A stretch of DNA of 64,000 nt from Candidatus Desulforudis audaxviator MP104C (GTDB lineage: Bacteria; Bacillota; Desulfotomaculia; Desulfotomaculales; Desulforudaceae). The notes beneath the pieces are model-generated. The model made no database searches. It was given only the letters and a program-made list of their open reading frames with translations, and had not been told where the DNA came from. Shown here in pieces: positions 1 to 64,000 of the stretch (position 1 is its first letter; each line of letters begins with the position of its first letter). The position numbers and the translations under genes were made by a program. The DNA is taken from contig NC_010424.1 of the NCBI RefSeq assembly GCF_000018425.1, positions 496,001 to 560,000 on the forward strand, in the 5' to 3' direction.

Positions 1-240
1 GACATTTTCCTGGACAGCCCGGACATCCTGCCCATCTTCACCGTCAAGAAGGGGGATTACGCCGTCCAGATCCAGGAGCACGAACACCTGTACCTGATCT
101 TCGAGACCCAGGGCAAGGGCATCGTGATGGGGAAATTGCCACCGGATCTGGTCCGTCTGATCCCCGTAGAGGACGATGAAGCCCACTACGAGGCTCGGGC
201 CTTTATGATGCGCCGGCTGAAGGAGGCGGGGCTGGCTTAG
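1..240 (+). CDS. C-terminal part of an unrecognised protein
   Basis: An open frame enters from the left edge and stops at 238-240, giving 79 residues that begin DIFLDSPDILPIF and end KEAGLA. The composition is that of a soluble protein with alternating hydrophobic and acidic stretches. I do not recognise the family and the N-terminus is outside the window. Codon use (strong G/C in third positions) matches the neighbouring chromosomal genes, so it is very likely real coding sequence. A hairpin and a terminator follow it. Confidence 0.6.
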   Translation, partial: DIFLDSPDILPIFTVKKGDYAVQIQEHEHLYLIFETQGKGIVMGKLPPDLVRLIPVEDDEAHYEARAFMMRRLKEAGLA

Positions 241-260
241 GGCACCCGGACCGCCAAGCC

Positions 261-353
261 GCGGCCCGCCGGACCGGCGGGCCGCGCCGTTGGAAAAGAA
301 TGGCGGAAAAGCAACTCTTAGCACGGACCTGAACCCAGGGTCCGTGTTTTTTT
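261..353 (+). terminator. GC-rich hairpin followed by a rho-independent terminator
   Basis: Two structures follow the first gene. At 261-285 lies a near-perfect GC-only palindrome (GCGGCCCGCC paired with its complement) without a T tract. At 322-346 an 8-bp stem (CACGGACC/GGTCCGTG) is followed directly by seven or more T residues (347-353), the classic intrinsic terminator layout. The second is the more convincing end of transcription. Nothing else is seen up to the DUF3231 gene. Confidence 0.75.
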
Positions 354-467
354 CGGCCGGCGGCCAGACCATCAAGTCAACGAATGGTTGACCCCGGCGA
401 AGGACACTCTAGTAGTGATTCGTATTTTTGAACGGCCGACCGACGGCCGAGAGGAGGGTTTTGGTGG

Positions 468-1466
468 GTGGAACTTATTCCCAGACTAGACCTGTCTGTT
501 TTCAAGAGAAACCCGGGGGTAAAGGAAGGTCTGGACATTGAAGAGGCTTTTAACCTTTGGCTGCAACTGCGGACGAGGTACCACAACATCGAAGGCATCC
601 AGATCCATCGGAACTTCATCCACGACCGGGACTTCGCCGTCGCGGTGAACCGGGTCGCGGACGCCTACGACCGGCAGGTCCAGGTTCTTGAAGACGAGCT
701 CAAGTATTTTGACATAAAAATGCCGGAGAAGCCGGCCAAAGATGCGAAGACTTCCCAAAAGGGGCATTTTATCACCGATGCTTTCATCTACCGGCTGGTC
801 TCGCGGCAGGTGGTGGAGGATGCCTTCGCGATGAGCCGGGCGGTGCGGACCTCCACGACCAACGACCGTCTCCGGGCGCTCTTCACCGGATTTCTCCGGG
901 AGCAGTTGGGTGTCCTCGAGGTGTTCATTGAATACGGCAAGGTGAAGGAGTGGCAGGACCCGGCACCTACCTATAAGACCGCCAGGGCGGTGCAAAAAGA
1001 ACAACTGGACGTCGGCGAAGCCTTTCACCTTTGGGACCACCTGTCTTTGCGGTACGACCAACGGCAGTTGACCGATTTCTTCTTGTCGTTTGCGCACGAC
1101 GCGGAATACCAGGCGATCATGCAGCTTGGCCTGAGAACCTTGGACCAGCAGATCGACCGGCTGGAGAAAGCCATGCTCCAGTTTGAAATCCCGCTGCCGC
1201 CCAGGCCGCCGGAATCGGTGAAGGCGCCTGTCGACCCGGAAACCCTCGAAGACCGGTTCACTTACCGGACGCTCACCCGGGGGATCCAGGAGGCCATAGA
1301 CCTCCACCTGAGAGCCATCGTCGAAACCACCAGGAATGATTCCCTGCGCCGGGTATACACCGATTTCCTCTTTACGGAGTTAAGGCTCTTTGACCGGCTG
1401 ATAAAGTACGGCAAGGCCAAGGCCTGGTTGCACACCCCGCCGGCCTATTCCGAGATGGTTTCCTGA
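468..1466 (+). CDS. DUF3231 family protein (tandem ferritin-like helical repeats)
   Basis: A 332-residue protein built of two similar halves of about 165 residues. Each half starts with a segment of the type LDxxEAFxLWxxLxxRY (residues ~22-37 and ~183-198) and ends in a segment of the type LFxxFLxEQLxxxExxIxYGKxKxW. This duplicated all-helical layout is that of DUF3231, a family common in endospore-forming Firmicutes and often compared with spore-coat CotF-like proteins; the function is unproven. GTG at 468 is chosen because GAGGAGG lies at 451-457, 10 nt upstream. No signal peptide or membrane segment is seen. It is convergent with the epimerase gene. Confidence 0.75.
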   Translation: MELIPRLDLSVFKRNPGVKEGLDIEEAFNLWLQLRTRYHNIEGIQIHRNFIHDRDFAVAVNRVADAYDRQVQVLEDELKYFDIKMPEKPAKDAKTSQKGHFITDAFIYRLVSRQVVEDAFAMSRAVRTSTTNDRLRALFTGFLREQLGVLEVFIEYGKVKEWQDPAPTYKTARAVQKEQLDVGEAFHLWDHLSLRYDQRQLTDFFLSFAHDAEYQAIMQLGLRTLDQQIDRLEKAMLQFEIPLPPRPPESVKAPVDPETLEDRFTYRTLTRGIQEAIDLHLRAIVETTRNDSLRRVYTDFLFTELRLFDRLIKYGKAKAWLHTPPAYSEMVS

Positions 1467-1477
1467 CCTTGCTTTCC

Positions 1478-2389
1478 CTAATCGCTTTTCCCCAGCGCGT
1501 CTTTGAGTGCATCGGCGAGGTTCGAAAAACGGTGCTGAAAACCAAGGGCCTTCAGGCGGGCCGGGAACACGCGCTGCCCGGTGAGCAGGAGGTCGGCCAT
1601 CTCGCCCAGGACCAGGCGCAGGGCGGCGGCCGGCACCGGCAAAAAGGACGGCCGGCCCAGGATCCGGCCCATGATCCGGGCGAACTCGAGGTTGCGCACC
1701 GGGTGCGGGGCAGTCACGTTTATCGGGCCGTGGAGCCGGTCCGCTTTCAGGGCCAGCATAATGGCCGCGGCGGCGTCCTCCAGGTGCACCCACGACATCC
1801 ACTGCCGCCCGCTGCCGAGCGGGCCGCCCAACCCGAGCCGGAAGGGGGTGATCATCCGGGACAGGAGGCCGCCCCCCGGCCCCAGTACCATGCCGAAGCG
1901 GGCCAAGACCACCCGCACGCCGAACCCGCCCGCGGCCCGGGCCTCGGCCTCCCAGGCGACGCAGACGCGGGCCAGGAAGTCGTCTCCGGGACCCGATTCC
2001 TCGTTCAAATCCTCATTGCCCCGGTCGCCGTAGTAACCCACCGCCGAGGCGCTGACCAGAACCCGCGGCCGGGGGTCGGCGGCCTGCAGGGCGTTCACCA
2101 GCGCCCGGGTTGTGTCCACCCGGCTGGAAAGGATCCGCTGTTTGGCCTCCGCGGACCAGCGGCCGAGGGCGATGGACTCGCCGGCCAGGTTGACGATGGC
2201 GTCCGTCCCGGTGAACAAGGCCGGGTCGGGCAGGGCCGGGTTCCAGCGCACCACTTCCAAGTTCCGGGGCGCGATCTTGACGTCGGGCGCACCGCGGGTC
2301 AACACAGTCACCCGGTGTCCGCGGTCGGCCAGATGCCGGGATAAAGCCCGGCCTACAAAACCTTTACCCCCCGTGATCACAACGTGCAC
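1478..2389 (-). CDS. TIGR01777-type NAD(P)-binding epimerase (SDR family, YfcH/SDR39U1-like)
   Basis: An extended short-chain dehydrogenase. It begins with the dinucleotide-binding loop VVITGGKGFVGRALSRHL, has the catalytic-region SASAVGYYG motif about 100 residues later, and carries the C-terminal DUF1731-like block ending in GFQHRFSNLADALKDAL, which defines the TIGR01777 group. Substrate is unknown for the family. The open frame extends to 2443, but GTG at 2387-2389 is preferred because GGGAGGAGG sits about 9 nt upstream and the Rossmann strand then begins at residue 2, as in relatives. It stands alone; the YkgJ-like gene is divergent. Confidence 0.85.
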   Translation of the reverse strand: MHVVITGGKGFVGRALSRHLADRGHRVTVLTRGAPDVKIAPRNLEVVRWNPALPDPALFTGTDAIVNLAGESIALGRWSAEAKQRILSSRVDTTRALVNALQAADPRPRVLVSASAVGYYGDRGNEDLNEESGPGDDFLARVCVAWEAEARAAGGFGVRVVLARFGMVLGPGGGLLSRMITPFRLGLGGPLGSGRQWMSWVHLEDAAAAIMLALKADRLHGPINVTAPHPVRNLEFARIMGRILGRPSFLPVPAAALRLVLGEMADLLLTGQRVFPARLKALGFQHRFSNLADALKDALGKSD

Positions 2390-2639
2390 GAGGTTAACCT
2401 CCTCCCAGAAGCCCATGCCTGCTTCCTTGCCGCAGTCAGACAAGACTTAAGTGACGATGTCATTTATGGGCTTTCCCACCATGCTACCACAGAAATGGTA
2501 GTGCCGTCAGTTTTTTGGGCGGCATCCTGACGAATCCCGCGGTTTCAGCGTTTCGAACTGGGCCGGGGCAGGGGTTTGCGCGGGGCACAAAGAAAAGTTT
2601 ACAATACCTTTTAGGGTCGGGAAACAACAAGGTGAGAGG

Positions 2640-3410
2640 ATGAGGGTTGATTTGGAGAAAAAGAAGCGGCGGGTGGCTTTGAACGGGAGCCCGATATTCG
2701 AGGCTCACGAGACGTTCCGGTGTTCCTGCCACCCGGGCCTCCCGTGTTACAACTCGTGCTGCCGGGACATTGACATCTATCTGTCTCCGTACGACGTGGT
2801 GCGGATGAAGAACAGGTTGGGGCTGACTTCCGGGGAGTTTTTGAGCACTTATACCGCCAGGCTCGGCACTAAGGCGGGGCTTTTTATTGTGAGGCTCGAC
2901 ATGCGGGATGACGCGGAGAAGCTCTGCCACTTCGTCACCCCGCAAGGCTGTCGCATCTACTCCGACCGTCCCTGGGCCTGCCGCATGGCGCCGATCGACG
3001 TCAACAGCCGCGGGGAGTACCATTTCATCTTCAACGACTCGCAGTGCCTGGGGCTCAGGGAAACGCAGGAGTGGACCGTGGAGACCTGGATGCGGGACCA
3101 GGAAATGCTCGTTTACGACGAGCTGGAAGCCGTGTTCCGGGACCTTCCTTCCCGGTTGCGCTTCACCGGGCTGCCCAGCCTCGACCGGCACGTGGCCGAG
3201 ATGCACTTTATGGCCTGCTACGACGTGGACCGGTTCCGGAGATTTGTCTTCGACACGAGCTTCCTCAAGGAATACGGGGTTGCGGACGAACTGGCCGCCC
3301 GCCTCCGGACCGACGACGTGGAGCTGATGAAGTTCGGTTTCACCTGGCTCGCGGACGGGGTGGACGTGCGCAAGACCATGGAGCTGCGGGACCAGCTTCA
3401 ATCTGCCTGA
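2640..3410 (+). CDS. YkgJ family cysteine-cluster protein
   Basis: A 256-residue protein of the YkgJ (UPF0153/CxxCxxCC) family. The N-terminal cysteine cluster FRCSCHPGLPCYNSCC (residues ~29-44) and the later CHFV...GCRIYSDRPWACRMAP block (~residues 98-120) supply the conserved metal-ligating cysteines; the RPWxCR segment is the family's signature. Members probably bind zinc or an Fe-S cluster; the reaction is unknown. ATG 2640 follows GGTGAGAGG closely. It has the 2.6 kb promoter region to itself and no operon partner. Confidence 0.8.
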   Translation: MRVDLEKKKRRVALNGSPIFEAHETFRCSCHPGLPCYNSCCRDIDIYLSPYDVVRMKNRLGLTSGEFLSTYTARLGTKAGLFIVRLDMRDDAEKLCHFVTPQGCRIYSDRPWACRMAPIDVNSRGEYHFIFNDSQCLGLRETQEWTVETWMRDQEMLVYDELEAVFRDLPSRLRFTGLPSLDRHVAEMHFMACYDVDRFRRFVFDTSFLKEYGVADELAARLRTDDVELMKFGFTWLADGVDVRKTMELRDQLQSA

Positions 3411-3418
3411 GTCATCCG

Positions 3419-3877
3419 TCAGGCGTGCTTGCCCGGACCGCCGTCGATTAGGAGGCCGAGCTGCGCGGCGAACACCTCCGGGTCGTGGTAGTCCACGTTG
3501 TGATACTCCAGTTCCCCGGTTTCGTAGACGCGCACCGAGAGGGTGTGTTCACCCTCGGTGAAACTCAGGTCGACCAGCATCTGGCCCAGCAGGCAGTCGT
3601 ACTGTTCGTCGACCACGGAGCAGCCGGCCTGCTTTAGGATGGTGAGCAGCCCGCGGAGCACGGTGGCCCCCGTGGTTTTCTGAAATTCCTCCCGCACGCC
3701 CTGGTTGACGATCGCCAGATCCTTCTCAATCAGGGCGGCCACCTGGCCGAGTTCCTCGATGCTCGCCGCCAGATACCGGGGTGCCCGGTTGATCGGCAGA
3801 GCCCGGGTGAGCACGCCCTGGGCCTCCCGGACCGCCTTCAGGATGTGCTTCAGGTCGTGGGTTTTCTCGGGATGCAT
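3419..3877 (-). CDS. hypothetical protein, 152 aa
   Basis: A soluble protein I do not recognise. Residues 1-75 are largely helical and charged (MHPEKTHDLKHILKAVREA). The C-terminal half reads as beta-rich, with the block HTLSVRVYETGELEYHNVDY. ATG 3875-3877 is preceded on the minus strand by AGGAGG 8-9 nt away, so the start is firm. It ends 9 nt from the convergent YkgJ-like gene. Confidence 0.6.
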   Translation of the reverse strand: MHPEKTHDLKHILKAVREAQGVLTRALPINRAPRYLAASIEELGQVAALIEKDLAIVNQGVREEFQKTTGATVLRGLLTILKQAGCSVVDEQYDCLLGQMLVDLSFTEGEHTLSVRVYETGELEYHNVDYHDPEVFAAQLGLLIDGGPGKHA

Positions 3878-3948
3878 GTCACAATCCTCCTGCCCGCCGG
3901 TGTTACCAGTATACTAGAGGTTCCGGGACGGACCGTCAACAGTCCCTC

Positions 3949-4044
3949 GTGATTCACAACGCGGGTCCGGTGGCCCGCGAGAACGACGCGCTGCGGCTCT
4001 GGCCCTCCGACATCACCCACCACTTCCGCTTCCCACCCTGGTAG
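3949..4044 (+). pseudogene. possible gene relic (32-codon C-terminal fragment)
   Basis: A short open frame ending ALRLWPSDITHHFRFPPW has the residue mix of a real protein tail and biased codon use, but no ribosome-binding site and no body upstream. It could be the leftover end of a deleted gene or chance. The rest of 3878-4127 holds nothing I can identify. Confidence 0.2.
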
Positions 4045-4140
4045 GGGTCAAACCTTTAGTTTTTTAGTTACCGAATATTTTGACAAAAAGGAACCAGTCC
4101 CCGCGCTCAAGCCGGCAAAGGGGACAATGAAAGTCAAGAA

Positions 4141-4171
4141 AGGTAAAAAGGGGCCAGGCCCCTTTTTACCT
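4141..4171. repeat. dispersed palindromic element, copy A (also a likely terminator)
   Basis: A perfect 15-bp inverted repeat (AGGTAAAAAGGGGCC, one-base loop, and its complement). Close relatives lie at 26924-26946, 13168-13190 and, degenerate, near 11479-11500. The flanking AAAGTCAAGAA is shared with the 26.9-kb copy. It sits just past the stop codon of the minus-strand selenoprotein gene and probably also ends that operon. Confidence 0.7.
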
Positions 4172-4174
4172 TTT

Positions 4175-4777
4175 TCAGTTCAGGAGTTCTTCGGCCAGAT
4201 GGAGCGTGCCATCCAGGCTGGTTGGACCCCAGCCGATGGAGCTGTGCCGGACAACGCCTTCGCGGTCCAGGTACACGGTCACCGGGATGCCCTGGATCCG
4301 GTAGAGCCGGCCCACCTCGCGCTTGCCGTCGAGCAGGACTTCGACCTTCAGGTCGTGCTTGGCGATGAAGTCCGCCAACTGCTTTTCCCGGTCGGCGGTA
4401 ATCAGGACAACGTCCAGGCCCCGTGCGTGCCATTCCTCTAAGTAGGGCTGCAACTGCAGCACCTTGTTCACACAGGGTCCTCACCCCAGGGAAAAGAACA
4501 GCAGCATCACGGCGCGGCCCCGGAAGTCAGCCGGTAGCGATACCTGGCCCCCGTCCAGGGACGGCAGCCGGAAAGCCGGCGCCGGGGTGCCCGGCGTGGG
4601 CCAGTCCAGGGGCGGCGGCAGCGCGGTGCCGGTGCCACTCGGGACTGCAGGGACTGCAGCCTGGTCGGGAGGGGTGATGTTTCCGTTAGGCGCCGAACCC
4701 CAGGAACCGCACCCGGCGGCGACGAGCAGCAGTGCAGCAAGCAGGAGCAAGGCCAGTACGGGTCTCAAGCTTTGCAC
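4175..4777 (-). CDS. TlpA/ResA-like thioredoxin lipoprotein, predicted selenoprotein (UGPC active site)
   Basis: A 200-codon gene read through one in-frame TGA at complement(4481-4483). GTG 4775-4777 follows AAGGAGGTGA. Residues ~5-25 form a lipoprotein signal ending in the lipobox LLVAAGC, then a Pro/Ala-rich linker, then a TlpA/AhpC-type fold beginning FRLPSLDGGQVSLPADFRG. The strand LLFFSLG is followed by TGA-GGA-CCC-TGT, so the redox motif would be Sec-Gly-Pro-Cys where relatives have CxxC. The frame continues without interruption through VLITADREKQ and the cis-Pro segment IQGIPVTVYLDREG to the natural end. A hairpin suited to a bacterial SECIS lies downstream of the TGA. Family role: thiol-disulfide exchange outside the membrane. 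Alternative: a nonsense mutation splitting a former cysteine enzyme. Confidence 0.75.
4445..4462 (-). promoter_or_regulatory. candidate bacterial SECIS hairpin
   Basis: On the minus strand a 5-bp stem GCTGC/GCAGC (4460-4456 with 4451-4447) closes the four-base loop AGTT. The loop G (4454) is 27 nt after the UGA, inside the 16-37 nt range usual for bSECIS elements. Just below the stem a U opposes C, resembling the bulged U of known elements. All of it lies within coding sequence, as bacterial SECIS elements do. Confidence 0.55.
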
Positions 4778-5649
4778 TTTCTCACCTCCTTGTCTGCCAC
4801 GCGGGCGGTGAAGGTGAGCGCCCCCGTGGGGCAGACCCGGGTGCACTCCAGGCAGCGGATGCACTCGGGGTGGTTCGGGGCGCGGTCCACCGCGATCTGC
4901 AGCGGGCAGGCGTCGCGGCAGGAGTGACACTGTTGGCAGCGGCTCGCCCGGTAGTCGAGCCGCCACAGGCTGACCGGGTTCATGAGCCCGTAGAAGGCTC
5001 CGAGTGGACAGGCGGTCCGGCAGAAGGGGCGGTACACGAACACCATCGCCACCAGGAAAGCGGCCAGCACCCCCACCTTCCAGAAAAAGAGCGGCCCCAT
5101 CAGCGCGCGGAGCGCCGGGTCACGCAGACCCACCAGCAAACCCGCCTCCAGCGTGCCCGCCGGACAGACGTAGGTGCAGAAATAAGGGGCGCCGATCCCG
5201 GCGGCGCTCACCAAGAGCGCGGGCAAGAACAGGACGGCGGCCAGCATCAGGTACTTGATCGCCGACAGGAAGGACGGGACCCGGACCTTGCGCGCCCTGG
5301 GCCGGGCCAGCACCTCCTGGAGCAGACCGAACGGGCAAAGCCAGCCGCAGATCAGCCGCCCCCCCAGCGCCCCGGCGGCGGTGACAACTCCGACCACGTA
5401 CAGCGAGACGGCGTGCCCCGGCAGGGCGAGCAGCACCTGGTAGGAACCCACCGGGCACGCTCCCAGGGCTCCGGGGCAGGAGTAGCAGTTCAAGAACGGG
5501 ACACAGACCTGCTTGAGCGAACCCTGGTAGATCCGGCCCTCGGCGAAGCCGGAAAGGTGGCCGTTGGCGGCGAGCGCCGAGGCAAGCTGGACCATCCTCC
5601 GCCGCGGGTTCGGCCGCGGATCGAGCGGATCTAACGGATGCCGATGCAT
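4765..5649 (-). CDS. membrane polyferredoxin-like 4Fe-4S protein (NapH/YccM type)
   Basis: Membrane-bound electron-transfer protein. Visible: an N-terminal cysteine segment CVPFLNCYSCPGALGACPVG, then about five hydrophobic helices carrying the paired motifs GRLICGWLCPFGLLQE and FCRTACPLGAFYG typical of NapH/NosR/RdxA-like proteins, then two C-terminal ferredoxin clusters (CQQCHSCRDACP and CIRCLECTRVCP). It likely passes electrons from the quinone pool or cytoplasm to the thioredoxin-like partner encoded next, whose start overlaps its end by 13 nt. ATG 5647-5649 is the best start I see, although its ribosome site is weak; the gene overlaps the upstream CXXC gene, so translation is probably coupled. 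Confidence 0.8.
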   Translation of the reverse strand: MHRHPLDPLDPRPNPRRRMVQLASALAANGHLSGFAEGRIYQGSLKQVCVPFLNCYSCPGALGACPVGSYQVLLALPGHAVSLYVVGVVTAAGALGGRLICGWLCPFGLLQEVLARPRARKVRVPSFLSAIKYLMLAAVLFLPALLVSAAGIGAPYFCTYVCPAGTLEAGLLVGLRDPALRALMGPLFFWKVGVLAAFLVAMVFVYRPFCRTACPLGAFYGLMNPVSLWRLDYRASRCQQCHSCRDACPLQIAVDRAPNHPECIRCLECTRVCPTGALTFTARVADKEVRKCKA

Positions 5650-5771
5650 TCCAGGCAGACTACGGCGGCCTTGTGGAACACGTCCGCGGCCTCGCCGCGG
5701 GCCAGGCCGGCCAGAACGAGCCCGAGCCCGACGGCTACCAGTCCGTACGAAACCCAGCGCCGGTTTTTCAA
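5631..5771 (-). CDS. CD1871A-family small CXXC membrane protein
   Basis: A 46-codon gene. TTG 5769-5771 follows GGTGGAG by 6 nt. The product has one membrane helix (YGLVAVGLGLVLAGLARG, residues ~9-26) and ends VFHKAAVVCLECIGIR, the hallmark Cys-Leu-Glu-Cys-Ile-Gly tail of the CD1871A CXXC family. It overlaps the start of the 4Fe-4S membrane protein gene by 19 nt and is first in a three-gene redox operon. The function is not known; the two cysteines and the context suggest a thiol partner of the downstream thioredoxin. Confidence 0.8.
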   Translation of the reverse strand: MKNRRWVSYGLVAVGLGLVLAGLARGEAADVFHKAAVVCLECIGIR

Positions 5772-6032
5772 GTGGCACTCCACCTTTCACCGGTCTATAT
5801 TAGACTCCGGGTGCCGAAACTCCTACCGGCGCACCGTGAAAGGCCTCCCGCCCGACGCAGCGGCGGGACGCGTTAGAACTACTCATCACTCGCTTATCTC
5901 TCTATTTCCTGCATCCACTGGAAGACCAGGGATTTCTTCATCACGACCTACCCGTCTTGCCCTGCCCTGACCCGCCCTCGACCCCACCCCTTCAGAAAAC
6001 GGCTCCGAAAGACATAGAACTTGTCCGAAAAG

Positions 6033-6056
6033 AAAAAAGTCCAGCCTCAAGGGGCT
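6033..6056 (-). terminator. short minus-strand terminator
   Basis: On the minus strand AGCC/GGCT (6056-6043) forms a small stem overlapping the stop codon of the 6055-6369 gene and is followed by GGAC and six T residues (6038-6033). The stretch 5772-6032, which precedes the CXXC gene, shows no other gene. Confidence 0.45.
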
Positions 6057-6369
6057 AATGCGGCAGCTCGACGAACAATGCCTGTTCTTCGGGCCGGTAA
6101 TCGGCCGTGAATTTTCCCTTATAATCAATGTCGAACTGCTTGAAGAAGCCCCGCGCATTGATTTTGGTCTTTTTCACGAAAACGCCGTCCGGACTCGGTT
6201 TCAGGCGGATGATTCGCCTTTCACGGTCGAAAGCTAGTTCGTACCGATCAGCCGGCAAGGTCTTACGGGCAACCTTGTTCAGCACGATGGAACTCTTTGA
6301 CAGTGAGACGACCGGTTTCGGTTCCTCCCGGCGTTTCCTCTTCTTGGGTGTGTACACCTCAAAAGCCAT
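6055..6369 (-). CDS. hypothetical basic protein, 104 aa
   Basis: I do not recognise it. The product starts MAFEVYTPKKRKRREE, is rich in Lys/Arg early, and continues as a beta-rich small domain (SIVLNKVARKTL, ERRIIRLKPS) ending VELPH. ATG 6367-6369 is taken instead of an upstream in-frame start because AAAGGAGG precedes it at ideal distance. Single gene with its own terminator. Upstream, 6370-6600 contains a pyrimidine-rich stretch and no gene. Confidence 0.6.
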   Translation of the reverse strand: MAFEVYTPKKRKRREEPKPVVSLSKSSIVLNKVARKTLPADRYELAFDRERRIIRLKPSPDGVFVKKTKINARGFFKQFDIDYKGKFTADYRPEEQALFVELPH

Positions 6370-6606
6370 TTTTAGTCCTCCTTTGCACATTTTGGTAGTT
6401 TGCTCTTAGCATTATGTCCATGTTCGTTACCGAACAAACACTGTGCACATGTTGGCATTCACCGTTTTTTTTTTTCGATATACTAGAATCGGCGGCGTCC
6501 GCCCCACTTGTTCGGGCCGCTGCCGCCCAAACAAGCTCCCGCATGGATCTTCCACTTTTAGAACGTGTTCCCTTTGCAAAGTAAGATTTTGGAGAGGAGA
6601 GTAAGC

Positions 6607-7485
6607 TTGTTTTGGTTGGAAGTGAGTATTATCACCCCCACCGGATACCAGCAACGGATCGAAAACCTCATTGTGGGCATGGGCGGGTCGGTGAAGGAAT
6701 CCGAACCGGAGGCGGGCGCGGGTACCGGCGCCGCCAGGGAGGGGGAGGTGACAGTCACCGGCTATTTCCCGGCCGAAGACCACGCGGGCGATACGATCCG
6801 CCTGCTGCGGGCCCGGGTGAAAAACGTGCTTGGAACCATCCCGGACATCACCTTCGCGGAGATACACGGCACCGACCCTAAGACCGGGCGCCGCCGGTTG
6901 TGCACCACCTTCCGGGTGGGAGAGAGGCTGGTGGTGAAGCCGTCCTGGGAGAGTTACGCGCCGAAGGGCGAGGAAGTGGTGGTCGAACAGGACCCCACCC
7001 TGGCTTTTGGCTGCGGGACCCATCCCACCACCGCCCTGGCCCTGGAGTACCTGGAGCGCTACCTGGCCAGGGGCGCGCGCGTCCTGGACGTCGGCACGGG
7101 GTCGGGCATCCTGGCCGTAGCCGCCGCCAAGCTGGGTGCGGGGAGAGTGTGCGCCATCGACAAGGACCCGGTGGCGATCAAAGCCGCCCGGGAAACGGTG
7201 GCTCAGAACAACCTGCAGGGCCGGATCACCATCATTGAGGGAAACCTGCTGGATCAGGTCACAGAAAAATGCGACCTTCTGGTGGCGAACCTCCACCCCC
7301 ACCTGCTGGAAGAGCTGATTCCGGCGGCTTTTTCCCGGATCAACCCCGGGGGCGCGCTGATCCTGACCGGGTTTACGGCCGACGACGAGGGGCTGGCCAC
7401 CGGCCTTTTGCGGGGCACCGGTTTCAAAGTCGAGAAGGCGACCGTCCGGGGACGCTGGGTCGCCATGCTGGCCCGCCGTCCCTAG
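6607..7485 (+). CDS. prmA: ribosomal protein L11 methyltransferase PrmA
   Basis: Class I SAM methyltransferase of the PrmA family (about 293 aa). An N-terminal substrate-recognition domain (FWLEVSIITPTGYQQRIENL) is followed by the family signature FGCGTHPTTALALEYLE, the SAM-binding motif VLDVGTGSGILAVAAAKLG, the acidic strand CAIDKDPVAIKAA and the motif LLVANLHPHLLEEL. It trimethylates amino groups of ribosomal protein L11. TTG 6607-6609 is chosen because GGAGAGGAG lies about 7 nt before it. In many Firmicutes prmA sits beside dnaJ; here it stands alone. Confidence 0.9.
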   Translation: MFWLEVSIITPTGYQQRIENLIVGMGGSVKESEPEAGAGTGAAREGEVTVTGYFPAEDHAGDTIRLLRARVKNVLGTIPDITFAEIHGTDPKTGRRRLCTTFRVGERLVVKPSWESYAPKGEEVVVEQDPTLAFGCGTHPTTALALEYLERYLARGARVLDVGTGSGILAVAAAKLGAGRVCAIDKDPVAIKAARETVAQNNLQGRITIIEGNLLDQVTEKCDLLVANLHPHLLEELIPAAFSRINPGGALILTGFTADDEGLATGLLRGTGFKVEKATVRGRWVAMLARRP

Positions 7486-7535
7486 TCCGTGATGGGCTCG
7501 ATGAAAAAACCATTTTCATGTTCGTCCGCCTGAAA

Positions 7536-7563
7536 TGAAAAGGCCCGCCGTTGAAGGCGGGCC
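7536..7563 (-). terminator. terminator for the DUF2512 gene
   Basis: An 8-bp GC stem (GGCCCGCC/GGCGGGCC, 7542-7549 with 7556-7563) with a 6-nt loop. Read on the minus strand it is followed by TTTTCATTTC, so it ends the minus-strand gene; read on the plus strand it may also insulate prmA. Confidence 0.65.
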
Positions 7564-7570
7564 GGCCGGT

Positions 7571-7942
7571 CTATTCCGCTTTCCGGGGTGTTTCCTTTAC
7601 CCGGAACAAGACATCCTTCAAATACTGGTGGTAGAAATAGTCCGCGATCCCGATCAGTACCGCCGCGACGAGGATGAGAAACACCGCGGGCGCCGGCGGG
7701 AAAAGACCCAGGAACACGAGCCAGATCGCTACGCCGGCCATTACGGCGTTGACGAAACTGGAGACGATATTGCCGTAATTCGGCAGCAGCCACAAGTCTC
7801 CGATTACGTAAGTCAGAACAGCGACGATAAGAGCGGTTACGAGGGCCGCGGTAATCGGCAACTGGGCGACCACCCACAAGGCCACGGACAGAATGGCGGC
7901 ATAGATGACGAACTTGATCACCAAAGACCTGACGTGCTCCAC
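7571..7942 (-). CDS. DUF2512 family membrane protein (YndM-like)
   Basis: A 123-residue protein that is almost entirely four hydrophobic helices (for example FVIYAAILSVALWVVAQLP, and VFLILVAAVLIGIADYF) with a short charged tail. The layout and the segment VIGDLWLLPNYGN match DUF2512, a small membrane family of spore-forming Firmicutes with no known function. GTG 7940-7942 follows AAAGGGGGTG. Monocistronic, with its own terminator. Confidence 0.75.
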   Translation of the reverse strand: MEHVRSLVIKFVIYAAILSVALWVVAQLPITAALVTALIVAVLTYVIGDLWLLPNYGNIVSSFVNAVMAGVAIWLVFLGLFPPAPAVFLILVAAVLIGIADYFYHQYLKDVLFRVKETPRKAE

Positions 7943-8111
7943 AACTTCACCCCCTTTACGGCTATTTCAATAACCATTATTCCCCATCGAGCACGCGCTT
8001 TAGACTGCTTCTCGGAATTATCTGGTAACAAAGGATGTCAAGGAGGATACCGATGCGGTGGAATAGAAGCAATCAAATCATAACTCCGGACTGGGTGCGG
8101 GTGATGAGTAC

Positions 8112-8906
8112 TTGGCCGCGCGATCCAAGCGCAAGAAAAAGGAAAAGGGGCCGGAAGCCGAAGCCCCGGTGGCACCGGGTGGTTTCGCCTTCTGGAGGCG
8201 GCGCCTGAGAAATCTGGCGCTGGGGACCCTGGTGCTGGCTGCCGTCGTGTGGCTGTCACTGCCCGCCGTCGGCCGATTTCTGGTCGTGGCGGACAAGCCG
8301 GCGCCGGCGGAGGTCCTGGTGGTGCTCTCCGGCGACCGGGGCGAACGGTTGGAATACGCCTTCCGGCTTTATCAGGAGGGCTTGGCCGACCGCCTCCTGT
8401 TGAGCGGGGGTCCCCTGTACGCCGACCTGACCGAAGCCGACCTACTGCGCCGGCACGCCCTGATGCTGGGGGTGCCCGAGTACAAGATCATTATGGAGCC
8501 CCGGGCGACCAACACCTACCAGAACGCCCTGTACAGCCGGGAGATGATGGAGTACTACGGGCTGGACTCGGCGATCGTGATCTCCTCGCCCTACCATATG
8601 CGCCGGGTCCGCGCGCTGTTCGACGAGGTCTACAGGGGCAGCGACATCCGGCTGGTGTATCTGCCGGTCGAGGACTCCTGGTTCGACCCCGAACGCTGGT
8701 GGGAATCGGCCGCAGGCCGGCGGGTGGTGCTTGCGGAGTACCTCAGGCTGACGATGCTGGTCCTGCCGGAGCAGTGGCGGGCCTTCCTGTACCGCCGCGG
8801 CACGGGCGAGCCTCCGATGCCGGAACGGGCCGGGAGGGACCAGCCCTCGCTGAAAGAGAGACTAGATATTTCGGGTCATTTACGGCCGCCCAACCTTGTA
8901 GTATAG
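8112..8906 (+). CDS. YdcF/SanA-like DUF218 envelope protein
   Basis: One N-terminal membrane helix after a basic, Lys-rich stretch (residues ~33-57: NLALGTLVLAAVVWLSLP), then a DUF218 domain: EVLVVLSGDRGERLEYAFRL, LLLSGGP, the family's EPRATNTYQNALYS block and VISSPYHMRRVRALF. DUF218 proteins (ElyC, SanA, YdcF) act in cell-envelope maintenance; the precise reaction is unsettled. TTG 8112 is inferred from frame and the basic N-terminus; its ribosome site is weak. The sensor kinase gene begins 1 nt after its stop, so the two are probably cotranscribed. Confidence 0.75.
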   Translation: MAARSKRKKKEKGPEAEAPVAPGGFAFWRRRLRNLALGTLVLAAVVWLSLPAVGRFLVVADKPAPAEVLVVLSGDRGERLEYAFRLYQEGLADRLLLSGGPLYADLTEADLLRRHALMLGVPEYKIIMEPRATNTYQNALYSREMMEYYGLDSAIVISSPYHMRRVRALFDEVYRGSDIRLVYLPVEDSWFDPERWWESAAGRRVVLAEYLRLTMLVLPEQWRAFLYRRGTGEPPMPERAGRDQPSLKERLDISGHLRPPNLVV

Positions 8907-8907
8907 T

Positions 8908-10308
8908 ATGATGAAACCAAGTCTACCGGGCTTTTGCGGGGAGAGGACCTGGATTTTGCGTTTGATCCAGCGGATCAGAGCTTATGACAACCCGGTGAGC
9001 AGGATACTGGTGTCCCAGGTTTTCATTTTCGGGGTGCTCCTGCTGGTCAGACCCGGCCTGTGGCCGGTGGTGCTGTTTTTGGTGCCGGCCAACGGCCTGG
9101 CGCTATACTTTGCCCTGCGGGGGCAGCAGGGCGGGCGGAAGATCGTCACGGTAAAGCTCGACGACCAGCCCATCGACCCCACTTTCGAAATCGCCAGCGA
9201 AACACTGCCCTACATGCGCCGGGGGCTCAACGAAGAAAGCGCTAAGAAAACCGCACAGATCATCCAGAAAATCGGCGATGTGCCGGCGGTAGCGATCACC
9301 GACCGGGAGCGTGTGCTGGCCTTCATCGGTCCCGGCTGCGAGAAGCACCCGCCGGGGCGCGAGATCGTCACCCAGGCCACCAAGGAGGTCATCGCCACCG
9401 GTGAGTTGAAGGTGGTGGAGAAGCAGGAGGACCTGAAGTGCCCGGTCCGGGACTGCGAGTGCCCCCTGGCGGGGGCTGTCATCGTGCCCCTTAAGGTGCG
9501 GGATGAGGTCGTGGGCACCATGAAGCTTTACCGGACCGAAAAAGGGCCGATCCCTTCCGGGATCGTCAAACTGGGTGTGGGGATTGGGCAGTTGCTCGGA
9601 TTCCAGATGGAGCTTTCCGAGCTGGACCGGCAGGCCCAGTTGGTGACCAGGGCCGAGCTGGACGCCCTGCGGGCGCAGATCAACCCGCACTTCCTGTTCA
9701 ACACGCTGAATACGATTATCATGTTCAGCCGCACGCATCCCGAGACCGCCCGCCGCCTGCTGATCCGCCTGGCCGCCTTTTTCCGGCACGCCTTCAAGCG
9801 CACCGGGCATTTCAGCACGCTGGCCGAGGAACTGGAATGCGTCGACGCCTACGCGGTCCTCGAAAAGGCCCGTTTCCGCGAGAAGCTGCACGTGGTCCAG
9901 GACGTGGACGAAAGCCTGCTGGACTTTCAGGTGCCTGTACTCACGCTGCAGCCATTGGTGGAGAACGCGGTGAAACACGGGATCATGCCTAAGATGGGGA
10001 ACGGCACGGTGAAGATCACTGTCCGCCGGGCTGGTGCTGAGATGCTGGTGGAGATTACGGACGACGGGGTGGGCGTCCCAGATGAAATCTTGCCGCAGAT
10101 CTTTCAGCCCGGATTCGGTTCGGGCAGCGGCGTGGGTTTGAGCAACGTCAGCGAGCGCCTGAAAAGCTTATTTGGTGCCGAATACGGCCTGAATATAGAC
10201 AGCAAAGTGGGTGTAGGCACCAGGGTGTACTTCCGGATCCCCCTGGTGCAGAGTCCCCAGGAGAAGGGGGTGAACAGGGCCAATGAAGCTAAAAGCCTTA
10301 ATAATTGA
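8908..10308 (+). CDS. LytS-like sensor histidine kinase with GAF domain
   Basis: A 466-residue kinase. One or two membrane segments near residues 30-70 (VSQVFIFGVLLLVRPGLWPV) precede a GAF-like domain (~100-235) with several cysteines (CPVRDCECPLAGAVIVPL). Next is a His_kinase (PF06580) box AQINPHFLFNTLN with phospho-acceptor His261, then the N-box PLVENAVKHGIMPK and G-box GVGLSNVSERLKSLFG of the ATPase domain. It pairs with the LytTR regulator, whose start overlaps its end by 26 nt. The cysteine-bearing GAF hints at a redox or metal signal, which is inference. Confidence 0.88.
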   Translation: MMKPSLPGFCGERTWILRLIQRIRAYDNPVSRILVSQVFIFGVLLLVRPGLWPVVLFLVPANGLALYFALRGQQGGRKIVTVKLDDQPIDPTFEIASETLPYMRRGLNEESAKKTAQIIQKIGDVPAVAITDRERVLAFIGPGCEKHPPGREIVTQATKEVIATGELKVVEKQEDLKCPVRDCECPLAGAVIVPLKVRDEVVGTMKLYRTEKGPIPSGIVKLGVGIGQLLGFQMELSELDRQAQLVTRAELDALRAQINPHFLFNTLNTIIMFSRTHPETARRLLIRLAAFFRHAFKRTGHFSTLAEELECVDAYAVLEKARFREKLHVVQDVDESLLDFQVPVLTLQPLVENAVKHGIMPKMGNGTVKITVRRAGAEMLVEITDDGVGVPDEILPQIFQPGFGSGSGVGLSNVSERLKSLFGAEYGLNIDSKVGVGTRVYFRIPLVQSPQEKGVNRANEAKSLNN

Positions 10309-11047
10309 CGACGAGTACCCGGCCCGCCAGGAATTACGGTACATCCTGGGCAATTTCCCGGAGATCGAGGTCGTGGGTGAGGCGGCCAACGCCCAGGAGG
10401 CGCTGGCCCTGATCCAGGCGCTGGACTATTCCGTCCTGTTCCTGGATATTTCCATGCCGGGAATGGACGGCCTGGAGTTGGGCGCGGCCATTCGCGAGCT
10501 GGAAAGTCCGCCCTACGTGATCTTCGTGACCGCGTACAACGGGTTCGCCTTGAAGGCCTTTGAGGTGGACGCCATCGACTACGTGATGAAGCCGATTGAC
10601 GAGGGCCGCCTGCGGATGGCGATCAACAAGGTGATCCGGGCGACGCAGGAGGTGGCCCCGTGCGCCGAGGCTGTAAACGGGGGCGCTCCGGCCGCCGCCA
10701 AGCCCGCGTTTCGGATTGACCGGATCCCGGCCGAGCGGAACGGGAAGACCATCCTGGTGAGCGAGTCCGACATCGTGTACACCTTTACCGAACAGGACAC
10801 GGTGTACCTCAAGACCTACGACGAGAAGCTCTTAACCCGGTTTACCGTCAAGGAACTGGAGGGGCGGCTGGACCCGAACATCTTTTTCCGTACGCACCGG
10901 TGCTGCGTGGTGAACCTGCGCAAAGTGAAGGAAATCATCCCGCTTTTTAGCGGCACCTACTCCTTGGTGGTGGACGACCGGGAGCGGAGCGAGGTGCCGT
11001 TGAGCCGGGGGCAGGCAAAAAAACTGCGCAAAATTCTCGGATTTTAG
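10283..11047 (+). CDS. LytTR family response regulator
   Basis: A 254-residue regulator. The receiver domain has the acidic pair D9-D10, phospho-acceptor Asp55 (VLFLDISMPG) and the conserved VMKPIDE lysine. A linker rich in Ala/Pro (~residues 125-145) leads to a C-terminal LytTR DNA-binding domain (ESDIVYTFTEQDTVYLKTYDEKL...FFRTHRCCVVNL). It is cognate to the overlapping LytS-like kinase. LytTR regulators in Firmicutes usually control envelope or cell-death genes; the AcpS/NnrDE/Alr genes downstream may or may not be targets. Confidence 0.9.
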   Translation: MKLKALIIDDEYPARQELRYILGNFPEIEVVGEAANAQEALALIQALDYSVLFLDISMPGMDGLELGAAIRELESPPYVIFVTAYNGFALKAFEVDAIDYVMKPIDEGRLRMAINKVIRATQEVAPCAEAVNGGAPAAAKPAFRIDRIPAERNGKTILVSESDIVYTFTEQDTVYLKTYDEKLLTRFTVKELEGRLDPNIFFRTHRCCVVNLRKVKEIIPLFSGTYSLVVDDRERSEVPLSRGQAKKLRKILGF

Positions 11048-11074
11048 TTTTTGAGCGACGCGAGGGAAAGTCTC

Positions 11075-11470
11075 TTGATCCTAGGTATCGGAGTCGATCT
11101 TGTTTCTGTTAAGCGGATCCGGTCGGCGTCGGAACGTACCGGGGGCCGCCTACTGGTGCGCCTTTTCACTCCCGCCGAACGGGATTGCTGCCGGGCGCGC
11201 CGCGCGGCCTACGAGTGCTACGCGGCGCGTTTCGCGGCCAAGGAGGCGGTGTTCAAGGCGCTTGGCACTGGATTTTCCGGCTGCTGCTGGCACGACGTGG
11301 AGATCACCAACGGTCCCGGCGGCGGGCCGGTGGTGGCGCTGACCGGGAGCGCGGCCCGGGTCGCGGCCCGGCGGGGGATCACCGGGGTGCTGCTGTCGCT
11401 CAGCCACGAGGGGGACCAGGCGGTGGCCTTCGCGATCGCCGTCGGCCCCAGCGAAAGTCAAAGAAAGTAG
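11075..11470 (+). CDS. acpS: holo-[acyl-carrier-protein] synthase AcpS
   Basis: Transfers the 4'-phosphopantetheine arm of CoA to acyl carrier protein. The N-terminal ILGIGVDLVSVKRI carries the metal-binding Asp, and the YAARFAAKEAVFKALGTG block carries the second conserved acidic residue and the ACP-contact region. The length (131 aa) is normal. The open frame begins at 11051, but TTG 11075 is preferred because GAGGGAAAG lies 5-10 nt before it and the protein then starts immediately before GIGVDL, as in relatives. Placement next to nnrDE and alr is common in Firmicutes. Confidence 0.9.
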   Translation: MILGIGVDLVSVKRIRSASERTGGRLLVRLFTPAERDCCRARRAAYECYAARFAAKEAVFKALGTGFSGCCWHDVEITNGPGGGPVVALTGSAARVAARRGITGVLLSLSHEGDQAVAFAIAVGPSESQRK

Positions 11471-11478
11471 AAAAGGCT

Positions 11479-11556
11479 CAAAAAGGTGTCAGACATTTTT
11501 GCGCAAAAGGAAAGTCACAGAAGGTCATAAGGAGACTGTCCTCCTTTTTTTCGGAA
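11479..11556. repeat. degenerate copies of the palindromic element before nnrDE
   Basis: AAAAAGGTGTC with imperfect complement (11479-11500), then a second hairpin AAGGAG/CTCCTT followed by six or more T (11529-11552) and TTCGGAAAGGA. The last string recurs at 26950-26967 before glyQ. The first is related to the intact element at 13168-13190; the second may terminate acpS transcription. Confidence 0.55.
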
Positions 11557-11569
11557 AGGATGAGGGTGT

Positions 11570-13168
11570 ATGCGGGTGGTCACCGCGGCCGAAATGCGGG
11601 AGATAGACCGGCGGGCCACCGAGGAGTACGGCGTCTTGGGACTCGTCCTTATGGAGAACGCGGGCCTTAAGGTGTTTGAGTGTGTGCGCCGGGTCCTGGG
11701 CGGGGTGGACGGGAAACAGGTGATAGTCCTGGCCGGAAAAGGGAACAACGGCGGAGACGGGTTGGTGGCCGCCCGCCACCTGCTGCAGCACGGGGCCCGG
11801 GTGAAAGTAATGCTTAGCGGCGAACCCGCGGATGTGACGGGCGATGCGGGCATTAACCTGGAGATCTGGAAGCGGTTGGGGCAGCGGCTGTACCTGATGC
11901 AGGACCGTAACGCCATTCAGCTGCTGCAACTTGCCCTGATGCAGACGGACCTGGTGGTGGACGCGCTCTTCGGCACGGGTTTCCGTGGCGAGATCAGGGA
12001 CCGGGCCCGCAAAGTTATCGAGGCCGTCAACGAGTCGGGCAAACCGGTGGTGGCCGTGGACATCCCGTCCGGGGTGGAGGCCGACACCGGCGCGGTGCGC
12101 GGGCCGGCCATCCAGGCGACCCACACGGTCACGTTCGGTCTGCCCAAGCTCGGGCTGGTCCTGGAACCGGGGGCGGGGAGGACCGGCGAGCTGCACGTGG
12201 CGGACATCTCCCTGCCGCGGCCGCTGGTGGAGGCGGAGGGTGGCCGTTACCTGCTCACTCCGGCGCTCGTTCGGGACTGGCTGCCCCGACGCGAGGCGGA
12301 GGCGCACAAGGGACGATTCGGTCACGTTCTGTTGGTGGCGGGGTCGAGGGGGATGGTCGGCGCGGCCGTTCTGGCCGCCCGCGCGGCGGCTCTGACGGGT
12401 GCCGGGTTGGTTACCCTGGCGGTGCCCCGCAGCATCCAGAACGTGGCCGCCGGTTTCCAGCCGGAGATTATGACCCTGGGATTGCCCGAGACCGGCGCGG
12501 GAACCCTGAGCCGGGCAGCCCGGGAGCAGATCGAGGAGTTCCTGCCGCGTGCCTCCGTGCTCGCCCTGGGTCCGGGACTCACCACCCACCCGGAGACGGC
12601 GGAACTGGTCCGGGAGCTTTTGCCCGGGGTGCGGGTGCCGTGCGTCCTGGACGCCGACGGCCTGAACGCCTTCGGGGGTGGGGAACGGGAGACCGACCGG
12701 AATTCGGCCGGGACGCCCGTCGGAGAGAGCCTCCCGCCCGGCGGCTTCCGGGAGAAACCCGACCTGGTGCTCACGCCGCACCCGGGGGAAATGGCGCGGC
12801 TTCTGGGTTTGAAGAGCGCGGCCGAAGTGCAGGCCGACCGGCTCGGTGTCGCCGAGCGCACGGCCGCCGCCTGGCGGTGCACGGTGGTGCTGAAAGGGGC
12901 CCGCACGCTGGTGGCCGAACCGGGCAAGACTTACATCAACCCGACGGGGAACCCCGGGATGGCCACGGGCGGAACCGGAGACGTTCTGACCGGGGTGATT
13001 GCCGGGCTTCTGGCGCAGGGTCTGGAACCCGGTCCAGCGGCGGCCGCCGCCGCCTTCCTGCACGGGCGGGCCGGCGACCTGGCGGCCGCCGAACGTGGGC
13101 AGGCGTCCCTACTGGCCGGAAACCTGCTGGAGTATCTGCCCGCAGCTTTCCACGAACTCGGCGCCTGA
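11570..13168 (+). CDS. nnrDE: bifunctional NAD(P)H-hydrate epimerase/dehydratase
   Basis: A 532-residue fusion that repairs hydrated NAD(P)H. Residues ~1-215 are a YjeF-N epimerase domain (GLVLMENAGLKVFE, VLAGKGNNGGDGLVAARHL, VDALFGTGFRGE, VAVDIPSGVEADTG). The remainder is the ribokinase-like ADP/ATP-dependent dehydratase (GHVLLVAGSRGMVGAAVLAA, LTPHPGEMARLLG, and NPGMATGGTGDVLTG near the C-terminus, with the catalytic Asp in TGDVL). Both halves are complete. ATG 11570 has a moderate ribosome site. An acidic/Pro-rich insert near residue 370 is slightly longer than usual. Confidence 0.92.
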   Translation: MRVVTAAEMREIDRRATEEYGVLGLVLMENAGLKVFECVRRVLGGVDGKQVIVLAGKGNNGGDGLVAARHLLQHGARVKVMLSGEPADVTGDAGINLEIWKRLGQRLYLMQDRNAIQLLQLALMQTDLVVDALFGTGFRGEIRDRARKVIEAVNESGKPVVAVDIPSGVEADTGAVRGPAIQATHTVTFGLPKLGLVLEPGAGRTGELHVADISLPRPLVEAEGGRYLLTPALVRDWLPRREAEAHKGRFGHVLLVAGSRGMVGAAVLAARAAALTGAGLVTLAVPRSIQNVAAGFQPEIMTLGLPETGAGTLSRAAREQIEEFLPRASVLALGPGLTTHPETAELVRELLPGVRVPCVLDADGLNAFGGGERETDRNSAGTPVGESLPPGGFREKPDLVLTPHPGEMARLLGLKSAAEVQADRLGVAERTAAAWRCTVVLKGARTLVAEPGKTYINPTGNPGMATGGTGDVLTGVIAGLLAQGLEPGPAAAAAAFLHGRAGDLAAAERGQASLLAGNLLEYLPAAFHELGA

Positions 13169-13190
13169 AAAAGGTGTCAGGCACCTTTTT
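13168..13190 (+). repeat. palindromic element, copy C; likely terminator of nnrDE
   Basis: AAAAAGGTG and CACCTTTTT (13168-13176 and 13182-13190) pair around a 5-nt loop containing the GTGTCAGGCAC core, overlapping the nnrDE stop codon. A T tract on the distal side makes it terminator-like. It belongs to the dispersed family seen at 4.1, 11.5 and 26.9 kb. Confidence 0.65.
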
Positions 13191-13198
13191 GGGGTGGG

Positions 13199-14341
13199 AT
13201 GTTTTTGAGAGAGTATTCAGTATGGGCGGAGGTCAACCTGTCCGCCTTGGCCCACAACCTCGGCGAGGTACGCCGGCTGGTCGGATCCGACACCGAGGTG
13301 GCGGCGGTGGTGAAAGCGAACGCGTACGGGCACGGGCTGGTCGAGGTGGCCGGCACGCTGCTGGCGCACGGGGCCGACCGCCTGTGCGTGGCCCGGGTAG
13401 ATGAGGGGGTGGCGCTCCGCGAAGCGGGGATAGACGCCCCAGTACTGGTGATGGGCTTCGTGCCCCCGCCCCTCTACGACACGGCCCTGGACCACGACCT
13501 GACGCTCACGGTCTACGACCCGGAGGCGGCGGCCGAGCTTTCGGCAGCGGCCGCACGCCACGGCCGCCCCGCGCCCGTGCACCTAAAGCTAGACACCGGG
13601 ATGGGTCGCCTCGGCTTGGTCACCGCCGACCGGGACCTGTACCGGAATATTCTGGCCATCGCCTCCCTGCCGCACCTGGAGATCGAGGGCCTGTACACCC
13701 ACTTCGCGAATGCGGACCGGCGGGACAAATCCCACGCCCAGCGCCAACTGGTCGACTTCGTGGAGGTCACCTGCACCCTGGGGCACGACGGGATCGACAT
13801 CGAACTCCTGCACGCCGCCAACAGCGCGGCGCTCATCGACATGCCGGAGAGCCGGCTAAACTTGGTGCGCCCGGGGATCATGCTGTACGGCCTGTACCCG
13901 TCCCCGGAGGTGAAGACGCGGCAGGTCGACCTGCGGCCGGTGATGACCCTGAAAGCCCAGGTGGGCTTTCTGAAGCGGGTGCCCGCCGGGTGGACCGTGA
14001 GCTACGGCTCCACCTACACCACGCCGGCCCCAACGACCCTGGCCACCGTGCCCTGCGGCTACGCGGACGGCTACAACCGCCGGCTTTCGAACCGGGGCGC
14101 GGTTCTGATCCACGGGCGGCGCGCGCCGGTGGTCGGGCGGGTGACCATGGACCAGATCGTGGTCGACGTGGGACACATTCCGGGTGTGGCGGTGGGCGAC
14201 GAGGTGGTGCTGTTCGGAAGGCAGGGAGAAGCGGAACTGCACGTGGACGAGGTCGCCGCGCTGCTCGACACCATCAACTACGAGGTAGTCTGTGCGGTCA
14301 GCGCGCGCGTGCCGCGGGTGTACGTAAGGAACGAAACGTAA
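13199..14341 (+). CDS. alr: alanine racemase
   Basis: PLP-dependent racemase making D-alanine for peptidoglycan, 380 aa. The PLP lysine is Lys39 in AAVVKANAYGHG. The opposite catalytic base is Tyr269 in VSYGSTYTTP. The VPCGYADGYNRRLSNRG and GRVTMDQIVVDVG blocks complete the C-terminal beta domain. It follows nnrDE after 30 nt that contain the palindromic element, so it may have its own promoter or depend on readthrough. The CBS pseudogene is convergent. Confidence 0.93.
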   Translation: MFLREYSVWAEVNLSALAHNLGEVRRLVGSDTEVAAVVKANAYGHGLVEVAGTLLAHGADRLCVARVDEGVALREAGIDAPVLVMGFVPPPLYDTALDHDLTLTVYDPEAAAELSAAAARHGRPAPVHLKLDTGMGRLGLVTADRDLYRNILAIASLPHLEIEGLYTHFANADRRDKSHAQRQLVDFVEVTCTLGHDGIDIELLHAANSAALIDMPESRLNLVRPGIMLYGLYPSPEVKTRQVDLRPVMTLKAQVGFLKRVPAGWTVSYGSTYTTPAPTTLATVPCGYADGYNRRLSNRGAVLIHGRRAPVVGRVTMDQIVVDVGHIPGVAVGDEVVLFGRQGEAELHVDEVAALLDTINYEVVCAVSARVPRVYVRNET

Positions 14342-14363
14342 CGGCTACATAAACTTCAACAGT

Positions 14364-14619
14364 TCAAAGGGCATTCAAGTCGCCGATGACCCAATCCTCC
14401 GCGTCCACGACCGGTAGTTCGGAGAGGCCGCGGGCAACCATCTTCTCCAGTGCCGCCTGGAAGCTGACTTCGGCGGTTACCGAAGAGAGGCGACCGCATC
14501 AGGTCCCCCGCCCGCGCGGATCCAGGTATTGGAGCGGTTTGAAGGGCGAGCAGCGCGTCCTCGCGAACGACCTTCGGTTCGCTGGTGATCAGCCGGTAAA
14601 CATCCCCGACCTTGGGCAC
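14364..14619 (-). pseudogene. broken CBS-domain gene
   Basis: The reading frame starts MPKVGDVYRLITSEPKVVRED, typical of the first strand and helix of a CBS pair. It then loses sense near 14500, and the true tail continues in another frame as LEKMVARGLSELPVVD...GDLNAL, stopping at 14364-14366. The pieces together are too short for two full CBS motifs, so there is a deletion as well as a frameshift. It is last in the DUF1538-PII operon, 1 nt after the PII-like gene, and probably once regulated it by adenylate binding. Confidence 0.7.
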
Positions 14620-14620
14620 T

Positions 14621-14974
14621 TCAGGTCACCTCCGTGTCTTCACCGCAAACCTCGAGCAGGTGCACGATGCCCACGACCTTATCCACGTCCAGGACAAAAC
14701 CGATGCCGGTGCCCGGCTTTTCCAGCTGGCCGGCGTTCACGATGGCCTGCAGGGCCCGGTTGGTCTTGTCACGGTGGATCAGGGTCAGGATGATCTCTTT
14801 TTCGGGCTCGATCGGTATGCCGAGCAGCCGCTTTTGTTCATGCACGCCGCAGCCGCGCCCGTAGAGCACCGTGCCTCCCCGGGCGCCAGCCTCCTTCGCG
14901 GCGGTGAGGATCCGCTCGGCCCAGCCTTTCTTCACGATGGTCACGATCAGTTGGTGTTCCCTACCCACTTTCAT
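14621..14974 (-). CDS. PII-like nitrogen-regulator family protein
   Basis: A 117-residue ferredoxin-fold protein of the PII type: strand HQLIVTIVKKGWAERILTAA, T-loop region AGARGGTVLYGRGCGVHEQK, and C-terminal GTGIGFVLDVDKVVGIVH. The canonical T-loop Tyr51 sequence of GlnB is absent, so it belongs with the divergent PII-like regulators that accompany transporters. ATG 14972-14974 is preferred over GTG 14983 because GGAAGGGG lies upstream. It overlaps the second DUF1538 gene by 14 nt, making it the likely regulator of that transporter. Confidence 0.8.
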   Translation of the reverse strand: MKVGREHQLIVTIVKKGWAERILTAAKEAGARGGTVLYGRGCGVHEQKRLLGIPIEPEKEIILTLIHRDKTNRALQAIVNAGQLEKPGTGIGFVLDVDKVVGIVHLLEVCGEDTEVT

Positions 14975-15698
14975 TGTCCGCACCCCTTCCGCTGTAGATC
15001 AATCCCAGTACTAGTACAGATAATATCGGAGCCAGAGCCACCAGCGCAATCATGCCGAAGCCGTCCAGCAACGGGTTCCGGCCCTCGATACCCGCCGCCA
15101 CTCCTACGGCCAAAGCCATAACGAAGGTGACGGTCATAGGTCCGGTCGCCACCCCGCCGGAGTCGAAGGCCACCGACACGAAGGTCGGCAGGGACGCCCG
15201 GATTAAAATCAGGGCCAGGGCGTAGCCGGGCACCAGGAGGTACAGGAGCGGGATGCCGTAGACAATGCGTAGCATGGCCAGAGCGACGGAAACGGCGACC
15301 CCGATGGACAGGGTATACAAAAGCACCTTCTGCGGGATGTACCCGCCGGACACCTTTTCCACCTCGTAGCTCAAGATCCGGACGGCCGGCTCGGCCACCG
15401 TGGCCACGAAACCGAGCAGTAGGCCGATGGGGACGACGACCCAAACGCCGGGCAGCTGGCCCAGAATCTCACCCAGGGCCTTGCCGGTCGGCAGGAAGCC
15501 CGCATGAACCCCCTGCAGAAAAAGGGCAAGCCCCGCGAAGGCCAACACCATCCCGGCCAGAATGCGCCCGACGGCCTCCACCGGCAGCCGCAGGAACAGG
15601 ACCTGGAAAACCAGGAAGATGACGACGAGGGGCACGAGCGCCTCGGCCGCTTCAAGCAGGGTATGCCCAAACCCCTCAAACACCGCAATCCCCGTCAA
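14961..15698 (-). CDS. DUF1538 membrane protein, second subunit
   Basis: An integral membrane protein of about 245 residues with seven or so hydrophobic helices. The DUF1538 signature region is present: VATVAEPAVRILSYEVEKVSGG and the loop FDSGGVATGPMTVTFVMALAVG. It is a paralogue of the preceding gene (same order of motifs). DUF1538 proteins are predicted transporters with unknown cargo. TTG start overlaps the stop of the upstream gene (TTGA), indicating coupled translation. Confidence 0.82.
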   Translation of the reverse strand: MTGIAVFEGFGHTLLEAAEALVPLVVIFLVFQVLFLRLPVEAVGRILAGMVLAFAGLALFLQGVHAGFLPTGKALGEILGQLPGVWVVVPIGLLLGFVATVAEPAVRILSYEVEKVSGGYIPQKVLLYTLSIGVAVSVALAMLRIVYGIPLLYLLVPGYALALILIRASLPTFVSVAFDSGGVATGPMTVTFVMALAVGVAAGIEGRNPLLDGFGMIALVALAPILSVLVLGLIYSGRGADNESG

Positions 15699-16387
15699 CC
15701 GTAGAACACTCCCAGGAGCATGACCGCGATGATCGGGCCGATAGACGCCAGGGCCACGAAACCGAAGCTGTCGCCAAGCGAGCTTTTCCCGCCCAGCACC
15801 GAGGTCAAGCCGACCCCGAGGGCCAAGATGAACGGCACCGTCATGGGCCCGGTGGTTACCCCGCCTGCGTCAAACGAGATCGGCACGAAGTGCGGCGGCA
15901 CGAAAGCGGAGAGAGCGAACACCGCCAGGTAGCCGGCCGTCAGGATGTAGGCCATTGGGATGCCCAGCACCACTCGCGCCGCGGCGATGGCCAAGAACAC
16001 ACCGACTCCTATGCCGACGAAAGTGACCAGGACGCGCTTGGAGATTTCTCCGTCCGAGACGGCGTCAATCTGGTACGCCAGCACCCGGACGTCGGGTTCG
16101 GCGACGGTGGCCGCGAAGCCGATAAAAAGCGTTAACAACATCAGCAGGACCAGGGAACCCCTCTGCGGCAGTTCGGACCCGATCGCCTCCCCCAGCGGCA
16201 GGAGCCCCACCTTGACCCCCAGCAGGAAGAGCCCGAGGCCGACGGTCACCATCACCACACCGGCCAGGAACTGCAGAATCATTTGCCCCGATCCGTCGAC
16301 GAAGACCAGCATCAGCGCCACGACCAGGACGGCAATGGGCAACACAGCCTGAAACGTCTCGAGGGCGATATGTTTAATATCATCCAT
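15695..16387 (-). CDS. DUF1538 membrane protein, first subunit
   Basis: First gene of the DUF1538-DUF1538-PII-CBS operon. The protein starts MDDIKHIALETFQAVLPIAV and has the repeat-type motifs ATVAEPDVRVLAYQIDAVSDG and FDAGGVTTGPMTVPFILALGVG. The long upstream extension of the frame to 16564 is rejected because GGAAGGA lies 8 nt before ATG 16385-16387 and relatives begin here. Paired DUF1538 subunits with a PII partner suggest a heteromeric, nucleotide-regulated ion or solute transporter; the cargo cannot be deduced. Confidence 0.82.
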   Translation of the reverse strand: MDDIKHIALETFQAVLPIAVLVVALMLVFVDGSGQMILQFLAGVVMVTVGLGLFLLGVKVGLLPLGEAIGSELPQRGSLVLLMLLTLFIGFAATVAEPDVRVLAYQIDAVSDGEISKRVLVTFVGIGVGVFLAIAAARVVLGIPMAYILTAGYLAVFALSAFVPPHFVPISFDAGGVTTGPMTVPFILALGVGLTSVLGGKSSLGDSFGFVALASIGPIIAVMLLGVFYG

Positions 16388-16433
16388 AGATAGACAGTCC
16401 TTCCGGCGTGGTGGCAGGGGGACCCGAACCGGG

Positions 16434-16482
16434 CGCCTGGGGGTTTTGCGCCGCAAACCACCGTCTCGGTGCACTACAGGCG
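16434..16482 (-). promoter_or_regulatory. structured 5' leader of the DUF1538 operon
   Basis: On the minus strand, 47 to 95 nt before the first DUF1538 start, a three-way junction can be drawn. An outer stem CGCCTG/CAGGCG (16482-16477 with 16439-16434) encloses two hairpins: CACCG/CGGTG with a 3-nt loop (16471-16467 with 16463-16459) and a TTTGCG/CGCAAA hairpin (16457-16452 with 16450-16445). Further pairing CCCGGTTCGGG follows (16435-16425). It fits no riboswitch consensus I remember. It could be a riboswitch, attenuator or protein site. Confidence 0.45.
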
Positions 16483-16675
16483 GACACGGGCCATTGGTGG
16501 CCAGGTGCATCCAACCAGTTAACCAGTCTTTATATATATACCGTTTCCGGCCGTTCTCCGTCAAACCGGCTCGCTGGCTCTTTCCAGAGATAAGCAGCCT
16601 TTTTACCGACCGAACTTGAATTTGGACGGTTCGGCCGGGCGTATGCTAGCATGATGGTGTCGGGAGGCGAAGCCG

Positions 16676-18100
16676 TTGAGTCTTGAACCTTCCCCCGCCG
16701 AGGTCCTCCAGAGACAGACCGCCCCGGCGCCCAGGAAAAGGGCCCGACCGTTGGCCGCCCTGCGCCACCGGAACTTTCGCATTTACTGGCTGGGGCAAGC
16801 GGTGTCCCTGGTCGGCACCTGGATTCAGAATGTCGCGCTGGCTTGGCTGGTGCTGGAGTTGACCGGCTCGCCCCTGCTCCTGGGGTTGGTCGGCGCTGCC
16901 CAGTTTACACCCATTTTGTTGTTCAGCCTGCTGGGCGGGGTGATCGCCGACCGCATGGCTAAGCGCCGCCTGATTATCGGGACCCAGTCGGTTCTGATGC
17001 TGGTGGCCTACACCCTGGGTTTTCTCACCGTGACCGGGCTGGTCCAGTACTGGCACGTGCTGCTGCTGGCCGTCGTGGTGGGGCTCGCCAACGCCATGGA
17101 CATTCCGGCTCGCCAGTCCTTCCTGATTGAACTGGCCGGGCGCGAAGACCTGATGAACGCCATCGCCTTGCACTCCTCGATCTTCAACGTAGCCCGCTTC
17201 GTGGGCCCGGCCGCGGGCGGCCTCCTGATCGCCGGATTCAGCCTGCCCGTGTGTTTTTTCGTCAACGGGCTGAGCTTCACGGCCGTGCTGGCGAGTCTTT
17301 TTATGATCCGGACCGCGGGCCCGCCCCCGGCTGACCGGACCTTCACGAAAGTGTGGCCTGAAATCGGCGAAGGCTTCAACTATATCCGAAGCACTCCCAC
17401 CGTGCTCTACCCGATCATCCTGATGGCTGTCTTAAGTCTGTTTACCTTCAACTTTAACGTCCTGGTGCCGGTTTACGCCCGGGAGGTGCTGCATCAGGAG
17501 GCCCAGGGCTTTGGGTTCCTGATGGCGGCGCACGGGCTGGGCTCCCTGGGCGGGGCGTTCTACCTGGCCATGATTAGCCACCGGGGTCCGCGGGCCGAAG
17601 TTCTCTTGGGGGGGGCGCTCGGGGTTTGCCTGGCCCATCTGGCCCTGGCCTTCACCGGGTGGTTCTGGCTGGCCCTGCCGGTGCTCGCCTTGGGGGGGCT
17701 GTCGATGATGGTGTTTGCCGGGCTGGTGAACACCACGGTCCAGCTCGCCGCGCCCGACCGCCTGCGGGGGCGGGTGATGAGCGTTTATTCCCTGGTTTTT
17801 CTGGGGATGATGCCGCTCGGGAACCTGATGGCCGGCGCCGTGGCCCACCACTGGGACGCTCCGGCGGCCTTCGGCTTCGGTGCCGTGCTGGGGCTTTGCG
17901 GTTTGGCCCTCCTCTCCAAAAAGGTGCCGTGCGCAACGGCATCCGCTGAACCCAGCGGCCCCGTTGCGCCCTCGGCCTTCACCGGATCAGGGGCGTCCCC
18001 CGCATGCACAGACCCCACTGCACCCGTCGCGCCCACCGTCTCTGTTACCGCCACCGCGGCCATCGCTCCGGACAGCCAGCCGGAAGAGCCCGCTAAATAA
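16676..18100 (+). CDS. major facilitator superfamily exporter (EntS-like)
   Basis: A 474-residue membrane transporter of the MFS_3/EntS type: NFRIYWLGQAVSLVGTWIQN at the first helix, LLGGVIADRMAKRRLI as the loop 2-3 motif A, about twelve helices, and a C-terminal low-complexity tail rich in Ala/Pro/Thr (residues ~425-470) that looks disordered. TTG 16676 follows GGGAGG at good distance. Such exporters move siderophores or drugs; the substrate is not evident. No operon partners. Confidence 0.85.
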   Translation: MSLEPSPAEVLQRQTAPAPRKRARPLAALRHRNFRIYWLGQAVSLVGTWIQNVALAWLVLELTGSPLLLGLVGAAQFTPILLFSLLGGVIADRMAKRRLIIGTQSVLMLVAYTLGFLTVTGLVQYWHVLLLAVVVGLANAMDIPARQSFLIELAGREDLMNAIALHSSIFNVARFVGPAAGGLLIAGFSLPVCFFVNGLSFTAVLASLFMIRTAGPPPADRTFTKVWPEIGEGFNYIRSTPTVLYPIILMAVLSLFTFNFNVLVPVYAREVLHQEAQGFGFLMAAHGLGSLGGAFYLAMISHRGPRAEVLLGGALGVCLAHLALAFTGWFWLALPVLALGGLSMMVFAGLVNTTVQLAAPDRLRGRVMSVYSLVFLGMMPLGNLMAGAVAHHWDAPAAFGFGAVLGLCGLALLSKKVPCATASAEPSGPVAPSAFTGSGASPACTDPTAPVAPTVSVTATAAIAPDSQPEEPAK

Positions 18101-18278
18101 GACAGATAGACAACCGCGCGCAACGTTACTGGTGATGGAACACTAGACCGTCGGAGGGGTAGGTCACCGCGATGGGTTTGGAACAAAGGCATGCGTCAGT
18201 CCTGAGGTTTACAGGTTTTTCTTCCTCATCCCCACCGGGTATGCTATCATAGATAGGCGAATAGTTTAGGGTGGGAGC

Positions 18279-19709
18279 GTGACGGAGATGGAACTGGTCC
18301 GGGACGGCAAAAACCGCTACCGTCTTGTCCGCACGGGCAAGATGCGGGTGGACGCGGTGGTCTACGTCAACGAGGTGCTGCTGCCGCTGCTGCGGGATGA
18401 CAAGAGCCTGGAGCAACTGGCCCACGCGGCCATGCTGCCCGGGGTGATCAACCCGGTGGTCGGCATGCCCGACATCCACGAGGGTTTCGGCCTGCCCATC
18501 GGCGGCGTGATGGCGGTGGGTGAGGACGGCGTGATTTCGGCCGGGGCTGTTGGGATGGACATAAACTGCGGCGTCCGCTTGATCCGCACCGATCTGCGGG
18601 TGCGGGAGGTCCCCGTCCCGCAGCTCAAAAACCTGATGCTCACCGTCGAGGACTACGTGCCCACGGGGGTGGGCAAGAAAAGCAAGCACGGGGAGCTCTC
18701 GCGGCGGCTCTTTGAGCGAGTGGCCAGGACCGGGGTCCGCGCCCTGGTGGAACAGGGTGTGGGTGCCGCGGCCGACCTGGAATATATTGAAGAGGGCGGC
18801 TGCCTGGCGGGCGCCGATCTGGACGCCGTGAGCCGCGAGGCCTACAAGCGCGGCGAGACGCAGTTGGGCACGCTGGGGGGCGGCAACCACTTCATCGAAT
18901 TCCAGGAGGTGGCTGAACTCCTAGAGCCCGCGCTGGCCGAACGTTGGGGACTCTTCCCCGGACAGCTGACGGTGATGATTCACACCGGTAGCCGCGGTTT
19001 CGGGCACCAGATCTGCACCGACTTCAGCCGGAGCCACGTGACGGCCGCCAAGAAGTATGGGATCGAACTGCCCAATAAAGGGTTGGCCTGCGCTCCGAGC
19101 AACTCCCCGGAGGGGCGGCAGTATTTTCAAGCCATGGCCTGCGCGGTCAACTTCGCGTTTGCCAACCGGCACCTGATCAGTCACGACGTCGGCCGCGCCT
19201 TCGCCGACGTATTCCGGAAAGAGCCGGAGAAACTGGGCTTCGGGCTAGTTTACGACGTGGCGCACAACATCGCCAAGTGGGAGCGCCACGGGGGGCGGAA
19301 GGTGCTGGTGCACCGCAAGGGGGCGACCCGGGCGCTGCCGCCCGGGCACGAGGACAACCCCCGTCCCTACCGGGAGACCGGACACCCGGCCCTCATCCCG
19401 GGCAGCATGGGCACTTCCTCGTACGTGCTGGCCGGTACCGAGCGGGCGGCGGCGACCTTTTTCTCGGTCAACCACGGGGCCGGGCGGGTGCTTTCGCGGG
19501 GCGCGGCGGAACGCACCATCAGCCGCGAGCAGTTCGAGGAATCCATGGGGGCGGTGCTGTACAACATCCGCAATTTCAAGGAAATCGTCGATGAGTCGCC
19601 GCTCGCTTATAAAGACGTCGACCAGGTGGTCCAGACCCTGGCCGAAATCGGACTAACCAGGAAGGTAGCCCGGCTGCGGCCCCTGGCGGTCATCAAGGGA
19701 AAGGACTGA
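18279..19709 (+). CDS. rtcB: RNA-splicing ligase RtcB
   Basis: GTP- and Mn-dependent ligase joining 2',3'-cyclic-phosphate (or 3'-phosphate) and 5'-OH RNA ends. Family motifs are intact: MPDIHEGFGLPIGGV, VGMDINCGVRLIRTD with the metal-binding Cys, LGGGNHFIEFQ, and near the end SVNHGAGRVLSRGAA carrying the guanylylated His. Length 476 aa is normal for bacterial RtcB. GTG 18279 or ATG 18288 are both possible under the GGTGGGAG site. The CCA-adding enzyme gene begins 5 nt downstream, making a two-gene RNA-repair operon. Confidence 0.93.
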   Translation: MTEMELVRDGKNRYRLVRTGKMRVDAVVYVNEVLLPLLRDDKSLEQLAHAAMLPGVINPVVGMPDIHEGFGLPIGGVMAVGEDGVISAGAVGMDINCGVRLIRTDLRVREVPVPQLKNLMLTVEDYVPTGVGKKSKHGELSRRLFERVARTGVRALVEQGVGAAADLEYIEEGGCLAGADLDAVSREAYKRGETQLGTLGGGNHFIEFQEVAELLEPALAERWGLFPGQLTVMIHTGSRGFGHQICTDFSRSHVTAAKKYGIELPNKGLACAPSNSPEGRQYFQAMACAVNFAFANRHLISHDVGRAFADVFRKEPEKLGFGLVYDVAHNIAKWERHGGRKVLVHRKGATRALPPGHEDNPRPYRETGHPALIPGSMGTSSYVLAGTERAAATFFSVNHGAGRVLSRGAAERTISREQFEESMGAVLYNIRNFKEIVDESPLAYKDVDQVVQTLAEIGLTRKVARLRPLAVIKGKD

Positions 19710-19714
19710 GGCCG

Positions 19715-21187
19715 GTGTTTTCACCCGGGGTGCGCAAGGTGCTGGACATCATCACGGCGGCGGGGCGCGAGGCGTACGTGGTCGGGGGCGCCGTCCGCGA
19801 CCTGCTGCTCGGGCGCGAGCCCAAGGAGTTCGACGTCTGCACCGATGCGTGCCCGCGAGAAGTGTTGACCCTGGCGGCCGAGAACCGGATCAAGGCCTTC
19901 AAGAAAGGGGCCGCCTTCGGGGTGATCTCATGGATTCTGGACGATGAGGAGATCGAGATTGCCACTTTCCGGACCGAGTTCTACGGGAACGACGCCCACC
20001 GCCCGGAGAAGGTGGAGTTCGTCTGGGCCCTGGAGGACGACCTGGCGCGGCGCGACTTCACCGTGAACGCAATCGCCATGCGCGCCGACGGCAGCATCGT
20101 CGACCCGTTTGAAGGCCGCCCCGACCTGGAGGCGGGCGTGCTGCGGGCCGTGGGTGACCCAGAGGAACGGTTTGGGGAGGACGCCTTGCGGATGTTCCGC
20201 GCCTGCCGTTTTGTGGCCGAATACGGCTTCACCCTGGCTCCGGAGACCAAGGCAGCCATCCCGCGGGCCCTGCACCGGGTGGCCGGGCTGTCGGTGGAGC
20301 GGGTGCGGGACGAGATCTACCGCACGCTCATGGCGGAGCACGCCGCGGCGGGGCTGGAGTTAATGCGTGAAACGGGGCTTTTGTCCGCTGACTGCCGGGG
20401 GCGAGTGAACGGTTTCGACACGGCCGTTCCGGTGCTCCCGGAGCTTGCGCGCCTGGCCGGTGTAGCTCAGAACCCCGAATACCACCAGTTCGACGTGTGG
20501 GAACACACCCTGCGGGTGGTGTCCAACGTGCCGGCCGAGCCGGCGCTCCGCTGGGCGGCCCTCCTGCATGACGTGGCCAAGGGGCTGCCGGAGGTGCGCG
20601 GGACCAACCGGCGCGGCCTGCCGACCGACTATGGGCACGCCCGGAAGGGGGCCCAGATCACCGGCCGGATCATGGAGCGCCTGCGTTTCCCGCCGGCCTT
20701 CGCGCGGCGGGTGACCTGGCTGGTACGGAACCACATGCGTTTTCCGGAACTGGAAGAGCGGTTTGTACTCCGCTGGCTGAAGAGCCTGGCGCCCGACTTC
20801 CACAACCGGCAAGAACTGCTAGAGGCGGTGGGGGAATGCCTGGCGTTGCGGCGCGCCGACCTTTTGGGGGGTAAGGTGGACTCGTTGGCGGTCCTGGACG
20901 GAAACCAGCGGCTTGAGGAAATGGTGAAAGACGTCATGTGGCGGGTACCGTTCTTTCCCGAGGATCTGGCCATCACCGGGGGTGAGGTGGCCGCTCTGGT
21001 CGGCCGGGGCCCGCAGGTCAAGCAGGTGATGGAGGACCTAGTGGTGCGGGTACAGGGCGGACAACTGGACAATCACCCGGGGGTCCTGAAAGAGGCGGTG
21101 GAAAAAAAGGCCTGGCGCAGAAAGATGTCCGGCGATAACCAGGAACCGTCACACCCGCGGAAGATGCGCGACCGTTCTCCTTCCTGA
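19715..21187 (+). CDS. cca: tRNA CCA-adding enzyme / nucleotidyltransferase with HD domain
   Basis: Class II tRNA nucleotidyltransferase of 490 aa. The head domain has VVGGAVRDLLLG and KEFDVCTDAC with the two catalytic acidic residues. RRDFTVNAIAMRADG and EDALRMFRACRF form the neck. A C-terminal HD phosphohydrolase-like domain follows (LLHDVAKGLPEV). It repairs or completes the 3' CCA of tRNA. Its GTG start is 5 nt after rtcB. A terminator follows at 21.3 kb. Confidence 0.9.
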   Translation: MFSPGVRKVLDIITAAGREAYVVGGAVRDLLLGREPKEFDVCTDACPREVLTLAAENRIKAFKKGAAFGVISWILDDEEIEIATFRTEFYGNDAHRPEKVEFVWALEDDLARRDFTVNAIAMRADGSIVDPFEGRPDLEAGVLRAVGDPEERFGEDALRMFRACRFVAEYGFTLAPETKAAIPRALHRVAGLSVERVRDEIYRTLMAEHAAAGLELMRETGLLSADCRGRVNGFDTAVPVLPELARLAGVAQNPEYHQFDVWEHTLRVVSNVPAEPALRWAALLHDVAKGLPEVRGTNRRGLPTDYGHARKGAQITGRIMERLRFPPAFARRVTWLVRNHMRFPELEERFVLRWLKSLAPDFHNRQELLEAVGECLALRRADLLGGKVDSLAVLDGNQRLEEMVKDVMWRVPFFPEDLAITGGEVAALVGRGPQVKQVMEDLVVRVQGGQLDNHPGVLKEAVEKKAWRRKMSGDNQEPSHPRKMRDRSPS

Positions 21188-21296
21188 GAAGCCGGGCCCT
21201 AGCCGGGCGTAGTGTTTCAGGGGTGGCACCAGGGTTTATCAGGGGGCGGGGAAGCCGGCACAGAGGCGATGGATCGGTTTGGTGGCAGACTAAACG

Positions 21297-21340
21297 GGGG
21301 CGTGACCCAAAGCAAAAGGGATCACGCCCCGTTCTGTTGT
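21297..21340 (+). terminator. probable terminator of rtcB-cca
   Basis: A 9-bp stem GGGGCGTGA/TCACGCCCC (21297-21305 with 21322-21330) followed by GTTCTGTTGT. The T-rich tail is imperfect. The rest of 21188-21554 contains no recognisable gene. Confidence 0.5.
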
Positions 21341-21554
21341 CTGGTGGAACCCCTTGTGCAAGTGGTCCTGTCTAAACGCAAGTTTCCGGAAAGTGTACTT
21401 CTACCATCCTGACCCGCTGACCCGCCGGGGTATCCTTTCAATCTCTGCCGGGAATGACCTTGCACCCCGGGCGGCGATCTTCGACGGAGAATTCAGCGGG
21501 TGGTGGCTTTTGTTATCATCGGCCTTTCCCAGGGGCGTTCTTCAAGAAGATGCC

Positions 21555-22376
21555 TTAGGGCTGGCGCAGCCGTTCCACCCGCGCACCCTCGGCGACTTGT
21601 TCCGGGGTCAGGCTGTAAATCCGGTCCAGAAGGGCGGTCCGAAAACTGGCCGGTCCACGGGCCTCCCGGGCGGCCAGTTCCGCCGCCAGGCCGTAGGCGG
21701 CCAGCGCACCGGCGGCGGCTACCAAAAAGTCGGGCTCCACGGCGGCAAAGGCCGCGACCAGCGCGGTGGCCATGCAGCCGGAGCCGGTAATGGTGGTCAG
21801 CCACTCGTGACCGTTGTCCACAACCAACACCCGTCCCCCGTCGGTGACGATGTCGCGCTGCCCCGTGATCACGGTTACGGTGTTGTACCGGTGTGCCAGC
21901 ACCCCGGCCGCGGCTGCGGGGTTAGCCACGCCTTCCACACTTTCTACGCCGCGGACTACGCCGCCGGCACCGCTTAAGGTGCCGATCTCACCCGAGTTGC
22001 CGCGTATCACCGCGACCCGTAGCCCGCCCAGCAGCCGTAGACAGGTCTCCGTGCGGTAGGCGGTGGCCCCCGCGCCCACCGGGTCGAGCACCACCGGGAT
22101 GCCCGATTCGTTTGCCCGGCGGCCGGCGAGCAACATGGCGTCCACCCAGGCCGGACTCAAGGTGCCGATGTTGAGGACCAGCGCCCCGGCCAGGCCGGTC
22201 ATTTCGGCGGCTTCCTCGGTCGTGTGGGCCATCACCGGCAACGCGCCCACGTGCAGGGTCACGTTGGCGGTGTCGTTCATTACGACGTAGTTGGTAATGT
22301 GGTGAACCAATGGTTTGGTGGCGCGGATGCGTGCCAGGGCATTCGCAAAGCGCAGTCTCAATTCGCTTACGTTCAC
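21555..22376 (-). CDS. thiM: hydroxyethylthiazole kinase
   Basis: Ribokinase-like enzyme phosphorylating the thiazole precursor of thiamine, 273 aa. It starts near PLVHHITNYVVMNDTANVTL (substrate pocket) and contains IPVVLDPVGAGATAYR and the anion-hole/catalytic motif TTITGSGCMATALVAAF. The frame is open to 22487, but GTG 22374-22376 is preferred for its GGGGGAAG site and agreement with relatives. No thiD or thiE lies nearby and I see no TPP riboswitch upstream, so it works as an isolated salvage gene here. Confidence 0.9.
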   Translation of the reverse strand: MNVSELRLRFANALARIRATKPLVHHITNYVVMNDTANVTLHVGALPVMAHTTEEAAEMTGLAGALVLNIGTLSPAWVDAMLLAGRRANESGIPVVLDPVGAGATAYRTETCLRLLGGLRVAVIRGNSGEIGTLSGAGGVVRGVESVEGVANPAAAAGVLAHRYNTVTVITGQRDIVTDGGRVLVVDNGHEWLTTITGSGCMATALVAAFAAVEPDFLVAAAGALAAYGLAAELAAREARGPASFRTALLDRIYSLTPEQVAEGARVERLRQP

Positions 22377-22663
22377 GGACCACTTCCCCCTTTCGATAAT
22401 ACCCCAGTATACCGCCTGATCAGCGCGGTGTCCACATGCCTGCCCCGGCCCCAGGACTGACCCCGGCCCGCGGCTCATATCCGGCACCGTTCTTCCCGAC
22501 CGGCAAAAAACGGCGGGACGCAGCGTTCTTCACAGTCCGGCGATTCTATCCGTATTATGCAGGAAAATGCGGTAGACGTGCAGGAACTTTCCAGGATGGT
22601 GCCGAATTACCTTTTGGAGCGGACCCAAGCCAGCAGATTGTCACTACGGGGGGGTGCCGCTTC

Positions 22664-23593
22664 TTGAAATCCGGAACCGGATCTTTGGTCAAGCGATTCT
22701 GCCTCATTCTTCTATCCGCGGGATTAATCTGCGGCTTGACTGGTCTGCCCTTCGCCGGGGTGGAAACTGTGGCCCCGGCCGCCGCCACCCAGCCCCAGAC
22801 TCATTACATAGTAAAAAGCGGCGACTCGCTGTGGACCATCGCCCGCCGGCTGGGCACCTCGGTTGCCGCCCTCAAGCGGGCCAATAATCTGCGAAGCGAC
22901 TTGATTTTCCCCAACCAGGTTCTGGTGATTCCGGTAACGGCCGTTTCGGCGCCGGCAGCGCCGGCGGCGGCTGCGTCCCCGGCTGAAGCCCAAAACGACG
23001 CAGCCGAGAAAATACCCCCGATCAACGAGTACACGGTGCAGGCGGGGGATACCCTGTGGTCGATCGCGCAAAAGCTCGGTGTCGATCCGGGGGCTCTGAA
23101 GCGCGCTAACAACGTGCAGAATGACTTTCTGGAAATCGGTCAAGCATTGATCATTCCCGAGCCGGGGGCCGGCACGCCGGCCTCGCACAGGGTGCCCAAC
23201 CCGATGCCCAGCCGTTCCGGCGACCGCATGCAAATCATCCTGGATTACGCCCGCACCCTGGAGGGGCACCCCTACCGCTGGGGGGGTAACAGCCCGGGCG
23301 GGTTTGACTGTTCCGGTTTTGTTTACCACGTGTTTGAACACCACGGGATCTCTCTTCCCCGGACCTCCTACGCCATGTTTGGGGTCGGCACCCCGGTGAG
23401 CCGGTCGGAACTCTGTCCTGGCGACCTGGTCTTCTTCACCACCTACCGCGCCGGCGCTTCCCACGTCGGGATTTTCTACGGCAACGAGATGTTCCTGCAC
23501 GGCAGCTCTGCCGGGGGCGCGGTGATCTGGACCAGCCTTGACACCCCTTACTACAGCGCCCGTTTTCTCGGCGGCCGGCGGGTTTTGCCCTAG
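22664..23593 (+). CDS. LysM-LysM-NlpC/P60 cell-wall endopeptidase
   Basis: Secreted peptidoglycan hydrolase. A signal peptide (RFCLILLSAGLICGLTGLPF) is followed by two LysM modules (HYIVKSGDSLWTIARRLG and EYTVQAGDTLWSIAQKLG) separated by an Ala/Pro linker, then an NlpC/P60 domain with catalytic Cys in GGFDCSGFVYHVF, His in ASHVGIFYG and the third polar residue in FLHGSS. It cleaves gamma-D-Glu-diaminopimelate bonds in stem peptides. TTG 22664 is chosen for the G-rich site before it; the frame stays open upstream to 22436. The leader 22377-22663 shows no riboswitch I can name. Confidence 0.87.
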   Translation: MKSGTGSLVKRFCLILLSAGLICGLTGLPFAGVETVAPAAATQPQTHYIVKSGDSLWTIARRLGTSVAALKRANNLRSDLIFPNQVLVIPVTAVSAPAAPAAAASPAEAQNDAAEKIPPINEYTVQAGDTLWSIAQKLGVDPGALKRANNVQNDFLEIGQALIIPEPGAGTPASHRVPNPMPSRSGDRMQIILDYARTLEGHPYRWGGNSPGGFDCSGFVYHVFEHHGISLPRTSYAMFGVGTPVSRSELCPGDLVFFTTYRAGASHVGIFYGNEMFLHGSSAGGAVIWTSLDTPYYSARFLGGRRVLP

Positions 23594-23767
23594 CTGGAAG
23601 CCTACGGGAGCACTCCCCATTATTTCACGGCGATCGTGTGCCGTATACCGCAAAATGCAGCTCAAGCGACGTAACCCTCACACAAGCAAGGTATCTAGAA
23701 GGGCCTAAGTGGGGAACGCTTTTGAGAAACGGATTTCTCACACCGGCGGCTGTTCGGTATCCCTGAT

Positions 23768-23801
23768 ATGGAAGTCGGAGGCCGGAGGCCGGAAGTCAGA
23801 C
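23768..23801. repeat. G-rich tandem-like repeat, copy 1
   Basis: A 34-nt unit made of GGAAGTCGGAGGCCGGAGGC followed by CGGAAGTCAGAC, itself built from GGAGGY/CGGAAGTC sub-units. An almost identical unit (two C-to-T changes) lies at 37201-37234 next to the split tRNA. The surrounding 23594-23990 contains no convincing gene. Confidence 0.65.
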
Positions 23802-23990
23802 CTTGAAGGAAATCACTGCCGGCGATTTCCGGTCTGGAATATTAGGGCTGCCTTCTGCTTTGAAGCGTTGCTCCGGTGCTGTGCTTTATTTTCGCCTCCG
23901 GTTCTGCTAGTCTTGGACGTTGTCCGATGGGCGGCGGGAAACTCTTCCGGGCGTTCCCGCGCCGCGCCGAACGCTGGGCGTTTTGGTCCG

Positions 23991-24019
23991 TTGACAATGG
24001 AGGAAAAAGCTGATACATT
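23991..24019 (+). promoter_or_regulatory. sigma-A type promoter of mgtE
   Basis: TTGACA (23991-23996) and TACATT (24014-24019) are separated by exactly 17 nt, 28 nt before the mgtE start. No M-box magnesium riboswitch consensus is apparent between the promoter and the gene. Confidence 0.75.
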
Positions 24020-24046
24020 GAGTGTGGCCTAATAGGGGTGATGAAT

Positions 24047-25399
24047 ATGGGGAATATTAAAGAAGTGCGCGGGAAAATCCACGATTTTCTCGTTGAGGGC
24101 GACTACGAGCCTCTGGAAGAGTTCCTACTCGAGGTCCACTACGCGGACCTCGCTGAAATTCTGCGTACCTTTGAGCTTGATGAGCGGGTGGAGTTGCTGC
24201 GCCACCTGGATCGGGAACGCGCGGCCCAGGTGCTTTCCGAGCTGGACCGCGACGAGATCACCCCGCTCTTGAAGGGTCTGGGGCGGAAGGCTAGCGCCCA
24301 GATCCTCCAGGAGATGCCTACCGACGACGCCGCCGACCTTTTGGGCGAACTACCGGAAGACGAACAGGAACGATACCTGAGACTGATGTCCGACCCCGAG
24401 GCCGAGGACGTGGCCGAGCTTCTGGAGTACGGCGCCGAAACGGCCGGCGGGATTATGACCACCGAGTTCGTCGCTGTCAACAAGGAGTTGACGACCGACG
24501 AGGCCATCCAGGTTGTGCGGCGCACGGCGCAGGAAGCCGAGACCGTGTACTACGTGTACGTGGTGAACGATCAAAACCAACTGGTAGGGGTCGTCTCTCT
24601 GCGCGAGATGATTCTGGCCGCCCCGGGGGCCAGAATCGAAGAGATCATGCGTACCGGCCCGATCCGGGTGAACGTGGGTACCGACCGGGAGGAAGTGGCC
24701 CGGGTGGTGGCGAAGTACGACTTCCTGGCCGTCCCCGTGGTGAACGACGATGAACAACTGCTGGGGATCGTCACGGTGGACGACGTCCTGGACGTTATCG
24801 AAGAAGAAGCAACGGAGGACTACCTGCGCCTGGCCAGCGTGCACCAAGAACGGTACCTGGAGCTGAGCGTCGTGCAGCGGGCCCGCCGCCGTCTGCCCTG
24901 GCTGATGGCCTTGCTCTTCGGTGCGGTGTTGGCTGGCAGCGTGGTCCAGTTTTATGAAGACACGCTGGCCGGGGTGGTGGCACTGGCTTTTTTCATGCCG
25001 GTCATCGCCGGCGGCCCGGGCAACGTGGGCACCCAGACCATGGCCGTCATGGTACGGGGGCTGGCTACTGGCGAGGTGGATGCCCGGCGGGTGACGCGGG
25101 TGATTTTCAAGGAGATCCAGGTCGGGATGATCGTGGGGGGGGTGAGCGGGCTGGTCCTGGCCGGGATCGCCGCGTTGTGGCTGGATTCGGCGCTGCTGGG
25201 CCTGGTGGTGGGGACGTCCCTGGCCGCGGCCATGACCACGGCCACCGCGATCGGGACCTTGTTTCCTCTCTTGATCAGCCGGCTGGGGGTTGACCCGGCG
25301 CTGGCATCCGGACCGTTCATTACGACGGTGATGGACGTGATCAGCCTGATGATCTACTTTACGGTGGCCACCCTGATCTTCTTCCGGTTTATAGGCTAG
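24047..25399 (+). CDS. mgtE: magnesium transporter MgtE
   Basis: Mg2+ channel of 450 residues with the usual order: N-terminal superhelical domain (ADLAEILRTFELDERVELL, residues ~30-130), two CBS motifs (ETVYYVYVVNDQNQLVGVVS and FLAVPVVNDDEQLLGIVTVD), a plug helix, and five membrane helices including the pore segment FMPVIAGGPGNVGTQT. The cytosolic domains sense Mg2+ and close the pore. ATG 24047 is preferred, although GTG 24038 and ATG 24041 are in frame under the same AGGGGTG site. Its end overlaps the convergent ubiX stop by 4 nt. Confidence 0.92.
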   Translation: MGNIKEVRGKIHDFLVEGDYEPLEEFLLEVHYADLAEILRTFELDERVELLRHLDRERAAQVLSELDRDEITPLLKGLGRKASAQILQEMPTDDAADLLGELPEDEQERYLRLMSDPEAEDVAELLEYGAETAGGIMTTEFVAVNKELTTDEAIQVVRRTAQEAETVYYVYVVNDQNQLVGVVSLREMILAAPGARIEEIMRTGPIRVNVGTDREEVARVVAKYDFLAVPVVNDDEQLLGIVTVDDVLDVIEEEATEDYLRLASVHQERYLELSVVQRARRRLPWLMALLFGAVLAGSVVQFYEDTLAGVVALAFFMPVIAGGPGNVGTQTMAVMVRGLATGEVDARRVTRVIFKEIQVGMIVGGVSGLVLAGIAALWLDSALLGLVVGTSLAAAMTTATAIGTLFPLLISRLGVDPALASGPFITTVMDVISLMIYFTVATLIFFRFIG

Positions 25400-26019
25400 C
25401 CGGTTTCGGGGGGTTTGGGCCCGGATCCGGACGGGGATGCGGACGTGAACCCGGACAGGCGGTACCTGTCTCCCCATCCGTCGGCCAGGTTGTGTTTCAC
25501 GCCCAACTGGTCCAGCACCCGGGCCGTGGTGTGCCGCACCAGGTCGTCGATAACAACGGGCCGCAGATAGAAAGCGGGCACCGGGGGCATGATGGTCACT
25601 CCGATCCGGGCCAGCTTGAGCATGTTTTCCAGGTGAATGGGGCTCAAGGGGGTTTCCCGCGGCAGCAGCACCAGGCGCCGCCGCTCCTTGATGGTGACGT
25701 CGGCCGCGCGCTGGATCAGGTTTTCGGCGTAGCCGTGGGCGATGGCGGCCAGGGTTTTCATGCTGCACGGGGCGATCACCATGCCGTCGTGCCGGAAAGA
25801 ACCGCTGGCGATATCGGCATCGAAGTCGTCTTCAGTGTAGGAGAACGGGGTGTACCCGGCCACCAGGTCGGGGTCCAGCCCGGTTTCCTGCCGGATGATG
25901 TAACGGGCGGCCCGGCTGATGATCAAGCGGGTTTCGACGTTGTGTGCCGTCAGTTCCCGCAGCACACTGATGCCGTAAAGCGCCCCCGAGGCGCCCGTGA
26001 TGGCCACGACGATCCGCAT
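25396..26019 (-). CDS. ubiX: flavin prenyltransferase UbiX
   Basis: Makes prenylated FMN, the cofactor of UbiD-type decarboxylases. Motifs: IVVAITGASGALYGI (FMN binding), VIAPCSMKTLAAIAHG, and RRRLVLLPRETPLSPIHLENM with the dimethylallyl-phosphate-binding Arg and Ser. The last ~20 residues (SASPSGSGPKPPETG) are a low-complexity extension overlapping mgtE. No ubiD lies in the window. It is divergent from recO, with the two starts 67 nt apart. Confidence 0.92.
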   Translation of the reverse strand: MRIVVAITGASGALYGISVLRELTAHNVETRLIISRAARYIIRQETGLDPDLVAGYTPFSYTEDDFDADIASGSFRHDGMVIAPCSMKTLAAIAHGYAENLIQRAADVTIKERRRLVLLPRETPLSPIHLENMLKLARIGVTIMPPVPAFYLRPVVIDDLVRHTTARVLDQLGVKHNLADGWGDRYRLSGFTSASPSGSGPKPPETG

Positions 26020-26086
26020 CCGGTGATCGAGCCTCCCTTCTCGAAAGATTGTACTTGATCAGCGCGATAAAGGAAAGTGTCGTCCG

Positions 26087-26836
26087 GTGAAACAGTACCA
26101 GACCGAGGCCATCGTGCTGCGGGCGTCGGCCGTCCGGGAGGCCGACCGGACGCTCGTGCTCCTGACCCGCGACCGGGGAAAGCTGAGGGTCTGGGCCCAC
26201 GGGGCGGCCCGGCCGACGAGCCGGAAACGCGGCGCCGTGCAGCCCTTCTGCCGGTCCCGGTTCCTGCTGGAACGGGGGCGGGAGATAGATGTGGTGCGGC
26301 AGGCGGAGGCCCTGGAGGAGTTCCCCGCGCTGCACGCCGACCTGGAAGCCCTTGCCCTGGCGGGCTACGTGTGCGAGTTGGCCGAGGGCTTTGCGGCGGA
26401 AGGCCAAGCCGAACCCGGGATCTACGGGCTCTTGCTCCAGGTGCTGCGGCGGCTGGCGGAAGACAAAAGCGGCCTGCCGGTGCGGTTTTTCGAGGCCCGG
26501 ATTCTGGCGCTTACCGGTTTCGGCCCCGAGTTGGGATCTTGTGCGGGCTGTGGGGCGCAGCCTGTGGTGCCGGCCCGTTTCAGCCCGGCCTTGGGGGGCG
26601 TCCTGTGCCGGGGGTGTCGGGACCGGGACCCGCCCGCCCGTCCCTGCAGGTCCGCTGTGGTCCAGGTGCTAGGCAAGCTGCTGGAGTGGCCGCTGGACCG
26701 GCTGAAGGTGCTGCGCATCGACGCGGCGACTGGGCGGGAAGTGGCCGACATTCTCCAGGCCTGTGTCTGCCACCATCTGGAGAGAGAGCCCCGCAGCCTG
26801 GCCTTCCTGCGTAAAATGGGCATCTCCTCAAGTTAG
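26087..26836 (+). CDS. recO: DNA repair protein RecO
   Basis: Recombination mediator of 249 aa: N-terminal OB fold (TEAIVLRASAVREADRTLVLLT, followed by GKLRVWAHGAARPTSRKRG), helical middle, and the zinc-binding finger CAGC...CRGC (residues ~152-185). It loads RecA with RecR/RecF and anneals strands. GTG 26087. The usual Firmicutes order recO-glyQ-glyS is kept, with the palindromic element in the gap. Confidence 0.9.
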   Translation: MKQYQTEAIVLRASAVREADRTLVLLTRDRGKLRVWAHGAARPTSRKRGAVQPFCRSRFLLERGREIDVVRQAEALEEFPALHADLEALALAGYVCELAEGFAAEGQAEPGIYGLLLQVLRRLAEDKSGLPVRFFEARILALTGFGPELGSCAGCGAQPVVPARFSPALGGVLCRGCRDRDPPARPCRSAVVQVLGKLLEWPLDRLKVLRIDAATGREVADILQACVCHHLEREPRSLAFLRKMGISSS

Positions 26837-26923
26837 AGGTCAGGACCAGGGTTCCGACCTCGCTGCTTTCCTCTGGAAACTAAAGTTAGGATCCTGATCC
26901 TTAACTTAAAAGTCAAAGAAGGT

Positions 26924-26946
26924 AAAAAGGGGCCTGGCCCCTTTTT
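26924..26946. repeat. palindromic element, copy B
   Basis: AAAAAGGGGCC, one-base loop, and GGCCCCTTTTT (26924-26934 with 26936-26946), flanked upstream by AAAGTCAAAGAAGGT as in the 4.1-kb copy and downstream by two CCCCTTTTTCGGAAA-like strings. A second inverted repeat GTTAGGATC/GATCCTTAAC lies just before it (26885-26905). No glycine T-box is visible in this leader. Confidence 0.7.
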
Positions 26947-26972
26947 CGGAAACCCCTTTTTCGGAAAGGTGA

Positions 26973-27855
<883 letters not shown>

Positions 27856-27866
<11 letters not shown>

Positions 27867-29922
27867 CCTTGTGCTGGAAATCGGGACCGAGGAGATCCCG
27901 GCCCGTTTCCTGCCCCCGGCGCTTGCGGAACTGGCCGAAAAGGGCCGCGCCCTGCTGGCGGAATACCGCCTGGCCTATGCGGACCTGGCGGCGTACGGTA
28001 CGCCGCGGCGCCTGACCCTCTACGTCCGGGACCTGGCCGGCGACCAGGCCCCCCTGGTTCAGGAAATAAAGGGACCGCCCAAGAAAGCGGCGTTTGACAT
28101 TGACGGGGTGCCCACCAAGGCGGCGCTCGGTTTCGCCCGGAGCCAGGGTGTGGCCGTGGAAGACCTGGTGACGCGGGCGGTGGGCCCCGTGGAATACGTC
28201 TACGCGGTGCGGCAGGAGACCGGACGGCCGGCCGCGGAGATCCTAGCCGAGCTCGGCCCCCGGCTGATCGGGGCGCTTGTTTTCCCCAGGCCGATGCGCT
28301 GGGGCGACCAGGATTTCCGGTTCGTGCGCCCGATCCGGTGGATTCTCTGTGTCCACGGCGACCGGGTAATCGAGTTCACGGTCGCCGGAGTCCGGTCTGG
28401 ACCTCACACCTGGGGGCACCGCTTCCTGAGCGCCGGGCGCCTGCTGGTCACGACTGCCGGCGACTATTTCACCCTCCTGGAAGAAAACTTCGTGATTGTA
28501 GACCCGGCGCGCCGCCGGGAAATGGTGTGGGAACAGGTCCGGGCAGCCGCGGCGGCGGAGAGCGGCACGGTTGCGGACGACCCCGAGCTTTTGGCCGAGG
28601 TGGCCGATCTCCTGGAGTATCCCTCCGCTTTTTGCGGGTGCTTCCCGGAGAGCTACCTTGAACTCCCCGAGCCCGTGCTGGTCACCCCTATGCGCGAGCA
28701 CCAGCGGTACTTCCCGGTGCGAGACGGCACCGGGCGGCTGATGCCGTTCTTCGTCGGGGTGCACAACGGGACGGCCGAGCACCTGAACCTGATCCGGTCC
28801 GGGAACGAGAAGGTGTTGCGGGCGCGGTTGGCCGATGCCGCCTTCTTCTTCCGCGAGGACCTGGAGGTGCCTCTGCCCGACCGGGGACCGGAACTGAAAA
28901 AAGTGGTGTTCCAGGAGAGCCTGGGCACCATGCACGAGAAAGTGGAACGCCTGACGGCCTTGGCCGGGTATTTGTCGTCCGCCCTTGGGCTGGACGAAAC
29001 CGAGCGCGCCCAGGCGCACCGGGCGGCAGTCCTTTCCAAGAACGACCTCTTGACCAGCATGGTGTACGAGTTTCCGGAGTTGCAGGGCATTATGGGCCGG
29101 GAGTACGCCCTGCGCGCCGGGGAGGCGCCGGCGGTGGCCGAGGCGATCCGTGAGCAGTACCTGCCCGCCCCGGGCGGGGAAGAGCTGCCCGCGACCCGCG
29201 CCGGTCTGGTGCTGGCCCTGGCCGACCGGGCGGACAACCTGGTGGGGGCCTTCGGGATGGGCGTCCAGCCCACCGGGTCCCAGGATCCGTACGCCTTAAG
29301 GCGCCAGGCCCTCGGCATCTGCCACCTCCTGCTGGACACGCCGGCCTACCTTGACCTGGACGACTTTTTCCGGGAGGCGTATGCCGCCTACGGCGGGCGG
29401 CTGACTGTGGAGGCCGGGGAGGTGGCGGCGCAGTTGGCGGATTTCTTCGGGCAGCGCCTGCGGGTCCTGTTCCAGGACCGGGGCCTTTCTTACGGGGTGG
29501 TGGAAGCGGCCCTGGCGGCCGGCCACGCCGACGTCCGGGACGCTTGGGAGCGGGCCACGGCGGTGGCGACCTTCCAGTCGCACCCGGCTTTCGCGGACAT
29601 CTCCACCGCCTTCACCCGGGCGAACAACCTGGCCAAGAACGCCGCCGGCACCCGGGTCGAGCCGGCACTTTTCAAAGACCCGGTGGAACACACCCTGTAC
29701 CAGGCCTTTCTTCAGGTGCGGGAGCAGGTCGAAGCCCAGATCGCCCGACGCCGGTACGGTGCGGCCCTGGCCGCGCTGGCGGAACTGCGCGAGCCGGTGG
29801 ACCGCTTCTTTGACGGAGTCATGGTGATGGTCGAGGAAGCGGCCGTGCGGGAAAACCGCCTGGCTCTTTTACGCTTGGTGGCCGATCTGTTCAAGGGCAT
29901 CGCGGACCTGTCAAAGTTCTAA
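27856..29922 (+). CDS. glyS: glycyl-tRNA synthetase beta subunit
   Basis: tRNA-binding subunit of about 688 aa. It opens with [19 protein letters not shown] and contains [19 protein letters not shown], an HD-like region ([20 protein letters not shown]) and the C-terminal anticodon-binding domain. ATG 27856 is chosen over the frame start at 27847 because AAGGAGG lies 8 nt upstream within the glyQ end. Full length for the family. Confidence 0.95.
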
Positions 29923-30057
29923 ACTGTAAAATCATCCCGGCGGCGGCTTTCCGCCTGCAGGAAAACCGGGTCGAAAGATAGTATTTAAGGTTAGCATTGT
30001 GCACATATATTCGGCCGTAACGGAGTATTGGTATGGCATATTGCTCCGGTGGGAGTG

Positions 30058-30705
30058 ATGAACTTGGAGCTGACCAAACGTCAAGAAGCGATTCTGGAAA
30101 TTGTCAGGAGCAATGGACCGATCACCAGCGAACAGATCGCCGACCGGCTTTCCCTGACACGGGCCACCCTGCGCCCCGACTTGGCCATTCTGACTATGGC
30201 CGGCCTCCTGGAAGCCCGTCCCCGCGTCGGCTACTTTTTCAGCGGCAAGTCCCCGAACCGCATTGTGGCCCAGAAGCTTCGCCGGATTGAAGTGGGAACC
30301 GTCATGTCCCGCCCCGTGGTCGTGCAGGACGACTCGTCCACCCACGACGCCATCGTGGCCATGTTCCTGGAAGACTGCGGCACTCTGTTTGTGGTTGACG
30401 AGCAGGGTTTGCTGCAGGGTGTGGTGTCCCGTAAGGACCTTTTGAAGTTGAACATGGGTGGACCCCAAGACCTGCAAAAACTGCCGGTCGGGATCGTGAT
30501 GACCCGGATGCCCAACATCGTTACGGTGGAGGCCGGGGACTCGGTCTGGACCGCGGCTAAGAAACTGGTGGTACACGAGGTGGACGCCGTGCCGGTTACG
30601 CGGCGGGTGGCCAGGTCGGACGGGAAGGACGGTCTGGAAGTGGTTGGGCGCTTAAGCAAAACAAATATTACCCGGCTCTTCGTCGAACTCGGAGAGAGTA
30701 CGTAA
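30058..30705 (+). CDS. HTH-CBS transcriptional regulator (CcpN-like)
   Basis: A 215-residue repressor-type protein. A winged helix-turn-helix ([20 protein letters not shown]...[16 protein letters not shown], residues ~4-50) is followed by two CBS motifs ([20 protein letters not shown] and [18 protein letters not shown]). This layout is that of CcpN/YqzB, which represses gluconeogenic genes in Bacillus, and its partner PPDK-regulatory gene follows as in many Firmicutes. ATG 30058 sits close to GGTGGGAG; neighbouring GTG/TTG starts are possible. Confidence 0.87.
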
Positions 30706-30746
30706 AGGAGGAGTTTGCGATCGCTGATCTAGAACACACCCGCCCG

Positions 30747-31556
30747 GTGGTTTACGTGGTATCCGATTCGGTCGGGGAGACGGCCGAGATGGTCACCCGG
30801 GCGGCGGTCAGCCAGTTCAACCACGGGCACCTGGAGATCAGGCGGGTGCCGTATCTGAACGAGCCGGAAGATATCCGCGAAATCGTGGAAGAGGCCGCCG
30901 GTTTTGCCAGTATCATCGTGTTCACGCTGGTGCAGCCGAACCTGCGGGAGATTCTAGTCCAGGAGGCCGGCGCCCGGAACATTCGGGCCGTGGACGTCAT
31001 GGGCCCGCTGATCGAGGCCCTGGGCACGATCACTACCACCACGCCACGCCTGGAACCGGGCCTCATGCGCAAAGTCGACGAGGAGTACTTCCGGCGGGTG
31101 GAGGCCATTGAATTCGCGGTGAAGTACGACGACGGGAAGGACCCCCGCGGCATCATCCAGGCGGACCTGGTGGTGCTCGGCGTCTCCCGCACCGGCAAGA
31201 CCCCGCTGTGCATGTACCTGGCGCACAAGCGGATCAAGGCGGCCAACATCCCGCTGGTTCCGGAGGTGGCCCCGCCGGAGGAGATCTTCACCCTGCCGCC
31301 GCACCGGCTGATCGGGCTGAACGTCAATCCCCAGCAGCTGGTGGATATCCGCAGGGAGCGCCTGAAAGCCCTGGGCCTGCCGGCGGACGCCGGCTACGCG
31401 CGCAGTGAGCGCGTTTTAAAAGAACTGGCATACGCGCGCAAGGTCTTCCAGCGTTCCGGCTGTTCGGTGATCGACGTCACCAACAAGGCTGTCGAGGAGA
31501 CAGCCGGCAAGGTGCTGGAGATCTACCACAAGGGCGAGCGCTATCGGTCTGAGTAA
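30747..31556 (+). CDS. pyruvate, phosphate dikinase regulatory protein (bifunctional kinase/phosphorylase)
   Basis: DUF299/YqfL-type enzyme that ADP-dependently phosphorylates and Pi-dependently dephosphorylates PPDK. It opens [19 protein letters not shown], has the P-loop [15 protein letters not shown] (residues ~148-162), and ends in the conserved [15 protein letters not shown] region. GTG 30747 is the first ordinary start, but it has no ribosome site. The strong AAGGAGGA at 30705-30712 instead points to an in-frame ATC at 30720-30722, which would add nine residues. Adjacent to the CcpN-like gene, forming a pyruvate/PEP control module. Confidence 0.88.
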
Positions 31557-31559
31557 CCA

Positions 31560-32147
31560 ATGAGTGAGCTGCGCCTGTTCTGGGCCGTTAATCTGCCCGG
31601 CGGCTTAAAAGCCGAGTTGGGCCGGCTTCAGGCCGAACTGCAAAATTTGCCCGTCGACTTGAAATGGGTGGAGCAGGAAAACCTGCACCTGACGGTGAAA
31701 TTTCTAGGTGAAGTTGACAGTTCCAGGGTGTCGGCCCTGACCCGGGCGGTTTCCGGTAGCGTATCCGGTCTGGTGCCGTTTTCGCTGGAATTGACGGGGT
31801 GGGGCACTTTCGGCCGCCCGCCGCGCGTGCTCTGGATCGGCGTGGGCGGCGCGGTGGAGAAGCTCCAGGAATTGTGGGTCCGGGTGGACCGGGCTCTTGC
31901 CCCGCTCGGCTTCCCGGCGGAGAAGTCCTTCTCGCCGCACCTGACCCTGGGGCGCCTGCGGTCCGCCCGGAACGTGGCCGCCCTGCGGGAGCGCGCCGGG
32001 GCCCTCGCGGCCGACCGCGGTTCCTGGGGCGGGTTTACGGTCGACCGGGTGGACCTGATGCAGAGCACCCTGACGCGTCAAGGTCCGGTATACCGGGTAG
32101 TCTCGACGGCCGCCTTGAGCGGCGGCTCCGGGCGAAAAACCGACTAG
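31560..32147 (+). CDS. thpR: RNA 2',3'-cyclic phosphodiesterase (LigT/ThpR)
   Basis: 2H phosphoesterase of 195 aa. The two catalytic HxTx motifs are plain: HLTVKFLGE (residues ~43) and HLTLGRLRS (~residue 127). It opens RNA 2',3'-cyclic phosphates. ATG 31560 begins 3 nt after the preceding stop, so it is cotranscribed with the PPDK regulator. RtcB, which consumes such ends, is encoded 13 kb upstream. Confidence 0.9.
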   Translation: MSELRLFWAVNLPGGLKAELGRLQAELQNLPVDLKWVEQENLHLTVKFLGEVDSSRVSALTRAVSGSVSGLVPFSLELTGWGTFGRPPRVLWIGVGGAVEKLQELWVRVDRALAPLGFPAEKSFSPHLTLGRLRSARNVAALRERAGALAADRGSWGGFTVDRVDLMQSTLTRQGPVYRVVSTAALSGGSGRKTD

Positions 32148-32170
32148 ACACAAGGAAGCGAGGGATTGCC

Positions 32171-32791
32171 GTGCTGATAGTGGCCGTAAACGGCAGCCCG
32201 CGGAAGGACGGTAACACCGCCTACCTTCTCAAAGCCGCTCTGGACGAGGCGGGGGCCATGGGCGCCCAAACCGCCTACATCCAAGCTTCGGAGGTAATCA
32301 AGGAGGCGAAGATCCCGTTCTGCGCGCACTGCTCCACACCCTGCAAGGGCGTGTGTTACGAGGGGACCGCCCTGGCGGAGGCGTTGGACCTCCTGCGTGA
32401 GGCGGACGGGGTGATCTTGGGGAGCCCGGTCTATTTCGCCACCGTTTCGGCCCAACTCAAGGCGTTTTGGGACAAAACCCGCCGGCTGCGCAAGGACTTC
32501 GCACTCCTGAACGTGGTGGGCGGGGCGGTGGTCACTGGCGGTTCACGGTTCGGGGGGCAGGAGACCACCGTCCGCGCGCTGCACGATATGATGATGACCC
32601 AGGGGATGACGATCGTCGGAGACGGGCATTTGAGCGGGGACGCCGGGCACCAGGGCGCCTGCGCCCAACAGCCGGCCCGGGATGACTCCGAGGTAGACAA
32701 GCGCATGCGCCTGCTGGTGCGCCGGGTGGTGGAGGTGGCCCGGGCGACGGCCGAGCTTCGCCGGGCAGCCCGAACAGCCGCCAAGGGTTGA
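32171..32791 (+). CDS. NADPH-dependent FMN reductase-like flavodoxin-fold protein
   Basis: Iron-sulfur flavoprotein-like family. It begins LIVAVNGSPRKDGNTAYLLK (FMN phosphate-binding loop), then a cysteine patch CAHCSTPCKGVC (residues ~52-63) where relatives hold a cluster or redox pair, then GVILGSPVYFATVSAQLKAF. The C-terminal region is helical and basic. GTG 32171 follows AGGGA. A strong terminator follows the gene. The substrate is unknown. Confidence 0.82.
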   Translation: MLIVAVNGSPRKDGNTAYLLKAALDEAGAMGAQTAYIQASEVIKEAKIPFCAHCSTPCKGVCYEGTALAEALDLLREADGVILGSPVYFATVSAQLKAFWDKTRRLRKDFALLNVVGGAVVTGGSRFGGQETTVRALHDMMMTQGMTIVGDGHLSGDAGHQGACAQQPARDDSEVDKRMRLLVRRVVEVARATAELRRAARTAAKG

Positions 32792-32798
32792 GAAAGCT

Positions 32799-32827
32799 CC
32801 CCGGGCCCCGGTGGCCCGGGGTTTTTT
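32799..32827 (+). terminator. strong rho-independent terminator
   Basis: A 9-bp GC-only stem CCCCGGGCC/GGCCCGGGG (32799-32807 with 32813-32821) followed by six T residues. It closes the 30.0-32.8-kb operon and precedes dgt. Confidence 0.9.
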
Positions 32828-32859
32828 ATCAGGTGAAAAGGTGAAAGGGGCGAGCACCT

Positions 32860-33882
32860 TTGCGCAAAGCCGAACTGCGCCACCGGACCGAGACGTGGGA
32901 GCGGGAAAGACTCTCGCCCTACGCCTGCCGCAGCGCCGAAAGCCGGGGGCGGGAGCGGCCGGAAGAGGAGTGCGACGTCCGGACCGCGTTTCAGCGGGAC
33001 CGGGACCGGATCATCCACTCCAAGAGCTTCCGGCGGTTGAAGCACAAGACCCAGGTGTTCATCATCCCGGAGGGCGATCACTTCCGGACGCGCCTGACCC
33101 ACACCCTGGAAGTGGCTCAAATCGCGCGGACGATTGCGCGCGCGCTCCAGTTGAATGAAGACCTGACCGAGGCCGTGGCCCTGGGCCACGATCTCGGGCA
33201 CACCCCTTTCGGGCATACCGGTGAGGCCGCCTTGAACGAAGTACATCCGGGCGGGTTCCGGCACAATGAGCAGAGCCTCCGAGTGGTGGAGCGCCTGGAG
33301 GGCGAGAGCGGCTTAAACCTGACCTGGGAGGTGCGCGACGGGATCGCCAATCACACCGGGCCGCGGCGACCGGCGACTCTGGAGGGCCAGGTGGTGCGGG
33401 TGGCGGACCGGATCGCCTACATCAACCACGATATCGACGACGCCTTGCGCGGCGGGGTGCTGACCCTGGACCGGTTGCCGGCGGACTGCCTGGGAATCCT
33501 GGGGCGCTCCCACCGAACCCGGATCAACACCATGATCGTGGACCTGATCGAAACGAGCCGCGATCAGCCGGTGATCGCCATGAGCCCCCGCATCGGCGAG
33601 GCGATGGACCGCCTGCGGCAGTTCATGTTCGATAACGTATACATCAGTTCCGAGGCTAAGCGGGAAGAGGGCAAGGCCATGCACGTGGTGCAGTATCTTT
33701 ACAGCTACTTCGTGGGTCGCCCGGAGGCGCTGCCAGCCGAGTTTCGGCGGCGGGCGGGGGAGGGCGGGTCCCGCGCGCAGGTGGTTTGCGACTATATCGC
33801 CGGAATGACGGACCGGTACGCGGTCGCCGTATTCCAGGATCTATTTGTGCCTCAAGGCTTCCCGGTGTGCCGGGAATCCTAA
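32860..33882 (+). CDS. dgt: dGTP triphosphohydrolase-like HD protein
   Basis: HD-domain dNTPase of 340 aa: FRRLKHKTQVFIIPEGDHFR, the first metal His in RTRLTHTLEVAQIART, the HD pair in VALGHDLGHTPFGHTGE, and the later YINHDIDDALRGG. Members hydrolyse dNTPs to nucleoside and tripolyphosphate. TTG 32860 lies inside a small inverted repeat (AAAGGTG/CACCTTT, 32837-32861) that could hide the start. The dgt-dnaG-sigA order is common in Desulfotomaculum-like genomes. Confidence 0.88.
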   Translation: MRKAELRHRTETWERERLSPYACRSAESRGRERPEEECDVRTAFQRDRDRIIHSKSFRRLKHKTQVFIIPEGDHFRTRLTHTLEVAQIARTIARALQLNEDLTEAVALGHDLGHTPFGHTGEAALNEVHPGGFRHNEQSLRVVERLEGESGLNLTWEVRDGIANHTGPRRPATLEGQVVRVADRIAYINHDIDDALRGGVLTLDRLPADCLGILGRSHRTRINTMIVDLIETSRDQPVIAMSPRIGEAMDRLRQFMFDNVYISSEAKREEGKAMHVVQYLYSYFVGRPEALPAEFRRRAGEGGSRAQVVCDYIAGMTDRYAVAVFQDLFVPQGFPVCRES

Positions 33883-33910
33883 AAATTGTCGACACAGGGC
33901 AGGAAATTAT

Positions 33911-35710
33911 ATGGTCACACCGAATAGCTTATATGGCGGGCTGATTCCCGAAACCCTGGTGGAAGAAGTGTTTTCCCGGACGGATATCCTGGACGTGATC
34001 TCCGAGCACGTCCGCCTGGAGAAGAGGGGCCGCAACTACGTGGGGCTGTGCCCGTTCCACCAGGAGAAGACGCCCTCGTTTACGGTGACGCCAGCGCGTC
34101 AGATGTTCTACTGCTTTGGCTGCGGGGTGGGCGGCAACGTCTTCAGGTTCCTGATGCTGAAAGAGAACCTGAGCTTCCCCGAGAGCGTGCGGTTTCTGGC
34201 TGGCCGGGTGGGCGTGGACATCCCGGTCACCGTCTCCCCGCGGGAGGAGAAGTACGAGCGGTACTACCGGATCAACGAGTGGGCCCGGGATTTCTTCCGG
34301 CGGCGGCTGGAGGCGGGGGCGGATGCCGGCCGGGCTCGGTCCTACCTGGAGAAAAGGGGAATCACGCCCGAGATCCGGGACCAGTTCCAGCTTGGCTTCG
34401 CCCCATCCGAGTGGCAGGCGCTGACCGGGTTTTTGGAACACAAGGGCTGTACGCCCAGGGAACTGGTGGAGTTGGGGCTGGCGGCCAGGGGTGACAGAGG
34501 GTACTACGACCGCTTCCGGAATCGGATCATCTTCCCAGTGTGGAACGCGTCGGGTCGGGTGATCGGTTTCGGGGGGCGGGCGCTGGACGATAGCCAGCCC
34601 AAGTACCTGAATTCCCCCGAGACGCCGGTGTTCCACAAGGGGCAGGTCCTGTACGCCTTGCACCTGGCCCGGCCAGCAATGCGCGATGAGGGTCGGGCCG
34701 TGATTGTTGAGGGGTACCTGGACGCGATTGCGGCGCACCAGTTCGGGATCAGGAACGCGGTAGCCTCGCTGGGGACCAGCCTGACGCGGGAGCAGGGCCG
34801 ACTGTTGATGCGGTACGCGATGGAGGTCCTGATCGCTTACGACGCGGACGCCGCCGGGGTCGCGGCCGCCATCCGCGGGCTGGACCTCCTGCAGGAACTC
34901 GGCTGCCGGGTCCGGGTGATTAGTGTGCCCGACGGCAAGGACCCCGACGATTTCCTGCGGGAAGAAGGGGTGGAGGGCTGGGTCCGGCTGACTCAATCGG
35001 CCACATCCCTCCTGGAGTACAAGTTGGTGCAGATCGGCGCCCGGACCGGCACGGCCACGGCCGCCGGCAAGCTGGCGGCCCTGCGGGAGATAATGCCTAA
35101 CCTGCGCGCACTGTCGAGCGAGGTGGAACGAGAGGAAGGTTTTCAGATCGCGGCCCGGGCTCTCGGGCTGACCTGGGAAACAATACGCAGCGAATATGTC
35201 CGATTTGCGGCAAACACCCAAGTAAAATGGGCAAATTCGGATAATATTGCTAAAAACATGCATAATATACTTAAACTTACTAAACCGTCCCAGGTCAGGG
35301 AAAAAACCGAAACCGGCTTACTGCGCCTCGTGCTGCAAAACCCCCCGTTTTTGGAGACGGTCAAACAGGAGTTAGGAGAATACGTTTTCAGGGACGCCAG
35401 GTACCAGCGGATCTATGACGCCTGGTTACGGCGCCGGGATAGACCCGGGTTTGAGCCTGCCTTGCTGGCGAACTACCTGGAGGATGACGACCAGCAGGTC
35501 CTCACGGCTCTGATGGGACTGGAGACACCCGGAGAAGGGGAGAACTTGCGCGCCGAACTGTCGGCGTATATCAAGGCGGTCAAACGCCTGGACCACAAGG
35601 AACAGTTGCGGGAGCTGTTGAACGACGTCGCTGCGGCGGAAAAGGCGGGCGACCGTGACCGGGTGAACCGGTTGATGCGTAAAATTCAGGAGCTATCCAA
35701 GACACCCTAG
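33911..35710 (+). CDS. dnaG: DNA primase DnaG
   Basis: A 599-residue primase. The zinc-binding CHC2 domain has Cys47, His50 ([10 protein letters not shown]) and Cys68/Cys71 ([10 protein letters not shown]). The TOPRIM core carries [15 protein letters not shown] and the DxD pair in [15 protein letters not shown]-terminal helicase-interacting domain follows (res ~470-599). ATG 33911 is preferred to upstream in-frame codons because the protein then starts just before the [15 protein letters not shown] helix. A short AT-rich patch at 35160-35290 encodes an unusually Asn/Lys-rich linker ([16 protein letters not shown]) unlike the rest of the gene. Confidence 0.95.
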
Positions 35711-35726
35711 AAAGGGGGGAGCAAGA

Positions 35727-36809
<1,083 letters not shown>

Positions 36810-36826
36810 CGCGGACGGCCCCCACA

Positions 36827-36855
36827 TTGACGGCGGGGCCGTTCTGAGTTATAAT
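36827..36855 (+). promoter_or_regulatory. promoter of the split tRNA gene
   Basis: TTGACG (36827-36832), 17-nt spacer, TATAAT (36850-36855). The tRNA starts 15 nt after the -10 box. Close to the sigma-A optimum. Confidence 0.85.
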
Positions 36856-36870
36856 CAGTCTTGCTATCGT

Positions 36871-37198
36871 GGGCCCATAGCTCAACGGTCAGAGCATCCG
36901 GCTCAAGGCAGCGAGTCTAAGTCGGGTTTCCGATATGACTTGGCTGTCAAGGGCTGCCTGGAGAGCAATCTCCAGGTGAAACCTGCCAAATTCGGGGAAG
37001 CCTAAACCGCAAGGCACGGTAATCCCGAGCCAAGCCTCTCCGGTCGGAACCGGTGAGGAAGGTGTAGAGACTAGACGGCAGGCACCCTCCAACGAGGGTG
37101 AAGGGATAGTCCAGACCACAAACCCGAAAGGGGCAACGAAAGTTGCAGTGGGAAGCATAACCGGCTGGTTCCAGGTTCGAATCCTGGTGGGCCCACCA
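36871..37198 (+). tRNA. CAU-anticodon tRNA (probably tRNA-Ile2) interrupted by a group I intron
   Basis: Joining 36871-36903 to 37156-37198 gives a complete 76-nt tRNA with encoded CCA. The acceptor stem is GGGCCCA/TGGGCCC, the D arm GCTC...GAGC, the anticodon loop CTCATAA and the T arm CCAGG-TTCGAAT-CCTGG. The anticodon CAT occupies the first three bases of exon 2. The first pair of the anticodon stem (27-43) is a T/C mismatch; the other four pair. The G-C acceptor end argues against initiator tRNA. The sequence looks more like the lysidine-modified tRNA-Ile2 than elongator tRNA-Met, but I cannot be certain. The break is between U33 and C34. Confidence 0.9.
36904..37155 (+). ncRNA. group I self-splicing intron (252 nt, no ORF)
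   Basis: The intron follows a U (36903) and ends in G (37155), as group I introns do. Core helices can be drawn by eye: P3 CCTGCC/GGCAGG (36980-36985 with 37075-37080), P4 TCGGG/CCCGA (36990-36994 with 37022-37026), P5 GCCT/AGGC (36998-37001 with 37010-37013), a P6 arm at 37033-37056, P7 GACTA/TAGTC (37067-37071 with 37105-37109), P8 CACCCTC/GAGGGTG (37081-37087 with 37092-37098), and P9-type GAAA hairpins at 37120-37146. The Q, R and S consensus strings (AATCCCGAGCC, TGTAGAGACTAGACGGC, AAGGGATAGTCC) are textbook. Candidate P1 pairs TCCGGCT of exon 1 with AGTCGGG (36920-36926). Resembles the IC3-type tRNA introns of cyanobacteria. Confidence 0.93.
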
Positions 37199-37200
37199 AA

Positions 37201-37234
37201 ATGGAAGTCGGAGGTCGGAGGTCGGAAGTCAGAC
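37201..37234. repeat. G-rich tandem-like repeat, copy 2
   Basis: Same 34-nt unit as at 23768-23801, with two C-to-T differences. It starts 3 nt after the CCA of the split tRNA. Confidence 0.65.
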
Positions 37235-37272
37235 TGCAGGAAAGTGGCGGCTCCGCCGTACGACAAACATAT

Positions 37273-37347
37273 GGGCGATTAGCTCAGGGGGAGAGCACCT
37301 GCCTTACAAGCAGGGGGCCGCTGGTTCAAATCCAGCATCGCCCACCA
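37273..37347 (+). tRNA. tRNA-Val (UAC)
   Basis: 75 nt with encoded CCA: acceptor GGGCGAT/ATCGCCC, D arm GCTC/GAGC, anticodon arm CCTGC-CTTACAA-GCAGG with anticodon TAC, T arm GCTGG-TTCAAAT-CCAGC. Uninterrupted. Follows the split tRNA by 74 nt and probably shares its transcript. Confidence 0.96.
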
Positions 37348-37492
37348 GTAACGACTCCGCGAAGCCTTAGAGCACACGCAAGGGTTTTGCGGTTTTTTGT
37401 TTGTGGGGGCTTGGATGAGTACAACTTGCCGAAACACGGCCGGGTTTCTCTGCTAGAATATATGGGAACCAGCAGAAGCGAGGGAATCTTGA

Positions 37493-37936
37493 ATGAAATA
37501 CGCGAGTGCTCAACTGGGCCGGGTCTTTGTCCTGTGTCTGGAGGACGGCGACCGTCTCCCGGACGTCATTGAGGGGTTTGCGGCCGAGCACGGCATTGCC
37601 GCGGCCCTGGTGTTCTTCCTGGGCGGCGCGGAAAGGGGAAGCAAGGTGGTAGTGGGACCTGAGGACGGTGACGTCGCCCGGCCTGTGCCAATGGTCGAAC
37701 TGCTGACCGGCGCCAGCGAGGCGGTGGGGGTCGGCACCATCTTCAGCAATACGGACGGGGTCTCCAAGCTGCACCTGCACTCCGCCTTCGGGCGGCACCG
37801 CGAGACCGTGACCGGGTGCACCCGCCAGGGTGTGGACATCTGGCGCATCGGCGAGGTGGTCATCCTGGAGCTTACCGGCACCACCGCCCACCGGGCGGTT
37901 GACTCCCGTACCGGTTTCGAACTCCTGAAAGTGTAG
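37493..37936 (+). CDS. DUF296/PPC-domain protein
   Basis: A 147-residue protein consisting of one PPC (plants and prokaryotes conserved, DUF296) domain: FVLCLEDGDRLPDVIEGFAA, ALVFFLGGAERG, and the HLHSAFGRHRETVTGC metal-site-like stretch typical of the bacterial branch. Plant relatives are fused to AT-hooks; free-standing bacterial members form trimers of unknown function. ATG 37493 with weak ribosome site. Not obviously in an operon; 37937-38217 shows no further gene. Confidence 0.8.
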   Translation: MKYASAQLGRVFVLCLEDGDRLPDVIEGFAAEHGIAAALVFFLGGAERGSKVVVGPEDGDVARPVPMVELLTGASEAVGVGTIFSNTDGVSKLHLHSAFGRHRETVTGCTRQGVDIWRIGEVVILELTGTTAHRAVDSRTGFELLKV

Positions 37937-38217
37937 TCCGCCGAACACCGCTCCGTGTGACTGCTCACCCCAAAAGAGCGGCAAGGAATTCCTCCGGGAA
38001 GACCTTGCCGTTAGTGCTCTCAAGTCCGGGTTTCACGGCGTTCTTCCTTGTGCAGTGCGAGTCTTTAATTCCGTTGTTGCTCTTATTCGTCGTTTGCGCC
38101 GGTTTTCCTGCCGCACGGTCCGCGAACCGGGTCCGGGCTCGGGCCGTGCGAGGGATCGGCGGAGGGACGAAAGGCCGCCGAAAGGCCGCCGGGATTTTCG
38201 TGGATCAATCCCGCCGG

Positions 38218-38622
38218 CTAATAGTTGCAGTACGGGTCGTATTGCTCGATCAGCTCGACGGCGACGGCGACGCGTCGGTCGGTGGTGGCCCGGGGCATCG
38301 GGTGCGCGGCGGCGAAGAGGCCGCTTTCCGTGCCGCCTTCCTTGAGCCAACACATATACCGGGGGTGGGTTTTCAGCAAACCAGGCTCGGACAGGTTGCT
38401 GCTCTCACCGAAGTAGATCGGCCGGTACTTTTTAGGTTTTATCTTCGGGTCGCGCACCAGGACGGCGTAGACGCCGGCCTCTCCGGGGGGGTTCCAGAGA
38501 CTGAACGGAACCGGTTCCGAGAACATATAGGCGGCGAAGAGCACGGACAAGGGGATCACTCCCAACGCGGCAGACTTCCCAGGCCAGAATTCAATGCCGG
38601 CCGCCGGATTCCTGCCGGCCAC
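38218..38622 (-). CDS. hypothetical protein with GIY-YIG-like segment
   Basis: A 134-residue frame. After a hydrophobic stretch (VIPLSVLFAAYMF) it contains GVYAVLVRDPKIKPKKYRPI followed by YFGESSNLSEPGLL, and ends VAVELIEQYDPYCNY. The GxY, YxGxSxNL and late Glu plus Pro-x-Cys-Asn order resembles GIY-YIG nuclease folds, although the second motif Tyr-Ile-Gly is Tyr-Phe-Gly here. Function unproven. The start is uncertain: GTG 38620-38622 lacks a ribosome site, and a shorter form is possible. Confidence 0.5.
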   Translation of the reverse strand: MAGRNPAAGIEFWPGKSAALGVIPLSVLFAAYMFSEPVPFSLWNPPGEAGVYAVLVRDPKIKPKKYRPIYFGESSNLSEPGLLKTHPRYMCWLKEGGTESGLFAAAHPMPRATTDRRVAVAVELIEQYDPYCNY

Positions 38623-38647
38623 CGTAATAGAGGGGTTGATGCCCTTC

Positions 38648-38929
38648 TCATTCCGCGCTGATTTTGGTATGCGGCGGCCCGGGGTTGAGCTTGGGCTTGG
38701 TGCCCGCCGCGATCTTGTCGGGCAGCAGGCGCACGAGTTCTTCCCGGGTGGACTCCGCTTGCTTCAGGGTCTCTCCGGTGACCGTACCCAGGTACCCAAC
38801 GATGCCCAGCTTCCGCTCCAGCCAGAGTTCCGCCGTTTCTCCCGGCGCCTGGGGCAGCCAGGCCTGGCTGCTCTTGATCTCCAGAACCAGACGGTCCATC
38901 CGCCGGTAGGCCTCCAGGATGGAGTTCAC
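38648..38929 (-). CDS. hypothetical protein, 93 aa
   Basis: A small, charged, helical protein (ILEAYRRMDRLVLEIKSSQ, EELVRLLPDKIAAG) with a Pro-rich tail. Not recognised. It lies just upstream of the GIY-YIG-like gene on the same strand, 25 nt apart, so the two may form a unit. GTG 38927-38929 start is tentative. Confidence 0.4.
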   Translation of the reverse strand: MNSILEAYRRMDRLVLEIKSSQAWLPQAPGETAELWLERKLGIVGYLGTVTGETLKQAESTREELVRLLPDKIAAGTKPKLNPGPPHTKISAE

Positions 38930-39032
38930 CTGTCGTTGCCCATCATTCCGTGCCTTTGAGTGGTTGACAGGTTATGGACCGCCAAGTATAATTTACCGGG
39001 TGCTTCCAAAGTACAGGAGGCATGGCGGATAG

Positions 39033-39728
39033 ATGCGGATTGAGCTGCCGGCGCGGCTCCAGGCCGTCACTGACTATGTTCCGCCCGGGAAGACGGTGGC
39101 CGACATCGGCACCGACCACGCCCTGCTGCCCGTTTACCTGGTTGCCTGGGGGGTATCGCCGCGGGTCATTGGGGTGGAGAAAGCGCCCGGCCCCCTGGAG
39201 GTCGCCCGGCAGGCGGTGGCCGGGAGCGACCTGGGCGAGTTCATCGAAATCCGGGCCGGTGACGGGCTAAAACCGATAAGCCCCGGTGAGGCCGAGGTGC
39301 TGGTGCTCGCCGGGATGGGCGGGCGGAACATCGCCGCCATCCTGGGCGCGGCCCCGGAGGTGCTGGAAACGGTGGAGACCCTGGTGCTGCAGCCTCAGGA
39401 GCCGGTGGCCCCGGCCCGCCGCTGGCTGGTGGAGAACGGCTTCCGGATTGCGGCCGAGAACCTGGTCCTGGACGCTGGGCGGCTCTACCCGGTTATCCAG
39501 GCGGTGAGGGGGCGTTCCGAGCCGTTGGACGAACTTCTCCTGGAGGTCGGTCCCGTCCTGGTAGCGGGAAAACACCCGTTCTTAAGACGCTATTTGGCCC
39601 TGATCAGGGCACGCTACGAAAAGATGCTGAACGGGCTGGGCAAAAGCGGCCGGGAGGAACTGGACGAGCGCCAGGCCGCCGCCGGAGCCCGGCTGGAACA
39701 ACTGGAGGCGTTGGAGAAATGCCTGTGA
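39033..39728 (+). CDS. trmK: tRNA (adenine(22)-N1)-methyltransferase TrmK
   Basis: Class I SAM methyltransferase of 231 aa. Motif I is VADIGTDHALLPVYL, followed by VIGVEKAPGPLEVARQ, and the catalytic-loop region LVLAGMGGRNIAAIL is the TrmK/YqfN signature, with the LQPQEPVAPARRWLVENGF block behind it. It methylates A22 in the D loop of tRNAs. Standard Firmicutes neighbour of sigA and nif3; its end overlaps the next gene by 10 nt. Confidence 0.9.
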   Translation: MRIELPARLQAVTDYVPPGKTVADIGTDHALLPVYLVAWGVSPRVIGVEKAPGPLEVARQAVAGSDLGEFIEIRAGDGLKPISPGEAEVLVLAGMGGRNIAAILGAAPEVLETVETLVLQPQEPVAPARRWLVENGFRIAAENLVLDAGRLYPVIQAVRGRSEPLDELLLEVGPVLVAGKHPFLRRYLALIRARYEKMLNGLGKSGREELDERQAAAGARLEQLEALEKCL

Positions 39729-40507
39729 AGTGCCAGACGATCATCACCTTCGTGGAGGAGATGGCCCCGCGCGCCCTGGCGCTGGAGGGGGACAACACCG
39801 GGTGGCAGGTGGGGGACCCCCAGAGCCCGGTGGAGGCCGTTCTCCTGGCCCTGGACGTGGACGACCGGGTCGTGGACGAGGCGGTGGAGATGGGGGCCGG
39901 GCTGATCGTGGCCCACCACCCCCTGATTTTCAAGCCGGTGCGCAGCGTGCGCCTGGACCTGCCCGGCGGGGCGCTCCTGGCCCGGCTGATCCGCGCCGGG
40001 ATCGGCGTCTACGCCGCCCATACCAGCCTGGACGCCGCCGAGCAAGGGGTGAACGCGGTGCTGGCCGAGCGGTTGGGGTTGACCGGATCCCGGCCGCTGG
40101 ACGAGGAAGACGGGCTGGGGCGGATCGGGCGCCTGCCGGAAGAGATGACCTTTGAGGTTTTCGCCGGGCGGGTAAAAGAGGTGCTCGGCGTGCCTTCCGT
40201 CCGGGTGGGCGGCCCGCGGGACCGGACGGTGTCCAAAGTCGCCCTCTGCGGCGGCTCGGGCGGCGACCTGTGGGCCAAGGCCGCCTTCGCCGGAGCCGAC
40301 GTGTTCGTGACCGGTGACCTGAAATATCACACTGCGCGGGACATTCTGGCCGCCGGAATGAACTTCGTCGATCCGGGCCACTATCCCAGCGAGCGCATCA
40401 TCCTGGAGCCCTTGCGCGACCATTTGGCCGGGCGCTGCCGGGCCGCCGGCGCCGACGTGCGCCTCGCCATCGCCCGGATCCACCAGGACCCGTTCGCGAA
40501 CCTTTAG
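39719..40507 (+). CDS. Nif3-like dinuclear metal protein (YqfO family)
   Basis: A 262-residue GTP cyclohydrolase I type 2/NIF3 protein. Metal ligands are visible in GDNTGWQVGDP, VAHHPLIFKPVRSV, YAAHTSLDAAEQGVN and the C-terminal VTGDLKYHTARDIL...FVDPGHYPSERIIL. It lacks the PII-like insert of longer YqfO proteins. Molecular function is unsettled. Cotranscribed with trmK by a 10-nt overlap. Confidence 0.9.
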   Translation: MPVKCQTIITFVEEMAPRALALEGDNTGWQVGDPQSPVEAVLLALDVDDRVVDEAVEMGAGLIVAHHPLIFKPVRSVRLDLPGGALLARLIRAGIGVYAAHTSLDAAEQGVNAVLAERLGLTGSRPLDEEDGLGRIGRLPEEMTFEVFAGRVKEVLGVPSVRVGGPRDRTVSKVALCGGSGGDLWAKAAFAGADVFVTGDLKYHTARDILAAGMNFVDPGHYPSERIILEPLRDHLAGRCRAAGADVRLAIARIHQDPFANL

Positions 40508-40542
40508 AACAGCGGCCGCCGGGCTGGAAACCGCCATTTTTC

Positions 40543-40571
40543 TTGATTTTTCGCGTCCCGGATGGTATCAT
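40543..40571 (+). promoter_or_regulatory. promoter of rnpB
   Basis: TTGATT (40543-40548), 17-nt spacer, TATCAT (40566-40571). The RNA's first paired base is at 40578, 7 nt after the -10 box. Confidence 0.75.
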
Positions 40572-40577
40572 GTCTTT

Positions 40578-40989
40578 GGCGAGTAAACCAGGTGATCGCG
40601 GGTACCGTTTGGTATTCGAGGAAAGTCCGAGCTCCGCAGGGCAGGGTGCTGGGTAACTCCCAGTGGGGGCGACCCCAAGGAAAGTGCCACAGAAATGTGT
40701 ACCGCCGTGCGTCGGAGCCGGTCGCCGGAGGTCTGGAATCGGCAAGCCTTCCGAGACGGACTTCCTGAGACCGGCGGCCGGTACGGTAAGGGTGGAACGG
40801 TGCGGTAAGAGCGCACCAGCGGTCAGGTGACTGGCCGGCTAGGTAAACCCCACCCGGAGCAAGACCAAATAGGGGAACAATGGAGCGGCCCGCTCCGTTC
40901 CCGGGTTAGGTCGCTAGAGGCGTCCGGGCAACCGGCGTCCCAGATAGATGATCATCCACGACAGAACTCGGCTTACAGGTTTACTCGCC
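40578..40989 (+). ncRNA. rnpB: RNase P RNA, type A
   Basis: The catalytic RNA of tRNA 5' maturation. P1 is formed by GGCGAGTAAACC at the start and GGTTTACTCGCC at the end. The universally conserved strings are present: GAGGAAAGTCCGAGCTCC, ACAGAAA near 40690, GGTAAGGGTG, GTAAGAGCGCACCAGC and, near the 3' end, AGATAGATGATC with ACAGAACTCGGCTTAC. The length of 412 nt is normal. The last 26 nt lie within the direct repeat that bounds the element, so the present 3' end was probably supplied by the element on integration. Confidence 0.96.
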
Positions 40990-41119
40990 CGCGCCAAACC
41001 GCGGCATAACCCGCGGTTTGGCCCCTTTATTTTGCGGCTCGGAGAAGGGTTACAGCGGAGTTTGCACCTCAGGGAATATGCAGGAGTTATGGAGCTGTTC
41101 TTTACCGTATTGATGTTCG
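40964..41119. repeat. left direct repeat (attL), 156 nt
   Basis: Runs from GAACTCGG inside the rnpB 3' end through the terminator to GATGTTCG. The right copy at 63079-63232 differs only by two single-base deletions and two or three substitutions. It marks the left boundary of the integrated element. Confidence 0.88.
40993..41030 (+). terminator. terminator of rnpB
   Basis: A perfect 12-bp stem GCCAAACCGCGG/CCGCGGTTTGGC with 6-nt loop (40993-41022) followed by CCCTTTATTTT. It is duplicated in the right repeat of the element. Confidence 0.9.
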
Positions 41120-41282
41120 CCGCCGCCCGGGGTATTCCTGCCGGTAGGCCGGAAATTTTTTGTATCCGGGGGTTGCCTTTTGGTCGGACAGCGTTTAAAA
41201 TATGACTAGGAGCGATGGTTACTGACCCGGCTGGCGTGATCGGCGGGGTCCAGTGGTAGGAAACGGGCTTTTCGACGAGATC

Positions 41283-41328
41283 GAAGGGCCGCAACAATGC
41301 AGGCTTGACCTGTTCGTTGCGGCCCTTC
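41283..41328. repeat. 13-bp inverted repeat upstream of the first integrase
   Basis: GAAGGGCCGCAAC and GTTGCGGCCCTTC are perfect complements separated by 20 nt, and are followed by TGTTTTGC. It could be a terminator insulating the integrase from rnpB, or a recombinase/operator site. The remaining 41120-41282 shows no gene. Confidence 0.6.
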
Positions 41329-41374
41329 TGTTTTGCAGGCGACCGTTGTCAAGAGATCGGGGCAGGTGGGGACG

Positions 41375-42547
41375 ATGACGTTCGAGGAAGCAATTGAGGC
41401 TTACTTTGAGGTCGGGGTGGTCTTGCGGGGCATGGCGGCCGGGACGGTCGAAGCCTACCGGTGCGATTTCCGTGATTTCTCCCGTTTTCTGGAATCTCAG
41501 GGAGTGGGGGAGGTACGGGAAATCACCACTGCCGTTGTCAACACCTATCTTGTTGGGTTGCGGAAGCGCGGCCTCAGTCTGAGCACCGTTCATCGCCGAA
41601 AGAACGCCCTGAGTTCGCTTTTGGGTTTCTGTGTCCAGCAGGGCTGGGTGGATAATAACCCACTTAGAAAAGTCATACTGCAGACAAAACCCCGAACCGT
41701 AAGAAATGTCGTCCTGAGCGATATGGCTGTGCGTACCTTCCTCCAGAGCGACGTTACCTACAGGTCCGTTGATGGCTTGACTGTCACAGCCATCAAAATG
41801 TTGCTAGTGTTCACGGGGTTACGCTGCTCGGAGATTGTAAGTGCGGACTGGGCGCACGTCAACCTGAACAGCGGGTTGCTCACGGTGTTCAACTCCAAGA
41901 ACACCGCCAGGAAGGGTTTGCCAGAGGGTAAAGACCGCGACATCCCCTTATGCCAGACTGTCATCCAGGCGCTGAATGCCCTCCCTTACAGGCAAGGGCC
42001 GCTGCTCCAAACCAGGGGAGGCCTCCGACTCGGCGTTGATGCGCTCCGGGAGATTGTCGCCCGGCTGTCTCAGGCTAGCCGTCTTGAATACGACCATAGA
42101 CCTTTGACGCCCCATTGCTTCAGACACAATCTGGCTTCCCAACTGGTTTCCCGGGGCTACTCCGAGGCAGATGTGGCTACGCTCCTGGGGCATAAACCCG
42201 GAACAGTGACGCAGGCATACATCCACTCGACAATCGAGAGGCTGCGTGAAGCGGTGCAGGGGTATGACGACGCGATAACAGCGAAAGGGGGCACCGAAGA
42301 CCGCGCCGTACTCACCTCACCGGGTACCGGCCATCCGCCGAGCACCTTTGTGAGACATATGAATGTCTACGATGACGCGATGCGCTACTGGAGCGTGGTG
42401 GCCGGCGGACCGGTCGATGACCTGTTTCTGTTGGGGTTCATTTTAGGTCGCAGGTCGGCCGCCTCTACAGGGAGACTGTGCTTCCAAGAAGTTTGTACTA
42501 ATCCAGCTGAGGATCCTCACATGATGAGGATGCTCCAAGTCAAGTAA
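41375..42547 (+). CDS. tyrosine recombinase/integrase next to attL
   Basis: Site-specific recombinase of about 390 aa. A SAM-like core-binding domain (TFEEAIEAYFEVGVVLRGMA, residues ~1-85) is followed by a catalytic domain with Arg in FTGLRCSEIVSADW, HxxR in LTPHCFRHNLASQL, LLGHKPGTVTQAYIH with Tyr nucleophile. Unusually, about 100 residues follow the active-site Tyr (TSPGTGHPPSTFVRHMNVYD onwards). ATG 41375 is preferred to TTG 41333 because AGGTGGGG precedes it. Position directly after rnpB makes it the first candidate for the integrating enzyme. Confidence 0.85.
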   Translation: MTFEEAIEAYFEVGVVLRGMAAGTVEAYRCDFRDFSRFLESQGVGEVREITTAVVNTYLVGLRKRGLSLSTVHRRKNALSSLLGFCVQQGWVDNNPLRKVILQTKPRTVRNVVLSDMAVRTFLQSDVTYRSVDGLTVTAIKMLLVFTGLRCSEIVSADWAHVNLNSGLLTVFNSKNTARKGLPEGKDRDIPLCQTVIQALNALPYRQGPLLQTRGGLRLGVDALREIVARLSQASRLEYDHRPLTPHCFRHNLASQLVSRGYSEADVATLLGHKPGTVTQAYIHSTIERLREAVQGYDDAITAKGGTEDRAVLTSPGTGHPPSTFVRHMNVYDDAMRYWSVVAGGPVDDLFLLGFILGRRSAASTGRLCFQEVCTNPAEDPHMMRMLQVK

Positions 42548-42599
42548 ACCGGGACGGCAGCCGTGAGCAACCCGTCCACTGATTACCGCTTTCCCCGGG

Positions 42600-42707
42600 A
42601 ACCTATGTTTCCGGCTAACATAGGTTCGGTTACCCTGGCCCTGAGCTGCGCAGGGTGACACCAGAGAATTTAGTTACCCTAATTTCTTGGTTTTAGAAAA
42701 GGGTAAC
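42600..42707. repeat. cluster of inverted repeats between the two integrase genes
   Basis: AACCTATGTT/AACATAGGTT (42600-42609 with 42617-42626) is a perfect 10-bp hairpin. GTTACCCT occurs at 42630 and 42673 and its complement AGGGTAAC at 42700, the last two forming a stem. Such iterated short sites could be recombinase arm sites or an attenuator. The rest of 42548-43069 holds no gene I can support. Confidence 0.5.
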
Positions 42708-43069
42708 GGGTATCGCCCCAGCAGGATGCCCGGCCAAAGAACAAGGAACGACGACTGCTGGTAAACGGCCGGGAAGCGCAGCTTATCCTTCCCGGCCCAG
42801 ACGGCGGCTCTGATGTAAGTAATGCATCAGGCGTCCCGGTAGGACGTGGCTATGCCAGCCGCCGGCCGCGCGGGCGAAGTCGGCCCGGCAAGTTTTAACT
42901 TGTAATGCGGCGATGTGCTCAACGGATTACAACCAGAAACACAAAAGCGAAGTGGTGTTAAGAGCATCACCGTTAAGCTATAAGAGTTTCGGTCTTGGAG
43001 GAAAAGAAGCAGAAACGCTCTCCCGAGACCACTGGCTGAACTATGTCCTTATGGAAGGAGGTGAAGGGG

Positions 43070-43927
43070 ATGCCTTACGAGACATTGATGCAACAGTTGA
43101 ACCGCATCCACAGGCACACGAGACAGGGTAGCATTCTGACCCGCCGCCGCTACTACGAAGCAATGAGGAGGTTTTTACGCTTTGTTGCTTGTCAATTCAA
43201 GCTTCAGAACATAGCGAATGTTTCCAACAAGCATTTGGCAGCTTATGTAGCGTATCTCAAAGAGGAAGGGCGCGGGCCCAACTACATGCGGACAGAGTTG
43301 GCTGCCATCCGTTTTTACTATGATCAAATCCCGGGCCGGCACGAGTTAACGAAGGATAACGAGGGCTTGGGTATAGACCCCCGGCAAAAAAACAGGGACA
43401 GGTCCTGGAATGACGAAGAGTTTGCAGCCATGGTCGAAGCCGCCGAAAGGGAAGGTGAGGAATGGATAGTCGATGTGCTTGTTTTGGCCAGGGAGACTGG
43501 TCAGCGCATTCACGAAGTAGTACGGCTTGATCGTGCGGATGCCGAACGCGCTTTACGGGAAGACAAGTTGACAGTCAAAGGGAAAGGCGGCTTAGTCCGC
43601 AACGTTTTTCTTACCCCGGCTGCCAGGACTACGTTAACCCGAGCAAAGAACCGGGTGTCGCGTGGTGCCAAGCTCTTTGTGCCACCAGGTCAAAAGGCGC
43701 ACCAGGTCATCAAAAAAGTGCAAGACTTCATTCGCCGGCACCGCAAACCCCGGCCAGTCCCGTTGACCTTCCACGGCTTGCGTTATACCGATGCTCAGAA
43801 GCACTACCGCGAGTGCCTCGCCGCCGGCAAAAGTAAAGAGGAAGCGGAGAAAGAGACCGCCAGGCGGTTAGGGCACAGGCGGCCGCGGGTGACGCGTGGT
43901 TATGTCGGTCCGTTTGACGGATACTGA
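43070..43927 (+). CDS. second tyrosine recombinase
   Basis: A 285-residue phage-integrase-family protein. The core-binding part includes ANVSNKHLAAYVAYLKEEG. Catalytic residues appear as Arg in ARETGQRIHEVVRLD, Lys in LTVKGKGGLVRN, HxxR in TFHGLRYTDAQ, RRLGHRRPRVTRGYV with Tyr nucleophile. All are present, so it may be active. ATG 43070 follows AAGGAGGTG. The domain spacing differs from the first recombinase, so they are not recent duplicates. Its end overlaps the convergent HicB-like gene. Confidence 0.82.
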   Translation: MPYETLMQQLNRIHRHTRQGSILTRRRYYEAMRRFLRFVACQFKLQNIANVSNKHLAAYVAYLKEEGRGPNYMRTELAAIRFYYDQIPGRHELTKDNEGLGIDPRQKNRDRSWNDEEFAAMVEAAEREGEEWIVDVLVLARETGQRIHEVVRLDRADAERALREDKLTVKGKGGLVRNVFLTPAARTTLTRAKNRVSRGAKLFVPPGQKAHQVIKKVQDFIRRHRKPRPVPLTFHGLRYTDAQKHYRECLAAGKSKEEAEKETARRLGHRRPRVTRGYVGPFDGY

Positions 43928-44157
43928 GTTATCTCTCTGCCCGAACATGGCATCTCCGGGTAATAGGGAATAGGGAAAGAAAAGACCCTCGCAGGCAGGT
44001 TATCCAGCATTTGGTGCGCTTTAAGCTCTTCCAGGCATAGCTCTAAGACTTCTTTCAGGTTCTGGTGGAGTTTGTCAAGTGTAGCTCCGTGGGTGTGCGC
44101 TCCCGGAATTCCCGATACAAATCCCACGTAAAGTCTTATTTCCGGGTCCCACTCCAC
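43900..44157 (-). CDS. HicB-like antitoxin fragment, no HicA partner
   Basis: HicB/UPF0150-type domain: EWDPEIRLYVGFVSGIPGAH then LDKLHQNLKEVLELCLEEL. The usual first strand continues upstream of the GTG start as FTAFV but meets an in-frame stop, so the true N-terminus is lost and the gene relies on GTG 44155-44157. The C-terminus overlaps the second integrase gene by 28 nt. No HicA-type double-stranded RNA-binding toxin is next to it. Probably a decaying remnant. Confidence 0.6.
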   Translation of the reverse strand: MEWDPEIRLYVGFVSGIPGAHTHGATLDKLHQNLKEVLELCLEELKAHQMLDNLPARVFSFPIPYYPEMPCSGREITQYPSNGPT

Positions 44158-44377
44158 AAAGGCGGTGAAAGTCTGATGCTAGAGAGCCGTCCTCAAATGG
44201 CTATTAGACGAACCGGCCAACAGCGGTTATTCAACTTTTTGTCTTTTTTCTGTAGATTTAATGGCTGAATTCTGCCAATGCTCTCCCTTTTTCCAGTATT
44301 TTGGCGAAGGTAGAAGGAAAACAAAAACTGGTGCGGAAATAATTCCTCGAATGGTAACAAAACGGGAGGGCCTGTTT

Positions 44378-44882
44378 ATGAAAGTTAAAGTTAATGATCT
44401 TTCAAAGTTGAAGACGAGCGAATTGCTGGTCCTCTATTCGGAGATTATCGAGGAATTACGGCGTAGAAAAGCCGTACGTAGCAATAACAATCCGGTAGCC
44501 GACTATGCTGAGAACCTGGCCGTTAAAGCGCTTAGCTTGAAAAGGGCTCCATTGTCAACAAAGGGATTTGACGCTAAAGACAAAGAGGGTCATAAATTAT
44601 GAAATCAAGTCCCGCCGTATAACGAAATACAATAATTCTCGTCAGTTAAGCGCTATCCGGGAGCTGGAACACCGGCACTTCGACTTTCTTGTCGGCGTAC
44701 TTTTAAACGATGACTTTTCGGTGTTACGTGCATGCGTAGTACCACACGAAGAAATCAAGCGCGTGGCGACATATAGAGAACATACAAACTCATGGGTAGT
44801 CCATCTAAAGGACGATTTGTGGGAAAGTCCGGGTGTAAAAGACGTCACGTTGGCGTTTAAACAGGCTGCGGAGTCGTATTAG
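44378..44882 (+). pseudogene. frameshifted DUF6998-type gene
   Basis: The first frame (ATG 44378, after GGGAGGG) reads MKVKVNDLSKLKTSELLVLY...NNPVADYAENLAVKAL...STKGFDAKDKEGHKL and stops at 44600. The next frame continues seamlessly as YEIKSRRITKYNNSRQLSAI, FDFLVGVLLNDDFSVLRACV and WVVHLKDDLWESPGVKDVT to 44882. Removing one A in CATAAATTATG restores a single ~167-residue protein of the DUF6998 family, which often accompanies restriction or toxin genes. It is either a recent +1 mutation, programmed frameshifting or a sequencing error. Confidence 0.7.
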
Positions 44883-45018
44883 TGATGGAGACCCAGACCC
44901 ATATTGTTCGAAATGCTTGGAAGCAGATAGGTTAGTAATTCACCTCAAGGACATTGAGCGCGTACACGCAGGGCACTGCTATGATTGCCCGAGATGTAAC
45001 ATGATGATTATCAATTAA
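44881..45018 (+). pseudogene. zinc-finger-like gene remnant
   Basis: A 45-codon open stretch without a start reads DGDPDPYCSKCLEADRLVIH and ends HCYDCPRCNMMIIN. The two CxxC pairs look like a treble-clef or ribbon. A small zinc protein that has lost its N-terminus is the simplest reading. Confidence 0.4.
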
Positions 45019-45080
45019 CGATGACCAACACATGGAGTTAAGTAGACACGCTGAAAGCGGCGCAATCTCGCTCATCGTTA
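45016..45080. repeat. 9-bp inverted repeat before the defence operon
   Basis: TAACGATGA (45016-45024) and TCATCGTTA (45072-45080), 47 nt apart, 64 nt before the SNF2 gene. It could be an operator or the scar of an insertion. I see no clear -35/-10 pair for the operon in 45019-45143. Confidence 0.4.
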
Positions 45081-45143
45081 GGCCATTTAACAGAGAGATT
45101 TGCCCTGAGTTCGCGGTGGTCTGGTTAAGGGTAAGGTGAAAGA

Positions 45144-48100
45144 ATGCGAGGAAATGCAGTTCCTCGCGAGGGCCAGATTTTGAAGGGCCCTCTGTTTAAT
45201 GAGCCGATGCGTGTTGAAACTGCCCGGGCAGGCGGGGACGGGAACTGGGTCCTTGGGCTGGTCGGTATACAGTCCGAGCGTTTCCGCAAGGTTACACTCA
45301 GTTCAGAAGACTTGGAACGCCTCACCATTACCGAAACTGACTACAGTTACGATGGTGACGGAAAATTGCTTCGCCTTGGGTTGCAGGCATATGCCCTCGG
45401 TATAGCGTACGAGTTTGATCCTTACTTCGGTCTTTCTATTTCCCGGGTGGACCCGCTTCCGCATCAGCTTGAAGCGGTCTATGACTATCTCCTGAAGTTG
45501 GCCCGTGTTCGGTTCTTACTGGCAGATGATGCCGGAGCCGGCAAAACGATTATGGCGGGCCTCCTAATCCGTGAGCTGCAACTGCGGGGTCTTGCCGAGC
45601 GGATTCTCGTCGTCTGCCCGGCCAACCTCTCCTTCCAATGGCAGCGGGAGCTGAAGGAGAAATTCGATGAAAAGTTCCTCGTTCTAAAGGGCGGCGATAT
45701 CCGCGACCAGTTCGGGGTCAACCAGTGGCTTGAGCAGAAAAAAGTTATAACCTCGCTCGACCTGGCCAAACGGGAGGAAATTCTGCCCGGTCTCAGGCAG
45801 GTCCGCTGGGACCTTGTCATCGTTGATGAGGCCCATCGCATGTCCTGGACTCCGCCCGCGCGAAAGACCGCGCGTTACGCTCTCGGCGAGCTCCTGCGCG
45901 ATACTTCCGATCACATTCTCATGCTCACGGCAACGCCTCACAAGGGGGACCCCAACAACTTTTCACTCTTTCTGCAACTGCTCGACCGGGATGCGTACGC
46001 CGACGTCCGGTCCATCCGTGAGGCCATGAACCGCCGCCGTGCGCCGTTTTACCTGCGCCGCACCAAAGAGGCGATGGTCTACTTTCCCGAGCGGCGGCCG
46101 GATGGTATATGGGTGGCGGAGAAAATATTCACCAAGCGCATCCCGCATACTGTTGATTTTCAAATAGACGGTCCCGAATTCGAACTGTACAAGGATGTTA
46201 CCCGCTTCGTAAAGCGCCAGAGCGCGAAGGCCGCCGCCCGGGGCGACGATCCGCGGGCACGTGCGGTCGGCTTCCTGATGTCCCTCTATCAGCGGAGGCT
46301 GGCTTCCAGCACCTACGCCGTGCGCCACAGCCTCGAGAACCGCGCTCGCAGGCTTGAAGAAGGATTAAAGCGGGCACAGGAACTGGCTGTCCTTGCTCCT
46401 CCCGACCTACCCGACCCAGAAGATCTTGAAGAAATGGAGGAAAGCGAACGCGAGCGGCTCGAGCAAATGCTCGAAGCCATCACCCTCGCGAGTAACGCCG
46501 AGCAGGTGCGCGAAGAGATTGCGGAACTCCGCCGGCTTGCCGAGCAGGCCAAGACCGTAGAAAGTTCTGACTCCGAGGCCAAGCTCTCTAAACTCAAAGA
46601 CCTGCTCCATAAGGAAGGTTTTTTCGACCAGCCGGCGAAGCGCCTTCTCCTTTTTACCGAGTTCAAAGACACGCTTACCTATCTTGTCGGTAATCTCAAG
46701 ACGTGGGGCTTAAAGGTCGGTTACATTCACGGGGGGATGAAGCCCGGTTCTCGTGATGAACCCGGCACGCGGCTTTACGCCGAACAGCAATTCCGTGAAG
46801 GCGAGATCCAGGTGCTTGTAGCTACTGAAGCGGCGGGCGAAGGCATCAACCTGCAGGTTTGCAACATCCTCTTTAACTACGATATTCCCTGGAATCCTAA
46901 CCGCCTTGAGCAAAGGATGGGCCGGATTCACCGTTACGGCCAGCGCAAGGACTGTCTCATCTTTAACTTCGTTGCCACAAACACCATCGAGGGCCGCGTT
47001 CTTCAGCGTCTACTCGAGAAGCTCCAGGAAATCCGCGACGCCCTGGATGACGACGCCGTCTTCAACGTCGTGGGCGAGGTCCTGCCGGCGGCCCACATCG
47101 AGCGCATCCTGCGCGACTACTACGCCGGCAAGCTCGGGGATGCCGACCTCGAAGAGCGCCTACTTCAGAACGTGGATGAAGGCAGGTTCCGGGCGATTTG
47201 CGAGAACGCGCTGGAGGGGCTGGCGTCGAAGAAACTCAACTTGGCAATGCTGATAGAGCGCCGCGCCCGTGCCCAGGAGCGGCGCGTTGTTCCCGAGACC
47301 ATCGCCCGCTTCATCCGCGAGGCGGCCGACTACGTGCCGCTTAAGCTCAAAGTCGTCGAAAATATGGCGCATACCTTCGAGCCTGCCAGGACGCCTTCAG
47401 TCCTGATGCGTTACGAGCGAGATCCAGATTGGAAACTCCCCGCCGTTTCGGCGAAGTATCCGCGCTGTTCAACGGACCGTGAAACGGCGGAGAGATACAG
47501 CCTCGAATGGGTCACCCCCGGCCATCCACTCTTCGAGGCCCTCCGGAGGCACACCTACGCCCAAGCTGTCGAAGCCTTCGGTAAGGGTGCCTGTTATTAT
47601 TCGCTTCAGCATGAGGAACCTTCCCGGATCGACTTCTACCGCGCTCGGGTTGTGGACGGCCTGGGCCATGTGGTTCACGAGCGGCTTTTCGCGGTAGAGA
47701 CTACCGCCGCCGGCGAACATTTCCTGCGTGAGCCGAACATGCTGGGAAACTTCACCCCGGCCGAACCGCCTGCCGGACTTTCCGCCGTTGCCTTTGCGCC
47801 CGAAGCATCGGCGTGGCTGTATGATAACGCGCTCCAGCCTTTTTTAGAAGAGACCCGCAAGGAACGCATCGCGGAGGTGGAGCGCATTGCCGAGCACGTG
47901 GAGCTTTCACTCACAGAGCTTCTCCAGCGTGCGGATGAAGAGATAGGGAAAGCGATCGAGGACAAGGAAAAAGGGATCCCCGGAGCGGATGGCCGATTGG
48001 TTCAGGCGGAAAATCGTCATGCGGAACTCATGGCGAGACGCGAACGCCGCCGGAAGGAACTGGAGCAGCAAAGGTCACTTACCCTTCAGGCGGTAGAGCG

Positions 48101-48587
48101 TATGGCCAGCGTGCTGGTGCTGCCGCACCCGGAGCGCGAGGCGCCGGATGTCCGCCAAATGCGGCCCGATCTGGAGACCGAGGCCGTTGCGATGCAGGTA
48201 GTTATGGAGTATGAGAAGGCCCAGGGCCGGCAGATCTATGATGTCCACGAGAAGAACCTCGGTTACGACGTTACCAGCCTCGACCTTAACTCCGGTGAGC
48301 TGCGCCTTATAGAGGTGAAGGGATTAGCCGAAGCCACGGGGACGATCCTGCTCACGCCTAACGAGCGTCGCGTGGCCGAGGACCGCCGCGACTGTTATTG
48401 GCTCTACGTGGTGACCAACTGCAATGCTAAGCCGCAGCTACAGGAACCGATCAAGGACCCCGCGCGCTTTAAATGGCACGAGGTCACCAAGGTGGCGCAC
48501 TACTACCTGACTGTGGACGCCCTGACCCTGCCGATGCAGGTGAGGGAGGAACAGGCGTCATACAAAGGAGGTAAGCTATGTGAATAG
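45144..48587 (+). CDS. SNF2-family helicase with C-terminal DUF3883 domain (DrmD-like)
   Basis: First gene of the six-gene operon, 1147 aa. SF2 motifs are intact: PLPHQLEAVYDYLL (Q-like), Walker A in ADDAGAGKTIMAG (Lys134), DEAH at 228-231 (LVIVDEAHRMSW), MLTATPHKGDP, and in the second RecA domain LLFTEFKDTLTYLV, VATEAAGEGINLQVCN and RMGRIHRYGQRKD. A helical, Glu-rich region (~920-1000) leads to DUF3883, where Asp1042 (GYDVTSLD) and Glu1057-x-Lys1059 (LIEVKG) are spaced like a PD-(D/E)XK core. Closest known analogue by architecture: DrmD of class 1 DISARM. ATG 45144 follows AAGGTGAAAGA. Confidence 0.9.
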   Translation: MRGNAVPREGQILKGPLFNEPMRVETARAGGDGNWVLGLVGIQSERFRKVTLSSEDLERLTITETDYSYDGDGKLLRLGLQAYALGIAYEFDPYFGLSISRVDPLPHQLEAVYDYLLKLARVRFLLADDAGAGKTIMAGLLIRELQLRGLAERILVVCPANLSFQWQRELKEKFDEKFLVLKGGDIRDQFGVNQWLEQKKVITSLDLAKREEILPGLRQVRWDLVIVDEAHRMSWTPPARKTARYALGELLRDTSDHILMLTATPHKGDPNNFSLFLQLLDRDAYADVRSIREAMNRRRAPFYLRRTKEAMVYFPERRPDGIWVAEKIFTKRIPHTVDFQIDGPEFELYKDVTRFVKRQSAKAAARGDDPRARAVGFLMSLYQRRLASSTYAVRHSLENRARRLEEGLKRAQELAVLAPPDLPDPEDLEEMEESERERLEQMLEAITLASNAEQVREEIAELRRLAEQAKTVESSDSEAKLSKLKDLLHKEGFFDQPAKRLLLFTEFKDTLTYLVGNLKTWGLKVGYIHGGMKPGSRDEPGTRLYAEQQFREGEIQVLVATEAAGEGINLQVCNILFNYDIPWNPNRLEQRMGRIHRYGQRKDCLIFNFVATNTIEGRVLQRLLEKLQEIRDALDDDAVFNVVGEVLPAAHIERILRDYYAGKLGDADLEERLLQNVDEGRFRAICENALEGLASKKLNLAMLIERRARAQERRVVPETIARFIREAADYVPLKLKVVENMAHTFEPARTPSVLMRYERDPDWKLPAVSAKYPRCSTDRETAERYSLEWVTPGHPLFEALRRHTYAQAVEAFGKGACYYSLQHEEPSRIDFYRARVVDGLGHVVHERLFAVETTAAGEHFLREPNMLGNFTPAEPPAGLSAVAFAPEASAWLYDNALQPFLEETRKERIAEVERIAEHVELSLTELLQRADEEIGKAIEDKEKGIPGADGRLVQAENRHAELMARRERRRKELEQQRSLTLQAVERMASVLVLPHPEREAPDVRQMRPDLETEAVAMQVVMEYEKAQGRQIYDVHEKNLGYDVTSLDLNSGELRLIEVKGLAEATGTILLTPNERRVAEDRRDCYWLYVVTNCNAKPQLQEPIKDPARFKWHEVTKVAHYYLTVDALTLPMQVREEQASYKGGKLCE

Positions 48588-48792
48588 GACACCAGTTTCT
48601 TCCAGCAACATTTGTTCTATTGGCTACGAGCCGGATACCAGAACACTGGAGGTAGAGTTCCATAGTGGCGGCGTGTACCAGTACTTCGCGGTACCCGAAT
48701 CCGTGTATCGAGGATTAATGCAATCCCCGTCAAAGGGGTCTTACTTTCTTGACCATATCAAGGGCAGGTATTCTTTCAATCGGATAAGGTAG
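48580..48792 (+). CDS. KTSC-domain mini-protein
   Basis: A 70-residue protein made of a single KTSC domain: SSSNICSIGYEPDTRTLEVE, FHSGGVYQYFAVPESVYRGL and SPSKGSYFLDHIKGRYSFNR. The domain's name motif (Lys-Thr/Gly-Ser-Tyr/Cys) appears as SKGSYF. KTSC domains also occur fused to lysyl-tRNA synthetases and in phages and are thought to bind nucleic acid; no enzymatic role is known. GTG 48580 overlaps the helicase stop by 8 nt under AAAGGAGGT, and the next gene starts 8 nt after it, so it is a genuine operon member. Confidence 0.8.
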   Translation: MNRTPVSSSNICSIGYEPDTRTLEVEFHSGGVYQYFAVPESVYRGLMQSPSKGSYFLDHIKGRYSFNRIR

Positions 48793-48800
48793 GTGGTATC

Positions 48801-50792
48801 ATGCTCATTAGCGCGGTACACGTGAAGAACTTCCGGTCAATCCTGGATGATTCGCTTCCCTGCGACCGCTTGACGGCATTGGTAGGCCGTAATGGAGCGG
48901 GGAAGTCTTCATTACTCAGGGCATTAGAATTGTTCTATGACCCGTCTGCCAAGGTGACAACCGAGGATTTCTATGCGGAGGATACCAGTCAGGATATTGA
49001 GATTGCCGTTACCTTCGCCGAATTATCTACCGAGGAGCAAGATTTCTTTTCCGCATATATCGACAACGGTACCCTTACTGTGGTACGTGTCTTCTCGCTG
49101 GCACCTGGTAGGAAATCCGGCACCTACCATGGCATGAGGCTACAGAACCCAGACTTCGCAGAGGTTCGCACTGCAGGTGGTAGGAGAGAGATCACGAACA
49201 AGTACAATGAGTTGAGAAGTACCGAAAAGTACTCGTCACTTCCAACTGTACGGTCTGCTGACGAGGCCTTAAGCAAGCTCCAGGAATGGGAATCCGCTAA
49301 CCCTAACGCATGCGTCAGGATGCGCGACGATGGCCAGTTCTTTGGGTTTACAGAGGTCGGGCAAGGTTACCTAGGTCGTCATACCCGCTTCATTCGAATT
49401 CCGGCTGTTCGTGATGCCTCAGAAGACGCCATGGAGAGAAGAGGCTCCTGCGTCACCGAGATCATGGACCTCGTTGTACGTAGCGCGCTTGCGCGCAGGA
49501 AGGACATAGCAACATTCAAGGAAGAAACGCAGGCGAAGTATAGAGATATTCTAGACCCGGCCAAACTCAGCGAACTAACAGGGCTTCAGGCACAGCTGTC
49601 CAAGACGCTGAAGCAGTATGCCCCGGAGGCTGACGTTTCCCTGCGCTGGGCTGAATTTGCTGATATTAACATCCCGATGCCTGAAGCCCAAGTCAAGCTG
49701 GTTGAAGATGGGTACGAGTCATCGGTGTTACGTACGGGTCACGGTCTCCAACGTGCCTTCATCTTGACCATGTTGCAACATCTGGTTGCGGCGCGAGAAA
49801 TGAAGAAGACAATGGAGGAGGGTTTCGATTCGAAGGAGCAAAGTTCAGAGGCAGAAGAACCATACCTTCCGGGTCTCGTCCTGGCCATCGAAGAACCGGA
49901 GTTATACCAACATCCCAGCCGCCAGCGGCATCTGGCCTCCGTCCTTGTAAAACTGGCAACAGGAACAATTCCAGGAGTCGCCAAGAAAACACAGGTCATC
50001 TATTCGACTCACTCCCCCTTATTTGTTGGTCTTGACCGCTTTGATCAAATCAGGCTCCTTCGAAAAAAAGATGTTGGGGCCGGAAAGCCGAAGGTCACAG
50101 AAGTTGTAAAGGCCAATCTTGAAGCTGTGGCCGAAGAGCTGTGGGATGCCTGTGGCCGACAAGGAGTCAAGTATACGTCAGAAACGCTTCGACCCCGACT
50201 ACAGGCGATTATGACTCCTTGGGTCAATGAGGGATTTTTCGCGGATGTAGTGGTGCTGGTTGAAGGTGAAGATGATCGAGCTGCCATCCTTGGTGTGGCC
50301 AGGGCGATGGGGTATGATTTCGATAGCGCGAACATCTCGGTTATTCCGTGCATGGGCAAGCCCAATTTAGATCGACCGCTGGTCATTTTTCGGCGCTTAC
50401 GGATCCCTGTTTACGTGATTTGGGACAGCGATTACGGAGAAAGGGACCCGAAACCGGAAAGCAACCGCTACTTGTTGCGGCTTCTCGGCCAGGCGGAGGA
50501 AGATTGGCCGAATATAGTTGAAGACTGGTACGCCTGTTTCGAGGTGAAGCTGGAAGCGACTATTGCGGAGGAGATTGGGCAGGAGCTATTTAATCAATTG
50601 CTGTCTCAAGCCCAAAACGAGCTTGGAATCCCAAAGAAAGAGCACGCACTAAAAAACCCCGTTGTTCTTCAACAGATTGTTGAAAAAGCCGCCGCTGAAG
50701 GGAAAGAGAGCATATCTTTAAAGGGTATCGTTCAAAAAATCATTGCCCTGAAGTCCCGACAGGAGGAGAGTAATGATCCCCAAAGAGTGTAA
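48801..50792 (+). CDS. OLD-family ATPase with TOPRIM nuclease domain
   Basis: A 663-residue SMC/ABC-like ATPase fused to TOPRIM. Walker A is VGRNGAGKSSLLRAL (residues ~28-42), the signature-like segment RTGHGLQRAFILTML, Walker B GLVLAIEEPELYQHP, and the H-loop VIYSTHSPLFVGL. The TOPRIM domain begins VVVLVEGEDDRAAILGVARA and has the DxD-type pair in YVIWDSDYGE. OLD enzymes are metal-dependent nucleases used in phage exclusion (P2 Old) and Gabija (GajA). No UvrD-like GajB or reverse transcriptase partner is adjacent; the methylase start overlaps its end by 20 nt instead. Confidence 0.88.
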   Translation: MLISAVHVKNFRSILDDSLPCDRLTALVGRNGAGKSSLLRALELFYDPSAKVTTEDFYAEDTSQDIEIAVTFAELSTEEQDFFSAYIDNGTLTVVRVFSLAPGRKSGTYHGMRLQNPDFAEVRTAGGRREITNKYNELRSTEKYSSLPTVRSADEALSKLQEWESANPNACVRMRDDGQFFGFTEVGQGYLGRHTRFIRIPAVRDASEDAMERRGSCVTEIMDLVVRSALARRKDIATFKEETQAKYRDILDPAKLSELTGLQAQLSKTLKQYAPEADVSLRWAEFADINIPMPEAQVKLVEDGYESSVLRTGHGLQRAFILTMLQHLVAAREMKKTMEEGFDSKEQSSEAEEPYLPGLVLAIEEPELYQHPSRQRHLASVLVKLATGTIPGVAKKTQVIYSTHSPLFVGLDRFDQIRLLRKKDVGAGKPKVTEVVKANLEAVAEELWDACGRQGVKYTSETLRPRLQAIMTPWVNEGFFADVVVLVEGEDDRAAILGVARAMGYDFDSANISVIPCMGKPNLDRPLVIFRRLRIPVYVIWDSDYGERDPKPESNRYLLRLLGQAEEDWPNIVEDWYACFEVKLEATIAEEIGQELFNQLLSQAQNELGIPKKEHALKNPVVLQQIVEKAAAEGKESISLKGIVQKIIALKSRQEESNDPQRV

Positions 50793-53784
50793 ACGGCTGG
50801 CGGAGGTAGACTTTCCGATTGCCGAGGTATCGAAGCACTCGGTGCGGGAGAAGTCTATTCGTCATGGGCACCCGAGTACGCTGCACCTGTGGTGGGCCAG
50901 ACGGCCGCTTGCGGCGTGCCGGGCGATGCTCCTGGGGCTGCTTCTGCCCGATCCTGCCGATCCCTTTTGCCCCGGCGCTTTTAAGGTACAGGTTCGCCGG
51001 ATTCTCTCGCGTCTTTACCAGGGGGCGGCAGACGCCTCAGATGCGGACCTGCGGCGCTGGCTGCTCAAGTTCATCGGCGACTTTGCCAACTGGGATCTTT
51101 CAACGGATCAGGGTTACCTCCAGGCCGGTAGGGACTTGGTTAAAGCGGCCCACGGTGAGGAACCGCCGCTTGTCGTTGACCCCTTTGCGGGCGGCGGGTC
51201 GATCCCACTTGAGGCGCTGCGGCTGGGCTGCGACGCCTTCGCCAGCGATCTTAACCCGGTGGCCTGTCTGATTTTGAAGGTAATGCTGGAAGACATTCCC
51301 CGCTACGGGCCTGAGCTGGCTGAGGAACTGCGCCGCGTCGGGGCAGAGATCAAGAAGCAGGCTGAAAAGGAACTGGCGGAATTCTACCCGAAAGACTCCG
51401 ATGGGGCCACGCCCATCGCCTACCTCTGGGCGCGGATAGTAAAATGCGAGTCGCCCAACTGCGGCGCGGAGATCCCGCTGGTGCGCTCCTTTTGGCTCTG
51501 TAAGAAGGCGAACCGCAAGCGGGCGCTCCGGTATAAGGTAGTCTGCTCCGGGAACGAATCGCCAGCCATAGAATTTGAAATCTTTGAACCCAAGACGGAT
51601 AAGGAAGTTTCCAACGGCACAGTGACGCGCGCCAAGGCCACATGCCCGGCCTGTCACATTGTTCTTCCGCCGGAGCGGGTGCGGGCACAGCTATCCGAGC
51701 AACGCGGCGGCGCGGATGTGCTCTTTGACGCGAAGAGAAACCGGGTCGGCGGCGCGCGGCTACTCGCTGTGGTGACCCTCAAGCCCGGCGAGCAGGGCCG
51801 CCATTACCGCTTGCCCACCGAGCGCGACTATCAGGCAGTTTGGAACGCGCAGAAGCGGCTGAAAGCGATCCTTGACGAGTGGGAGCGTAGCGGTAGGAAA
51901 GGTCTTTGTCCGGTGCCGGATGAGCCGTTGCCGCTGATGAGCGGAACGTTCAACGTGCCGATCTACGGCATGAGCCGGTGGGGCGACCTCTTTGCCGCGC
52001 GACAGAAAGCGGCGATGCTGACACTAGCGACACTAATTGAGCGAGTGGGGCGCGAAGAAACTACGGGCGTCCTCAGGGAGGTCCTATCGCTGTCTCTCGG
52101 TAAGGTCCTTCGTCACTGCAACGTGGTTAGCAAGTGGCACCGAGGAAGTGAGACTGTCGCTGGTGCATTCGGGATACAGGCGCTTCCAATGTCTTGGGAC
52201 TTTCCGGAGATGTTCCCGCTAGTCGATTACGCCGGGGGACTGAGCGATGCGCTTGAGGATGTGAATGAGGCAGTTTCGGCAGTTGCGACGGCGGCAGGTT
52301 CGGTCGGGCAGATCGAGATCGCAGATGCGGCAGAGCATCCGCTGCCCGACGTAACGGTCTCAGTGTGGTTCACCGATCCGCCGTACTATTTTGCGATCCC
52401 ATACGCCGATCTGTCTGATTTCTTTTTCGTATGGCTGAAGCGTGCGCTTCCAAGGCACCCTGGATTGGTCGATCGTTTCGATCCAGGCAATCCGCTCACC
52501 CACAAGAACCGTGAGCTGTGCGAAATGGCGCATTGGGACCCTGACCGATACGCTCACAAGAATCAGAAGTTTTTCGAGGAGGGCATGAGGGCCGCGTTCG
52601 CTGAAGGTCGCCGTGTCTTACGCGAGGATGGTGTGGGCTGTGTAGTGTTTGCTCACAAGACTACGGAGGGGTGGGAAGCGCTTCTGTCGGGGATGAGCCA
52701 AGCCGGCTGGACGATTACGGGATCATGGCCTGTCGCAACGGAAAGAGGTGCACGACTGCGCGCGCGCGAATCCGCGGCCCTTGCCACCAGCGTTCACCTC
52801 GTCTGCCGCCCCCGCCCGGAAAATGCGCCCGTGGGCGACTGGGCCGACGTCCTGCGCGAGCTGCCTAAGCGGGTCGGGGACTGGATGGAGCGCCTCCAGT
52901 CCGAAGGAATACGCGGTGCGGACCTTGTCTTTGCCTGCATCGGCCCGGCGTTGGAGATTTTCAGCCGGTACAGCCGCGTCGAGACCGCGGACGGCAGAGA
53001 AGTTAAACTTGCCGAATACCTGGAAAAGGTCTGGGAGGTCGTGGGCCGCACTGCTTTGGAACAGGTTCTTGGGACTGCTGAAGCTATGGCCCGCAACAGC
53101 GCAGTCGGGGCTCTCGAAGAAGACGCGCGTCTTACGGCGCTCTTCCTCTGGACACTCCAGAGCACCAATGGCAATGCGGCAGACATCGGTGCCCAGGAAG
53201 CTGAAGAGGGAGAGATTTCCGATGAGGACGATGAAGAGGAGACCACCCCACATCGCAAAGCGAAGGGATATACCCTCATTTTCGACGTTGTGCGCCGGTT
53301 TGCCCAGCCTCTCGGGATCAATTTGCCTAAATGGGAAGGCCGGATCATCGAAACGAAAAAGGGTATTGTGCGGTTGCTTCCGGTCGTCGAGCGGGCAAAG
53401 CAGCTTTTCGGTGAAGACGGGGCAAAGGTGACCGCAGACTGGATCGAACACAACTCGCAAAAGAATTTGCAGTTAGTGCTTTTTCCGGAACTTGAAGAGC
53501 AGCGTGCTCCGAGGGTTCGCAGACGTAGCCGCGGAAAGATATCGGTCACCCCGTCTGCCGTGGAGGGTAACGCCAAGCAGGAGGCGACTACGCTCGACCG
53601 GGTACACGCCGCGATGCTGCTTCAGGCCGGCGGCCAGACTAACGCTTTACGGGCGCTCATCAAGGCCGAGCAGGAACGCGGCCCCGACTTTCTACGCCTG
53701 GCGAATGCGTTATCGGCGCTCTACCCTAAGGGGAGCGAGGAGAAGCGCTTGCTTGACGCTATGCTGTTGGCCGTGTCGAGGTAA
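50773..53784 (+). CDS. DUF1156 (COG1743-type) DNA methylase with zinc ribbon
   Basis: A 1003-residue methyltransferase. The DUF1156 leader FPIAEVSKHSVREKSIRHGH and TLHLWWARRPLAACRA opens the protein. SAM motif I is VVDPFAGGGSIPLEALRLG (Asp136). A Cys pair CESPNCG and a second pair in TCPACHIV (residues ~225 and ~290) form a split zinc ribbon. The catalytic motif IV is TDPPYYFAIPYADL (Asp535), of the amino-methyltransferase type (N6-adenine or N4-cytosine). A long acidic linker (EEGEISDEDDEEE, ~residue 820) precedes a helical C-terminus. Such methylases travel with DUF499 ATPases in predicted defence loci. No specificity subunit is nearby. Confidence 0.9.
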   Translation: MIPKECKRLAEVDFPIAEVSKHSVREKSIRHGHPSTLHLWWARRPLAACRAMLLGLLLPDPADPFCPGAFKVQVRRILSRLYQGAADASDADLRRWLLKFIGDFANWDLSTDQGYLQAGRDLVKAAHGEEPPLVVDPFAGGGSIPLEALRLGCDAFASDLNPVACLILKVMLEDIPRYGPELAEELRRVGAEIKKQAEKELAEFYPKDSDGATPIAYLWARIVKCESPNCGAEIPLVRSFWLCKKANRKRALRYKVVCSGNESPAIEFEIFEPKTDKEVSNGTVTRAKATCPACHIVLPPERVRAQLSEQRGGADVLFDAKRNRVGGARLLAVVTLKPGEQGRHYRLPTERDYQAVWNAQKRLKAILDEWERSGRKGLCPVPDEPLPLMSGTFNVPIYGMSRWGDLFAARQKAAMLTLATLIERVGREETTGVLREVLSLSLGKVLRHCNVVSKWHRGSETVAGAFGIQALPMSWDFPEMFPLVDYAGGLSDALEDVNEAVSAVATAAGSVGQIEIADAAEHPLPDVTVSVWFTDPPYYFAIPYADLSDFFFVWLKRALPRHPGLVDRFDPGNPLTHKNRELCEMAHWDPDRYAHKNQKFFEEGMRAAFAEGRRVLREDGVGCVVFAHKTTEGWEALLSGMSQAGWTITGSWPVATERGARLRARESAALATSVHLVCRPRPENAPVGDWADVLRELPKRVGDWMERLQSEGIRGADLVFACIGPALEIFSRYSRVETADGREVKLAEYLEKVWEVVGRTALEQVLGTAEAMARNSAVGALEEDARLTALFLWTLQSTNGNAADIGAQEAEEGEISDEDDEEETTPHRKAKGYTLIFDVVRRFAQPLGINLPKWEGRIIETKKGIVRLLPVVERAKQLFGEDGAKVTADWIEHNSQKNLQLVLFPELEEQRAPRVRRRSRGKISVTPSAVEGNAKQEATTLDRVHAAMLLQAGGQTNALRALIKAEQERGPDFLRLANALSALYPKGSEEKRLLDAMLLAVSR

Positions 53785-53793
53785 GAAAGAGAG

Positions 53794-54759
53794 ATGGCAG
53801 TTGTGAAGCCTATTCCGTCAGTATGGCAAATAGCCGCCGGCCCGGCAACCCGGCCGTATGCTGATATTTTTCTCAGGTACGGCGTTGGGCTTATCGGGCC
53901 GGGCGACGCCGGACCTTGGAAACCAGAACGCGACGATATTGAGTTCGAGGGCGGTTTTGTCCGTCGCTTCGCCAGCGAGATGGAAATCGGCGATGTGGTC
54001 CTCTTGCGAACGGGTATTGCTACAATCACCGCTGTGGGGATCGTGGCGAGCGAGTACCTGTACCTTGAGCAGTTCGATGATGTAAATGGCTGGGACTTGC
54101 AGCACGCCAGGCGAATCCGGTGGTGCGCGCTTCCGCAACCGTATACCTTCGACAGCCAAGTATTCGGCGCGAATCCTGCCCGCTGCTCGCGGGTGCGGTC
54201 GGAGGAGGTCGTTGAATACGCCCTCAGGTTCATCAATTCGCCGCCGACTCAATGGCAGACAGCACCCCTTCCCGACCTCCCGCAGGAAGAGCCGCCGCTT
54301 TCGGATGTTCCGACTGTTATAAGTGAGGTGGTTGCCCAGGCGCAGGACCTGGTGCCGCTTTACTGGGACAGTGGAAGGTTTGGAGATCTACCGACTGAAG
54401 ACGAGCTTGTGGGGCATTTTGTGCTGCCCTTGCTGCGCTCCTTAGGTTGGCCCCCTGAGTGCATCGCGGTGAAATGGCGCTATATTGACGTGGCGGTTTT
54501 CTCGGCGTTGCCGCGCATCGCAAAAAACTGCCAGTTTGTTGTCGAGGTCAAGCGCCTCGGCGCAGGGGTGGAGGGCGCACTGAAGCAAGCGAAGGGCTAT
54601 TTAGAGTCGTTTGGAACACCCCGCGACGTTGTGGTCACCGACGGCATCCGTTACCGTCTCTATTCCTCCCAGGATAGTTTTGCGCCTGTTGCCTACGCGA
54701 ATCTTGTGCGCCTGAAGGCATCAGCCGTTCGGTTGTTCGATTATCTAAAACGAAGGTAA
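53794..54759 (+). CDS. PUA/EVE-like domain fused to a PD-(D/E)XK (HsdR-N-like) nuclease
   Basis: A 321-residue protein of two parts. Residues ~10-150 begin WQIAAGPATRPYADIFLRYG, then GLIGPGD and SEMEIGDVVLLRTGIATITA, resembling EVE/PUA-type folds that read modified bases. Residues ~190-321 resemble the N-terminal nuclease of type I R subunits: Glu204 (TEDELVGHFVLPLLRSLGW), Asp232 (RYIDVAVF), Glu251-Val-Lys253 (FVVEVKRLG) and the RecB-like Gln265-x3-Tyr269 (QAKGY), followed by VVTDGIRYRLY. All catalytic residues are present. 9 nt after the methylase and 15 nt before the DUF499 gene. The domain assignment of the N-terminal part is by eye and less certain than the nuclease. Confidence 0.75.
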   Translation: MAVVKPIPSVWQIAAGPATRPYADIFLRYGVGLIGPGDAGPWKPERDDIEFEGGFVRRFASEMEIGDVVLLRTGIATITAVGIVASEYLYLEQFDDVNGWDLQHARRIRWCALPQPYTFDSQVFGANPARCSRVRSEEVVEYALRFINSPPTQWQTAPLPDLPQEEPPLSDVPTVISEVVAQAQDLVPLYWDSGRFGDLPTEDELVGHFVLPLLRSLGWPPECIAVKWRYIDVAVFSALPRIAKNCQFVVEVKRLGAGVEGALKQAKGYLESFGTPRDVVVTDGIRYRLYSSQDSFAPVAYANLVRLKASAVRLFDYLKRR

Positions 54760-54774
54760 GGAGGGGGCGAACCG

Positions 54775-57549
54775 ATGGAACCCTGGTACAAGGTCGCTAC
54801 GCCGCGAAAGGAGGTCCGCGAGGGCCGGTCGTTCAACCCGGACGAGTTCGCGATACACTTAGAACAGGTGATTGCCAAGACTGCGCCGGAGGATTATCGG
54901 GAGCCGGAACAGTTTTTTAAACGGACGTGCTTCACCCGAGCCCTGCGCGAGCATGCCGGAATGGTACTCAGGCGCCTTTCCGGCGAGACAGCGAACACCG
55001 CACCGGTCATGACCCTGATTACGCAGTTCGGCGGCGGGAAGACCCACACGCTCACGGCGCTTTATCACCTCGTCACGAGCGGGGCAAAGGCATCCAGCTT
55101 TCCGGGCGTAGCCGGCCTGATTAAGGAGGCGGGCATCAGGGCTGTACCCGAGGCCAGGGTTGCGGTGTTTGTCGGCAACGCATGGGACCCGCAGGAAGGC
55201 CGCGAGACTCCGTGGATCGACATTGCCCGGCAACTGGCCGAGGACAAGGGCGTCCAGGAGCTCGGCACGGCGGCTTTGACCACACCCCCGGGAACGGAAG
55301 CACTCAGCCGTGTATTCAAGGCTGCGGGTAGGCCGGTGCTCCTCCTTTTTGACGAGGTTTTGAACTTTCTCAGCCGCCACCGGGGCATGGCCGAGCAGTT
55401 TCACTCCTTCATCCAGAACCTGACCGTAGCCGCGACCGGCACTGTCCGGTGCGCTGCGGTTATCAGCTTGCCGCGCAGCCAGGTTGAGATGACCGAATGG
55501 GACATGCAGTGGCAGGATAGGATCACCAAGGTGGTGCGCCGCGTTGCCAAGGACCTCATCGCCAACGATGAGACGGAGATCAGCGAGGTCGTACGGCGGC
55601 GGCTCTTTGAGGAGATCGGCAGCGAACGCGTTCGTAAAAAGATATCCAAGGTTTATGCAGACTGGTGCTTCGAGCGCCGGGCGCAGTTGCCGCCCGAGTG
55701 GACGGCCGTAGACAGTGCCGCTACAGAGGCGAGGGCCAGGGAGTACCTGCGCAGCCGTTTTGAGATTTGCTACCCGTTCCATCCGGCCACGCTGTCCGTA
55801 TTCCAGCGCAAGTGGCAGGCCCTCTCGCAGTACCAACAGACCCGCGGGACATTGGCCATGCTTGCCCAGTGGATATCCTGGGCCTACCGCACGGGCTTTA
55901 CCGAGGCGCGCCGCGAACCGCTCATCACGCTTGGCTCTGCGCCCCTGGAGGTACCGGAATTCCGGAGCGTGGTACTCGGGCAGCTTGGGGAATCGCGCCT
56001 TGTGGCCGCTATTGACGCCGACATCGCCGGCGCGCATTCGCATGCCCGGGCACTCGATGCAGATACCAGGGGGGCGTTACGGAATATCCACCGCCGTGTA
56101 GGGACTACGATTCTGTTTGAGTCATCCGGCGGCCAGGTGGACAAGGTGGCGCATCTGCCGGAGCTGCGCTTTGCACTCGGGGAGCCCGACGTGGATACCA
56201 CGTCTATTGACAACGCCGCGTTCGTGCTGGAAGACAAGTCGTACTTTATCCGCCGCGTGGGTTCAGACGGCTTCAAGATCAGTCACCAACCAACCGTCAA
56301 AAAGGTGGTGAACGACCGGCGGGCCTCCCTCGACGAAGAGTCCGAAATCAAGCCCGCTATGCGGACTCTCGTTCAGAAGGAGTTTGATAAGGGCACAAGC
56401 ATCCCCATTGTGCCCTTTCCGGAAGACGGAACTGCCGTACAGGACACACCGAAGCTTACCCTGGTGGTCGTTGATCCCGAATCTGAATGGACGGGAAGCG
56501 GTTCGCTTCGGCAACAGATCGCGGAGTGGACCAAGCAGCGCGGGAAGTCACCCAGGCTTTACCCGGGTTCGCTGGTCTGGTGCATAAAGAAGCCCGGGCG
56601 CGACTTGCGCGATAAGGTTGAGCTGTGGCTGGCCTGGAAGCGTGTGGCCAAAGAGATCGCTGAAGGAACACTTGGCGGTGATTTCGACCGTGCTGATCGA
56701 ATTGAAATTCAATCGAAGGTGGCCGAGGCGGAAAACGCTGCCAAAGATGAGGTTTGGGGCGGTTACCGCTTTGTGGTGATTGCAGACAACCAAGAACCGG
56801 ACGGGCTTAAAACCATAGACCTCGGCGCAGGGCATTCAAGCAGCGGAGAGACGCTTTGCGGACGTGTGATAACGGTCCTGAAGTCCCAGGCTTTGCTTAA
56901 CGAGTCAGTTGGCGCGGGCTACATTGAACGGAACTGGCCGCCTGCTCTGAAGGCGTCGGGAGCCTGGCCGCTTGCCAGTCTGCGGCAGAGCTTCCTTAAC
57001 GGCGCGCTCACGAGGCTGCTTGATCCTGATACGATCCTTAAAGCAAAGATAGTGGAATGGGTATCAAGGGGCGATTTTGGACTCGCTTCGGGCCAGAAGC
57101 CGGGCGGGACGTACGAACGGGTTTGGTTTAGCGAAATGATCGCCCCGGAAGAAGTCGCCTTTGAATCGGGGGTATTTCTTTTAGTCAAAGAAAAGGCTAG
57201 GGCGCTAAAAGCTACCCCTGAACCCGCCGGCGAACCCAAACTTCCTCAACGCCCGGAACAAAAGCCCGGCCCGATTCCAGGTCTAAGCGCTGAGCCTGAA
57301 GCTGAGCCAGAGCCTACGCCTGTAACGGATAAGCGGACCTTTCGGGTTTTCGGCAACGTGCCCCCGGAAATTTGGAACCGGCTGGGGACAAAGGTCCTGC
57401 CAAAGCTTCGCAGCGGATCGGATCTAAGAATCGGCGTCGAGTTCTCCGTAACCGTTGAGGGTCAACTCGCCCGGAGCTTCGAAGCCGACCTTAAGCAGAT
57501 ACTCGCGGATCTGGGCCTGACTAATAGCGTTAAGGTTGACGTTTATTAA
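54775..57549 (+). CDS. DUF499 (COG1483-type) AAA+ ATPase
   Basis: A 924-residue P-loop ATPase, last gene of the operon. Walker A is ITQFGGGKTHTLTALYHL (Lys89) and Walker B is RPVLLLFDEVLNFLSRH (Asp193-Glu194). A sensor/arginine-rich region IISLPR-like (VISLPRSQVEMTEWDMQW) follows. The C-terminus, after a Pro/Glu linker (~800-845), holds FRVFGNVPPEIWNRLGTKVL and RIGVEFSVTVEGQLARSFEA typical of DUF499. Members recur beside DUF1156 methylases and are distantly related to the large BrxC/PglY-type ATPases. ATG 54775 follows AAGGAGGGGG. Confidence 0.9.
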   Translation: MEPWYKVATPRKEVREGRSFNPDEFAIHLEQVIAKTAPEDYREPEQFFKRTCFTRALREHAGMVLRRLSGETANTAPVMTLITQFGGGKTHTLTALYHLVTSGAKASSFPGVAGLIKEAGIRAVPEARVAVFVGNAWDPQEGRETPWIDIARQLAEDKGVQELGTAALTTPPGTEALSRVFKAAGRPVLLLFDEVLNFLSRHRGMAEQFHSFIQNLTVAATGTVRCAAVISLPRSQVEMTEWDMQWQDRITKVVRRVAKDLIANDETEISEVVRRRLFEEIGSERVRKKISKVYADWCFERRAQLPPEWTAVDSAATEARAREYLRSRFEICYPFHPATLSVFQRKWQALSQYQQTRGTLAMLAQWISWAYRTGFTEARREPLITLGSAPLEVPEFRSVVLGQLGESRLVAAIDADIAGAHSHARALDADTRGALRNIHRRVGTTILFESSGGQVDKVAHLPELRFALGEPDVDTTSIDNAAFVLEDKSYFIRRVGSDGFKISHQPTVKKVVNDRRASLDEESEIKPAMRTLVQKEFDKGTSIPIVPFPEDGTAVQDTPKLTLVVVDPESEWTGSGSLRQQIAEWTKQRGKSPRLYPGSLVWCIKKPGRDLRDKVELWLAWKRVAKEIAEGTLGGDFDRADRIEIQSKVAEAENAAKDEVWGGYRFVVIADNQEPDGLKTIDLGAGHSSSGETLCGRVITVLKSQALLNESVGAGYIERNWPPALKASGAWPLASLRQSFLNGALTRLLDPDTILKAKIVEWVSRGDFGLASGQKPGGTYERVWFSEMIAPEEVAFESGVFLLVKEKARALKATPEPAGEPKLPQRPEQKPGPIPGLSAEPEAEPEPTPVTDKRTFRVFGNVPPEIWNRLGTKVLPKLRSGSDLRIGVEFSVTVEGQLARSFEADLKQILADLGLTNSVKVDVY

Positions 57550-57608
57550 TAGTTTGTATACTATGTCCGAATTGTCAGAACTTTAATTAAGGTACGCGTC
57601 CATGGACT

Positions 57609-58079
57609 ATGATTACTTTCAATACCGCACGGGGATTTTTAGAAGAAGTAAACGATGGCGTAACTCGAATAAAGAAGGTCGAGGTAATCCGTCAGTCCTG
57701 GAGTAGCCATTCAGACGTGGAGATAGAATGCCAGCCAAGAACGTTCAGGCGAGGAGATCCTTTAAAAGCGCCGTTTGTTATCACTGCCACTGATTGTGTG
57801 AAACCGAGGTTGGAAGCTCAGCGCAGCCTACCTGCCGTTTTACTTAACGGAGGAACTAACAGGACTCAGTTCACTGTAAGCCGACACATACAACGGGAAA
57901 TTATCGGGAAAGGAGCACGTTGTATAGGCTGTGTAACCGGAGAGGAGAACGAATCGGAGCAGCGACAGTGTGAAGGTAGCATTTCTTTTGTCTCATCCTT
58001 GGCGGGTATCTGCTTATCAGCAGCGTTAATAAGGGAGTTGGCCTTTCCAGGAGATATGGGTGCGCTTCATAACTTTTGA
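57609..58079 (+). pseudogene. 5'-truncated E1/ThiF-like gene
   Basis: A 156-codon frame matching only the second half of a ThiF/E1-like adenylation protein: KVEVIRQSWSSHSDVEIE, FVITATDCVKPRLEAQRSLP, VLLNGGTNRTQFTVSRHI, CIGCV and SFVSSLAGICLSAALIREL. The Rossmann ATP-binding GxGxxG part and the catalytic Cys region are missing, and no ribosome site precedes ATG 57609. It is probably a remnant of a ubiquitin-like conjugation gene of the kind found in other defence loci. Confidence 0.55.
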
Positions 58080-58193
58080 CGCTTTTGGTATAGAGTGGCC
58101 AGTTGATCTTAGCGGCTTATCACCTCTAAGCAATTGTCCGTTGTTTAAAGATCTCCATAATAATAAGAGTGCACTTTAAAGATAATACCAAAA

Positions 58194-58310
58194 GCTTCGG
58201 TAAATGGACGTAAGCTTGTAGAGATTGCCAATGTTCTATCGCTTGGCGAAATCGAACTCACGCTTGAAGAGTTATCGCGAAATGCAGAAAGGTTGAAAGA
58301 TTTCCTCTGA
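58194..58310 (+). pseudogene. unidentified gene remnant
   Basis: A 38-codon stretch reading NGRKLVEIANVLSLGEIELT then LEELSRNAERLKDFL, without a start codon. It has coding-like composition but is too short to name. The area 58080-58193 shows nothing. Confidence 0.25.
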
Positions 58311-58334
58311 GATTGATGACCGTGATCTTGCTCA

Positions 58335-58592
58335 TTGATAAAAGCCGAGTTTTGGGCCGTGATAAAAGCGCTGGAGTGGGCGTGCCGCAATGGTTGCTGC
58401 CGCGTCGACATACACTCCGACTGCCGGGCAGTGCTGGAGGCGCTGAAACTCCGGCGCAGGTGGAGCGAACGCTTCGTTGTCCGGATAATGGAGTTGGCCG
58501 AGCGTCTGGATTCGGTAAACTTCCAGCAAGTATCGAGAAAAGATGTGCGCGAAGCCGACTGGATGTGCAGGGTGAGGGCGAGGGCCGGATGA
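58335..58592 (+). pseudogene. N-terminally truncated RNase H-like gene
   Basis: An 85-codon frame of the RNase HI-like (RVT_3) fold. AEFWAVIKALEWACRNG carries the second catalytic acidic residue, DIHSDCRAVLEAL the third, and QQVSRKDVREAD the last. The first strand with the DGS-type Asp is missing, so it cannot be a complete nuclease. A TTG start is possible but unlikely to yield an active protein. Confidence 0.55.
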
Positions 58593-58687
58593 AGATGCCG
58601 GCCCTTCAATCAAAGCTCTTGAAGGTCAGAGTCTTGTTATAATCCAGTGTTTACTGCTATAGTGAAAGGCAGAAAGGGTGCTCGCAG

Positions 58688-58999
58688 GTGGATATAGCTT
58701 ATATACGGGCAAGAGTTGCGGAAGGCAGGTGGCGTATCAGTTACCACGCCGTACAGCGGTGTGACGAGCGAGACCTGGATGTGGCCGATTTGGTTGCGCA
58801 TCTCTCTGACGGAGAAATTTTAGAGGATTACCCCGACGATCCGAGGGGCCCCAGTTGTCTGGTATTGTGTAAACTTCCGACTGTGGAGTTTTTGCACGTG
58901 GTGTGCGGAAAAGACGAGAAGGATTGGCTGGTTATTATAACCGTGTACCGACCAGAAGAACCGAAATGGGTTGATGAGAGAACCCGAAGGAGGGTGTGA
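58688..58999 (+). CDS. DUF4258 protein, probable MqsR-like toxin
   Basis: A 103-residue protein with the DUF4258 pattern: RISYHAVQRCDERDLDVADL at the start, then EILEDYPDDPRGPSCLVL and VEFLHVVCG...WLVIITVYRPE. DUF4258 proteins are small BECR-fold RNases predicted as toxins, usually encoded just before a YgiT-type zinc-finger antitoxin, which is the case here (3 nt gap). GTG 58688 follows GGTGCTCGCAG weakly. Confidence 0.8.
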   Translation: MDIAYIRARVAEGRWRISYHAVQRCDERDLDVADLVAHLSDGEILEDYPDDPRGPSCLVLCKLPTVEFLHVVCGKDEKDWLVIITVYRPEEPKWVDERTRRRV

Positions 59000-59002
59000 C
59001 AG

Positions 59003-59248
59003 TTGACCGAGTGTAAGCTTTGCGGCGGAAGAGTCACTTTCAAAAAAGTCGATGTTCAAAGGAGCTGGGGCGATAGGTTGGTGATTATCACCGGTGTACC
59101 GGCGTACGTTTGCGGCCAATGCGGGGAGCAGTACTTTGATGCGGATGTGGCCTTGGAGATGGACCGGATCAAAAAAGCAGCCCGCGTTCCAGGCGAGAAG
59201 ATGATCCAGGTGCCGGTACGTCCTTATACGGCCGAAGCCCGGGGATAG
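59003..59248 (+). CDS. YgiT-type zinc-finger antitoxin
   Basis: An 81-residue protein with CKLCGG and CGQCGEQYF cysteine pairs (residues ~4-8 and ~37-45) of the YgiT/MqsA N-terminal zinc domain. The DNA-binding HTH half of MqsA is absent, as in most DUF4258 partners. Presumed to neutralise the DUF4258 toxin. TTG 59003 follows GGAGGGTG across the upstream stop. 59249-59480 contains no gene. Confidence 0.8.
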   Translation: MTECKLCGGRVTFKKVDVQRSWGDRLVIITGVPAYVCGQCGEQYFDADVALEMDRIKKAARVPGEKMIQVPVRPYTAEARG

Positions 59249-59480
59249 GAGCTTAGGACTGCGCGCAGTTTCAGGTTTCCTTTATGTGAGCGGGGGGTAC
59301 GCTTTTAGGGCTGGGATTAAGGGAAATAGGGTACCGGGTACGGTAAAATAATGTCAGGCTGCTCCGTGCGCGACGGTGGGAGTCTGGTGGGGATCGGCTA
59401 CCGGAGGAACCGTTACGGTGTCGGCCCGGGTGGGACAGGTTCTCGGCGGCGGAGCGGCCTGGCTGTTAGGAGGACGAGTA

Positions 59481-59626
59481 TGGTGGACGACGCTTCCGCG
59501 GACAAGAGGCTGGCCGAGGAAATGGAAAAGGGCTATCTCGCTTGTGCGGAGATAAACCTTAAGGATGCCGAATTCTTCTTGCCGGCGCAGGCCGAGGTGG
59601 TGCTGGCCGATGAAAACAACTCCTGA
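59481..59626 (+). CDS. short antitoxin-like protein
   Basis: A 48-codon gene: ATG 59481 follows AGGAGG. The product KRLAEEMEKGYLACAEINLK then DAEFFLPAQAEVVL matches the C-terminal half of MazE/CopG-type antitoxins that partner PemK toxins. No DNA-binding half and no toxin gene is adjacent, so it may be a trimmed remnant still carrying a ribosome site. Overlaps the next gene by 17 nt. Confidence 0.45.
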
Positions 59627-59873
59627 CGCACCAGACAGGAATAACTATCCCAGAAGCGCTGCTGAACCTCGCCCGGACAATAGGCCGTGTTACATTGATC
59701 CGTGCTGTCCCAGTTGCGGTGCGCCGCTGGTTTTGCTTGACCTTCTGAAAAGCCCCGAAACACCCGAGGATGAAATCTGGTACGACGAATTCATCTGCCC
59801 ACAATGCCGGGATGGAATCCATCTTGACTGGCCGGAATCCGAGTTTAAGAAGGTTTTCGAGGCGGAGGAATGA
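59610..59873 (+). CDS. small zinc-ribbon protein
   Basis: An 87-residue protein with CCPSCGAPLVLLDLL and CPQCRDGIHLDWPE, a two-knuckle zinc ribbon with acidic surroundings. Not assignable to a named family. ATG 59610 lies inside the preceding gene, suggesting coupled translation. Confidence 0.5.
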   Translation: MKTTPDAPDRNNYPRSAAEPRPDNRPCYIDPCCPSCGAPLVLLDLLKSPETPEDEIWYDEFICPQCRDGIHLDWPESEFKKVFEAEE

Positions 59874-59988
59874 CGAAGCCGGTGTCGAGAGCGGCGACGC
59901 CGTCCGGGAGGTTGAACCCGCCGCCAGTGCAAGTGCCGCCGCCGGGCAGCTAACCACCGAAGAGATGGAGGCGGTGCGAGGGAATGGC

Positions 59989-60363
59989 ATGGCGGGGAGC
60001 GTCGGCAGGTACGCCAGCTATGTGGGTGGAGTGGCTGCAACTGCGGCTTTTGTCCTGGCTGCAGCGCCAGTGGCTCCGGTCGCTGTAGGGTACCTTAGTG
60101 TCGCTTCGATGGGTGCCGCCGGCACAAGTACAATTACCACCGTCGTCCAATGGAGAAGGGGCGAGATAAGCAGATCCGACGCGGTCCTTTCGATCACGGT
60201 CAACACCGGGGGCCTTGCATTCGGGGTCGCGGCGCGTTCGGTGACCAGCCTCACAAGGGCTTCTGGTGGGCAGGCCTTAAGTTTTATCAGGGCGAGAACG
60301 CTGTCGGGGGCGGGGGCCCTAATGGCCCTGCCATCCTCAACCGGCCGAACCGGCCGCAGGTGA
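59989..60363 (+). CDS. hypothetical Ala-rich membrane protein
   Basis: The frame is open from 59770, but the likely start is ATG 59989 after GAGGGA. The product has a long hydrophobic run (YVGGVAATAAFVLAAAPVAP, then VAVGYLSVASMGAAG) and a basic, Ser/Arg-rich tail. It may be a fragment of a polymorphic-toxin-like protein. No family recognised. Confidence 0.35.
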   Translation: MAGSVGRYASYVGGVAATAAFVLAAAPVAPVAVGYLSVASMGAAGTSTITTVVQWRRGEISRSDAVLSITVNTGGLAFGVAARSVTSLTRASGGQALSFIRARTLSGAGALMALPSSTGRTGRR

Positions 60364-60437
60364 AGCAACGAACGGGGGCCGGGCCTGCGCGGCCCGGTCC
60401 CCATGTTCACCCCTGCCAATAAGGAGGTCGACTTGAC

Positions 60438-60800
60438 GTGGAGGACGATGTTTTAATGATGCGCTTCTGGATCATTACGGTACCCGCGCTCGCAGCCTTT
60501 GTGTGGGGGGGAGTTTGGGGAACGATCAAGCGCTGGTCAATGGAGAAGGTCAGGTTGTTTGGCCTAGTAATAGTGACGATCTACTTACCTGTTTTCACTG
60601 TGTGGGTTATGCAGGCGCCGTGGTGGTGGGGAGTTATTGTGGCTGTTATTGTTCCTCCTGTTGCCTGGTATTACGTCGGAGGATTTCAATCCCTGTACGA
60701 AGCCGACATTTTGGGTTTGAGGAAGGAGCGTGAGGAAAAGAAGAAGCGTGAGGAAGAGAGGAAGAAGCGTGAGGAAAACGAGCGACAGCAGGAGAAATAA
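60438..60800 (+). CDS. hypothetical membrane protein with charged tail
   Basis: A 120-residue protein with three hydrophobic helices (FWIITVPALAAFVWGGVWG, LFGLVIVTIYLPVFTVWV, WWGVIVAVIVPPVAWYYVG) and a C-terminal run of alternating Lys/Arg and Glu (about 30 residues of REEKKKREEERKKREE type) likely forming a cytosolic charged helix. GTG 60438 follows AAGGAGG by 10 nt. No recognised family; perhaps an effector or immunity protein, but that is a guess. Confidence 0.5.
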   Translation: MEDDVLMMRFWIITVPALAAFVWGGVWGTIKRWSMEKVRLFGLVIVTIYLPVFTVWVMQAPWWWGVIVAVIVPPVAWYYVGGFQSLYEADILGLRKEREEKKKREEERKKREENERQQEK

Positions 60801-60975
60801 AACGGTTCTATTCTCTGGTGCGCCGGTCAAGCTCCCTCCAGCCTGCTTCTTTGCCCCGGATTTAAGGGCTTGAGGTCGGCTCTTGAAGCCGGCACGATTT
60901 GAACAACCTTTTTAAGAACGCATCTCCTCTTTTGTGGTAAAATAAGAAGCGAAGTCCGCAGGTGAAAAGGGCGCG

Positions 60976-61203
60976 GTGCGATTGACCGGATACCGCTTCC
61001 TGATAGTAATCGAGAAAGCCGACGGTAACTACTCCGCTTATGCGCCGGATCTTCCGGGCTGTGTGGCTACCGGAGCAACACCGGAAGAGACCAAGCAGCG
61101 GATGGCGGAGGCGATTGCGCTCCACATCCAGGGGCTGCGCGAAGATGGCCTGAAGGTTCCTGAACCTTCGGCTTCCGCGGACTATATTTCGGTTAACTTC
61201 TAG
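60976..61203 (+). CDS. HicB-family antitoxin-like protein
   Basis: A 75-residue UPF0150/HicB domain: YRFLIVIEKADGNYSAYAPD, LPGCVATGATPEETKQRMAE, AIALHIQGLREDG. Complete for the domain but without a C-terminal DNA-binding helix and without an adjacent hicA. GTG 60976. The region 60801-60975 shows no toxin gene. Confidence 0.7.
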   Translation: MRLTGYRFLIVIEKADGNYSAYAPDLPGCVATGATPEETKQRMAEAIALHIQGLREDGLKVPEPSASADYISVNF

Positions 61204-61235
61204 CGCCGGTTTTTAAACGGAAGGAGGAACTAAAA

Positions 61236-61451
61236 ATGTCTGTTGACCGGCTGGTGGAGGAATTTAAAAAGCTCACACCGCGGGAGCAGAAGGAGCTGCT
61301 CCGGCGGCTAAGCGCTTTCGTCACCGTCCGTAAGAAGAGGCTGCAAGGCGAAGAGGATCCGCTCGCCGCGATCATCGGGATTTTCGACGGTCCGGGTACC
61401 GGCTCAACGACTTACAAGGAGGACCTCTACGGTGGCGCCCGCCCCCTCTAA
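61236..61451 (+). CDS. antitoxin-like protein preceding a broken vapC
   Basis: A 71-residue protein, ATG 61236 with GGAGGAACTAAAA upstream. It is helical (DRLVEEFKKLTPREQKELLR) and has an acidic C-terminal part typical of short VapB-type partners that wrap a PIN toxin. The PIN gene starts within its last codons. Confidence 0.6.
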   Translation: MSVDRLVEEFKKLTPREQKELLRRLSAFVTVRKKRLQGEEDPLAAIIGIFDGPGTGSTTYKEDLYGGARPL

Positions 61452-61545
61452 GGTCTTCGTGGACACGGGTGCCTTCATCGCTCTGACAGATAAACGGGAC
61501 ACGTTTCACGAAGCAGCCAAGGCTTTTTACCACAACGCAAAATAA
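61432..61545 (+). pseudogene. truncated VapC-type PIN toxin
   Basis: GTG 61432 follows AAGGAGG and overlaps the antitoxin gene. The product begins SKVFVDTGAFIALTDKRDTF with the first catalytic Asp of PIN ribonucleases and stops after 37 codons at 61545, where about 100 residues should follow. The break coincides with a switch to AT-rich DNA, so an insertion or recombination cut the toxin. Confidence 0.7.
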
Positions 61546-61559
61546 GCTATGGACATGTT

Positions 61560-61886
61560 ATGGCTTTGCAGGAAACATTTAGGGTAAGTTATGGTGCCAT
61601 GTTGTACGCTTTGATGAAATATGGAATCATTAATTCTCCTGCATACGGCAATTTGAAAAAGTTAAGTTCGCCAGAGAATGCTTCGTTATTACAACGATAT
61701 GCCAAAATGTTTGGTGTTACTGATTTAGAAAACCCCACAGCAGGGCAAATGCCCAAGAAATTAGTCCTGGCGTTGACTGCCAATTACAGTGAAGGCAAAA
61801 TAAGTTACGGAAAGTTAAAAAGCATCTTGGGTCTGTGGGGCGTGAAACCGGAAGAGATGGGGTTTGCCCATGAAGATCCTCTCTAA
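61560..61886 (+). CDS. ImmA/IrrE-like C-terminal fragment
   Basis: A 108-residue AT-rich gene. ETFRVSYGAMLYALMKYGII resembles the C-terminal helix region of ImmA/IrrE-family metallopeptidases, but no HExxH zinc motif is present, so the peptidase part is missing. It overlaps the following PIN fragment by 17 nt, a layout in which an HTH/ImmA gene and a PIN gene act as a pair. Probably a remnant. Confidence 0.4.
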   Translation: MALQETFRVSYGAMLYALMKYGIINSPAYGNLKKLSSPENASLLQRYAKMFGVTDLENPTAGQMPKKLVLALTANYSEGKISYGKLKSILGLWGVKPEEMGFAHEDPL

Positions 61887-62031
61887 GCCAAAAGTAGTTA
61901 GTGATGCAGACATTGTTATAAAATTCTGCAAAGCCAGACACCTGGGTCTTTTGGGTGAAGTGTTTTCAGAGGTTTTAATTCCTTTAAGGGTTTTTGAAAA
62001 AACAAGTTTTACTGGGTTGCATTACGCCTAA
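61870..62031 (+). pseudogene. truncated PIN-like gene
   Basis: ATG 61870 starts a 53-residue product: KPKVVSDADIVIKFCKARHL, GLLGEVFSEVLIPLRVFEKT. This is the first strand with the catalytic Asp and the second helix-strand of a PIN domain; it then ends at 62031, 24 nt before the stop codon of the convergent integrase gene, so it was probably cut when that gene arrived. Confidence 0.5.
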
Positions 62032-62054
62032 ATCCAGATTTATAACTTGCCTGC

Positions 62055-62957
62055 TCAGTCCGCCGGGATTCCGGGCCGGATGCGCTCCACCGCCTCCCGC
62101 AGCCGCTTGCTGCTGCAGTGGGCGTAGATGCGGGTCGAGGCCAAGTCGGCGTGGCCCATCAACTCCTGGATGGTGAAGACGTCCGTCCCCTTTTCCAGCA
62201 GCAGCGTGGCGAAGGAGTGCCGGAGCTTGTGCGGGGTGATCACCGCCGGGTCGAGACCCGCCATCCGGACGTACCTTTTGAAGAGCCGCGTCAGGGCGTC
62301 CTTGTTCATCCGGCCGCCCTCCCGGCCCAGGAAAAGGGCGCGATTCTCTAAGGGGAGGCGCGTCTGCAGGTACTCCCAGAGGATCTGCTGCAGTTCCGGG
62401 ATGAGGGGGATCAGGCGTTCCCGCTTCCCCTTGCCCCGCACGCGCAGCGTACCGGCGCCGAGGTCCACATCGTCCCAGTCCAAGCGCAGAAGCTCGCTTC
62501 GCCTCAGGCCGCAGTAGGCCAGGAGATGGAGAATGAGCTTATCCCGTAAATGGTAAGGTCCACCGAGGTGCCCCGGGGCGGTGAGCAGCCACTTCAGCTC
62601 CTCTTCCTTCAGGTAAATCGGGACGCGGTCGGGTTCTTTCGGCGGCCTTATTTTCCGCATCGGGTCCCCGGGTATGTACTCCTGCTCCGCCAGGTAGCGG
62701 AAGAAGGAGCGGAAACAGTGGATCTTCCGCCGCAGGGAGGCAGCCTTGAGCTTCCGCTCCTCCTGAAGCCAGATGAAGTAGCGCCGCAGCACCGGCGTCG
62801 TGAGGTTGGCGAGTTCCGGCGCGATCCGCTCCCGGAAGAGGAAGTCCTCGAGCGGCCTGAGGTCCGAGCGGTAGGCGGCCAGGGTTTCGGGGGAGGCGTC
62901 CTTTTCCGCGCGCAGGTAACGCAGGAACTCCCGAATAACTTCCTGTAAGTGCGACAT
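62055..62957 (-). CDS. XerC/XerD-like tyrosine recombinase next to attR
   Basis: A 300-residue recombinase: core-binding domain LQEVIREFLRYLRAEKDASP, then catalytic Arg in YCGLRRSELLRLDWDD, Lys in LRVRGKGKRERLIPL, HxxR in ITPHKLRHSFATLLLE, LMGHADLASTRIYAH with Tyr nucleophile. Complete and GC-rich, so likely functional. Its start faces the right-hand repeat 121 nt away, the typical position of an integrase beside its own attachment site. 62958-63078 contains an imperfect hairpin (63047-63070) and no gene. Confidence 0.88.
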   Translation of the reverse strand: MSHLQEVIREFLRYLRAEKDASPETLAAYRSDLRPLEDFLFRERIAPELANLTTPVLRRYFIWLQEERKLKAASLRRKIHCFRSFFRYLAEQEYIPGDPMRKIRPPKEPDRVPIYLKEEELKWLLTAPGHLGGPYHLRDKLILHLLAYCGLRRSELLRLDWDDVDLGAGTLRVRGKGKRERLIPLIPELQQILWEYLQTRLPLENRALFLGREGGRMNKDALTRLFKRYVRMAGLDPAVITPHKLRHSFATLLLEKGTDVFTIQELMGHADLASTRIYAHCSSKRLREAVERIRPGIPAD

Positions 62958-63078
62958 AACACCCCTCCGTAACTTTAATTACGTATATTGCCCCTCGACC
63001 GGGTCGCGGTGCGGACCCGGAACCCCTTGGTATTCCTTGAAGACAGCAAGAAGGCACCCTTGGGTACCTTCTCCGTGT

Positions 63079-63232
63079 GAACTCGGCTTACAGGTTTACT
63101 CGCCCGCGCCAAACCGCGGCATAACCCGCGGTTTGGCCTTTTATTTTGCGGCTCGGAGAAGGGTTACAGCGGAGTTTGCACCTCAGGGAATATGCAGGAG
63201 TTATGGAGCTGTTTTTTACCGTTTGATGTTCG
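63079..63232. repeat. right direct repeat (attR), 154 nt, with displaced rnpB 3' end
   Basis: Near-identical to 40964-41119: the last 26 nt of rnpB, the full terminator hairpin and ~100 further nt up to GATGTTCG. It lacks the rest of rnpB, so it is the original 3' end pushed aside when the element entered. Differences from the left copy are two 1-nt deletions and two or three substitutions. Confidence 0.88.
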
Positions 63233-63433
63233 ACGTCGCCGTGAGGTTGACTCCACTGACCAAGGCTCTCAAAGCGCTGAGCCGAAATTTTTCGCTGGTC
63301 TGGTAGCTCGTTCCGCTCCAAGGTCGGTGAGGTTTCGAGATTCCTACAGTGGGTTGACACGATCCCGCCGCAGAAAACCGCTGGAAAAGCGGGTTTTTTT
63401 TCAAGGTACAATAGTGCCGGGAGGGGATAATCA

Positions 63434-63658
63434 ATGATGCCCATTTTGACTGCTTTTACAGAAGCGGCAATGCGCGAGGCTAAATACAAAATTCTTGAGG
63501 ACGGCACGTTTTACGGGGAGATACCGCCCTGCCCCGGCGTGTGGGCCAATGAAGAGACCCTGGAGAAGTGCCGCGAAGTGCTGCAGGAGGTCCTTGAAGA
63601 GTGGCTTATCCTGAAGCTCCGTGACCGCGACCTGCTTGATACAGCGCCACGAGTATGA
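63434..63658 (+). CDS. HicB-family antitoxin-like protein
   Basis: A 74-residue HicB/UPF0150 domain just outside the element: AKYKILEDGTFYGEIPPCPG, VWANEETLEKCREVLQEVLE. ATG 63434 follows GGGAGGGG at good distance. No hicA is adjacent. It differs clearly in sequence from the two HicB-like genes inside the element. Confidence 0.75.
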   Translation: MMPILTAFTEAAMREAKYKILEDGTFYGEIPPCPGVWANEETLEKCREVLQEVLEEWLILKLRDRDLLDTAPRV

Positions 63659-63878
63659 ACTATCGTACGCGTCGACAGTTATACAGCCCGTTGCCAGAAT
63701 ACCGATGCTGGTAACCGAGAAAGTGGTCAGTTCGCTTCCATCGTCATATTGGACTTCCCGGATTTTCTCGGCGGTAACGAGGACAGGGACATCCAGGGTA
63801 TTGCCCAATGCACCAGGCAGCGTAGCCGCGGTTCGTCCGTGCCGAATAGGCCGGCTGGAAAACAGCCTTGACGCTTTA

Positions 63879-64000
63879 CTACCACTGATGCTTGAAAAAG
63901 TTTATTTCCTGCTGGTACGGCTCAGTCAATTCTTCTAACTGTTTCATCCGGTTTTTTGAAAACGGTTTAAAATTGCGGACAATACGCACGTTTTCCTCCA
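63879..64000 (-). CDS. probable aldo/keto reductase, C-terminal end only
   Basis: Reading in from the right edge on the minus strand gives 39 residues, EENVRIVRNFKPFSKNRMKQ then LEELTEPYQQEINFFKHQW, and a stop at 63879-63881. The EENVRI...F.P....M..L...T.PY pattern fits the C-terminus of aldo/keto reductases. The catalytic part lies outside the window. Confidence 0.5.
   Translation of the reverse strand, partial: EENVRIVRNFKPFSKNRMKQLEELTEPYQQEINFFKHQW

Follow-up and report, generated by a model that had tools for sequence, protein, structure and literature searches.

Does a TGA inside an otherwise open frame stand for selenocysteine (Sec), or does it mark a broken gene or the border between two genes? 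The question is raised by positions 4175-4777 of a 64,000-nucleotide stretch (hereafter the window) from Candidatus Desulforudis audaxviator MP104C, whose genome is a single contig of 2,349,476 bases. With a probability of about 0.94, the gene found here is predicted to encode one selenoprotein with Sec at 4483-4481, because the UGA and a hairpin behind it are conserved and the Sec machinery is present.

The gene and its product

The original prediction placed a frame of 200 codons with one TGA at 4175-4777, and this was confirmed. The strand had been left unstated; it is minus, because the plus-strand reading of the same positions has further stops and contains no redoxin sequence. The gene runs from a GTG start at 4777-4775 to a TGA stop at 4177-4175 (200 codons plus stop), with the following features.

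4175..4777, minus strand: predicted selenoprotein gene for a ResA/TlpA-like lipoprotein, identified from TGA-readthrough translation, the Pfam AhpC-TSA/Redoxin domain, a ResA-like fold and the lipobox VAAGC
4481..4483, minus strand: UGA codon predicted for selenocysteine, the U of U-G-P-C; the column is UGA in 19 genomes including the source, and Cys in more distant homologues
4785..4789, minus strand: GGAGG, 7 nt upstream of the GTG and likely the ribosome-binding site, as read from the sequence

With Sec at the UGA, translation gives a product of 200 residues (about 21 kDa) that contains ...VMLLFFSLG-U-GPC-VNKVLQLQP.... Both this translation and the homologue column agree with the earlier proposal that the TGA falls on the first Cys of the ResA/TlpA-type CxxC. 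A signal peptide with the lipobox VAAGC is followed by a low-complexity linker and then by the redoxin domain, FFSLG-U-GPC-VNKVLQLQP. This domain is Pfam AhpC-TSA/Redoxin (PF00578, 79.2 bits against a cut-off of 26), and its UxxC active site is U-G-P-C. The U/C, C and Pro columns are invariant, and the fold is that of a thioredoxin, with its CxxC at the centre and its cis-Pro loop. By profile, the nearest solved proteins are Bacillus ResA and StoA. An AlphaFold2 model, built with Cys substituted for Sec, has a mean pLDDT of 91, and its best PDB match is a Bacillus ResA-type oxidoreductase. The lipobox and the ResA/TlpA fold thus support the original description as a TlpA-like thioredoxin lipoprotein. 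Scores against the NCBIfam ResA/StoA/TlpA equivalog models stay below the cut-offs (ResA, 62 against 170 bits; StoA, 48 against 210 bits), and the best NCBIfam E-values of other members of the group are also far too weak. The protein works like ResA yet is not classed as a ResA equivalog. All NCBIfam models stay far from their cut-offs on this protein and none covers the group, so automatic annotation probably truncates these genes.

Mechanical frame calling splits the locus into 4175-4471 and 4481-4966, both on the minus strand. The first of these had been foreseen exactly; the second had been given as 4481-4777, which is close. The split could be taken at face value, with translation stopping at the UGA and restarting at GTG 4471 to give two proteins, and a frame with this GTG does exist. 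This is very improbable, as a single thioredoxin fold would be cut at its active site, and there would be no explanation for the exclusive choice of UGA or for a hairpin that goes together with the Sec machinery.

Beyond the gene, a perfect inverted repeat lies at 4139-4173 (17-nt arms AAAGGTAAAAAGGGGCC/GGCCCCTTTTTACCTTT, 1-nt centre), beginning 1 nt past the stop codon. Its 21-nt core occurs again at 26925-26945 and, with 3 mismatches, at 13169 (chance expectation 0.02). A terminator is one possible reading of the repeat, a dispersed palindromic element another.

Conservation of the UGA codon

Homologues were collected at E <= 1e-8 from 298 genomes of relatives, and 123 of these genomes contain one. 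In the nearest homologues, from 18 other Firmicutes genomes, there is exactly one TGA, and it is always in the same column. Some of these genomes belong to the same genus and others to different families of the phylum, with identity falling to about 35%, and the codon is UGA, never UAA or UAG, in all carriers. Most of the more distant homologues are stop-free, and the ten that were looked at have Cys in the UGA column; the Cys forms are L035 and L043-L052. A few weaker matches also carry one TGA. Alignment, as the original prediction had suggested, therefore gives UGA or Cys at the same column, and truncation of the homologues at this site, named there as a refuting outcome, is contradicted by a frame that stays open to about 35% identity.

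These data bear on the possibility that the TGA is a sequencing error or a nonsense change in a pseudogene of the ordinary Cys-type TlpA. The frame has a single in-frame stop and is open otherwise, and TGA is one base away from the Cys codons TGT and TGC, as such a change would require. The same TGA in 18 other genomes, the frame open to about 35% identity and the conserved hairpin leave this reading next to no probability, and on the compared sequences it can be regarded as already refuted by conservation.

When named genomes were scanned, 19 loci came up. Each of them has the UGA and the hairpin, and each carries the label Firmicutes or that of a lineage inside this phylum; Candidatus Desulfopertinax cowenii, a Desulfovirgula sp. 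and Syntrophomonas wolfei subsp. methylbutyratica are among them. Since the LQLQP peptide served as the seed, the scan is biased towards Sec forms and does not test the hairpin independently.

One Cys form, L035 of genome G023, has TGC at the UGA position and is nested in the Sec clade; its hairpin is lost and its NapH-like neighbour (see below) is kept. L035 is best read as a Sec-to-Cys reversion, although the genome retains SelA and SelB. In another genome, G256, there are two TGA-bearing redoxin copies, at C34:188337-188864 (L058) and C1:189263-189721; the copy on C34 has no NapH-like neighbour. L097 (G033:C1:1729300-1732200) is a Cys-form homologue beside a NapH-like gene; its match is divided between overlapping segments, two in number and not in the same frame, which suggests a possible frameshift.

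The hairpin downstream of the UGA

4447..4460, minus strand: bSECIS hairpin GCUGC-AGUU-GCAGC, 20 nt after the UGA; the distance is fixed in 19 Sec-form genes, TTG is fixed, and the hairpin is absent in Cys forms

A 5-bp hairpin with a loop G 27 nt past the UGA had been noticed before, and it was found at 4460-4447 with these dimensions. A U precedes the stem, and beyond the stem 4462 and 4446 could form another G-C pair. The window is G+C-rich; by a simple rule, a bSECIS-like hairpin follows 412 of the 1615 TGA triplets on both strands (25%), and 9 of the 33 TGAs in the window that are flanked on both sides by 80 or more open codons. Taken from the window only, a TGA plus a hairpin is weak evidence, and the bare hairpin test is uninformative here. 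What lifts the combination above chance is the comparison: 18 other genomes share the frame, the UGA column and the hairpin.

The hairpin stands 20 nt after the UGA in all 19 Sec-form genes, in most of them as GCUGC-AGUU-GCAGC. There are a few variants: L028 has a compensated change of a C-G to a U-A pair, L040 has a U-G pair, and the loop is AGGU in L033 and L042. No Cys form has it. The hairpin overlaps the codons of V-L-Q-L-Q-P, a peptide that is kept in Sec forms and not in Cys forms. The second Leu codon within the hairpin is TTG in 17 of the 17 genes having Leu there, against 56 of 395 (14%) other Leu codons in the same genes; the nominal probability is 4e-15, with shared ancestry ignored. 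The hairpin is conserved and, as judged from the codon choice and the one compensated pair, is under selection at the RNA level.

Selenocysteine machinery

The original prediction called for a search for the sel genes and tRNA-Sec. All were found in the source genome, where, as for all genome-wide statements here, the result rests on family searches: selA and selB are adjacent, tRNA-Sec has the anticodon UCA, and there are two selD genes, each with one in-frame TGA. Other genes with an in-frame TGA are the FdhA gene, whose hairpin loop is GGUCU, and three HdrA/MvhD-type frames (L086, L087 and L088; GU-H-x-GDCHY), which share the hairpin TGCCACTATGTTAGTGGCA. SelB is present in 18 and SelA in 17 of the 19 genomes carrying the Sec form. 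G276, a carrier whose assembly is rated 90% complete, showed neither, and this counts against the selenoprotein claim.

The UGA might also be decoded as another residue, for example as Trp by a changed code, or by near-cognate readthrough, since the frame is open under any code with TGA as sense. However, TGA terminates both the selenoprotein gene and its NapH-like neighbour, tRNA-Sec (UCA) and SelB are present, and the homologues have Cys, not Trp, at the UGA column. Such decoding is highly unlikely. For the selenoprotein, SelB with Sec-tRNA(UCA) would bind the hairpin 20 nt downstream and direct Sec to the UGA. The product would then be a ResA/TlpA-type thiol-disulfide oxidoreductase, tethered by its lipid anchor to the outside of the membrane and using Sec-x-x-Cys as its active site. 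Its fold and motif make it a presumed redox shuttle through an Se-S bond.

A NapH-like partner gene

4765..5790, minus strand: gene of a NapH-like membrane polyferredoxin, upstream, with Fer4_5 and Fer4 domains; adjacent in 18 of 19 Sec-form loci

A conserved neighbour had been overlooked by the original prediction. The end of this gene overlaps the start of the selenoprotein gene by 13 nt; its own true start is uncertain, at about 5622 or further upstream. The protein has Fer4_5 domains and a C-terminal ferredoxin domain. It scores 69.9 against 213 bits and 67.9 against 234 bits with the NCBIfam NapH/MauN models, and on these scores the partner is NapH-like only. A NapH-like homologue lies upstream in 18 of the 19 Sec-form loci with enough flank (three loci with too short a flank were left out), L058 being the exception. 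Some relatives, too, have NapH-like proteins although no selenoprotein was detected next to them.

Whether the NapH-like protein contains a second Sec was considered, as the matches in G023 and G033 have one TGA; the idea was rejected, this TGA being the natural stop near the C-terminus. Genome G076 (L106, TGA at 3059) may have paired a Sec redoxin with a NapH-like protein independently: behind another NapH-like gene there lies a redoxin unlike the present one, which has its own in-frame TGA (WSTT-U-GPC-VQEMP) and its own type of hairpin.

The source of electrons

CcdA/DsbD_TM is the usual electron donor of ResA/TlpA proteins. In the source genome, family search did not find it. Among genomes with the Sec form 4 of 19 have it, against 9 of the 10 genomes with Cys forms only (Fisher p about 0.001, uncorrected for relatedness), and it was not found in G023, which has the Cys revertant and the NapH-like gene. 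The selenoprotein and the NapH-like gene are probably co-translated, and the NapH-like protein would supply the Se-S bond with electrons brought across the membrane, the job of CcdA/DsbD for ordinary ResA/TlpA. Because nearly all carriers keep the adjacency and CcdA/DsbD is scarce among them, the NapH-like protein is proposed, at somewhat less than even odds, as the electron source of the Sec lipoprotein. The wider proposal, held a little more tentatively still, is a transmembrane reducing system that replaces CcdA/DsbD in anaerobic Firmicutes. It would be made up of the NapH-like polyferredoxin and the Sec-x-x-Cys lipoprotein facing outward, and in it an extracytoplasmic selenol would receive electrons from iron-sulfur clusters.

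There is about an even chance that the protein is a selenoprotein and the NapH-like protein is not its donor, the operon being shared for some other reason, or the protein being a peroxidase reduced otherwise. The domain matches peroxiredoxin-type families too, and NapH-like proteins serve many different outside partners (PMC8238504) and, as noted, occur apart from any detected selenoprotein. Against this, the adjacency is conserved, the reading frames overlap in the source genome, the Cys revertant L035 keeps the partner, CcdA is scarce in carriers, and the closest structures are ResA-type oxidoreductases. If the NapH-like partner is indeed the reductant, there would be another route for reducing power outward, in which iron-sulfur clusters replace the cysteine pairs of CcdA/DsbD.

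A role in System II cytochrome c maturation was also considered. ResB is absent from the source genome, which makes this role unlikely, and it is present in only 6 of the 19 carriers.

Comparison with known systems

Redoxins of PF00578 with UxxC entered the lists of predicted selenoproteins in 2005-2006 (PMC1088965, PMC1794560) and are included in a 2026 inventory of 119 families (PMC13188914, Table 1), so this kind of protein is already known. These Prx-like thiol:disulfide oxidoreductases share the domain, the motif and a bacterial SECIS downstream with the present group, which differs in having FFSxGUxxC-VLQLQP, one shared hairpin and an adjoining NapH-like gene. Zhang et al. (2006) listed a "distant Prx-like thiol:disulfide oxidoreductase" for Syntrophomonas wolfei; it is probably the same gene as that of the present group, since a subspecies of S. 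wolfei carries a member. Our literature search found no paper on selenoproteins of the source organism and none on the NapH-like/TlpA pair. New here are this member, the signature FFSxGUxxC-VLQLQP together with the one hairpin conserved behind it, and the pairing with a NapH-like gene in carriers that seldom have CcdA. The full-length gene is restored in at least 19 species of anaerobic Firmicutes, where annotation based on stop codons would split it.

Another group of TlpA/ResA-like selenoproteins is the UGC-containing TlpA family, or WAxxUGC_long selenoproteins (NF041054; PMC13188914). The motif there is UGC, as against UxxC here, and the present protein scores 39 bits against a cut-off of 300. 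Bacillus ResA and StoA are the best matches in sequence and fold, and they are likewise membrane-tethered redoxins with CxxC on the outside; the present protein differs by Sec for the first Cys and by a NapH-like partner in place of CcdA. Finally, the NapH-like extracytosolic electron-transfer systems (PMC8238504) also combine a PF12801 membrane iron-sulfur protein with a redox protein outside. The outside carrier in those systems is an FMN-binding protein or domain, and here it would be a selenocysteine redoxin.
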